A DNA stretch of 33,707 nt from Tannerella sp. (lineage in GTDB: Bacteria > Bacteroidota > Bacteroidia > Bacteroidales > Tannerellaceae): assembly GCA_031289275.1 (NCBI GenBank), contig JAITPV010000159.1, forward strand, positions 1 through 33,707, in the 5' to 3' direction. The position numbers were made by a program, and so were the translations under genes. The notes under the pieces are model-generated. The model saw only the letters and a list, made by a program, of their open reading frames with translations. It was not told where the DNA came from and searched no databases. This document shows positions 1 through 33,707 of this stretch, one piece after another (the stretch's first letter is position 1; every line of letters begins with the position of its first letter).

Positions 1-274
1 GTGTTTATTATTGCATTTCTCAATTCTCAATTCTCAATTCTCCATTCATTTCAGGCGTTGCCATTTATTCCCTCTTCACCCAAGGCGTTGCCGTTGGGCT
101 GGGATATGACAGGCTTTCAGCCTTACGGGGTTTGTGCGGTCACCGTGTTCATTATTGCATTACACCATTCTCCATTCTCCCTTCTCCATTCATTTCAGGC
201 GTTGCCATTTATTCCCTCTTCACCCAAGGCGTTGCCGTTGGGCTGGGATATAACAGGCTTTCAGCCTTACGGGG
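1..274. repeat. Two-copy 144-bp tandem repeat of intergenic type
   Basis: Bases 1-130 and 145-274 are nearly the same sequence. Each has a leading block of ATTCTCA/ATTCTCC-type short repeats, then a conserved stretch containing GGCGTTGCCATTTATTCCC and ending in a small AGGCT-TTC-AGCCT hairpin and TTACGGGG. The 96-aa ORF across it simply translates the repeat twice (GWDMTGFQPYG / GWDITGFQPYG) and is not a credible gene. The first copy may extend beyond the window. It resembles dispersed intergenic repeats of Bacteroidales, an impression I cannot test here. Confidence 0.85.
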
Positions 275-302
275 ACGACATTGATTCATAATTTATAATT
301 CA

Positions 303-565
303 TATACTTTCCGCGGGAAGGTTTTGTGCATTGCATATAGAACTCCGTCAGGAGTTTCCTGTGAATAACCCCCGGATTTATCCGGGGGTGGGAGTATCGC
401 CTCTATCCCCAACCCTGTAAGGGTTGCCCTTGAGAACGAGGGAAGAAGGCAACTCCTCCGGAGTTGGAATCTTCATTGCATCGCATCCCCCCAAATGAAT
501 TTGGGGGTTATTTACAGGCAACGCCTATGGCGTTTCATGCACAAAACCTTCCCGCGTGAAGTATA
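303..565. mobile_element. MITE-like palindromic element with 28-bp terminal inverted repeats
   Basis: The ends are inverted copies of each other, 303-330 against 538-565, with 26 of 28 positions matching and a core of CGCGGGAAGGTTTTGTGCA. The element is 263 bp and carries no ORF. Its interior is a string of short hairpins: AACTCC/GGAGTT (341-356), CCCCCGGAT/ATCCGGGGG (369-388), CAACCCT/AGGGTTG (410-426), CAACTCC/GGAGTTG (450-466), CCCCCAAAT/ATTTGGGGG (488-507) and AACGCC/GGCGTT (520-534). Both outer ends read TATACTT, so TA may be the target duplication. It looks like a non-autonomous element; no transposase is nearby. Its right end runs into the start of the broken lipoprotein gene. Confidence 0.7.
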
Positions 566-903
566 TTTTTCTTGCGGGTACTGCCTGTAAGGATACAGAA
601 TTTGACGAGTCGAAAATACAAGATGCTCCGGACATGGTCATAGAGGACCGATCGGGATTTTTATTTTATTTGGATAACGTCAAAATGTGGGCTGTTCAGT
701 ATGGTTATCCCGGCACAATTGACAGTGTAGATACTTATCTGATAGCAAAATTCAAGAATGAAAAAAATCTTCCTGTGGATGTATCACAAAGGCCAAAAGT
801 GTGAATAAGCGGCTCGTGTTATCGGACAGACGATTTATTTCCTATTCCTACAGGAAACTGTTATTTATCATTTCAAAGCGAATCAGACGGTGACTATTTA
901 TAA
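556..903 (+). pseudogene. Broken lipoprotein-like gene, 5' end replaced by the repeat element
   Basis: The frame opens inside the right arm of the palindromic element (GTG at 556), with no promoter or ribosome-binding site of its own. It begins FLAGTACKDTEFDES, which looks like the end of a lipoprotein signal peptide followed by an acidic stretch. The first stop is TGA at 802-804. The same frame then stays open and protein-like (ISGSCYRT...PIPTGNCYLSF) to TAA at 901-903. A second overlapping frame (from 890) continues in another phase, suggesting a further frameshift. The picture is a small Bacteroidales lipoprotein that lost its 5' end to the insertion and then picked up a nonsense change. 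The family is not recognised. Confidence 0.55.
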
Positions 904-1034
904 TGGAGATACCGCGAATGAGTATGAATATAAATTCAGGTCATATCCGTTTTGTGCGATTAACCTGAAAAATTTGGAGGTTGATAAATTTTCATTTAAT
1001 TTTAGGATTTACTGCCATATTAAAAGAAACCGTT

Positions 1035-1442
1035 ATGATAAAGATAAGGATACGTTTATTATTGTTATTCGCACTTGCATTCATTGGATGTAAGGATGAC
1101 GGAAAGATTGAGAATGCAGATGATGTGTTCACGGCAAAACTACAATCTGCTTCTCTTACAGAAAAAGATGATCTCCCTGAGTGGCTTTCGCTTAAAATTA
1201 AGGATATTGAAAAAAGTTGGGAGAAGGATAAAATTATTCTTAAAGTAAGAATATACCAAGGCGAATGGAAAAATCGAACTATTTATTTTATAAAAAATAA
1301 CTTGAGTTCATGTTATTTCTGCGAAGTATATTACGAAGAGGGGGAACAAGAAGTGTTCAAAGAAAAGGACGCAAACGATTTTTGTATTAAAAGCGCAAAC
1401 TGGAAGTTAATTTATGAATACGGCGATGCGATAATTTTTTGA
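1035..1442 (+). CDS. Small predicted surface lipoprotein, unknown function
   Basis: I start this gene at ATG 1035 rather than the track start at 981, because residue 1 there is followed directly by a basic stretch and a hydrophobic core (RLLLLFALAFIG) ending in a lipobox-like FIGC. The 135-aa product should be acylated at Cys19. The residues after the cysteine (KDDG) fit the acidic export signal that sends Bacteroidetes lipoproteins to the cell surface. The mature part is rich in Lys and Glu and has WLSLKIKDIEKSW, YQGEWKNRTIYFI, a CYFCEVYYEEGE segment and NWKLIYEYGD near the end. I recognise this layout as typical of small Bacteroidales hypothetical lipoproteins but know no function. It is AT-rich compared with the next gene and lies beside a broken lipoprotein gene, so this may be a decaying accessory locus. 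Confidence 0.65.
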   Translation: MIKIRIRLLLLFALAFIGCKDDGKIENADDVFTAKLQSASLTEKDDLPEWLSLKIKDIEKSWEKDKIILKVRIYQGEWKNRTIYFIKNNLSSCYFCEVYYEEGEQEVFKEKDANDFCIKSANWKLIYEYGDAIIF

Positions 1443-1530
1443 CATAGTAAACAGATTGAAAATAAAAAATGGAATGCGTCATTCATTTGAAATGTACCTC
1501 TGATCCCCTTTTCATTTTTAATTTATTTAG

Positions 1531-1538
1531 TACCTTTG
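1531..1538 (+). promoter_or_regulatory. -7 box of Bacteroidetes promoter for the GH3/serine hydrolase gene
   Basis: TACCTTTG fits TAnnTTTG and lies 24 bases before the ATG at 1563. An AAAGGA sequence at 1554-1559 is a fair ribosome-binding site. The -33 element is poor. Confidence 0.6.
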
Positions 1539-1562
1539 CCGACATATTTCGATAAAGGATAG

Positions 1563-4500
1563 ATGATTTTGGAAGAGAAAAAGAGGAGAAGGAGGCTCTG
1601 TGCGGTGTTGCTTTGCGTCCTTTCGTTTTGTGCGACGGCACAGGTGGAACCGGCCTTGCATGCAAATGCGGTGCAGGCGGAGATGAACCGTTGGGTGGAC
1701 TCGGTTTTTAATTCGATGAGCGAAGACGAACGTATCGGACAACTGTTTATGGTGGTCGCCGACCCGAAATCCGACGTGAAGAACATGCAAACGTTGCATG
1801 AATACATTACGAAGGTGAAAATCGGCGGAGTGCTGTTTCAAAAGGGCGACCCCTTGACGCAGGCCGATGTGACGAATCGGCTTCAGAAAGATTCACGCAT
1901 CCCGCTTTTCATCGCGCTGGACGGCGAATGGGGCTTGTCGATGCGTCTGAGCGAAACGACGCGCTTTCCTAAAAACATGATGCTTGGGGCAATCGGGGAT
2001 AACCGTCTGATTGAGGAATATGCGGAAGAAGTAGGCCGCCAGTGCAAAGAAATGGGGATTCATATCAATTTCGCCCCGGCCATTGATGTAAATAGCAATC
2101 CCGATAATCCGGTTATCGGGTTGCGTTCGTTCGGGGAAAACCCGGATGTCGTGGCGGAAAAAGGGATTGCCTACGCTCGCGGACTGGAAAGCGCAGGCAT
2201 TCTGTCCGTAGCGAAACATTTTCCGGGACATGGAGATACTTCGGAGGATTCGCACCGTACGTTGCCGGTGGTTCGCCGTTCGGCGGCGGGGTTGGACAGC
2301 ATGGAGTTGTTACCGTTTCAAAAGTATATCGCCGGCGGATTTGCAGGCATCATGGTCACTCATTTATACGTACCGGCCATAGACAGTACGGAAAACCGGG
2401 CGACGTCCATGTCGAAAATCGTGGTGACGGATGTTCTGAAGAAGAAGATGGGATTTCAGGGGCTTTGTTTTACCGATGCCTTGGCGATGAAAGGAGCCAC
2501 GCCCGGCAATTCGGAAAGCCAGTCGGTACAGGCTTTGTTGGCCGGCAATGACGTGATACTGGCGCCCAATGCGCTGATGAAGGAATTGGAGGCGGTGAAA
2601 AAAGCCGTCAAGGACAATCTTCTGGAGCAGGAAGAAATGCACCGGCGGTGCAGGAAAATCTTACAGTATAAATATATTGCCGGATTGAACCGGTATCGTC
2701 CCGTCGAACTAAAGGGTTTATCCGGGCGATTAAATTCATCCCACGCCGCTTGGTTAGTCGCAAAGTTGAATGCGGAAGCGATAACGGTCTTGAAAAACGA
2801 CGACGGTTTTCTTCCGTTGAGACAATTGGATAAAAAGAAAATAGCTTCGCTTTCCATCGGCAGTGCTTCCGGCTACGAGTTTCAGGAGATGCTGAACAAC
2901 TACGAACCGATGCCCTCCTATCGAATTACGCGCCAGACGAAAGATGTCGAAATACAGAAGATCGTAAAAGAACTGGAATCGTATGACGTCCTTATTTGCG
3001 GGATTTATTCGCCAACGAATGAACCCCCGGCGATACGGGAATGGGCGCAAAAGAAAAAGATAATCTATGTATTCTTCACGTCGCCCTACATCTGCATGGA
3101 CTATCAGGCGCAGATTAGCCGCGCCAAGGCGGTAGTGATGGCTTACGAAGGCACGTCCCATGCACAGACGTATGCCGCTCAGGTTATTTTTGGAGGCATT
3201 CCGGCGAAAGGGAAACTGTCCGTTACGGTTCCGGATTTGTTTCAGGCGGGCGCCGGATTTGCAACGGAAAAGACACGCTTGGGCTATCATCAGCCCGAAG
3301 AAGTCGGGCTGGATGCAGCCGGGCTGGATACGATTGACCGGATTGTCAAAGAAGGTCTGGAACAAAATGCCTATCCGGGTTGTCAGGTGCTGGTCGCCAA
3401 GGAGGGTATGATTATTTATCACAAGTCATTCGGATATTACGATTATCAACGGAAAAAACGGGTGACGGAAAATTCCGTCTATGATTTGGCTTCGGTCTCC
3501 AAAGCGTCCGGGACGTTGCTTGCCGTGATGAAGGCATACGATGATAAACTGCTTACGCTGGACGCTCCTGTTTCGCTGTACATTCCGGCTTTGCAAGGTT
3601 CGGATAAGGGTGACTTGAGAGTGGAGGAACTTTTGTATCATCAAACAGGACTGCCCGCTACCATTGGTTTCTATCTGGACGCCATAGATAAGGACAGTTA
3701 CAAGGGAAATTTATACAGCCGGAAGAAAACGCCTGCGCACACGGTACGATATGAAGCACGGACGTATGTGCGGACTGATTTCAAATTCCGTCCGGAACTG
3801 GTTTCGAATAGCAGGAAAAAAGGTTTTACGACAGAGGTGGCCGATGGTTTTTATCTGCACGATTCATTCAAAGATACCATTATGCAGGATATTCGTAATG
3901 CCGGATTGGGATCCCGCGGGAAATACCTGTATAGTTGCGTGAATTTTATCTTGTTGAAGATGATAGTAGAAAATCAGACACGTCAGCCTATGGATCGGTT
4001 GTTACAGACGTCCTTTTTCGACCGGCTGGGCGGAGAGACGCTCACGTATAATCCATTGAAAAAAATGGAAGCATCGCAGATTGTTCCTACGGAAGACGAC
4101 CGGTTTCTCCGTCGCCAATTGCTGCAAGGTTACGTGCATGATGAAGCGGCGGCATTTCAGGGAGGCGTTTCCGGCAATGCCGGTCTGTTTTCCAGCGCCA
4201 ATGATTTGGCCAAGGTATTACAGCTTTACCTGAATGATGGAACGTATGGCGGAGAGAGGTATCTGTCGGAGGCGACCTGTCGGTTGTTTACGGAAAGTAA
4301 AAGTCCGACGTGCCGTCGCGGACTGGGTTTTGACAAACCGGAAGCGGATACGTTAAAAACGTCCCCCTGCGGAGAACTGACGCCGCTCAGCGTGTACGGA
4401 CACACCGGTTTTACGGGCGCCTGCTTTTGGGTGGATCCCGATAGCCGGTTGATATATATCTTCCTGAGTAACCGGGTGAATCCGACAAGGGCTAATAATA

Positions 4501-4565
4501 AATTATCCTCTCTGCATATACGTGGACGCATACAGGATGTCATCTATCAATCCATAAAAAAATAA
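1563..4565 (+). CDS. Glycoside hydrolase family 3 / beta-lactamase-like serine hydrolase fusion
   Basis: A 1000-aa secreted or periplasmic protein with two enzyme modules. A signal peptide (basic RRRR, hydrophobic core, cut near ATA-Q) covers residues 1-26. A GH3 N-terminal barrel follows (about 35-350), with the NagZ-type loop KHFPGHGDTSEDSH at about 217-230 and the nucleophile segment FTDALAMKG near 302. A GH3 C-terminal-like domain spans about 380-560. Residues about 590-1000 are a class C beta-lactamase/penicillin-binding fold with Ser-x-x-Lys as SVSK (S644, K647), a Tyr motif YSC at 790 and HTG at 947-949. By family, the first half removes beta-linked sugars such as N-acetylglucosamine from peptidoglycan fragments and the second cleaves an ester or peptide bond, suggesting wall recycling. 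The exact substrates are not shown. The third residue of the Tyr motif is Cys rather than the usual Asn. Confidence 0.9.
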   Translation: MILEEKKRRRRLCAVLLCVLSFCATAQVEPALHANAVQAEMNRWVDSVFNSMSEDERIGQLFMVVADPKSDVKNMQTLHEYITKVKIGGVLFQKGDPLTQADVTNRLQKDSRIPLFIALDGEWGLSMRLSETTRFPKNMMLGAIGDNRLIEEYAEEVGRQCKEMGIHINFAPAIDVNSNPDNPVIGLRSFGENPDVVAEKGIAYARGLESAGILSVAKHFPGHGDTSEDSHRTLPVVRRSAAGLDSMELLPFQKYIAGGFAGIMVTHLYVPAIDSTENRATSMSKIVVTDVLKKKMGFQGLCFTDALAMKGATPGNSESQSVQALLAGNDVILAPNALMKELEAVKKAVKDNLLEQEEMHRRCRKILQYKYIAGLNRYRPVELKGLSGRLNSSHAAWLVAKLNAEAITVLKNDDGFLPLRQLDKKKIASLSIGSASGYEFQEMLNNYEPMPSYRITRQTKDVEIQKIVKELESYDVLICGIYSPTNEPPAIREWAQKKKIIYVFFTSPYICMDYQAQISRAKAVVMAYEGTSHAQTYAAQVIFGGIPAKGKLSVTVPDLFQAGAGFATEKTRLGYHQPEEVGLDAAGLDTIDRIVKEGLEQNAYPGCQVLVAKEGMIIYHKSFGYYDYQRKKRVTENSVYDLASVSKASGTLLAVMKAYDDKLLTLDAPVSLYIPALQGSDKGDLRVEELLYHQTGLPATIGFYLDAIDKDSYKGNLYSRKKTPAHTVRYEARTYVRTDFKFRPELVSNSRKKGFTTEVADGFYLHDSFKDTIMQDIRNAGLGSRGKYLYSCVNFILLKMIVENQTRQPMDRLLQTSFFDRLGGETLTYNPLKKMEASQIVPTEDDRFLRRQLLQGYVHDEAAAFQGGVSGNAGLFSSANDLAKVLQLYLNDGTYGGERYLSEATCRLFTESKSPTCRRGLGFDKPEADTLKTSPCGELTPLSVYGHTGFTGACFWVDPDSRLIYIFLSNRVNPTRANNKLSSLHIRGRIQDVIYQSIKK

Positions 4566-4630
4566 TGGAAAAGGAAACTTTCCCTGAATGCGTTTCAAAA
4601 CAATCTCCGAGAGACCCTTTGAACCGGCAT

Positions 4631-4669
4631 GAGCAACCGAAACGGGAATGAATCCCGTCCCGGCTGTTC
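4631..4669. terminator. Imperfect hairpin between convergent genes
   Basis: ACGGGA/TCCCGT (4642-4658) is the core of a longer imperfect stem running from GAGCAACCG to CGGCTGTTC. There is no clear T-run on either side, so function as a terminator for the genes that converge here is only probable. Confidence 0.4.
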
Positions 4670-4678
4670 ACAAATCAT

Positions 4679-4849
4679 TTACGATTCGATTTTTTTGGTC
4701 AGCACAATATGGCCGATATAGCCAACGACGATTAATAACAATCCGACTACAAGATTGTTATTAGTTACTCCCCCGGTAATAGCCGGAACAGCAAGTACTG
4801 CTACGCCGATAAGAAGTATTAATACACCCAGATATTTTAATGCACTCAT
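4679..4849 (-). CDS. 56-aa two-helix inner-membrane protein
   Basis: The track ORF begins at 4906, but the natural start is the ATG at 4849 (MSALKYLGVLILLIGV), which begins straight into a membrane segment. The product has two hydrophobic helices (about residues 4-22 and 30-50) separated by a short GGVTNNN turn, and ends with a charged TKKIES tail. Such short proteins are common in Bacteroidales, and this one has no recognisable catalytic motif. It is transcribed divergently from plsC across a 136-bp gap and converges on the GH3 fusion. I cannot assign a function. Confidence 0.65.
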   Translation of the reverse strand: MSALKYLGVLILLIGVAVLAVPAITGGVTNNNLVVGLLLIVVGYIGHIVLTKKIES

Positions 4850-4956
4850 GATTGAATATTTTTTGACAATTAAATTCTGCGTACAAATAACGTAATAATA
4901 ACTCAATTTGAAAAATATTTTCTCGAAAAAATGATGAAAGGATTCAATTTAGCCTG

Positions 4957-4964
4957 TATATTTG
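4957..4964 (+). promoter_or_regulatory. -7 box of Bacteroidetes promoter for plsC
   Basis: TATATTTG is a full TAnnTTTG match. The track's TTG start at 4962 lies inside this box, which is why the downstream ATG at 4986 is chosen. Confidence 0.6.
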
Positions 4965-4985
4965 TCCCCGGAAAGTATAAATAGT

Positions 4986-5729
4986 ATGAGACGGTTACTT
5001 TTTTCATTGTATTTTTGGTTGATAGCCATGCCTGTGTTTTTTGTATCCACTATCATGACGGCGTTAATCGTAATGATTGGATGCATGTTGGGAGGCGAGA
5101 AGTTTTTCGCATATTATCCGGGGATGTATTGGTCGCGGTTCACATGCCTGCTGGCCTTGTGTCCGGTGAAAGTGCGGGGAAGGGAACATCTTCAACCCAA
5201 ACAGTCGTATGTGTTTGTGGCCAATCACCAAGGCGCATTTGATATTTTTCTGATTTACGGATTCTTAGGGTATCCGATTAAATGGATGATGAAAATCGGG
5301 TTGGCTAAGATTCCTTTTGTCGGGGAGGCTTGCCGGGCTGCCGGTTTTATTTTTGTGGATCATTCTTCGCCACGCGCCGCCCTTCGCAGCATTGCCGAAG
5401 CGAAACACAAGTTACAAAACGGTGTTTCGCTGGTCGTTTTTCCCGAAGGTTCACGGACGAATAACGGTAAAATCTCACGTTTTCACAAAGGCGCCTTTCA
5501 GGTAGCGGTAGATCAGCGCCTCCCGTTGGTTCCCATTACGTTGAACGGGCCTTATAAGGTACTGCCGATCGGTTCAATCAATGTACGTCCTTACCGGATA
5601 GAAATGGTGATTCATCCGCCGATTCTGATGGACGAGCAGGCGCTTACCGAAAAAGAGAGTTTGCAATCATTGGCAGACCGGACACGGGAAATCATCGCTT
5701 CGGCTCTTTGGGATGAATTTAAGAAATGA
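4986..5729 (+). CDS. plsC: 1-acyl-sn-glycerol-3-phosphate acyltransferase (PlsC)
   Basis: This enzyme transfers a second fatty acyl chain to lysophosphatidic acid, giving phosphatidic acid for membrane lipids. The 247-aa protein has an N-terminal hydrophobic anchor (about residues 3-40). It then shows the family's catalytic His-x4-Asp as NHQGAFD (H81, D86), a KWMMKIGLAKIPFVG segment, and the glycerophosphate-binding FPEGSRT block at 152-158. Length and motif order are normal for the family. The start at 4986 is preferred because the track start overlaps the promoter -7 box. It converges on the Wzi-like gene with only 13 bp between the stops. A lysophospholipid-acyltransferase role on a related substrate is possible but less likely. 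Confidence 0.9.
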   Translation: MRRLLFSLYFWLIAMPVFFVSTIMTALIVMIGCMLGGEKFFAYYPGMYWSRFTCLLALCPVKVRGREHLQPKQSYVFVANHQGAFDIFLIYGFLGYPIKWMMKIGLAKIPFVGEACRAAGFIFVDHSSPRAALRSIAEAKHKLQNGVSLVVFPEGSRTNNGKISRFHKGAFQVAVDQRLPLVPITLNGPYKVLPIGSINVRPYRIEMVIHPPILMDEQALTEKESLQSLADRTREIIASALWDEFKK

Positions 5730-5742
5730 CCACCAACTCCCA

Positions 5743-7245
5743 CTATCTTATCAATCCTCGTTTCACAACAGACAGGCTGAATCCTATGTGATTACCTAAT
5801 AAAGAACCCCGGTCGGCGGCCAACGAGGCTGAAAAGATCCACGAATTACGGAAAAGATAGTGTAAATCCGTAGTAAAGGAGGAGTTTGTGAGTTTTTTTA
5901 AAGTCGGCGCATAAGGTGTTCCGAAACTCTCTATGGTAGAAGCCAGCAGCCGGTAGGAAAGGGCTTCCGTCAGATTTCCTTCCGTTCCCAGATGCCATGC
6001 ACGGATACGGGAATGCTTGAAACCTGCCGAACCGTCCGCATTGTATTCGGGCGAAATCAGAAACGGGGAACCTAAACTGCGGTTAAAATAGGCATGTCCG
6101 GAAGTGTATTCTCCGTTGTTATAATAATCATCGCCGCCGCCGCCGTAGCCCGGATACTTCGTATGGTCGAACTCAATGAAATGGAAAGGCCCGCTTTGAT
6201 TAACCGTCACGATTCGTTCAAGAACAATTTTGTCAAGATAGTTGAAATCAGGAAGATTAATCTGTATTCCCCTCAGGCCGTCCCCGATGTTCCTGAGCTC
6301 CATTCCGGAGGCATCGTCAAAAAAATGCTGATAGTAAGCGAAGATAGCCGCTTTTTCTTTTTCGTAACCGATGCGAAAATCATAGGAGCCGTAATGACTG
6401 CCAAGCACATTGATTTGGTCGGAGAGGGTAGCCTGTTCATTGCCGGATTCTCCAAAAACAATACGGATGAAATCCTTGAACGAATGAGGTTGTACACGAA
6501 CATCTGCCGTCGGATCCGTAGAAACGCCTCCCCATTGGGCGACGTGGCGAATACCCAGTGTCATTGAGACAGGAAAATCGTTTCTTGCATCTTTCACTCT
6601 TAGGTAGAGCGATTTATGATGCCATAGCATGTTTTGGATATAGGGTTGGTCTGTATGTACGAACGAATGGAGGTAATCCGTGTCGTACGAACGTCCTGCG
6701 GCAAAATTACCCCTCCCCTGCAACCATCCGCCGGTTCCGGGAATAGTAACAAATTGAGGGACATACAGGTTTATCTCCGGAATTGGACGGGCGTTCGTTG
6801 ACAGTACCATGTCGCCGCTGCTTAATGCGGGATTCGTAAGAGAGAGGTTGTAATCATAACCACTTCTGCTGCCTGCACTCAGGTTTATCCACCGGTAAGC
6901 GAGTGCAACAAAAATTTGCTGGGCATAGACCTTACGGTATCGCGGCGTACAGGCAACCATATCCAATCCGGCTCTCCACTCCCATCCGTAACCGAGTGGC
7001 TGACGGTGAAAGATACCGGCTTGCAGGTAGCCGGTATTGGCCTCAACCGGTACGATTCCGTATTGGTTGCCGGAAATCCAGAAAGGCGTCTGCCCGTTCG
7101 TGGACAGGGAACCAAAAGTCTTCATCCGGTAGATTGTATAATCCGTTTTTGCTTCACTTCCGACCGCCTCTCTTTCCTGTGCATATCCGGAAAAAACGCA
7201 TGAAAAAAGAAACAGACTCGTTAAAACGGTTCGTATTTGTTCCAT
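5743..7245 (-). CDS. Capsule assembly Wzi family outer-membrane protein
   Basis: The start is taken at ATG 7245 (MEQIRTVLTSLFLFSCVFSGYAQ), where a clean signal peptide ends at YAQ; the 16 extra residues in the track would precede it without purpose. The mature protein is about 480 aa and rich in aromatic residues and alternating strands, as in a beta-barrel. It has segments typical of Bacteroidetes Wzi-like proteins (TPFWISGNQYGIVP, WEWRAGLDMVA, LYLRVKDARNDFPVSMTLG, GIRHVAQWGG). Wzi in Proteobacteria anchors capsule at the cell surface; in Bacteroidales these proteins are usually scattered single genes, as here, so the link to capsule is by family only. No polysaccharide genes are adjacent. 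No good promoter is visible upstream. Confidence 0.8.
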   Translation of the reverse strand: MEQIRTVLTSLFLFSCVFSGYAQEREAVGSEAKTDYTIYRMKTFGSLSTNGQTPFWISGNQYGIVPVEANTGYLQAGIFHRQPLGYGWEWRAGLDMVACTPRYRKVYAQQIFVALAYRWINLSAGSRSGYDYNLSLTNPALSSGDMVLSTNARPIPEINLYVPQFVTIPGTGGWLQGRGNFAAGRSYDTDYLHSFVHTDQPYIQNMLWHHKSLYLRVKDARNDFPVSMTLGIRHVAQWGGVSTDPTADVRVQPHSFKDFIRIVFGESGNEQATLSDQINVLGSHYGSYDFRIGYEKEKAAIFAYYQHFFDDASGMELRNIGDGLRGIQINLPDFNYLDKIVLERIVTVNQSGPFHFIEFDHTKYPGYGGGGDDYYNNGEYTSGHAYFNRSLGSPFLISPEYNADGSAGFKHSRIRAWHLGTEGNLTEALSYRLLASTIESFGTPYAPTLKKLTNSSFTTDLHYLFRNSWIFSASLAADRGSLLGNHIGFSLSVVKRGLIR

Positions 7246-7367
7246 AGATAATTTGGTAGAAAAAAATCGACATTGTCCATGCATTTCATACAATATATTA
7301 ATGTATATACTCCGGGAAAAAAATAACCACGGTATAATCGAATAACGTAAAAAATACCTGAAAATTA

Positions 7368-7397
7368 TTGCAAATACAAAGAAAAAGACTACCTTTG
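7368..7397 (+). promoter_or_regulatory. Promoter of the rpsF-rpsR-rplI operon
   Basis: TTG at 7368-7370, exactly 19 nt, then TACCTTTG at 7390-7397. This is among the best matches to the Bacteroidetes housekeeping promoter in the window. It sits 31 bases before rpsF. Confidence 0.75.
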
Positions 7398-7428
7398 CCC
7401 CCGCAAATTAAAAAATGATAGTGAATAT

Positions 7429-7782
7429 ATGAACAATTACGAAACCGTTTTCATTTTAACTCCCGTTTTGTCTGACGCCCAGATGAAGGAAGCGGTAGAA
7501 AAAATTAAAGGCATTCTCACGGCAGAGAGTGCGGAGATTGTGAATGAAGAGAACTGGGGCTTGCGCAAGTTGGCCTATCCTATTGAGAAGAAAACGACTG
7601 GTTTCTACCAGTTGATTGAATTTAAGGCAAATCCGGGAACGATAGCAGTCTTGGAGACTCAATTTCGTCGTGACGAACGTGTGATTCGCTTTTTGACATT
7701 CCGTCAAGACAAGTATGCGCTGGAATATGCAGAAAAGAGAAGACATTTAAAAGCATCCAAAGAATCAGGAAAGGAGAATTAA
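7429..7782 (+). CDS. rpsF: 30S ribosomal protein S6
   Basis: S6 binds 16S rRNA as a pair with S18 in the platform of the small subunit. The 117-aa product opens with the family signature [16 protein letters not shown], has [25 protein letters not shown] in the middle and the [13 protein letters not shown] block before a basic tail. Length is normal for Bacteroidetes S6. It is the first gene of a three-gene ribosomal operon, with three bases between its stop and the rpsR start. It is read from the strong promoter just upstream. The C-terminal tail ([15 protein letters not shown]) is charged and probably disordered. Confidence 0.97.
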
Positions 7783-7785
7783 ACA

Positions 7786-8061
7786 ATGGCAATAACAAAT
7801 AATCAGTCGGAAATCAGATACTTGACACCCATGTCGATGGATGTGAAGAAAAAAAAGTACTGCCGTTTCAAAAAGAGCGGAATCAAGTATATTGACTATA
7901 AGGATCCGGAATTTTTGAAGAAATTCCTGAATGAACAAGGTAAACTCCTTCCGCGTCGTATTACCGGGACTTCGTTGAAATTTCAACGTCGTATAGCCCA
8001 AGCCGTAAAAAGAGCCCGCCATCTGGCGTTACTTCCCTACGTAACCGATTTGATGAAATAA
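7786..8061 (+). CDS. rpsR: 30S ribosomal protein S18
   Basis: S18 is the assembly partner of S6. The 91-aa product has the signature [25 protein letters not shown] followed by [34 protein letters not shown], the rRNA-binding core. The N-terminal extension of about 20 residues ([15 protein letters not shown]) is usual in Bacteroidetes. It is translated right behind rpsF in the same transcript and is followed by rplI after 21 bases. No oddities are seen. Confidence 0.97.
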
Positions 8062-8082
8062 TTAATAGAGAGGAGACAGAAT

Positions 8083-8532
8083 ATGCAAGTTATTTTGAAA
8101 GAAAACGTAGCGAATTTAGGCTACAAGGACGATGTCGTAACGGTCAAGGACGGTTACGGACGTAACTTTCTAATCCCGCAAGGTAAAGCAGTTATTGCTT
8201 CAGCATCTGCCGTGAAGATTCTGGCTGAAAACATGAAGCAGCGTACACATAAACTGGCGAAAATCAAGGAAGATGCCTTGGCTTTGGCTGCCAAATTGGA
8301 AAACGTGTCTTTAGTGATCGGAACAAAAACCAGTTCTACCGGTACGATTTTCGGTTCGGTTACGAATATCCAGATTGCCGAAGAATTAGCGAAAAAGGGC
8401 TTTGAGGTGGATCGCAAGTTGATTGTCATTAAAGAACCTGTAAAAGAAGTCGGCAGTTACAAGGCTCAGCTAAAATTTCACAAGGAAGTTTCGGTAGAAA
8501 TTCCGTTTGAAGTAATTTCCGAACCCTTCTGA
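8083..8532 (+). CDS. rplI: 50S ribosomal protein L9
   Basis: L9 binds 23S rRNA and spans between neighbouring ribosomes through a long helix. The 149-aa product has the N-terminal rRNA-binding domain with [36 protein letters not shown], then a connecting helix (about 45-80) and the C-terminal domain ending in [13 protein letters not shown]. It has an unusually good Shine-Dalgarno for this genome (AGAGGAGA about 8 bases before ATG). It is the last gene of the operon, followed at once by a strong intrinsic terminator. Confidence 0.97.
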
Positions 8533-8551
8533 TTCGACAAGTGAAAATAAT

Positions 8552-8580
8552 AAAAAAAGGCCTCACAGAGGCCTTTTTTG
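8552..8580 (+). terminator. Intrinsic terminator of the ribosomal protein operon
   Basis: GGCCTC (8559-8564), loop ACA, GAGGCC (8568-8573), flanked by a run of A before and six T after. It lies 20 bases after the rplI stop. Its T-run also supplies the -33 element of the next promoter. Confidence 0.9.
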
Positions 8581-8609
8581 TTTTTCTCAAAAAATATTCA
8601 TTATCTTTG
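8578..8609 (+). promoter_or_regulatory. Promoter of the amidase gene, overlapping the rplI terminator
   Basis: TTTG ending at 8580, 21 nt, then TATCTTTG at 8602-8609. The -33 box is the end of the terminator T-run. The amidase ATG is 25 bases downstream of the -7 box. Confidence 0.65.
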
Positions 8610-8633
8610 TCTCGAAACAAGAATAGCGCACAA

Positions 8634-9800
8634 ATGAACAGAAATGGTTGTATAATTATCTATATATTAGCCCTTTTTCTTTTGTGGACTTCTATGCTTC
8701 ATGCAAAGGAGAAAACCTTTACGGTGGTTATTGATGCCGGACACGGCGGCAAAGACCCCGGAGCAAAAGGAGCCCATGTCAATGAAAAAGTTATTAATCT
8801 TGCCGTAGCGCTTAAATTAGGCGGTTTGATAACTGCGGGCCATGAGGATGTAAATGTGGTCTATACGCGCAAGACGGATCGCTTTATTGAATTAAACGAG
8901 CGGGCGAATATTGCCAACCGGAACAAGGCCGACTTGTTTATTTCCATTCATGCAAATTCGTTGAAGAAAGGGCATACGAACATTAAAGGAACCGAAACCT
9001 ATACGTTGGGGTTAGCCAAATCGGAAGAGAACCAGAATGTTGCCATGCTGGAAAATTCAGTTATTTTATTGGAGGACAACTACCTGCAACGATATGGAGG
9101 ATTTAATCCCAATTCTTCGGAGTCGTACATTATTTTTGAATTTGTGCAGAATAAGCATATGGAACAGAGCATTTCGTTTGCTTCCGAGATACAAAAAGCC
9201 TTTTCTTCGGCCAAACGAACGAACCGGGGAGTCCGCCAAGCCGGATTTCTGGTGCTAAAAGCAACCAACATGCCGGGTGTCTTAGTGGAACTTGGTTTTA
9301 TTTCCAATCCGGACGAAGAACGGTATATGCGTTCCAACGACGGGCAAAGCCAATTGGCCAGGTCTATTTACAAAGCGTTTGTGAAATATAAAAACGAGCA
9401 TGACCGGAAACAAGGCGGGCATGCACAAGTGAAAGAACTGCCGGAACCGGAAGTGTCACGAACAGAATCGGAACGATTGACATCTCCCGAAAGTAAGCCG
9501 AACTCCAAAACTTCCGGCACAAAACCGCAGGCGGCGCCGAAAACCGCATCCGGTTCCAAGGACACGCAGGCAGGGATAGTATATAAGATACAGATACTTT
9601 CTTCCGATAAAAAACTGTCGGCCAATTCGCCTTTATTGAAAGGATACAAGGCCGACTACTATCAAGATGGTAAATTGTATAAATACACCTACGGGGAATC
9701 TGCGGATATGAAAACCATTCAGAAATTACTTAAGGAGGCATCCGGAGATTTCAAGGATGCATTCATTATCCGGATGAAAGATGGGAAAAGATTAAAATAA
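8634..9800 (+). CDS. N-acetylmuramoyl-L-alanine amidase with SPOR-like C-terminal domain
   Basis: A zinc amidase that cuts the bond between MurNAc and the stem peptide of peptidoglycan, acting in the periplasm during cell separation. I start at ATG 8634 because the track start (8541) lies in the rplI terminator. The 388-aa product has a signal peptide ending near LHA (residue 24). The Amidase_3 domain has zinc ligands H37 (DAGHGG), E51 and H106 (SIHAN), and the catalytic Glu E219 (VELGFISN). A polar linker (about 255-305) rich in Pro, Ser and Lys leads to a SPOR-like region (VYKIQIL..., YKYTYGE) that may bind denuded glycan at the division site. It resembles AmiC-type enzymes of Bacteroidetes. 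The MCE gene follows after 33 bases, probably in the same transcript. Confidence 0.92.
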   Translation: MNRNGCIIIYILALFLLWTSMLHAKEKTFTVVIDAGHGGKDPGAKGAHVNEKVINLAVALKLGGLITAGHEDVNVVYTRKTDRFIELNERANIANRNKADLFISIHANSLKKGHTNIKGTETYTLGLAKSEENQNVAMLENSVILLEDNYLQRYGGFNPNSSESYIIFEFVQNKHMEQSISFASEIQKAFSSAKRTNRGVRQAGFLVLKATNMPGVLVELGFISNPDEERYMRSNDGQSQLARSIYKAFVKYKNEHDRKQGGHAQVKELPEPEVSRTESERLTSPESKPNSKTSGTKPQAAPKTASGSKDTQAGIVYKIQILSSDKKLSANSPLLKGYKADYYQDGKLYKYTYGESADMKTIQKLLKEASGDFKDAFIIRMKDGKRLK

Positions 9801-9833
9801 AGAGCAAAAATACATTTTTAGAAAATTGCGCAG

Positions 9834-10718
9834 ATGAAAATAAAACTTACAAAAGAAATGATTATCGGTCTTGTGGTTATCATAAGCATTATCCTATTAT
9901 ATATAGGAATAAATTTTCTGAAAGGCATCAATTTATTTCAGCCGGTTAACCATTATTACATAACCTGTTCGAATGTAAAAGATGTGACGGTTTCCACTCC
10001 GGTCTATGTGGACGGATTCAAAGTCGGTCTGGTCAGGAGTCTTTCATACGACTATGCTACGACGGGCAAGATAATGATAGAAATCAGCCTTGAAAAAAGT
10101 ATGAGGATTACCAAAGGCAGTTATGTGAGTATCGAAAAAACCCTGTTAAGCGGAGCGGAATTGCATATCCACCTGAATACTTATGTGGATGAATACGTAA
10201 ATTCGGGTGCGACCCTCGAAGGACGAATGCCGGACGACCTGATGACGACGGTGCAGGAAAGAATACTTCCCCAGATTGCAGACCTGATCCCGGCGCTGGA
10301 CTCCATTCTCTACGGATTGCAGGTGTTGGTGAATCATCCGGCCTTGTCGCAGTCGCTGGCTCACCTTGAGCAAACGACGGCTCATCTGGAAACCTCTTCC
10401 CGGCAACTGGACCGGTTATTGGGTAAGGACGTTCCCGTTATTGCCGGGAACCTGAAAACGACAACCGATAATTTCGTCCAATTGAGCGGGGAATTGAAAA
10501 ATCTGAATCTGACCGGTAGCGTAAATTCCTTGAATGCAACGCTCTATAACCTGAATGCAACGACAACGAAATTAAATTCGACCGACAACTCATTGGGATT
10601 GTTGTTAAATGATACATTAGTATATAGAAATCTGAACCTGACGCTTGAAAACGCTTCCGGTTTGCTCATTGATTTGAAACAAAATCCCAAAAGATATGTT
10701 CATTTCTCTCTTTTTTAG
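9834..10718 (+). CDS. MCE/MlaD family lipid-transport protein
   Basis: MCE-domain proteins form ring-shaped membrane-anchored subunits that move phospholipid between the inner and outer membranes. The 294-aa product has one N-terminal membrane helix (about residues 8-30, MIIGLVVIISIILLYIGINFLKG). The MCE domain follows with the typical VKDVTVSTPVYVDGFKVGLVRS and KGSYVSIEKTLLSGAELHI. A long C-terminal helical region (about 150-280) is rich in Leu, Asn and Thr repeats (LNLTGSVNSLNATLYNLNAT) and probably forms the coiled needle-like part. The ATPase and permease partners (MlaE/MlaF) are not in this window. The amidase-mlaD pairing points to an envelope transcript. Gene symbol left blank because family members differ. 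Confidence 0.85.
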   Translation: MKIKLTKEMIIGLVVIISIILLYIGINFLKGINLFQPVNHYYITCSNVKDVTVSTPVYVDGFKVGLVRSLSYDYATTGKIMIEISLEKSMRITKGSYVSIEKTLLSGAELHIHLNTYVDEYVNSGATLEGRMPDDLMTTVQERILPQIADLIPALDSILYGLQVLVNHPALSQSLAHLEQTTAHLETSSRQLDRLLGKDVPVIAGNLKTTTDNFVQLSGELKNLNLTGSVNSLNATLYNLNATTTKLNSTDNSLGLLLNDTLVYRNLNLTLENASGLLIDLKQNPKRYVHFSLF

Positions 10719-11133
10719 AGATTTGGATATGAGTATGATACTAAAGCATGCCGCCTGTAACAACAAATAAAATCCATTATTGTTTGCCTCAGGCGTAATT
10801 TAGATTGATTCCATTTATGGGGAAAGAGGGCATTTTTTTTGAAGAATCACCAAGCATTTGATAATAGGTTTTTTGATGAAAAAGATAAACCGGAAGAAAA
10901 AAAAACGGCAATTATTCGGATTCACATGGAATGTCGAATTAGTAGAGTATCTGAAATTTTCTTCTTGCGTAAAAGAGGGTGCTTTAAGCAAATATAAATA
11001 ATCTTCTGTTATCTAACACGATAGAGAAAATAAAAGTTTCCCGTTTGCTCCGCATTTTTTTCTTTTGAAATAAAATTCGATATTTGCAATGTAATTAGAA
11101 AGTCATATTTGTGAAATTTTTTTTAGAAAAAAG
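10719..11133. other. 415-bp gene-free region before dnaA
   Basis: No credible ORF or tRNA. Just after the MCE gene, CGCCTG (10752-10757) and CAGGCG (10790-10795) close a long imperfect hairpin whose inner arms also pair (CAACAAATAA against TTATTGTTTG). There is no following T-run, so it may be a terminator or a structured leader. The middle is A-rich and keeps one open frame of about 60 codons (HLWGKRAFF...), but with no start codon. I find no TTATCCACA-type DnaA boxes. Confidence 0.5.
11083..11111 (+). promoter_or_regulatory. Possible dnaA promoter
   Basis: TTTG at 11083-11086, 17 nt, then CATATTTG at 11104-11111, one mismatch from TAnnTTTG and 22 bases before the ATG. Weaker than other promoters here. 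Confidence 0.35.
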
Positions 11134-12540
11134 ATGCAACCCAGTTATCAGTTATTGTGGAATAAATGTTTAGTAATTATTAAGGATATCGTTCCTGAAG
11201 CGGCCTTTAATACATGGTTTCAACCTATTGTCCCCTTATCTTACGAAGATAAGAAAATCACTATTCAGGTACCAAGTCAGTTCTTTTATGAATATTTGGA
11301 AGAGAAATACGTGAATGTGTTAAAAATGACACTGTATCGTATTTTTGGTGAAGGCACCATCCTGAATTACAGGGTCACGATGGGACATACACAAAACGGC
11401 GCTACCGTTGACTATCCCATGGAAAACGGTTCTCTGTTGGCGGTGCGGCCTGCCGCCCCCGTTAATGTTACCAAGGCGCCGATGACGCCTTTTACCCGGG
11501 TAGCTCCGCAGGATTTGGATTCCCAGTTGAATACGAGATGTACGTTCGATAATTTCTTCGAAGGAATAAGCAATAAATTGGCGCGTACGGCCGGAGAATC
11601 CATCGCGAACAATCCGGGAAAAACGCCGTTCAACCCCTTGTTCCTATACGGCCCCTCCGGCGTGGGGAAAACCCATTTGTGTAATGCCATCGGACTTCGT
11701 ATCAGAGAATTGCATCCGGAAAAGAGGGTTTTGTATGTATCCGCCAACCTTTTCCAGATTCAATACACGGATGCCGTCCGGAAAAATACGTCAAACGACT
11801 TTTTGAATTTCTATCAAAGTTTGGATGTATTGATTCTGGATGATATTCATGAAATGATTGGGAAGCAACAAACGCAAAACACCTTTTTCCACATATTCAA
11901 TAACCTGCATCAATTAGGGAAACAGTTGGTATTGACGTCGGATAAGGCGCCGGTCGCCATGCAAGGTATGGAAGAACGGTTAATCACCCGTTTGAAATGG
12001 GGACTGACGGCCGAAATCTCCCGGCCGGATATCGAATTGCGGAAGAAAATCCTGCGAAAGAAAATAGATCACGAAGGCCTTGTCTTCGGAGAGGATGTGT
12101 TCAATTACATTGCAGAACATGTGACGGAGAATGTCCGCGATCTGGAAGGCACCCTCGTTTCTCTGATTGCTCATTCTTTGATTAACAACAGGAAAATAGA
12201 CATCGCCTTAGCCCGGCAGGTGATAAGCCAAACGGTGCGTATTGAAAACAAACAGTTGTCCATCGAAAAAATTCTGGAGATTGTATGCAGTTACTTCAAT
12301 ATAGAGAAAGACTTGCTTCAAACCGTTTCCCGGAAACGCGAAATCGTGCAGGCGCGCCAAATCACCATGTATCTGGCGAAAAAATACACGGCATCCTCTT
12401 TTTCCCATATCGGAAAAATAGTGGGAGGCAAAGACCATGCAACCGTTTTGCATGCTTGTAATACCGTGAAAGACCAGATTGAAATCAATAAAACGTTTCG
12501 TTCCGCAATAGAAATTATTGAAAATAATTTGAAGAGATAG
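11134..12540 (+). CDS. dnaA: Chromosomal replication initiator protein DnaA
   Basis: DnaA binds the origin, opens the DNA and loads the helicase. The 468-aa protein has domain I (about 1-85, LWNKCLVIIKDIVPEAAFNTWFQPIVPL) and a short linker. The AAA+ core follows with Walker A GPSGVGKTH (about 173-181) and Walker B VLILDDIHEM. Domain IV (about 375-468) carries the DNA-binding signature GKDHATVLHACNTV. Length and motif order are normal for Bacteroidetes. ATG 11134 fits the family start MQPSYQLLWNKCL. The gene is monocistronic here, ending in a strong terminator before nrdJ. No cluster of DnaA boxes is visible on either side, so this need not be the origin. Confidence 0.97.
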   Translation: MQPSYQLLWNKCLVIIKDIVPEAAFNTWFQPIVPLSYEDKKITIQVPSQFFYEYLEEKYVNVLKMTLYRIFGEGTILNYRVTMGHTQNGATVDYPMENGSLLAVRPAAPVNVTKAPMTPFTRVAPQDLDSQLNTRCTFDNFFEGISNKLARTAGESIANNPGKTPFNPLFLYGPSGVGKTHLCNAIGLRIRELHPEKRVLYVSANLFQIQYTDAVRKNTSNDFLNFYQSLDVLILDDIHEMIGKQQTQNTFFHIFNNLHQLGKQLVLTSDKAPVAMQGMEERLITRLKWGLTAEISRPDIELRKKILRKKIDHEGLVFGEDVFNYIAEHVTENVRDLEGTLVSLIAHSLINNRKIDIALARQVISQTVRIENKQLSIEKILEIVCSYFNIEKDLLQTVSRKREIVQARQITMYLAKKYTASSFSHIGKIVGGKDHATVLHACNTVKDQIEINKTFRSAIEIIENNLKR

Positions 12541-12600
12541 CCGGAATGCGTATAGCGGAACACTTTTCAGCTGCGTTTTGTGTATGAAAACAGACTAATT

Positions 12601-12627
12601 ACTCCGGTTCGCCCGGAGTTTTTTTTT
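12601..12627 (+). terminator. Intrinsic terminator after dnaA
   Basis: ACTCCGG (12601-12607), loop TTCGC, CCGGAGT (12613-12619), then a run of T. It is 60 bases after the dnaA stop. Confidence 0.88.
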
Positions 12628-12793
12628 GAAGAAACAGATTCCTGCACTTTTCCTTTTCGAATATTCATTCTATTGCCGTCTTGTTTTTTTGGAAAACTTT
12701 TTCATCCACTCAAAATAATAAACTGCATATTATAAACAAATTAATTTTCATTTCCGAAAAACTTTTCAACAACAGGCATTTTTCATTGAATAA

Positions 12794-12826
12794 TTTGGAT
12801 GGGGGAATAAAATATGGTTAACTTTG
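12794..12826 (+). promoter_or_regulatory. Promoter of the class II ribonucleotide reductase gene
   Basis: TTTG at 12794-12797, 21 nt, then TAACTTTG at 12819-12826. The track start (TTG at 12824) falls within the -7 box, so the ATG at 12869 is used. No cobalamin-riboswitch signature is seen in the leader. Confidence 0.7.
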
Positions 12827-12868
12827 CAGTCTGAGAAAATACAGATACAAACAAAAATAAATATAGAG

Positions 12869-15391
12869 ATGTACACATTTGATGAAGCCTATAAAGCGTC
12901 ACTTGATTATTTTGTCGGCGACGGGTTGGCGGCAAAGGTTTGGGTTAATAAGTATGCACTGAAGGATACTTTAGGAAATATTTACGAAAAGACGCCGGCA
13001 GACATGCACGCGCGCCTGTCGAGCGAGATCGCCCGCGTGGAAAAAAAATATCCGAATCCTTTATCCGAAAGGGAATTGTTCGATCTGTTCGACCATTTCC
13101 GGTATATCGTTCCGCAAGGAAGCCCGATGACGGGTATCGGGAATAATTTCCAGATAGCGTCATTGTCAAACTGTTTTGTAATCGGAATGGAGGGCGATGC
13201 GGATTCGTACGGCGCCATTATTCGAATCGACGAGGAACAAGTGCAACTGATGAAACGCCGTGGAGGAGTAGGGCATGATGTGTCCCACATTCGCCCGAAA
13301 GGCTCGCCGGTTAAAAACTCGGCGCTCACGTCCACCGGATTGGTGCCCTTTATGGAACGATACTCCAATTCTACGCGGGAAGTGGCTCAGGACGGACGAC
13401 GTGGAGCATTGATGTTGAGTGTGTCGATCAAGCATCCGGATGCGGAATCGTTCATTGATGCGAAGATGACGGAAGGGAAAGTCACAGGCGCCAATGTGTC
13501 CGTGAAAATAGACGATGACTTCATGAATGCGGTGGTGAATGGCAGTCTGTATCAGCAGCAATATCCGATCGAATCGTCCGCTCCGACAACGGTGAAAAGC
13601 ATCAATGCCAAATCCCTGTGGAAAAATATTATTCACAATGCATGGAAATCGGCTGAGCCGGGCGTGCTCTTTTGGGATACGATTCTCCGGGAATCGGTGC
13701 CGGATTCGTATGCCGATCTGGGGTTCCGCACCGTATCCACCAATCCCTGCGGCGAGATTCCGTTGTGTCCCTATGACAGTTGCCGGTTGCTGGCCATCAA
13801 TCTGTATTCGTATGTCGTGAATCCGTTTACGGAAAAAGCCTGCTTTGATTTCGATTTGTTTAAGAAACATGCCGCTTTAGCTCAACGAATCATGGACGAT
13901 ATTATCGATCTGGAAACGGAAAAAATCGATTATATCCAGAAAAAGATCGACGAAGACCCCGAATCGTTGGAAATCAAAAGGGCGGAACGGTTCCTGTGGG
14001 AGAAAATCCGGAAAAAAACCTTGCAGGGACGGCGTACCGGAGTGGGCATCACGGCGGAAGGCGATATGCTGGCCGCTCTGAACCTTCGTTACGGAACGGA
14101 AGAAGCTACCGATTTTGCCGAAAAGGTGCAAAAGACATTAGCGTTGGCGGCCTATGGAGCGTCTGTTTTGCTGGCCAAGGAACGGGGGGCATTCGAGATT
14201 TTCGATGCCAAACGGGAAGAAAATAATCCGTTTATCAACCGTCTGAGGCAGGAAGATGAAACGTTATATGCGAATATGATGAAATACGGCCGCCGGAACA
14301 TCGCCTGTCTGACGATTGCCCCTACCGGCACGACGAGTCTGATGACCCAAACCACTTCCGGCATCGAACCGGTCTTCCTGCCGGTATATAAACGCCGCCG
14401 GAAAGTAAATCCGAATGATGTGTCGGCCAGGGTGGATTATGTCGATGAAACGGGGGATGCCTTTGAAGAATACGACGTCTTTCATCATAAGTTCGCGACG
14501 TGGATGTCGGCCAATGGATTCCCGGTTTCCAAAAAATACACGCCGGCGGAAATTGAAGAATTGGTCAAAAAATCTCCTTATTACAAGGCGACGTCCAACG
14601 ACGTGGACTGGGTGCAAAAAGTGAAAATGCAGGGACGGATTCAAAAATGGGTGGATCATTCGATCAGCGTGACCATTAATCTACCCAATGACGCCACGGA
14701 GGAATTGGTTGATAAACTGTATATCGAAGCATGGAAATCCGGTTGTAAAGGGTGTACGGTGTATCGTGACGGGTCTCGTTCCGGCGTGTTGCTCTCGACG
14801 GATAAAAAGCAGAAAGACCCGGATTGTCTGGAGCCGCCCGTGATTGTGGCCACCCGCCCGCGCGAACTGGAGGCCGACGTCGTCAAATTCCAGAACAACC
14901 GGGAGAAATGGATTGCATTTGTCGGGCTGCTGAACAGCCGGCCGTATGAAATATTTACCGGACTGGCTGACGACGACGAAGGAATCATGTTGCCGAAAAA
15001 CGTGGCGAAAGGCACCATCATTAAAAGCCGGGATGAAAACGGACATAAACACTACGACTTTCAATTTAAAAACAAACGCGGTTTTAAAATGACGCTGGAG
15101 GGATTGGATGGAAAGTTTGACCCCGAATTTTGGAATTATGCCAAACTGATTTCCGGCGTGCTGCGTTACGGGATGCCCATTGATCAGGTAATAAAACTGG
15201 TGCAGGGTCTGGAACTGGACAGTGAATCCATCAACACATGGAAAAACGGCGTGGAAAGGGCTTTGAAAAAATACCTCCCGAACGGAACCGAAGCTCACGG
15301 GCAGAAATGTCCCAACTGCGGCCTTGAAACGCTGGTCTATCAGGAAGGATGCCTGAGTTGTACGAACTGCGGCGCCTCAAGGTGCGGATAA
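12869..15391 (+). CDS. nrdJ: Adenosylcobalamin-dependent ribonucleoside-diphosphate reductase (class II)
   Basis: Reduces ribonucleotides to deoxyribonucleotides using a thiyl radical made from coenzyme B12, so it works with or without oxygen. The 840-aa protein shows C102 (SLSNCFVIG) and C305 (CPYDSC) as the likely reducing pair. C294 in NPCGEIPL is the likely thiyl-radical residue, with Glu296 beside it. It also has the APTGTTSLMTQTTSGIEP block and GCKGCTVYRDGSRSGVL. A cysteine-rich tail (CPNCGLE...CLSCTNCGASRCG) resembles a zinc ribbon and probably also re-reduces the active site. I start at ATG 12869 (MYTFDEAYKASLDYF) because the track start is inside the promoter. It is monocistronic. 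The neighbouring dnaA suggests a DNA-replication neighbourhood, but no shared transcript. Confidence 0.95.
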   Translation: MYTFDEAYKASLDYFVGDGLAAKVWVNKYALKDTLGNIYEKTPADMHARLSSEIARVEKKYPNPLSERELFDLFDHFRYIVPQGSPMTGIGNNFQIASLSNCFVIGMEGDADSYGAIIRIDEEQVQLMKRRGGVGHDVSHIRPKGSPVKNSALTSTGLVPFMERYSNSTREVAQDGRRGALMLSVSIKHPDAESFIDAKMTEGKVTGANVSVKIDDDFMNAVVNGSLYQQQYPIESSAPTTVKSINAKSLWKNIIHNAWKSAEPGVLFWDTILRESVPDSYADLGFRTVSTNPCGEIPLCPYDSCRLLAINLYSYVVNPFTEKACFDFDLFKKHAALAQRIMDDIIDLETEKIDYIQKKIDEDPESLEIKRAERFLWEKIRKKTLQGRRTGVGITAEGDMLAALNLRYGTEEATDFAEKVQKTLALAAYGASVLLAKERGAFEIFDAKREENNPFINRLRQEDETLYANMMKYGRRNIACLTIAPTGTTSLMTQTTSGIEPVFLPVYKRRRKVNPNDVSARVDYVDETGDAFEEYDVFHHKFATWMSANGFPVSKKYTPAEIEELVKKSPYYKATSNDVDWVQKVKMQGRIQKWVDHSISVTINLPNDATEELVDKLYIEAWKSGCKGCTVYRDGSRSGVLLSTDKKQKDPDCLEPPVIVATRPRELEADVVKFQNNREKWIAFVGLLNSRPYEIFTGLADDDEGIMLPKNVAKGTIIKSRDENGHKHYDFQFKNKRGFKMTLEGLDGKFDPEFWNYAKLISGVLRYGMPIDQVIKLVQGLELDSESINTWKNGVERALKKYLPNGTEAHGQKCPNCGLETLVYQEGCLSCTNCGASRCG

Positions 15392-15433
15392 AAGAGTCAA
15401 TAAATCATTCATCGCTTGTATTGAATTTTTGAC

Positions 15434-15441
15434 TACATTTG
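15434..15441 (+). promoter_or_regulatory. -7 box for the toxin-antitoxin pair
   Basis: TACATTTG, 34 bases before the antitoxin ATG. A TTG upstream (15416-15418) is only 15 nt away, closer than usual, so the -33 element is uncertain. Confidence 0.5.
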
Positions 15442-15475
15442 CAGTGAATTAATAATTAAAGAAAGGGAGATTCAG

Positions 15476-15640
15476 ATGAAAACAATTGATTATAAGCAGC
15501 CGAAGAAAAGCGATGCAACTAAAAGAAAGAACAGCGCTTCTGTGAACGAAAAGAAGCCCTTGTCGGCTATTGCCAGATTTTGGGAAACCATAGACAGTAA
15601 AGATGGCGAAATCATAGATATGCGGGCTGTTTTAAAATAA
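15476..15640 (+). CDS. Putative antitoxin of a PIN-toxin module (54 aa)
   Basis: This gene is missing from the ORF track because it is short. The ATG at 15476 follows a GAAAGGGAG ribosome-binding site. The 54-aa product has a basic N-terminal half (KQPKKSDATKRKNSAS) and a C-terminal half, KKPLSAIARFWETIDSKDGEIIDMRAVLK. A short basic gene directly before a PIN-domain toxin, in the same frame order and six bases apart, is the classical antitoxin position; the C-terminal part would wrap the toxin. It has no clear DNA-binding fold, so self-repression is not shown. The family is unnamed to me. The module is AT-rich relative to nrdJ, consistent with transfer. Confidence 0.7.
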   Translation: MKTIDYKQPKKSDATKRKNSASVNEKKPLSAIARFWETIDSKDGEIIDMRAVLK

Positions 15641-15646
15641 AAGATA

Positions 15647-16063
15647 ATGAGATATTACTTAGACACTAATATCCTGATTTTTATCCTCCAAAAAAAATAC
15701 GATGACCTAAGCGCATTAGTTTTAGAAATATTAAAAGACTATAGCAATCTGTTCTATACCAGTTCTGTCGCTGTTAAGGAATTAATCTTGTTGCATAGAA
15801 TAGGAAAGGTTAAAAACCGACGCTACAAAACCGAATCGAAGATTTTGTCGGAGCTAAAAAAATCGGAGATTGAAATCAGATTCTTTAATGAACGCCATTT
15901 TTCCCAATATGCGGAATTAGCGATTGTTGAGGGGCACAAGGATATGAATGACCATGCTATTATTGCTCAAGCCATGTCCGACAAGATACCGCTTATCTCA
16001 TCCGACCAAGTCTTTAAGCATTACATTTCGCAGGGCTTGGATTTTGTTTTCAACAAGCGATGA
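15647..16063 (+). CDS. PIN-domain ribonuclease toxin, VapC-like
   Basis: A 138-aa PIN protein, expected to cleave RNA with a metal ion when released from its antitoxin. The acidic residues are in the usual places: D6 (YLDTNI), E45 (VKELI), D99 and D102 (DMNDHAII) and D120 (SSDQVF). The order and spacing are those of active VapC toxins, so it is probably functional. The start ATG 15647 lies six bases after the antitoxin stop, with AAAGATA between, so translation is likely coupled. Some VapC proteins cut initiator tRNA or rRNA; the target here is unknown. The two genes form a compact unit with their own promoter and stand between housekeeping genes. Confidence 0.85.
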   Translation: MRYYLDTNILIFILQKKYDDLSALVLEILKDYSNLFYTSSVAVKELILLHRIGKVKNRRYKTESKILSELKKSEIEIRFFNERHFSQYAELAIVEGHKDMNDHAIIAQAMSDKIPLISSDQVFKHYISQGLDFVFNKR

Positions 16064-16182
16064 AAGGAGCTATGTTAACCAACCTTTGTTGCGCTACGGA
16101 AAGCCTTCGCGATTGTTGAAACTTTGATTTGATTGATTCTTGCGTAAAACATGACGACCGTATGTAATGCACAGGAGGTTTT

Positions 16183-16284
16183 ATGAAATCAGGAATCAAT
16201 GTCGTTTTAATGGGCAATCGCCTTCATGTTTCCGGCAACCATCTTTCAGTGCCTGTTTATTGTTTTAAAGGTTGCATTTCATAA
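16183..16284 (+). CDS. Possible 33-aa peptide
   Basis: ATG at 16183 is preceded by ACAGGAGGTTTT, a near-perfect Shine-Dalgarno that is rare in this genome. The peptide (MKSGINVVLMGNRLHVSGNH...) has no recognisable domain. It may be a leader peptide for the downstream 447-aa gene or a remnant of a larger gene. Confidence rests almost only on the ribosome-binding site. Confidence 0.3.
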   Translation: MKSGINVVLMGNRLHVSGNHLSVPVYCFKGCIS

Positions 16285-16334
16285 TGTTTCTTTCACTGCA
16301 TCCTGTTTCGCCTTTCGCGCATTTGCTCAAACCA

Positions 16335-16404
16335 TTTTTCCGGCTGGAATTGTCTTTCGAGCGTTCGCCACAGCCGTTTTTCCGGCTGGAATTGTCCTTC
16401 GAGC
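16335..16404 (+). repeat. 28-bp direct repeat, two copies at a 42-bp period
   Basis: TTTTTCCGGCTGGAATTGTC followed by C/T TTCGAGC occurs at 16335-16362 and 16377-16404, with one mismatch. The 14-base spacer differs. The 42-bp period keeps reading frames, which explains the repeated FPAGIV or QFQPEK motifs in the track ORFs. Confidence 0.85.
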
Positions 16405-16487
16405 AAATATTCCAGGCACAAAGATATATTTTTCTTTTCAAATATATCCGTGAAAGAAGAATTAAATGAAAGTTTTTCCGGGAATTG

Positions 16488-16519
16488 TTGGGTCAATCTC
16501 AATGAGAAGTGTACATTTG
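16488..16519 (+). promoter_or_regulatory. Promoter of the 447-aa unknown gene
   Basis: TTG at 16488-16490, 21 nt, then TACATTTG at 16512-16519, 35 bases before the ATG. Confidence 0.6.
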
Positions 16520-16554
16520 CAGTTTCATTGTAAATTTATGTTAGTCTCCATTCT

Positions 16555-17898
16555 ATGGCAAAGAACAAGAAAAGAAAAAAAGTGTCGTCTCCGCATGTAA
16601 AACCGTTATCGGTTTGGGACTCGAAAAGTCATTTCGACTATTGCTGTGCAATGGCGCGAAAGTTTTTCCAAGCGCTTGGGGAAGCGCCGGAGTCGTTTGA
16701 TACATTTACCAAAAGACAAAAGCAGTCGCTATTCCGCGTCGAAATGGCGTTACCGCGTATCTCTGCTGCGCCGGGACATGCGGTGCCAAGGCAATATATC
16801 CGGTACATCCAAAGCAGTTTGATCTATGCCCTGCGGGCGGAGCATTTCGACAAATCCCTCGGACTGACGTGGATGGATATGGTTATATGCGGGCACACAT
16901 TGATGTTGACCTTCCGTACCCAAAATTTCTTGCTGAATTTACCCGAAAAACAACGGGAAATTGTGGACAGAATGAATGTCGTTATCGAAAAAAAGCAACT
17001 GCTCATCGAGGTCTACAACTGCGTGATGGCGCATGTAAAAACCACGCTGATGTTGCTTTCACAGCCCAACTTCCGCATCTATGGTCTGCATACGGATATA
17101 AAGCTTGTTACGTCGGGGAAAGGCGTGGCGTTTGTCGTGTTGATCAGCTCGCAGGAAGGCCAGTCTCTGAAGTTCAAATACCGGAACCGGGAACGTACCG
17201 GATACCGTGTGGCGACCGGAAAATTCATGGATACCGAATATGTCGGCGCGACGATCGCTTTCAACAAGATTTACCCGTCGGTCAAGCAGGACAGAACACT
17301 GAATATTTACGTACAATCACATGCCCTGCACCGCTTCAAGGAGCGTATCGACACGCTGCATCCCATCTTGCGAAATCAGGTACTTCTCATGTCCCTCATG
17401 TACGTCCAGCGGACGGTGACAGGCACCAGCGGATCGCAACTGATCGCTTGCGTGGTGCCTACCGAACAAAACATCGGTTATTTTACCTTTACCATTGATG
17501 GCAACAATCTGCTTGTGCTCACGTTACTGCCCCTGTTAAGCCCGGATGTCCCCGAAGGCCGTATCCTGTGCGAACGCCTGAACCTCAGTAAAACCGATCT
17601 GCAATACCTCGGAATGGATAAACTGAGTTTTTTCTACGATGTGGATCTTGAACAAATCCCCGTATTGAAGAAGATTCTGATTGAAGAACTGGATTTGGGC
17701 TACGTAAAAGACCTGTACAACAGCTATCGGGCGGAATCAGGGAACGAGGCTTTCGACGAAAAGAAAACGCACTTTGTGAAGCATTTCTTTCGCGACATCG
17801 AAAAACAGTCACCCGGTCACGCCGAGATATTGAACGAAATAGCAGAGGCGGAAACAAACCGTGCAACACTCATTCCCGAAATTCTTCCGTCAACTTGA
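16555..17898 (+). CDS. Conserved-looking hypothetical protein, 447 aa
   Basis: I do not recognise this protein. It has a strongly basic N-terminus (MAKNKKRKKVSSPHVKP), no signal peptide and no membrane segment, so it should be cytosolic; the basic start could bind nucleic acid. The rest is a mix of helix and strand. Segments that could serve as family markers are SHFDYCCAMARKFFQALGE, LRAEHFDKSLGLTWMDMVI, VQSHALHRFKERIDTL (which has a His/Arg/Lys/Glu cluster) and DKLSFFYDVDLEQIPVLKK. Codon use resembles the housekeeping neighbours, so it is likely native. It has its own promoter. Its 3' end overlaps the end of alaX by 29 bp on the opposite strand. The spacer before it carries the repeat block. 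Confidence 0.75.
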   Translation: MAKNKKRKKVSSPHVKPLSVWDSKSHFDYCCAMARKFFQALGEAPESFDTFTKRQKQSLFRVEMALPRISAAPGHAVPRQYIRYIQSSLIYALRAEHFDKSLGLTWMDMVICGHTLMLTFRTQNFLLNLPEKQREIVDRMNVVIEKKQLLIEVYNCVMAHVKTTLMLLSQPNFRIYGLHTDIKLVTSGKGVAFVVLISSQEGQSLKFKYRNRERTGYRVATGKFMDTEYVGATIAFNKIYPSVKQDRTLNIYVQSHALHRFKERIDTLHPILRNQVLLMSLMYVQRTVTGTSGSQLIACVVPTEQNIGYFTFTIDGNNLLVLTLLPLLSPDVPEGRILCERLNLSKTDLQYLGMDKLSFFYDVDLEQIPVLKKILIEELDLGYVKDLYNSYRAESGNEAFDEKKTHFVKHFFRDIEKQSPGHAEILNEIAEAETNRATLIPEILPST

Positions 17899-18343
17899 AC
17901 CGCAGCCGCAATCGTCCGTCGGCATAGTCATGGTTGAGCAGTTTGAAATGTCCTGTTTCGGAGGTATTGCCGACATGTTGCCCGATGCAGGCGCAGGCGT
18001 CGTAATCGCCCACGCGGACAATGCGTAACGTCTCCGAGACATTTTCCGGGAGTTTGCTCAAATCAACGTATGACTCCGCTTCGAGGCGGGTCATGAAATC
18101 GCATGTGACGGACAGATGAAGGTCTATCACTTCGTTGACTTTCCGTTCCACTTCGGCCAGTTGTTCCGCCGTCGGAGCTTCCGGAAGCAAATAATCGCAT
18201 TTCGATTTTTTCCGTTCGATATGCGCATTTTGTGAGCGTGGACAGCCAAACATCCGCACCATCGTTTGATTCAGTATATGCTCAGCCGTGTGCATCGGCG
18301 GATATTCCGCTTTATGATGCGCGTTTAATTCCATTGTTTCCAT
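17870..18343 (-). CDS. AlaX-like alanyl-tRNA editing protein
   Basis: AlaX proteins are free-standing relatives of the alanyl-tRNA synthetase editing domain and remove wrongly attached serine or glycine from tRNA-Ala. The start is placed at ATG 18343 because the track start is TTG. The 157-aa product has both zinc-binding motifs of the family: H18-x3-H22 (MHTAEHILNQTM) and C119-x3-H123 (CIGQHVGNT). It is a short form with no glycine-rich insertion, so the exact specificity is not certain. It is divergent from sufS and has its own promoter; its end overlaps the unknown 447-aa gene. A second-additional-domain protein acting on another tRNA is the main alternative. Confidence 0.82.
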   Translation of the reverse strand: METMELNAHHKAEYPPMHTAEHILNQTMVRMFGCPRSQNAHIERKKSKCDYLLPEAPTAEQLAEVERKVNEVIDLHLSVTCDFMTRLEAESYVDLSKLPENVSETLRIVRVGDYDACACIGQHVGNTSETGHFKLLNHDYADGRLRLRFKLTEEFRE

Positions 18344-18381
18344 ATAAACCAAGTTTTATTTAACAGGTTTTATAACCGGTG

Positions 18382-18412
18382 CAAACTTAGATGAAAAATC
18401 CAAGTTATACAA
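18382..18412 (-). promoter_or_regulatory. Promoter of the AlaX-like gene
   Basis: On the minus strand: TTG (18410-18412), 20 nt, TAAGTTTG (18382-18389). It lies about 40 bases before the ATG. Confidence 0.6.
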
Positions 18413-18538
18413 GCGATTTGAAAAGAAAGGGAGAAATGACGGGTTCGCAGTACCATGTTGCAAAATATTTTTTTCGATTATATAGTAGGTTGCTAACAGT
18501 AAAGAACGCCAAGCGTCACCGATTTTTATTTCTCGTAC

Positions 18539-18569
18539 TTGTGAATCCGAATATTTTCATGTAAGTTTG
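18539..18569 (+). promoter_or_regulatory. Promoter of sufS-rnhB
   Basis: TTG at 18539-18541, 20 nt, then TAAGTTTG at 18562-18569. The track start (TTG 18567) lies in the -7 box; ATG 18597 is used. Confidence 0.7.
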
Positions 18570-18596
18570 CTTCCCCTAAACCCAAAAGCAAATTTT

Positions 18597-19799
18597 ATGT
18601 TAGATATTCAGTCCATACGTTCGGATTTTCCAATTCTGCAAAATAAGGTGTACGGCAAGCCTCTGGTCTATCTTGATAATGCGGCGACGACACAAAAGCC
18701 ACGCTGCGTTGTCGAAAAATTAACGGAAGGTTATTACCACGCCAATGCCAATATACACCGCGGCGTGCACTTCCTCAGCCAGCAAGCCACCGAAGCGCAC
18801 GAAGACGCCCGCCGTTCGGTGCAACAGTTCCTGCATGTGCGTTCCGCGACGGAAATCATCTTTACGCGCGGCACCACCGAAGCCATCAACATGCTTGCAT
18901 CAAGCTACGGCAAAGCCTATATGCAACCGGGCGACGAAGTGATCGTTTCCGCAATGGAACATCATTCGAACATCGTCCCCTGGCAGTTGCAGGGGATGAC
19001 CCTGAAGGTGATCCCGCTCAACGAACGCGGCGAACCGGATATGGAGGCCTTCGCCCGGTTGTTTTCCGGACGGACGCGCTTAGTCGCTGTCGCGCATGTA
19101 TCCAACGTGCTGGGAACCATCAATCCCGTAGCCGAAATCATCCGGATTGCCCATCAGCACGAGACGCCGGTACTGATCGACGGAGCGCAGGCCGTAGCGC
19201 ATATGCGGGTCGACGTGCAGGCATTGGATGCCGACTTTTATGCGTTCTCCGGACATAAAATCTACGCGCCTGCCGGCATCGGCGTCCTCTACGGCAAGGA
19301 ATCCTGGCTGGAACGCCTCCCTCCCTATCAGGGCGGCGGGGAGATGATCGCTTCCGTTTCGTTCGAGAAGACGACGTTCAACGAACTGCCCTACAAATTT
19401 GAAGCCGGCACGCCTGATTTTATCGGAAGCACCGCCCTGGCCGAAGCCCTGCGTTATGTGACGGCGTTTGGCTGGGATGCCGTCGCCGCGCATGAGGATT
19501 CCCTGCTGGCCTGCGCCACACAACGGCTCGGCGCCATCGAAGGGATGCGCTTCTTCGGACAGGCGGCGCAGAAAAGCAGCGTGCTTTCTTTTGCCTTGGG
19601 GCATATCCATCATTACGATACGGGCATGTTGTTAGACCGGCTGGGGATTGCCGTGCGTACGGGTCATCACTGCGCAGAGCCGTTGATGCGGACGCTGGGC
19701 GTGGAAGGAACGGTGCGTGCCTCGTTTGCCCTGTATAATACTACGGAAGAGGTGGAGGCGCTGGCGGCAGGTATTGAACGTGTAAAAAGCATGTTTTGA
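18597..19799 (+). CDS. sufS: Cysteine desulfurase SufS
   Basis: A PLP enzyme that takes sulfur from cysteine for Fe-S cluster assembly. The 400-aa product has the family start (RSDFPILQNKVYGKPLVYLDNAATTQKP), the cofactor lysine in SGHK (K221), VLIDGAQA, and the catalytic cysteine in RTGHHCAEPL (C359). Group II signatures (HHCAEP and the ANIHRGVHFLS motif) separate it from IscS. The start is ATG 18597 because the track start is inside the promoter. The usual neighbours sufBCD are not in this window; it is instead fused in transcription to rnhB, whose ATG follows its stop directly. It presumably serves a SUF system encoded elsewhere. Confidence 0.95.
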   Translation: MLDIQSIRSDFPILQNKVYGKPLVYLDNAATTQKPRCVVEKLTEGYYHANANIHRGVHFLSQQATEAHEDARRSVQQFLHVRSATEIIFTRGTTEAINMLASSYGKAYMQPGDEVIVSAMEHHSNIVPWQLQGMTLKVIPLNERGEPDMEAFARLFSGRTRLVAVAHVSNVLGTINPVAEIIRIAHQHETPVLIDGAQAVAHMRVDVQALDADFYAFSGHKIYAPAGIGVLYGKESWLERLPPYQGGGEMIASVSFEKTTFNELPYKFEAGTPDFIGSTALAEALRYVTAFGWDAVAAHEDSLLACATQRLGAIEGMRFFGQAAQKSSVLSFALGHIHHYDTGMLLDRLGIAVRTGHHCAEPLMRTLGVEGTVRASFALYNTTEEVEALAAGIERVKSMF

Positions 19800-20438
19800 A
19801 TGTCTCTCTTGCCCTATCTCGAAGCAGACCGTGTGGAAGCCGGTTGTGACGAAGCCGGTAGTGGCTGTCTGGCCGGAGCCGTATTTGCTGCCGCGGTGAT
19901 TTTGCCGCCGGATTTTTATAACTGCAAATTGAATGACAGCAAACAGTTGAACGAGAAACTGCGTTACGCCTTGCGCTTCATCATCGAGCGCGAAGCCACC
20001 GCCTGGGCGGTCGGCATGGTTGAGCCGGAAGAAATCGACCGGATCAACATCCAGCGGGCGTCTTTTCTGGCGATGCACCGCGCCATCGGACAACTGAACA
20101 TTCGCCCCGAGCATCTCCTGATCGACGGCAACTGCTTCACGCCTTATCCTGAAATATGCCATACGACGGTGGTCAAGGGCGACGGTATATATGCCGCAAT
20201 CGCGGCCGCCTCGGTGTTGGCCAAGACCTATCGCGACGATTATATGCAACAGCTGCACAAGGAATATCCGGTGTACTGTTGGGCAAAAAACAAAGGCTAT
20301 CCCACGCCGGCACACCGCGAGGCCATCCGCAGAAACGGCGTCACGCCTTATCACCGGATAAGTTTCAGGCTCCTTCCGACCGAACAGCTACTCCAGTGCA
20401 GGAACAAGGCACGCCGGGCGAAAACGCCATTCGGTTAA
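19800..20438 (+). CDS. rnhB: Ribonuclease HII
   Basis: RNase HII cuts RNA within RNA-DNA hybrids and removes single ribonucleotides built into DNA. The 212-aa product has the family catalytic acids D17 and E18 ([11 protein letters not shown]), D109 (LIDGN) and D146 (YRDDYM), plus [14 protein letters not shown] and YHRISFR near the end. It begins at ATG 19800, joined to the sufS stop as TGAATG, so translation is probably coupled. Length is normal. There is no terminator just after it; the next structured element is the putative small-RNA unit. Confidence 0.95.
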
Positions 20439-20474
20439 CATTCATGATACGGATGACTAACAACTAATAGTGAT

Positions 20475-20524
20475 CCGGTTCGTAAATATCCCCATATGTG
20501 GGTATTTTACAGATGTAAAACCGG
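20475..20524 (+). promoter_or_regulatory. Nested palindrome, possible operator
   Basis: CCGGTT (20475-20480) and AACCGG (20519-20524) enclose a second dyad centred on CATATG: AAATATCCCCATATGTGGG and its right arm, spanning about 20484-20508. Seven of nine arm positions match. It sits immediately upstream of a TACTTTTG box, where an activator or repressor would bind. No regulator is encoded nearby. Confidence 0.5.
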
Positions 20525-20527
20525 TAT

Positions 20528-20655
20528 TACTTTTGTCATCAAATTGCAATGCGTACCATTTTTTAGAAAAAAGCGAAGATTGCGTAACCACAAAACAAAT
20601 AAATTTCAGCTTAGTCGTTGCTTTCAAGGCCGGATGGATCTCCGGCTTTGTTTTT
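20528..20655 (+). ncRNA. Candidate small-RNA gene: promoter box, hairpin and terminator
   Basis: TACTTTTG (20528-20535) fits TAnnTTTG, and the start of transcription would be near 20542. The predicted RNA of about 110 nt has no ORF. It folds with GCAAT (20546-20550) pairing to ATTGC (20579-20583) and TTTTTT (20559-20564) to AAAAAA (20567-20572), leaving a GCGTACCA/GCGAAG internal loop. It ends in an intrinsic terminator, GCCGGA-TGGATC-TCCGGC followed by TTTGTTTTT (20629-20655). No good -33 box is visible, so it may need an activator at the palindrome. It could also be the remains of a lost gene's promoter. Confidence 0.45.
20629..20655 (+). terminator. Intrinsic terminator of the candidate small RNA
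   Basis: Six-base-pair GC-rich stem (GCCGGA/TCCGGC), six-base loop and a T-rich tail. On the plus strand, about 190 bases after rnhB, so it could also end rnhB read-through. Confidence 0.75.
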
Positions 20656-20828
20656 GGTGCGCCGTGCATAAGGAAGACGGTGTTATCGTCAGGGCTACCC
20701 GGTTTAATCTTTTGTAAATCATTATCAACATGGAAAGGAGCAAGGTCAATACTCCGATGGGTTATCGTTAGGGTATCAGATGGGGAACGCTCCTTTCCTC
20801 GCGGTAAACCTGTCCCCTGTAAAAGAAA
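20656..20828. other. Unassigned interval with a long-range inverted repeat
   Basis: GGAAAGGAGC (20732-20741) is exactly repeated in reverse as GCTCCTTTCC (20789-20798), with 47 bases between. The track ORF 20470-20874 runs across two terminators and is not accepted as a gene. Nothing else is recognised. Confidence 0.4.
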
Positions 20829-20867
20829 AAACCTGTCTGAAAGTCTTTGGGACTTTCAGACAGGTTT
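20829..20867 (-). terminator. Intrinsic terminator of the susC-susD operon
   Basis: A perfect 17-bp inverted repeat (AAACCTGTCTGAAAGTC at 20829-20845 and its complement at 20851-20867) with a five-base loop. Read on the minus strand it is followed by TTTTTCTTTT. It begins 21 bases after the susD stop. Confidence 0.92.
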
Positions 20868-20887
20868 AGGATGAAATGACCAACCGG

Positions 20888-22621
20888 TTATTTTTTCTGC
20901 CACCAAGTGGCTACGGTTGGATCATCTTCGCCTCTTGCAGCTTGCCAGTTGTCGAAATTATCGGAAATCTCGGTTGATTGCATGGGCAATCGTTTGAAAT
21001 TTCTGAAATAAGCGGGCAAGCCTTCGAAGGCTTCGGGTATCAGGTACGGAAGAGCGGCGTCTCCTTTCTCTAAACGCAGGAAGAAGGCATCGTGAGGACG
21101 GAGTACATATTCTATCCAGCGTTGCGTGTAAATCAGCCCCAATTTGTTGGGATTTTTGTCCCAGTCTACTTTGGGGTTACTCAAGAACCGTTCGATGTCT
21201 GCCGTATTCGGTTTCGTGGGCAAATCCACCCACGGGCTTTGATGACCGCTCGGCGCCTGCTGTGTATAAGCAAGGTCATACCAGAATTTTACGGAAGTGA
21301 TCAATCCTGTGACATAATGCTCTTTTGCCTTTGTCAAATCCTGGAAACCGAGGTCTTCCCTGGCGTATATTTCGGCCAGCATGAACTGTACTTCGGCTGC
21401 ACTGTACCATATTTGCGGATGAGAGGTCACATTGCCTTTTACGATATTATAATTCAAGGGTGAAGACGTAACACCGGGGTTCATCAACCCATAGTAACCG
21501 GCATCTCCGTTTTCTTCCCTGTTATTATGATAGGCTCTGACACCTCTGTCGCTCCAGTCGAGTTCAAAATTCTCCGTAGCGCTTCTTTGGCCGAATCCCT
21601 GGGTAAGGGGAATGTATCGTGTTCCCAGGTCGGCTTTGTCCATAAAGATTACGGCGCGGGGGTCAAAGAAATCGCTTCCGTCTACACTGGTGGGTGCATC
21701 CGACAACTGATTCCACAAGGCCGTACCGATACGAAGCGTGTTGTTGTAATAAACCATCAGCCCCGGCTCGCCATTTACGCCGTCCATTTCGCCGCGTCCG
21801 AAATTCACTCCGGCGGTAAACGCATCCAGGTCGAAATTCGCGAGGTCATAGCCTTTGGCCGGCGCCGGCAGGGTAGCCGAACTGTTGAGCACTTTTCCGA
21901 TAATGGTTTTCGCCGCCGCCGGATCGACATTCGACATCCTCAAAGCATGTTTCAGACGGATGGTGTTCGCAAAACTTTTCCACCTTTCGGTATTGCTCTT
22001 AAAGAGAATATCGTTGTTGCCATACGCGCCGTCATTGGGACTGAGATTGTCAATCGCCTCGTCCAAGTCTGCCAGCAGGCTTTTGTAGATAGATTCCTGC
22101 GTGTCGTATTTGGGACGATAGATGGGACTCGTACCGAAAGCCCTGCCGGCTTCCGAGTAGGGCATATCTCCAAAAAGATCCGTAATATCAAAGACCAACT
22201 TGGCTCTCAATATTCTGAGAATGGCCAACTGATTTTTTTTCTGCCCTTCGCTTGTGGCGGAAGAAAGAATCATGTTTTCCAGATAATTCGCATTCGCCAT
22301 GAAGTTTTTGAAACTGTCCCATGACGTATCGGTAGCGCGTGCAACCGACATTTGGGTAAAGCTACCCGTTGGCGCACCGTCGCTGGTAATCGTTCCTACC
22401 TGCGACAGATAATACAAGTACCCAAAACCGTAATCATAGGAAAAATTCCCATTAAACGGATTCATAAAATCCAATAATCCGGTAAACATATACGGTTCGT
22501 TGGTTTGCGTCGGATTCTTAGGGTCGGTATTCAATTCTTCAAACCCTTCGGTGCAGGCGGAAGAAAACATCAAACAAGTTGCTATTAAACAACTGGATAT
22601 ATTATATATTAACTTTTTCAT
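20888..22621 (-). CDS. SusD/RagB family nutrient-binding lipoprotein
   Basis: SusD-like proteins sit on the cell surface and form the lid of the SusC transporter, binding glycan or peptide ligands. The 577-aa product has a lipoprotein signal ending FSSAC (C23), then the family's TEGFEELNTDPKNPT. It has helical TPR-like segments (NQLAILRILRAKLVFDITDLFGDMPYSEA, RWKSFANTIRLKHALRMSNV) and a C-terminal RPHDAFFLRLEKG/FKRLP region. It belongs to the SusD-like subgroup often met without glycoside hydrolases, and none is present here, so the ligand could be a sugar, peptide or other nutrient. It lies 11 bases after susC in the same operon and ends in a strong terminator. Confidence 0.92.
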   Translation of the reverse strand: MKKLIYNISSCLIATCLMFSSACTEGFEELNTDPKNPTQTNEPYMFTGLLDFMNPFNGNFSYDYGFGYLYYLSQVGTITSDGAPTGSFTQMSVARATDTSWDSFKNFMANANYLENMILSSATSEGQKKNQLAILRILRAKLVFDITDLFGDMPYSEAGRAFGTSPIYRPKYDTQESIYKSLLADLDEAIDNLSPNDGAYGNNDILFKSNTERWKSFANTIRLKHALRMSNVDPAAAKTIIGKVLNSSATLPAPAKGYDLANFDLDAFTAGVNFGRGEMDGVNGEPGLMVYYNNTLRIGTALWNQLSDAPTSVDGSDFFDPRAVIFMDKADLGTRYIPLTQGFGQRSATENFELDWSDRGVRAYHNNREENGDAGYYGLMNPGVTSSPLNYNIVKGNVTSHPQIWYSAAEVQFMLAEIYAREDLGFQDLTKAKEHYVTGLITSVKFWYDLAYTQQAPSGHQSPWVDLPTKPNTADIERFLSNPKVDWDKNPNKLGLIYTQRWIEYVLRPHDAFFLRLEKGDAALPYLIPEAFEGLPAYFRNFKRLPMQSTEISDNFDNWQAARGEDDPTVATWWQKK

Positions 22622-22632
22622 ATGCCTTATTT

Positions 22633-25600
22633 TTAGAATGATAAATTAAGAGTAAAGCCATAACTTCTGGAGACGGGGTTAGCCCCAAATTCGATTCCCT
22701 GCGAGTTGCCCGCTCCGTTAGAACCTCCCGGATTCAAGCCCAGGGGCGCATTATCGTATATATAGAAAAGGTTTCGCCCTACCAATGACAGGGTGGCGCC
22801 TTGAATGAATTTCACTTTGCTGAGCAGTTTCGAATCCAGTTGATAACTCAATATCAACTCGCGAAAGTTCACCCACGTATTATCATATACACTTGGCGTG
22901 GCAGCCAGTCTTCCCCACGATCCGTAATGTTTATAAAAGTCGGTATAATGCGTTACAATATCATTTTTCACATACGCTCCATTCACTTCACGCACACCGT
23001 CGAGAATGACTCCGATATTGGCTGTATGGCCTACGCCATCCGGGTCTGTCCAGGAGTAAGGTAAACCGCCGCCGTTACGTTCTTTTACGGTGTTGGCGCC
23101 TCCTCCGAAACCGGTCATGGTAGCATACGAGCCGTACCACATATCACCGCCTATGCTCATGTCGATGAAAGCGCTTAACGAGATGTTTTTGTAACGGAAT
23201 GAATTCATAATACCTCCCGTCAGATCGGGAGTGGCATTGCCTATCGCCACTTTCGAGGCGGTTATTTGCCACGACTTTCCATCGGCGTTCACGATCCGGT
23301 TTCCGTTGTCATCGTAAAGGAAATCATAGCCGTAGATGACGCCGTAATTCTGTCCCGGTACTAATTCGATGGAAGGGCCATCGTTACCGAAGATACCGCC
23401 CAGGTTTACTTTTTCAGCCCCTTCGACCAAGCGAAGCAATTTATTCCTCGAACGGGTGCCCGTGAGCGTGAGGTCCCAACGGAAATCCTTCGTTCTGACG
23501 GGAATCAGGTTCACCATAAATTCAAATCCTTTCGTCTGCAACTGTCCTTCATTAATACGCATTCCGCTGGCTCCCGACGAGAGTGGAAGCGGAGAATCAA
23601 GTATCTGGTTGGTCGAATTGGTATCAAAATAGGTGAACTCAAGCGTAAGCCGGTCGTTGAAGAAGCCCAGATTACCACCAAACTCCCAGGTATTGGTCTT
23701 CTGCGGCTTCAAATTTGTTGAGGGCACCGCGCCCGGCAATTTGTTCCAGGTAGCCGTCCCTAACGTTCCGGATGCAAAAGTAGGATCCAACAGGAAGGGG
23801 GTTTCATCGGAGGCAGAATAGGCGTGTGCGATCCTGACTTTACCATAGCTGAAGGCATCCGATTTCCAATCGAAGGCATCGGTAAACACAAAACTGCCGT
23901 TTACCGACGGATAGAAATAGGAGTTGTTGCCCTGGGGCAAAGTAGATGACCAGTCGTTACGTCCGGTAACATCCAGGAAGGCATAATTCTTATAGGACAA
24001 GTTCAGGTATGCGTAAACAGACTGGACTTCCTTGCGGAAAAAGTCTTCTTCGGGAATATTATTTTTGAAATTGGTATTCGCCGGATCGTAGTTCCTTAAA
24101 AGATAGATGTAGGGTGAACTCATATTGGTATCCGTTCCACCCCTCATTAAATAGTAATCGCGCTTGTAATACACGCCGCCCAGTCCGCCGGTCACGTTGA
24201 TGTCGGGAAAGATGTTTTCCTTGGTCGCTATTAAAGAGGCTTCATGGTTGTATTCTATATTACGCCCCACCTGCCTTCCATAACGGCCGTCCAGCGTCCC
24301 CGTAACATCGCGGGGAGGTTGATACCTTATGTTATCAATGTTTTCGTTATCCATACCCAACTGCACTTTGGCTTTCAGCCAGGAAGCAATATCATAATTC
24401 ACGGCGATAGAGCCTAACAGTCTTTTTTTGTAATGGCTGTCGTCCAGGGTATTCAACCTCCAGTAGTAATATCTTTCCATGGATTTACCACCGGGGCCGC
24501 CGTTATCGTTACGGGTGCCGTCCGGATTTTTCCAGATGTCTTTTTCGAGATCCAGGTTATAGGAACGGGGCAAAAGATAGTTCCATATTTTCCCGCCACC
24601 GGTGTTATCGTGTCCAAACGGCACAAAATTTTTCTGGTGATTATCGAAGTATGATATATTCACATCGGCTGAAATCTTTTCGGAAACCATCAAATGACCT
24701 CCCAGGTTCAACGTTGTACGTTGCTGGCCGCTATTGATTCGGAACCCGCTGTTATCATAATGCGTGGCAGACAGGCGGATGGTTCCTTTTTCGCTCCCAC
24801 CCGAAAAAGCCACGTTATAGGTCTGGCTTAAGCCCGACTCCCAGATACTTTTTATGTTGTCCGGCAGAGGTGAATAAGGACGCAATTCGCCGTCCCACCA
24901 ACGCACCATCGTGCCGTCCATTCTCGGCCCCCAACTGTTGGCGCCGTTCCATTCGTCAAAAGGCGCCATGGTAAAATCTCCCGCCGCATTTTTCTGGAAA
25001 GGAGGTATTCCCCATTGAGACGCATATCCCAAAGAACCCTGACCGTATTCATTCTGATAATCGCCATAACGATAAAAATCGGTCGATATGATGCTGGCAT
25101 TAAAATCAATCCCGATTCCCGAATGTTTGGCTCCTTTTTTCGTCGTGATCAGGATCACTCCGTTCGCGCCGCGTGCGCCATACAAGGCTGCCGCCGCCGG
25201 GCCTTTGAGGATTGACATGTCTTCGATGTCAAACGCATTAAGGTCATTGGCGCTGCTTCCCCAGTCCGTACCGCTTTCATTGCTGGTTGTACCGGGGTCG
25301 TTCGTAATAGGCACACCGTCGACAATAAACAAAGGTTGGTTGTTCTTGTTTTTGTCGATACTGTTGTTACCACGGATAACGATTCTGGTGGAACCGCCTT
25401 CCAAAGTATTCGTCGCTGGAATGATTACTCCCGCAACCTTACCGCTTAACGCACTGATTACGTTAGGCGCTGCCGCCTTCACAAAGGCTTCTCCTTTTAC
25501 GGTTTCCTGGGCAAATCCGATGGATCGTTTTTCTCTTTTGATACCCAAGGCAGTAACTACCACTTCGGCCAAAGTCTGTGCATCTTCAACCAGTTTGACC

Positions 25601-25926
25601 TGAAGATTCGACTGTCCGGTGTAAGTAACTTCCTGTGTCACATATCCGATAAAGGATATCTGGATTACAGCGCCTCGGCTTACTTGCAGGGAAAAGTCTC
25701 CATTCACATCTGTAATGGTACCGTTTGTGGTTCCTTTCACAATAACGGATGCTCCTGCCACAGGGCCAAGGTCATCCTGCACATTTCCTCTCAACGTTGT
25801 ACTTTGTTGAGCAATTCCCGTATTTTCTGCTACCCTATTGTCTTCTGCCCGGACGTTTCCGCCGATACATAAACTCAGAGCTGACAGCAATACACTTAAA
25901 CACATCAACTTAATTCTCTTACGCAT
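22633..25926 (-). CDS. SusC/RagA family TonB-linked outer-membrane transporter
   Basis: Energy-dependent import of a nutrient across the outer membrane, driven by TonB. The 1097-aa product has a signal peptide ending near VRA (residue 27). A carboxypeptidase-like regulatory domain (about 45-125, LRGNVQDDLGPVAGASVIVKGTTNGTITD) follows, then a plug with LAEVVVTALGIKREKRSIGFA and QPLFIVDGVPITND, and a large beta-barrel ending in an aromatic residue (YGFTLNLSF). The order matches the family. The leader of the transcript is unusual: a 127-codon ORF ends 19 bases before this start. No sigma/anti-sigma pair or hybrid two-component regulator is adjacent. Confidence 0.94.
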   Translation of the reverse strand: MRKRIKLMCLSVLLSALSLCIGGNVRAEDNRVAENTGIAQQSTTLRGNVQDDLGPVAGASVIVKGTTNGTITDVNGDFSLQVSRGAVIQISFIGYVTQEVTYTGQSNLQVKLVEDAQTLAEVVVTALGIKREKRSIGFAQETVKGEAFVKAAAPNVISALSGKVAGVIIPATNTLEGGSTRIVIRGNNSIDKNKNNQPLFIVDGVPITNDPGTTSNESGTDWGSSANDLNAFDIEDMSILKGPAAAALYGARGANGVILITTKKGAKHSGIGIDFNASIISTDFYRYGDYQNEYGQGSLGYASQWGIPPFQKNAAGDFTMAPFDEWNGANSWGPRMDGTMVRWWDGELRPYSPLPDNIKSIWESGLSQTYNVAFSGGSEKGTIRLSATHYDNSGFRINSGQQRTTLNLGGHLMVSEKISADVNISYFDNHQKNFVPFGHDNTGGGKIWNYLLPRSYNLDLEKDIWKNPDGTRNDNGGPGGKSMERYYYWRLNTLDDSHYKKRLLGSIAVNYDIASWLKAKVQLGMDNENIDNIRYQPPRDVTGTLDGRYGRQVGRNIEYNHEASLIATKENIFPDINVTGGLGGVYYKRDYYLMRGGTDTNMSSPYIYLLRNYDPANTNFKNNIPEEDFFRKEVQSVYAYLNLSYKNYAFLDVTGRNDWSSTLPQGNNSYFYPSVNGSFVFTDAFDWKSDAFSYGKVRIAHAYSASDETPFLLDPTFASGTLGTATWNKLPGAVPSTNLKPQKTNTWEFGGNLGFFNDRLTLEFTYFDTNSTNQILDSPLPLSSGASGMRINEGQLQTKGFEFMVNLIPVRTKDFRWDLTLTGTRSRNKLLRLVEGAEKVNLGGIFGNDGPSIELVPGQNYGVIYGYDFLYDDNGNRIVNADGKSWQITASKVAIGNATPDLTGGIMNSFRYKNISLSAFIDMSIGGDMWYGSYATMTGFGGGANTVKERNGGGLPYSWTDPDGVGHTANIGVILDGVREVNGAYVKNDIVTHYTDFYKHYGSWGRLAATPSVYDNTWVNFRELILSYQLDSKLLSKVKFIQGATLSLVGRNLFYIYDNAPLGLNPGGSNGAGNSQGIEFGANPVSRSYGFTLNLSF

Positions 25927-25945
25927 AATAAATCATTTTTTTAAT

Positions 25946-26329
25946 TTAACAATAAACACTATTCTCAAGTCCATTCAATAATTCCAAAACTTTACAATTC
26001 AAAGATTTCATTTTCAATTTACAGAAAAGGCGGGTCAGGCCGGACGTAATTCTCCCGTAGCGATATAGCATAAGTCGATCGGCGACCGGAAAAATCCGTA
26101 TCACCCGGCTGTATCCGCAAATAATTGGTGAAATAAGAAAATCCTTTGCCATCGCTTTCTTGATAAAAAACGACGACAGGGGTATATGATTTAAATGAAT
26201 TATTTTTTGTATCTTTTGCGCGTGTATACCTCTCTCTCTCTCTCTCTCTAAAAAATAATCCGACCTAACCAACGCTAAGGCGTTAATTAAACCAAATGAG
26301 GAGAAAATATATCGGACAAGCGCTTTCAT
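25946..26329 (-). CDS. Leader ORF of the susC operon containing an (AG)10 tract
   Basis: A 127-codon ORF begins 35 bases after the susC-operon -7 box and ends 19 bases before the susC ATG. It starts MKALVRYIFSSFGL and passes through a RERERER stretch encoded by (AG)10 at 26230-26249 (plus strand reads CT). No known domain is seen. One repeat unit fewer would shift the ATG frame into another long open frame (containing NYLRIQPGDTDFSGRR), stopping at 26019-26021, a product of 102 aa. One unit more would stop about 43 codons from the start. The ORF may be a regulatory leader, translated mainly for its effect on susC. Whether a stable protein is made is unknown. Confidence 0.45.
   Translation of the reverse strand: MKALVRYIFSSFGLINALALVRSDYFLERERERGIHAQKIQKIIHLNHIPLSSFFIKKAMAKDFLISPIICGYSRVIRIFPVADRLMLYRYGRITSGLTRLFCKLKMKSLNCKVLELLNGLENSVYC
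26230..26249. repeat. (CT)10/(AG)10 microsatellite
   Basis: Ten uninterrupted dinucleotide units, reading (AG)10 in the direction of susC transcription. Such tracts change length by slippage during replication. It lies within the leader ORF. Confidence 0.97.
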
Positions 26330-26363
26330 TTACTTTTTTACTTTTCGTTGTATAATTAGATTG

Positions 26364-26397
26364 CAAAGATAATCTATTATTTCATCCACGATGCAAA
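26364..26397 (-). promoter_or_regulatory. Promoter of the leader ORF-susC-susD operon
   Basis: On the minus strand: TTTG (26394-26397), 22 nt, TATCTTTG (26364-26371). It predicts a leader of about 430 nt before susC. Confidence 0.65.
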
Positions 26398-26585
26398 AAA
26401 ATACATGTTATAGAACATAAAATTTGAAAACGGATACGGCCATGCGGAGGTAATCCGTCAGTATGACGGAGTTATCGGCCATGCGGACGATTATTTTTTT
26501 TGTGTTTGTTCTAATTCTTGTTTATTATTCGCCCTCAAAGTTAGCGCTTTCTGCGAAAAAAAAGCCCTGAACTCCCTGAATGGTT
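26398..26585. other. Spacer with a 12-bp direct repeat and hairpin
   Basis: CGGCCATGCGGA occurs at 26437-26448 and 26476-26487, a 39-base period. Between them is a TCCGTCA-GTA-TGACGGA hairpin (26454-26470). A T-run follows on the plus strand. It could be a terminator, an operator for the divergent promoters, or a small repeat. No ORF is seen. Confidence 0.4.
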
Positions 26586-26615
26586 TTTGGGAATCAGTGA
26601 ATTTTATTACTTTTG
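26586..26615 (+). promoter_or_regulatory. Promoter of the aminotransferase gene
   Basis: TTTG at 26586-26589, 18 nt, then TACTTTTG at 26608-26615. The track start (26587) lies in the promoter. Confidence 0.6.
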
Positions 26616-26631
26616 CTGCTCAAAAACCAGA

Positions 26632-27831
26632 ATGTATATGACACAAGTATCTGAACGTATAGCGAGCCTGTCTCCTTCGGAAACGCTGGCAATGTCGCAA
26701 AAGAGCAGTGAGTTGCAAGCACAGGGGATCGACATCATCAACCTTAGCGTGGGCGAACCCGATTTCTTTACCCCCGATCACATCAAAGCGGCTGCAAAAA
26801 AAGCCATTGATGATAACTTTTCATTCTATTCGCCCGTGCCGGGTTACATGGATCTGCGAAAAGCTATTGTCGCCAAGTTGAAAAACGAAAATGGGCTGGA
26901 TTATACGCCCGATCAGATCGTTGTTTCCAACGGCGCAAAGCAATCGGTGTGTAACGTCCTGTTGAGTATCATCAATCCGGGCGACGAGGTGATTGTTCCC
27001 GCACCGTACTGGGTGAGCTATGTCGAGATGGTGAAATTGGCCGGAGGTACGAACGTGGTCATTACCGCCGGTATTGATCGGGATTTTAAAATCACGCCGG
27101 CTCAACTTGAGGCTGCCGTCACGCCAAAGACGAAAGCCCTGATTCTCTGTTCGCCCTCCAATCCCACCGGAAGCGTATACACGAAGGAGGAGCTGCAAGG
27201 ATTGGCGCAGGTGATTGCCGAATATCCCGAAATCATTGTATTGTCCGACGAAATATACGAACATATTATTTATGCGGGCAAACACGAAAGCATCGCTCAA
27301 TTTGCCGGAATCAAAGACCGTGTGGTCGTTATCAACGGCGTGTCCAAGGCCTATGCGATGACCGGATGGCGTATCGGCTTCATTGCCGCGCCGCTGTGGA
27401 TTGCCAAGGCGACCAACAAATTGCAGGGACAATATACGTCCGGCGCCGGTTCGATTGCCCAGAAAGCGGCCGTGGCAGCCTTCGCCGGAGATCAGCAGTG
27501 CGTGGAGGAAATGCGCCGGACTTTTCTCCGCCGCCGTGACCTGGGCGTCCGCCTGCTCAAGGAAATACCGGGGGTAAAGGTGAACGTGCCCCAGGGTGCG
27601 TTTTATCTCTTTCCCGAAGTAGATGCTTACTTTGGCAAAAGCGCCGGGAATTATCAGGTGAATAATGTAGTAGATCTGGCCATGTATCTGCTGGAAGCCG
27701 GCCATGTGGCCACCGTGGGAGGCGCCGCATTCGGAGCGCCGACGTGTATCCGGCTGTCTTACGCCACGTCGGACGAGAAGCTCGCCGAAGCAATCCGCCG
27801 AATCGGGGAGGCATTGGCAAAACTGTGTTAG
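26632..27831 (+). CDS. Pyridoxal-phosphate aspartate aminotransferase (class I)
   Basis: Interconverts aspartate and 2-oxoglutarate with oxaloacetate and glutamate, in amino-acid metabolism. The 399-aa product has the family start LSPSETLAMSQKSSELQAQGIDIINLSVGEPDF, the substrate-binding SNGAKQSV and PAPYWVSYVEM, CSPSNPTGSVY, and the cofactor lysine in NGVSKAYAMTGWRIGF (K239). The C-terminal arginine motif is in CIRLSYATS. Length is normal. ATG 26632 and ATG 26638 are both possible starts; the first gives MYMTQ. It is a single gene with a terminator behind it. A closely related aminotransferase with different substrate range cannot be excluded. Confidence 0.93.
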   Translation: MYMTQVSERIASLSPSETLAMSQKSSELQAQGIDIINLSVGEPDFFTPDHIKAAAKKAIDDNFSFYSPVPGYMDLRKAIVAKLKNENGLDYTPDQIVVSNGAKQSVCNVLLSIINPGDEVIVPAPYWVSYVEMVKLAGGTNVVITAGIDRDFKITPAQLEAAVTPKTKALILCSPSNPTGSVYTKEELQGLAQVIAEYPEIIVLSDEIYEHIIYAGKHESIAQFAGIKDRVVVINGVSKAYAMTGWRIGFIAAPLWIAKATNKLQGQYTSGAGSIAQKAAVAAFAGDQQCVEEMRRTFLRRRDLGVRLLKEIPGVKVNVPQGAFYLFPEVDAYFGKSAGNYQVNNVVDLAMYLLEAGHVATVGGAAFGAPTCIRLSYATSDEKLAEAIRRIGEALAKLC

Positions 27832-27864
27832 GGGAGGTTCAAAGATTCAAAATTCAAAGATTAA

Positions 27865-27906
27865 AAACACGGGGATGGCGGGATTGTTTCCCGTATCTCC
27901 GTGTTT
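27865..27906. terminator. Bidirectional terminator hairpin
   Basis: AAACACGGGGAT and ATCTCCGTGTTT close a stem, with GCGGGA/TCCCGT inside. It lies between the convergent aminotransferase and oxidoreductase genes and has A and T runs at both feet. Confidence 0.75.
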
Positions 27907-27915
27907 GTTATTACT

Positions 27916-27942
27916 CATCCGCGTAAATCCGTTTCATCCGCG
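27916..27942. repeat. Short CATCCGCG direct repeat
   Basis: CATCCGCG occurs at 27916-27923 and 27935-27942. The sequence CATCCGCGTAAATCCGTTTC looks like a dispersed intergenic repeat met in many bacteria, an impression not tested here. Confidence 0.45.
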
Positions 27943-27948
27943 TTCCGA

Positions 27949-29364
27949 TCAGATTGTGTAATAATCTTCCCATCCTTTGCGAGGCGGCGCACCGGCCAGC
28001 AGGGCGTTGGCAAAGGGATTGTCGGTGATCTTTTTGGTGACGGTGTCAAATTCCAGTTTCCGATTCAATCGCTGTGCAATCACTCCCAGACAGAATACTT
28101 GACTCAGCGGCCCGGCCACCTCGAACGGCGAGCGTGTCTTTTCCTTACCCAGACAGGCCAGCAGGAAGTTTGCATAATGATTGGAAGGCGACGGGGGGAC
28201 TTCCGGCAGTTTGGAAGCTATATCTTTCGCTTTTTCCTCCGGAATGACGGAAAGCGTACTTCCGTGCGAACTGCCTTTGAAGGTCAAATCCTTTCCGTAG
28301 ATGATTTTCCCCGGATTCAGCTTGGTCGGTTGCAGTTTCCCGCCGGCTACGGGCGGCACGTTCGGATCAATGTCCGATGTTCCGTAACCGGCCGGTACGA
28401 CGGGCACGTTGTCTATCCCGTCAAACCAGTTGATGTCCAGCGCCGGCATGTTCTTGCGCGCGGCAAAGCGGAACTGAAGCGTCGACGACATCGGATAAAA
28501 ATAATCATTGTGTTCCTTCAGCATGACCGGAGTGACTTCGTAGGGCAATCCCAGTTCCAGAAACTGATGTACGGTATCAATGAGATGCGCTCCCCAGTCG
28601 CCCAGAGCGCCCATGCCCAGATCATACCAGCATCGCCAGTTACCGAGGTGGTACTTGTCGTTAAATTCATGATACGGAACGGCCATGTTCCAGATGTCCC
28701 AGTCCAGCCCGTCCGGAATCGGCTCTGCCGCCGGATATTTGTATATCCGCGAGTTCCATCCGTGCCAGCGTCGCGCGGCATTCATGTGCGCCGTCACTTC
28801 CGTCACATCCTTGATGATACCGGCGTCTTTCCATGCCTTGAACTGGAAATAATTGGCCTCGGAATGTCCCTGATTACCCATTTGCGTCACCACATTCGGA
28901 TATTTCTTAGCGGCCTCGATCATCCATTCGCCTTCGAGGAACGTCCGGCACATCGGTTTTTCCACATAAATGTGTTTTCCCGACTTGATGGCCTGAATAC
29001 AGACCGGAAAATGGGCGAAATCGGGAATACCGGCCGTTACGGCGTCAAATTCGTTCCCGATCTTGTCGAACATTACCCTGAAATCCTTGAATAATTTGGC
29101 TTTCGGAAACAGGGACATGATCTCCTGCGTATGCTTTGCGCCCATATCGACGTCGCACAGCGCTACGATATTGGCCAGTCCTGTTTTTGCAAACTCCTTG
29201 ATAATCCCGCCGCCCTGGTTTCCAATTCCGATACAGGCCAAATTCACTTTTCCGTTAGCGCCGACTACTTGGCGGTAACTTGCCGCATTTAATTCCAAGC
29301 CACCCATAGCCAATCCGGCAGAAGCTACGGTTGCTGTTTTTAAAAAGTTTCTACGTGTATACAT
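27949..29364 (-). CDS. Gfo/Idh/MocA family oxidoreductase with Tat signal
   Basis: An NAD(P)-dependent sugar or cyclitol dehydrogenase-like enzyme, exported folded through the Tat system. The start is ATG 29364 (MYTRRNFLKTATVASAG), which gives a clean twin-arginine signal; the track start is GTG two codons earlier. The 471-aa product has the Rossmann glycine motif (ACIGIGNQGGGI) and the catalytic EKP at 135-137 (YVEKPMC). The C-terminal domain (WHGWNSRIYKYPAAEPIPDGLDWD) is typical of Bacteroidetes secreted members. The substrate is not evident. It lies 17 bases after the methylase gene on the same strand, with a TTGAGG ribosome-binding site, so it may share its transcript, although the two roles do not obviously belong together. 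Confidence 0.88.
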   Translation of the reverse strand: MYTRRNFLKTATVASAGLAMGGLELNAASYRQVVGANGKVNLACIGIGNQGGGIIKEFAKTGLANIVALCDVDMGAKHTQEIMSLFPKAKLFKDFRVMFDKIGNEFDAVTAGIPDFAHFPVCIQAIKSGKHIYVEKPMCRTFLEGEWMIEAAKKYPNVVTQMGNQGHSEANYFQFKAWKDAGIIKDVTEVTAHMNAARRWHGWNSRIYKYPAAEPIPDGLDWDIWNMAVPYHEFNDKYHLGNWRCWYDLGMGALGDWGAHLIDTVHQFLELGLPYEVTPVMLKEHNDYFYPMSSTLQFRFAARKNMPALDINWFDGIDNVPVVPAGYGTSDIDPNVPPVAGGKLQPTKLNPGKIIYGKDLTFKGSSHGSTLSVIPEEKAKDIASKLPEVPPSPSNHYANFLLACLGKEKTRSPFEVAGPLSQVFCLGVIAQRLNRKLEFDTVTKKITDNPFANALLAGAPPRKGWEDYYTI

Positions 29365-29381
29365 GTGCACCTCAATTTTAT

Positions 29382-32033
29382 TTAATTAGTATAGGAAATA
29401 TTTGTTTCGATAAATTCTCTTTCATCACTGTTCAGATCATACATTTCATATATATATTGATCGATTTTTTGATCTATCGGTGCGTTTTCATTGTTATGCG
29501 TATCCGAAGTCCGCTTATTCACCAACGAAATCAATTCCGATTCTATTTTAATGTTCGGCATCGGAATGTTCAACGTTTCCAATGCCTGGATGCTGATTTG
29601 ATCTTTATTAAACAGCTGTGGCGAGTCGCGCAACATGTAACGCCCCAGTTTGGAATTTAGCACGCCAAGCAGGTATTTTATATGTTGTCCGGTGATGAAA
29701 CACAGCGTGTCCAAAATGGCACACCCGCGGTAATCCATGCAAAAATCCGGCATGGCCGCTTCGCGCGTCCACACAATTTTCTGGCTCATAAAATCATCCC
29801 ATGCTTCATGCATGCCGTAATGTTGCAGAGCATACCATTCAAAAGTCACGCCTACTTCTTTTGTGTCCCGGCTAAACAGACATTCTTTGTATTTCGACAG
29901 ATGTTCATAGATCACCGGATATTGTTGCCGGAAGCGCAATTCAGCCCTTTCGGAAGCGGTCTTAATCGTGGTATCGTACAACAGGGGGAAATGCCAGGGG
30001 ATGCAAATCAGCCAGCGGTCCGATTCTTCCGGCATATAACGCCGGATATCTTCGGCCTGAAGCAGGGGGCGGATAATATCACTGTTTTTGTAATCGGCTA
30101 CGATAAATTCATCTTTGGTCTTCCCGTCAATAATGAAAGCCTCGTCATAGCCGGTGTTAATACCTGAATACATGCGGATATCCCATGTCTCAAGCGGCAT
30201 TCCGGTTTGTTCGATTTTGGCTCTGATATTTTTCTCCATGTCGGAAAGAATAGAGAAGGCGGTCGGAGCAACGGTCGCCAGGCCATTGAAATCTACTGAG
30301 AAAAGCGTTGCATAGTGCGACACGTAATTTTCCAGGGTCGTTTTTTGGGGATCAAAATCATCTTTAATCAGGCAATTCATCATTCGGTATTGGTTTCGCG
30401 CTTTTTGCAGGAGAATGATTCCCTGTTCCGAAAGCGAATTTTCCAACGTGTCCGCACCTTCAAATTCAATCATTAACAGCGGATTTGTGTTTTCCATCAA
30501 ATATTGACGCATCTTGCCGGCCGATGCGGATTTCATCCAGCCGTTGGATGTTATATACGATAAGAAACAATCCGGTTTCAACAATTTGTTTCCCAATTCA
30601 TAAAAGAGACTGAATACATCGCCGGTATGCTTGTAGGCTCTGTAATTCATTCGCTTGTACCGGTCGGCCGATTCGCCCGTCAGTTGACGTTGCATATAAG
30701 GTGGGTTCCCGATGATAACATCGAATCCGATATAATCGCCCGTCTCATTCCATAATTCCGGAAATTCATAACGCCATTCGATCGCCTCTTCAAAGACCGG
30801 ATTATTCTTTATTTCTTCGATTTTCTGTTTACATTTATCCACCATCGCCTGCACATCAAGAATCTTGATTCTTACGGCTTTCATCTCCTGTTCGTCCAAA
30901 GCGAAAAGACCGGGAGCTTTGAGCGTCTCCAATTCCCTTTGCCACTTTAACAGGTCTTCATTATTCCGGTCGTCCCGTACAATTTCCAACTGCATTTTCA
31001 CTTTGAGCATGGTAATCAGTTGGTGCAGGCTGCGTTTTTCTTCCTTTGTACGCGCCCGTTTATAGTCGTTCACGATCTTTTTATAATCGTCTATGCCGTA
31101 TCCGATGCGCTTGAATACCTTCCGCAGGTCTTCTTGCAGGGAAAACCTGCTGACGAGCGCGTCTCCACAACGGACATTACACGCTACTACCGACGAAACA
31201 AAGGAAGGTTTATCTTCCCAACCGGCATGTTTCAGCAGTTCCAGCCATAAACGCAACCGGCATATCGAGACCGCTGTGGGGTCTATATCGACACCGAACA
31301 GACAATGTTCGATGAGGGTTCGTTTTTCTTGCAGTAAAGCGATCTGAATCCGCCGGCTTTCGGGGTTTGACGCCATGAACGGGTAGGTATCGAAACGCTT
31401 TTTATCAAACACCGCCAAATCCTTTCCGTTCACTGCCACTTGATACTGAAACAACGGATTGCCCTCCTTATCGGCCAGGATGCCCAGTTGTGATTTGACG
31501 GCAATCATTTCATTCAGCAGGGTAATCAGGAAATAACCTGTGCGCATGGCCGGGTCACAAAAACGGAGCGTATTAAACGTCTCATTCGCCTCGGCAATAT
31601 TATCGCTGATTTTATACGATAATTCCATCAAGTTGGTACAATCACATCCAATGGCTTCGTTGAAACAGTGTAACACGGCTCGCATGACCGCATCCCCGCA
31701 CATATAGGAACCTGCGTAGGACGGAATGGTTTCGCTCCGGTCCAACTTTTCCGTCACAAAGGACAGGACAGAAACTATTTGCCTGAAATCCACCTCTTCC
31801 TCATACTGAATCTCCTGCATGGCCTCTGCCGCATCTTCCATTTGCAGCGCCCAGGAATTTCCGTCCGCAGGGATCAGGAAATAATTTCCGCTCTCTTTTA
31901 CTTCCATCAAACCTAACCGTTTGAGAAAAGCGGCATACCAAGGTTTTTCCAGAAAAGGAAATTCTTCGGACGGGCGCTCGGTAAATGGCTGAAATGATGG
32001 AATATCCGGTATTATATCGTCGTCTATAAACAT
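29382..32033 (-). CDS. Eco57I/type IIG-like adenine DNA methylase, motif I altered
   Basis: Relatives methylate adenine at a specific DNA site, many with a nuclease in the same chain. The 883-aa product keeps motif IV NPPY (443-446). It also has the insert typical of Bacteroidetes members (GVDIDPTAVSICRLRLWLELLKH) and a TaqI-like specificity region from about residue 615 (SGINTGYDEAFIIDGKT, IIRPLLQAEDIRRY). Motif I, usually DPACGSG, reads DPAMRTGYFL (D160), losing one glycine. The N-terminus is short, with only about 155 residues before motif I and no recognisable PD-(D/E)XK nuclease. It may be a reduced, solitary or inactive enzyme. ATG 32033 follows a TATTTTTG box. No second restriction gene is nearby. 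Confidence 0.82.
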   Translation of the reverse strand: MFIDDDIIPDIPSFQPFTERPSEEFPFLEKPWYAAFLKRLGLMEVKESGNYFLIPADGNSWALQMEDAAEAMQEIQYEEEVDFRQIVSVLSFVTEKLDRSETIPSYAGSYMCGDAVMRAVLHCFNEAIGCDCTNLMELSYKISDNIAEANETFNTLRFCDPAMRTGYFLITLLNEMIAVKSQLGILADKEGNPLFQYQVAVNGKDLAVFDKKRFDTYPFMASNPESRRIQIALLQEKRTLIEHCLFGVDIDPTAVSICRLRLWLELLKHAGWEDKPSFVSSVVACNVRCGDALVSRFSLQEDLRKVFKRIGYGIDDYKKIVNDYKRARTKEEKRSLHQLITMLKVKMQLEIVRDDRNNEDLLKWQRELETLKAPGLFALDEQEMKAVRIKILDVQAMVDKCKQKIEEIKNNPVFEEAIEWRYEFPELWNETGDYIGFDVIIGNPPYMQRQLTGESADRYKRMNYRAYKHTGDVFSLFYELGNKLLKPDCFLSYITSNGWMKSASAGKMRQYLMENTNPLLMIEFEGADTLENSLSEQGIILLQKARNQYRMMNCLIKDDFDPQKTTLENYVSHYATLFSVDFNGLATVAPTAFSILSDMEKNIRAKIEQTGMPLETWDIRMYSGINTGYDEAFIIDGKTKDEFIVADYKNSDIIRPLLQAEDIRRYMPEESDRWLICIPWHFPLLYDTTIKTASERAELRFRQQYPVIYEHLSKYKECLFSRDTKEVGVTFEWYALQHYGMHEAWDDFMSQKIVWTREAAMPDFCMDYRGCAILDTLCFITGQHIKYLLGVLNSKLGRYMLRDSPQLFNKDQISIQALETLNIPMPNIKIESELISLVNKRTSDTHNNENAPIDQKIDQYIYEMYDLNSDEREFIETNISYTN

Positions 32034-32054
32034 GCTTACATATAAATAACTCTA

Positions 32055-32062
32055 CAAAAATA
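32055..32062 (-). promoter_or_regulatory. -7 box for the methylase gene
   Basis: Minus-strand TATTTTTG, 21 bases before the ATG at 32033. No good -33 partner is visible. Confidence 0.5.
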
Positions 32063-32074
32063 GATAAAATTTCG

Positions 32075-32082
32075 TACCTTTG
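32075..32082 (+). promoter_or_regulatory. -7 box for the aminopeptidase gene
   Basis: TACCTTTG, 27 bases before ATG 32110. It is 12 bp from the divergent methylase box, so the two promoters must overlap. Confidence 0.55.
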
Positions 32083-32109
32083 CTTCACTTCTTACTAAAA
32101 AACGCGCTT

Positions 32110-33498
32110 ATGTTCAATAAAAAAACATATATACAACGACGGTCAACGTTGAAAAAATCAATCGGCTCCGGTCTGTTACTCTTTTTCGGGAATGACGAGA
32201 GCGGGTGTAATTATGCGGATAATACCTATCCGTTCCGGCAGGATTCCACGTTTTTGTATTTCTTCGGATTGCCGTATGCCGGATTATCGGCCGTGATGGA
32301 TATAGATAATGATAAAGAGATTATCTTCGGAGATGAATTGACGATGGATGCCATCGTATGGATGGGTGCACAGCCGGCTCTGCGCGAAAAATGTGATGGG
32401 GCGGGAATTTCCGACGTGCAACCGTCCAAAGAGTTGGAAAATTACCTGAAAACAGCCCTTTGCAAAGGACAAACCATTCATTATTTGCCGGTCTATCGCC
32501 CCGAACATCAAATGAAACTGTGGACGCTGCTGCATGTCATGCCGGGTAACGAAACGCCTTCGGTGGACTTTGTCAAAGGCGTTGTTAACCTGCGAAATTA
32601 CAAGACGGCAGAAGAAATTGTCGAAATTGAAAAAGCCTGTGTCGTTACGGCAGATATGCACCTGACAATGATGCAAACCGTGCGGCCGGGGCTTCGGGAA
32701 TATGAAGTAGCGGCTGCCGTTGAGGCCGTAGCCGGTACGCATAACTGCCGGCTTTCGTTTCCAACAATCGCCACAATTAACGGGCAGACATTGCATAATC
32801 ATTTTCACGGAAACAGCATTAAAAGCGGCGACCTGTTTCTGTTGGATGCCGGCGCCGAAACGGAAATGGGCTATGCCGGTGACATGTCGTCCACCGTTCC
32901 GGCAGATCCTGTGTTTACCGCTCGTCAGCGGGACATCCATGATATTCAACTGGCATGTCACGAAGCATCGGTAGCCGCCTTGCGACCGGGAATCCGCTTT
33001 GAAGATGTGTACGACATTTCCGCGCAGGTGATCGTCGAAGGCCTGAAGAGTCTCGGACTGATGCGCGGGGATGTGACGGAAGCGGTGGCGGCCGGCGCAC
33101 ATGCCCTGTTTTATCCGCATGGATTGGGGCATATGATGGGATTGGATGTGCACGATATGGAAAACCTCGGCGAAATCCATGTCGGATACAACGGCCAACC
33201 TAAAAGCAAACAGTTCGGACGCAAATCGCTGCGGTTGGCTCGCATACTGGAACCGGGCTTTGTACACACCATCGAACCGGGTATCTATTTCATTCCCGAA
33301 CTGATTGACCAATGGCACGCAGAAAAGCGGTTGGAGGCATTTATCAACTACGATAAAGTGATTACATACAAAAATTTCGGCGGCATCCGTAACGAAGAAG
33401 ATTATTTGATTACGGAAACAGGCGCACGCCTGTTAGGAAAAAAAATATCGAAAAAAGCAGAAGACATGGAAGAATTGAGAATGGAGAATGGAGAATGA
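32110..33498 (+). CDS. Xaa-Pro aminopeptidase, M24B family
   Basis: A two-metal peptidase that removes an N-terminal residue next to proline. I start at ATG 32110 because the track start (TTG 32080) lies in the promoter box. The 462-aa product has an N-terminal aminopeptidase-P domain (about 1-165). A pita-bread domain follows with metal ligands D246 (LLDAG) and D258 (GYAGDMSS), His in HGLGHMMGLDVHD, Glu in TIEPGIYFIP and Glu in RNEEDYLIT. The spacing between the two aspartates is one residue longer than in E. coli PepP. The last residues (EELRMENGE) are encoded by a GAGAATG repeat that looks intergenic, so the stop of the ancestral gene may have been lost. Confidence 0.92.
   Translation: MFNKKTYIQRRSTLKKSIGSGLLLFFGNDESGCNYADNTYPFRQDSTFLYFFGLPYAGLSAVMDIDNDKEIIFGDELTMDAIVWMGAQPALREKCDGAGISDVQPSKELENYLKTALCKGQTIHYLPVYRPEHQMKLWTLLHVMPGNETPSVDFVKGVVNLRNYKTAEEIVEIEKACVVTADMHLTMMQTVRPGLREYEVAAAVEAVAGTHNCRLSFPTIATINGQTLHNHFHGNSIKSGDLFLLDAGAETEMGYAGDMSSTVPADPVFTARQRDIHDIQLACHEASVAALRPGIRFEDVYDISAQVIVEGLKSLGLMRGDVTEAVAAGAHALFYPHGLGHMMGLDVHDMENLGEIHVGYNGQPKSKQFGRKSLRLARILEPGFVHTIEPGIYFIPELIDQWHAEKRLEAFINYDKVITYKNFGGIRNEEDYLITETGARLLGKKISKKAEDMEELRMENGE
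33468..33498 (+). repeat. GAGAATG-type short repeat at the end of the aminopeptidase gene
   Basis: AATTGAGAATGGAGAATGGA is the complement of the ATTCTCA/ATTCTCC blocks at 18-50 and 165-190. It supplies the last codons of the aminopeptidase. Confidence 0.7.
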
Positions 33499-33509
33499 AA
33501 TTTTTGAAT

Positions 33510-33539
33510 GTAGGGGCGCACACACAAGTGCGCCCCTAC
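33510..33539. terminator. Perfect 12-bp hairpin, repeat-like terminator
   Basis: GTAGGGGCGCAC (33510-33521), loop ACACAA, GTGCGCCCCTAC (33528-33539). It lies between convergent genes. There is no long T-run, and the sequence resembles a dispersed GTAGGGGCG repeat, so it may be both. Confidence 0.6.
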
Positions 33540-33580
33540 GTTCTTACACAGGCATTACCTGTATTTCTCAATTCATAATT

Positions 33581-33706
33581 CTAATTATTCTTCGTTTTAT
33601 TGCGGGCGGTCTTGAGACCTTTTGAAGGGCCTTCCGGCCGGAGGGGTTTACCCGTCACGTCGAAGAAATTGCCGGTTATCGACAGGTCGGTGCATCCGCT
33701 GAAGGT
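33581..33706 (-). CDS. 3' end of a protein gene running out of the window
   Basis: Forty-one codons before TAG (33581-33583, minus strand), ending in a basic GLKTARNKTKNN tail. The segment FSGCTDLSITGNFFDVTG has the NxF/TGNxF rhythm seen in right-handed beta-helix proteins, such as pectate-lyase-like enzymes, but this is too short to name. The ORF track does not list it because its start is beyond the window. Confidence 0.55.
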   Translation of the reverse strand, partial: TFSGCTDLSITGNFFDVTGKPLRPEGPSKGLKTARNKTKNN

Positions 33707-33707
33707 G

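Follow-up and report, generated by a model that had tools for sequence, protein, structure and literature searches.

How might a dinucleotide repeat within a short leader open reading frame set the expression of the transporter genes that follow it? The question is raised by the leader of a susC-susD operon of Tannerella sp., which lies in a 33,707-nucleotide stretch of DNA that was analysed as a whole and is referred to here as the window. A preliminary description had proposed that the number of AG repeats in this leader determines whether ribosomes arrive near the susC start, and we have asked which parts of that proposal are borne out by the locus and by its relatives.

Organization of the leader and its operon

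All of the features of the locus are on the minus strand. The presumed regulated gene, susC (22633–25926, with its ATG at position 25926), encodes a SusC/RagA family TonB-dependent receptor with Pfam Plug and CarbopepD_reg_2 domains and a TIGR04056 match above cut-off. It shares an operon with a susD-like gene (20888–22621; Pfam PF12771 and PF12741), so that the locus has the arrangement typifying SusC/SusD operons, with the gene for a SusD-like lipoprotein after that for a SusC TonB-dependent receptor. Reading of the sequence places a Bacteroidetes-type promoter at 26397–26364, with the −33 TTTG at 26397–26394 and the −7 box TATCTTTG at 26371–26364, just as in the preliminary description. The leader ORF (26329–25946) has a start codon and frame common to the family described below, and encodes 127 amino acids with ten AG units. 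Within it are hairpin 1 (26297–26258), which may be a pause hairpin or sensitive to ribosomes and has a U-rich stretch after it, and then the candidate slippage tract, (AG)10 (26249–26230), which encodes Arg-Glu repeats whatever the frame. A tandem repeat whose unit is not a multiple of three is therefore located within a leader ORF between promoter and gene.

With ten units, as sequenced, translation ends at the stop codon at 25948–25946, leaving 19 nt before susC. The loss of one unit yields a 102-residue peptide ending at 26021–26019, the stop used whenever the unit number is 0 modulo 3, and the gain of one yields 43 residues, with a stop at 26202–26200 that serves all numbers that are 2 modulo 3; leaders with 8, 12, and 13 units would be 41, 104, and 129 residues long, respectively. 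The (AG)10 tract, the 127-codon ORF, and the 19-nt gap reported earlier were all confirmed on re-reading, and the arithmetic given for the gain or loss of a unit proved exact.

Between the tract and susC is a second hairpin (26182–26143) with a predicted energy of −18.0 kcal/mol and a z score of −5.3, reached by 0/200 shuffles. It is followed by the tail AUUUUCUUAUUU, which is U-rich with an interrupted U-tract, and we regard the whole (26182–26131) as a putative intrinsic terminator, or attenuator; it scores −15.4 kcal/mol in the T-run hairpin scan described below. Related hairpins are present in a sister leader in the source genome (L067) and in leaders of genome G008. Frames end on both sides of this terminator, with the 26202–26200 stop lying 17–21 nt before its stem and the other two beyond it. 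From these positions, unit numbers that are 0 or 1 modulo 3, including the ten sequenced, are predicted to be ON and the remaining phase OFF. The terminator-like hairpins and the multi-copy nature of the leader are two features that the preliminary description did not include.

A known riboswitch or other curated RNA family was considered and rejected, since no Rfam family matches the window at gathering threshold. Elsewhere in the window there is a tandem array (1–274) in which a 144-base unit containing heptamer sub-repeats occurs 1.9 times, and a gene (29382–32033, minus strand) whose 883-aa product has a methylase domain of the Eco57I restriction-modification type.

A family of AG-tract leaders

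The leader had been presented as a single case, but it is one of more than 100 AG-tract leaders in the genus that have the same order of parts, with tracts of 6 to 42 units. More than 100 loci around AG tracts were fetched for comparison; these are partly related, such that locus counts are not fully independent, and AG unit counts may be imperfect because the sequences are draft multi-contig assemblies. When the leader DNA was searched against the 41 genomes of the genus, 35 gave matches, many of them just before the tract (query positions 125–191) or just after it, and the idea of a single unique feature was rejected on this basis. The preliminary description had looked to conservation of the ORF and to AG counts in related genomes as checks on its proposal; leader start and frame are common to the family, and the counts vary among homologous leaders. 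A mobile repeat element is unsupported, in that an informal comparison indicates that copies differ in their promoter flanks but retain the −7 box, leader start, and hairpin.

Tracts, defined here as a non-G followed by at least seven AG units, number 226 in the 41 genomes of the genus; the other genera of the family have 10 in 84 genomes, which makes AG tracts approximately 45 times rarer per genome there. Individual genomes of the genus contain from 0 to 46 tracts, and because several near-complete genomes (G001–G003 and G005) have none, only part of the genus can be said to have the AG-leader system. The exact hairpin and tract pattern of the main leader type, type A, was found in none of 392 other genomes of the order, and in a collection of 85,462 species it is present in 24 contigs, 22 from Tannerella and one each from Prevotellaceae and Porphyromonadaceae. 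From their accession series we take the Tannerella sp. metagenome-assembled genomes carrying the pattern to be likely products of termite-gut metagenomes. Tannerellaceae genomes of this kind have been reported from termite guts in the literature. At several loci (L038, L046, L056, L087, L089, L110, and L154) the contig ends no more than about 40 nt past the AG tract; assemblies thus break at these tracts, and the copy number per genome is therefore probably underestimated.

The promoter assignment gains from the comparison, with a TAnnTTTG box positioned 27–80 nt before the leader ATG in 77 of 91 AG leaders, versus 5.8 expected from shuffling. The ATG is usually 74–86 nt 5' of the tract, and type A leader peptides conform to the pattern M-x-S-x-x-x-K-Y-...-LIN-xxx-LV-x-S-x-YLL-(ER)n; further types, B and D, are also recognizable. 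Hairpin 1 has 18 pairs in the window, with a 12-bp core at a z score of −2.9, and its type A form is a 14-bp stem, GNNTTAATTAACxx-N4-xxGTTGGTTAANNC, after which come a T-rich stretch and then the tract. Among 44 distinct copies, 92.4% of cells are paired and 54 cells have changed on both sides, compared to 17.3 in shuffled data, and sliding the partner strand lowers the pairing to 21–44%. A covariance model of hairpin 1 finds approximately 100 copies in 22 genomes of the genus. The hairpin is clear in type A only (mean z −3.6), with types B and D folding weakly at this position. Because translation crosses hairpin 1 at every tract length, it is probably a pause hairpin for RNA polymerase.

Locus L053 of one genome and L116 of another share 95% identity across 1.7 kb, yet have 28 and 21 units, and two paralogues in the source genome (L005 and L068) have 23 and 20 units in flanks that are 95–99% identical. 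As judged from these sequence pairs, AG tract length changes faster than its flanks. Such length differences between relatives are the pattern that slippage would leave, rather than proof of switching within a population. The phases of the sequenced tracts are spread over all three possibilities (39, 36, and 29). One type A leader of the source genome, L070 (G000:C203:6371-6430, minus strand), has a tract collapsed to AGAGAGAG, approximately four units, and encodes a fixed 28-aa peptide, possibly in a locked state.

The first gene downstream codes for a SusC-type receptor in 38 of the 59 loci in which it was classified, an HU-like/DUF4469 protein in 10, and a sigma factor in 2. AG-tract leaders are directly 5' of a sigma-70/ECF-like gene at L059, L162, and L183, where one switch could become regulon-wide. 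At L163, L177, L138, and L093 one leader phase is in frame with SusC and open throughout, and an N-terminally extended SusC is possible. At L094:1501 an (AG)12 tract lies within the ORF of a 512-aa secreted protein, eight codons from its start, which is the classical arrangement for phase variation inside a gene. There is also a second class of dinucleotide tract, resembling a (CT)n leader on the other strand, at L064–L066 (C152, C168, and C179 of the source genome) and in G014 (L106–L108, L113–L118, and L120); a hairpin of the form AAGGC..GCCTT-TTT is followed by ATGAATATATTCGCTA(CT)n, encoding LS repeats, and often a lipoprotein or MFYTRINKIKVFNNREGFLGLFN gene is next.

Predicted terminators and reading frames between tract and gene

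We scanned the tract-to-gene spacer of each of the 59 loci for hairpins followed by T-runs. At a cut-off of −10 kcal/mol an intrinsic terminator is predicted in 39 of these, compared to 15, 7, 10, 7, and 4 in five sets of shuffled spacers; at −14 kcal/mol there are 23, and 1, 0, 1, 1, and 0 in the shuffled sets. The remaining 20 of 59 loci have no terminator under these scan criteria. As a control we used 48 susC genes without an AG tract from the source genome and G014. Within the 300 nt 5' of the gene, hairpins at −10 kcal/mol were found in 32 of 59 AG loci versus 4 of 48 tract-less susC genes (Fisher p = 4e-7), and at −14 kcal/mol in 20 of 59 versus 0 of 48 (p = 1.5e-6).

The reading frames are arranged around these hairpins. 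In 36 of the 39 terminator-bearing loci one or more frames clear all of the terminators and one or more stop ahead of them, whereas shuffles that keep the hairpins have this geometry in a mean of 13.7 loci and a maximum of 20. Because chance alone supplies an early stop in one frame or another (38.96 of 39 shuffled loci), the statistical weight lies only in the frame that reads through. Two frames stop and one passes in 18 loci, one stops and two pass in 16, and five of the 39 depart from the simple pattern. At their sequenced tract lengths 24 loci are in a stopping phase and 15 in a passing one; the window is in a passing phase.

The conserved hairpins also bear on what the post-tract frames encode. 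A functional C-terminal domain (LREDYVRTDPPFL...) was rejected as the main reading because its motifs are translated conserved hairpins (GGGAGGAT...ATCCTCCC-TTTTT) and are present in some loci only; substitutions between the window and L067 have no clear third-position excess. The alternate frame NYLRIQPGDTDFSGRR, whose conservation the preliminary description had put forward as a check, is indeed conserved in L067 (64.7% identity), but as the stretch follows and partly overlaps conserved hairpins, we do not count it as a functional peptide.

Models for the proposed switch and known counterparts

Taken with the frame geometry and terminator enrichment, the architecture of these leaders makes it quite probable that they act as transcription attenuators that vary in phase and depend on translation. 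RNA polymerase would start at the promoter near 26371 and ribosomes would start the leader ORF at 26329, with hairpin 1 probably pausing the polymerase so that the ribosome can catch up, as in classical attenuators. Slippage at the AG tract would alter the reading frame past it in some members of a population. The ON configuration would comprise one phase or two out of three, with the ribosome crossing the terminator at 26182–26143 and blocking its folding so that susC-susD is transcribed; in the remaining phase the ribosome would stop just past the tract, the terminator would fold, and transcription would end. Translational coupling may contribute as well at loci such as this one, whose long frame runs up to the gene start.

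Coupling could instead be the entire switch, with the long frame bringing ribosomes to re-initiate at the susC start and the terminators playing no part. Of the 59 loci, 28 have a frame that remains open until no more than 35 nt separate it from the gene start, against 4.6 expected and a maximum of 9 in 200 shuffles, and the leader stop overlaps the gene start as ATGA at L141/L042, L054, and L167; the gap in the window is 19 nt. However, approximately half of the terminator-passing frames stop short of the gene by more than 45 nt or run well into it, too far from the start for coupling to be the shared function, and coupling leaves unexplained both the terminator enrichment and the lack of any −14 kcal/mol hairpin in the tract-less susC leaders. 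We therefore consider this alternative unlikely. The proposal that a slippery AG leader ORF switches a SusC/SusD pair is well supported by the genus-wide comparison, but its downstream step, the arrival of ribosomes at the susC start, is less well supported than terminator read-through.

Phase-dependent polarity, whereby translation that ends early leaves the rest of the leader RNA bare to Rho or RNases and the hairpins are incidental, would accommodate the loci for which the scan gave no terminator-like hairpin. Its genetics would be the same as those of attenuation, but the intrinsic-terminator hairpins with T-runs in most loci would have no explanation, and we regard it as improbable. It is highly improbable that transcription is tuned, without translation of the leader, by the length of a structural element that the tract and leader build in RNA or DNA (through purine-tract pairing, a triplex, or an R-loop). 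The predicted fold of the window does pair a CU-rich stretch 5' of hairpin 1 with the AG tract, but both the starts and the spacings of the leaders hold register with the open LIN frame and the post-tract frame geometry is non-random, for which translation is the sole explanation.

In the ribosome-mediated attenuation of biosynthetic operons such as E. coli trp and pyrBI, translation of a leader peptide decides whether a terminator forms, and there is an early pause hairpin. These respond to metabolites or charged tRNA, whereas the input to the AG leaders would be a heritable, random change in repeat number. The closest parallel in this respect is at the pil1 and pil3 loci of Streptococcus gallolyticus, where GCAGA repeats alter the length of a leader peptide and ribosomes open a premature terminator, with mutants made in the start codon, stop, and terminator (Danne et al. 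2014, PMC3894217). In both systems a simple repeat in a leader-peptide ORF sets the frame by its number, the short phase stopping before and the long phase reaching an intrinsic terminator ahead of surface-protein genes. They differ in that pil1/pil3 are two pilus loci of Firmicutes with pentamer repeats and a mechanism proven by mutants, whereas the AG leaders have dinucleotide repeats, are from Bacteroidota, and are predicted from sequence; they also number 0–46 tracts per genome, precede susC and other surface genes, and have an extra conserved hairpin before the tract. In S. gallolyticus, expression is low if translation stops 28 nt or more short of the terminator and high if it stops 4 nt short or within it (PMC3894217), and because the 17–21 nt in the window falls between these distances, its OFF phase is possibly leaky.

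Random on/off switching of the same class of surface transporters would also be shared with Bacteroides, in which SusC/SusD-type outer membrane proteins of B. fragilis vary in phase by DNA inversion (Nakayama-Imaohji et al. 2009, as cited in PMC11868660). There, however, an invertase acts in site-specific inversion, in contrast to strand slippage in a leader ORF. Slipped-strand mispairing that alters a reading frame is the principle of the simple-sequence contingency genes of Neisseria, Haemophilus, and Campylobacter, although those repeats are usually in the gene itself or its promoter rather than in a separate leader peptide. A literature search on Bacteroidota found no description of a slippage-controlled leader or SusC gene. 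By analogy with pil1/pil3, the AG leaders are most likely a multi-locus variant, in another phylum, of an attenuation mechanism proven once elsewhere.

We lean toward the broader view that a Tannerella-related, probably termite-gut, lineage of the Bacteroidales has a genome-wide random switchboard built from copies of one modular cassette, consisting of promoter, leader peptide, covarying pause hairpin, AG tract, and terminator, placed before a wide variety of surface and regulatory genes. If so, each cell would have a different on/off combination of transporters, with up to tens of loci per genome aimed chiefly at SusC nutrient importers. SusC importers can double as surface antigens and phage receptors. 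Slippage-driven attenuation would then be a second, independent surface-switching system in the Bacteroidales, beside the known DNA inversion, and the single published Streptococcus case would be no curiosity, the design having arisen again in another phylum. It would also mean that DNA reveals expression state, with the number of AG units modulo 3 in metagenomic reads giving the predicted state of each locus.
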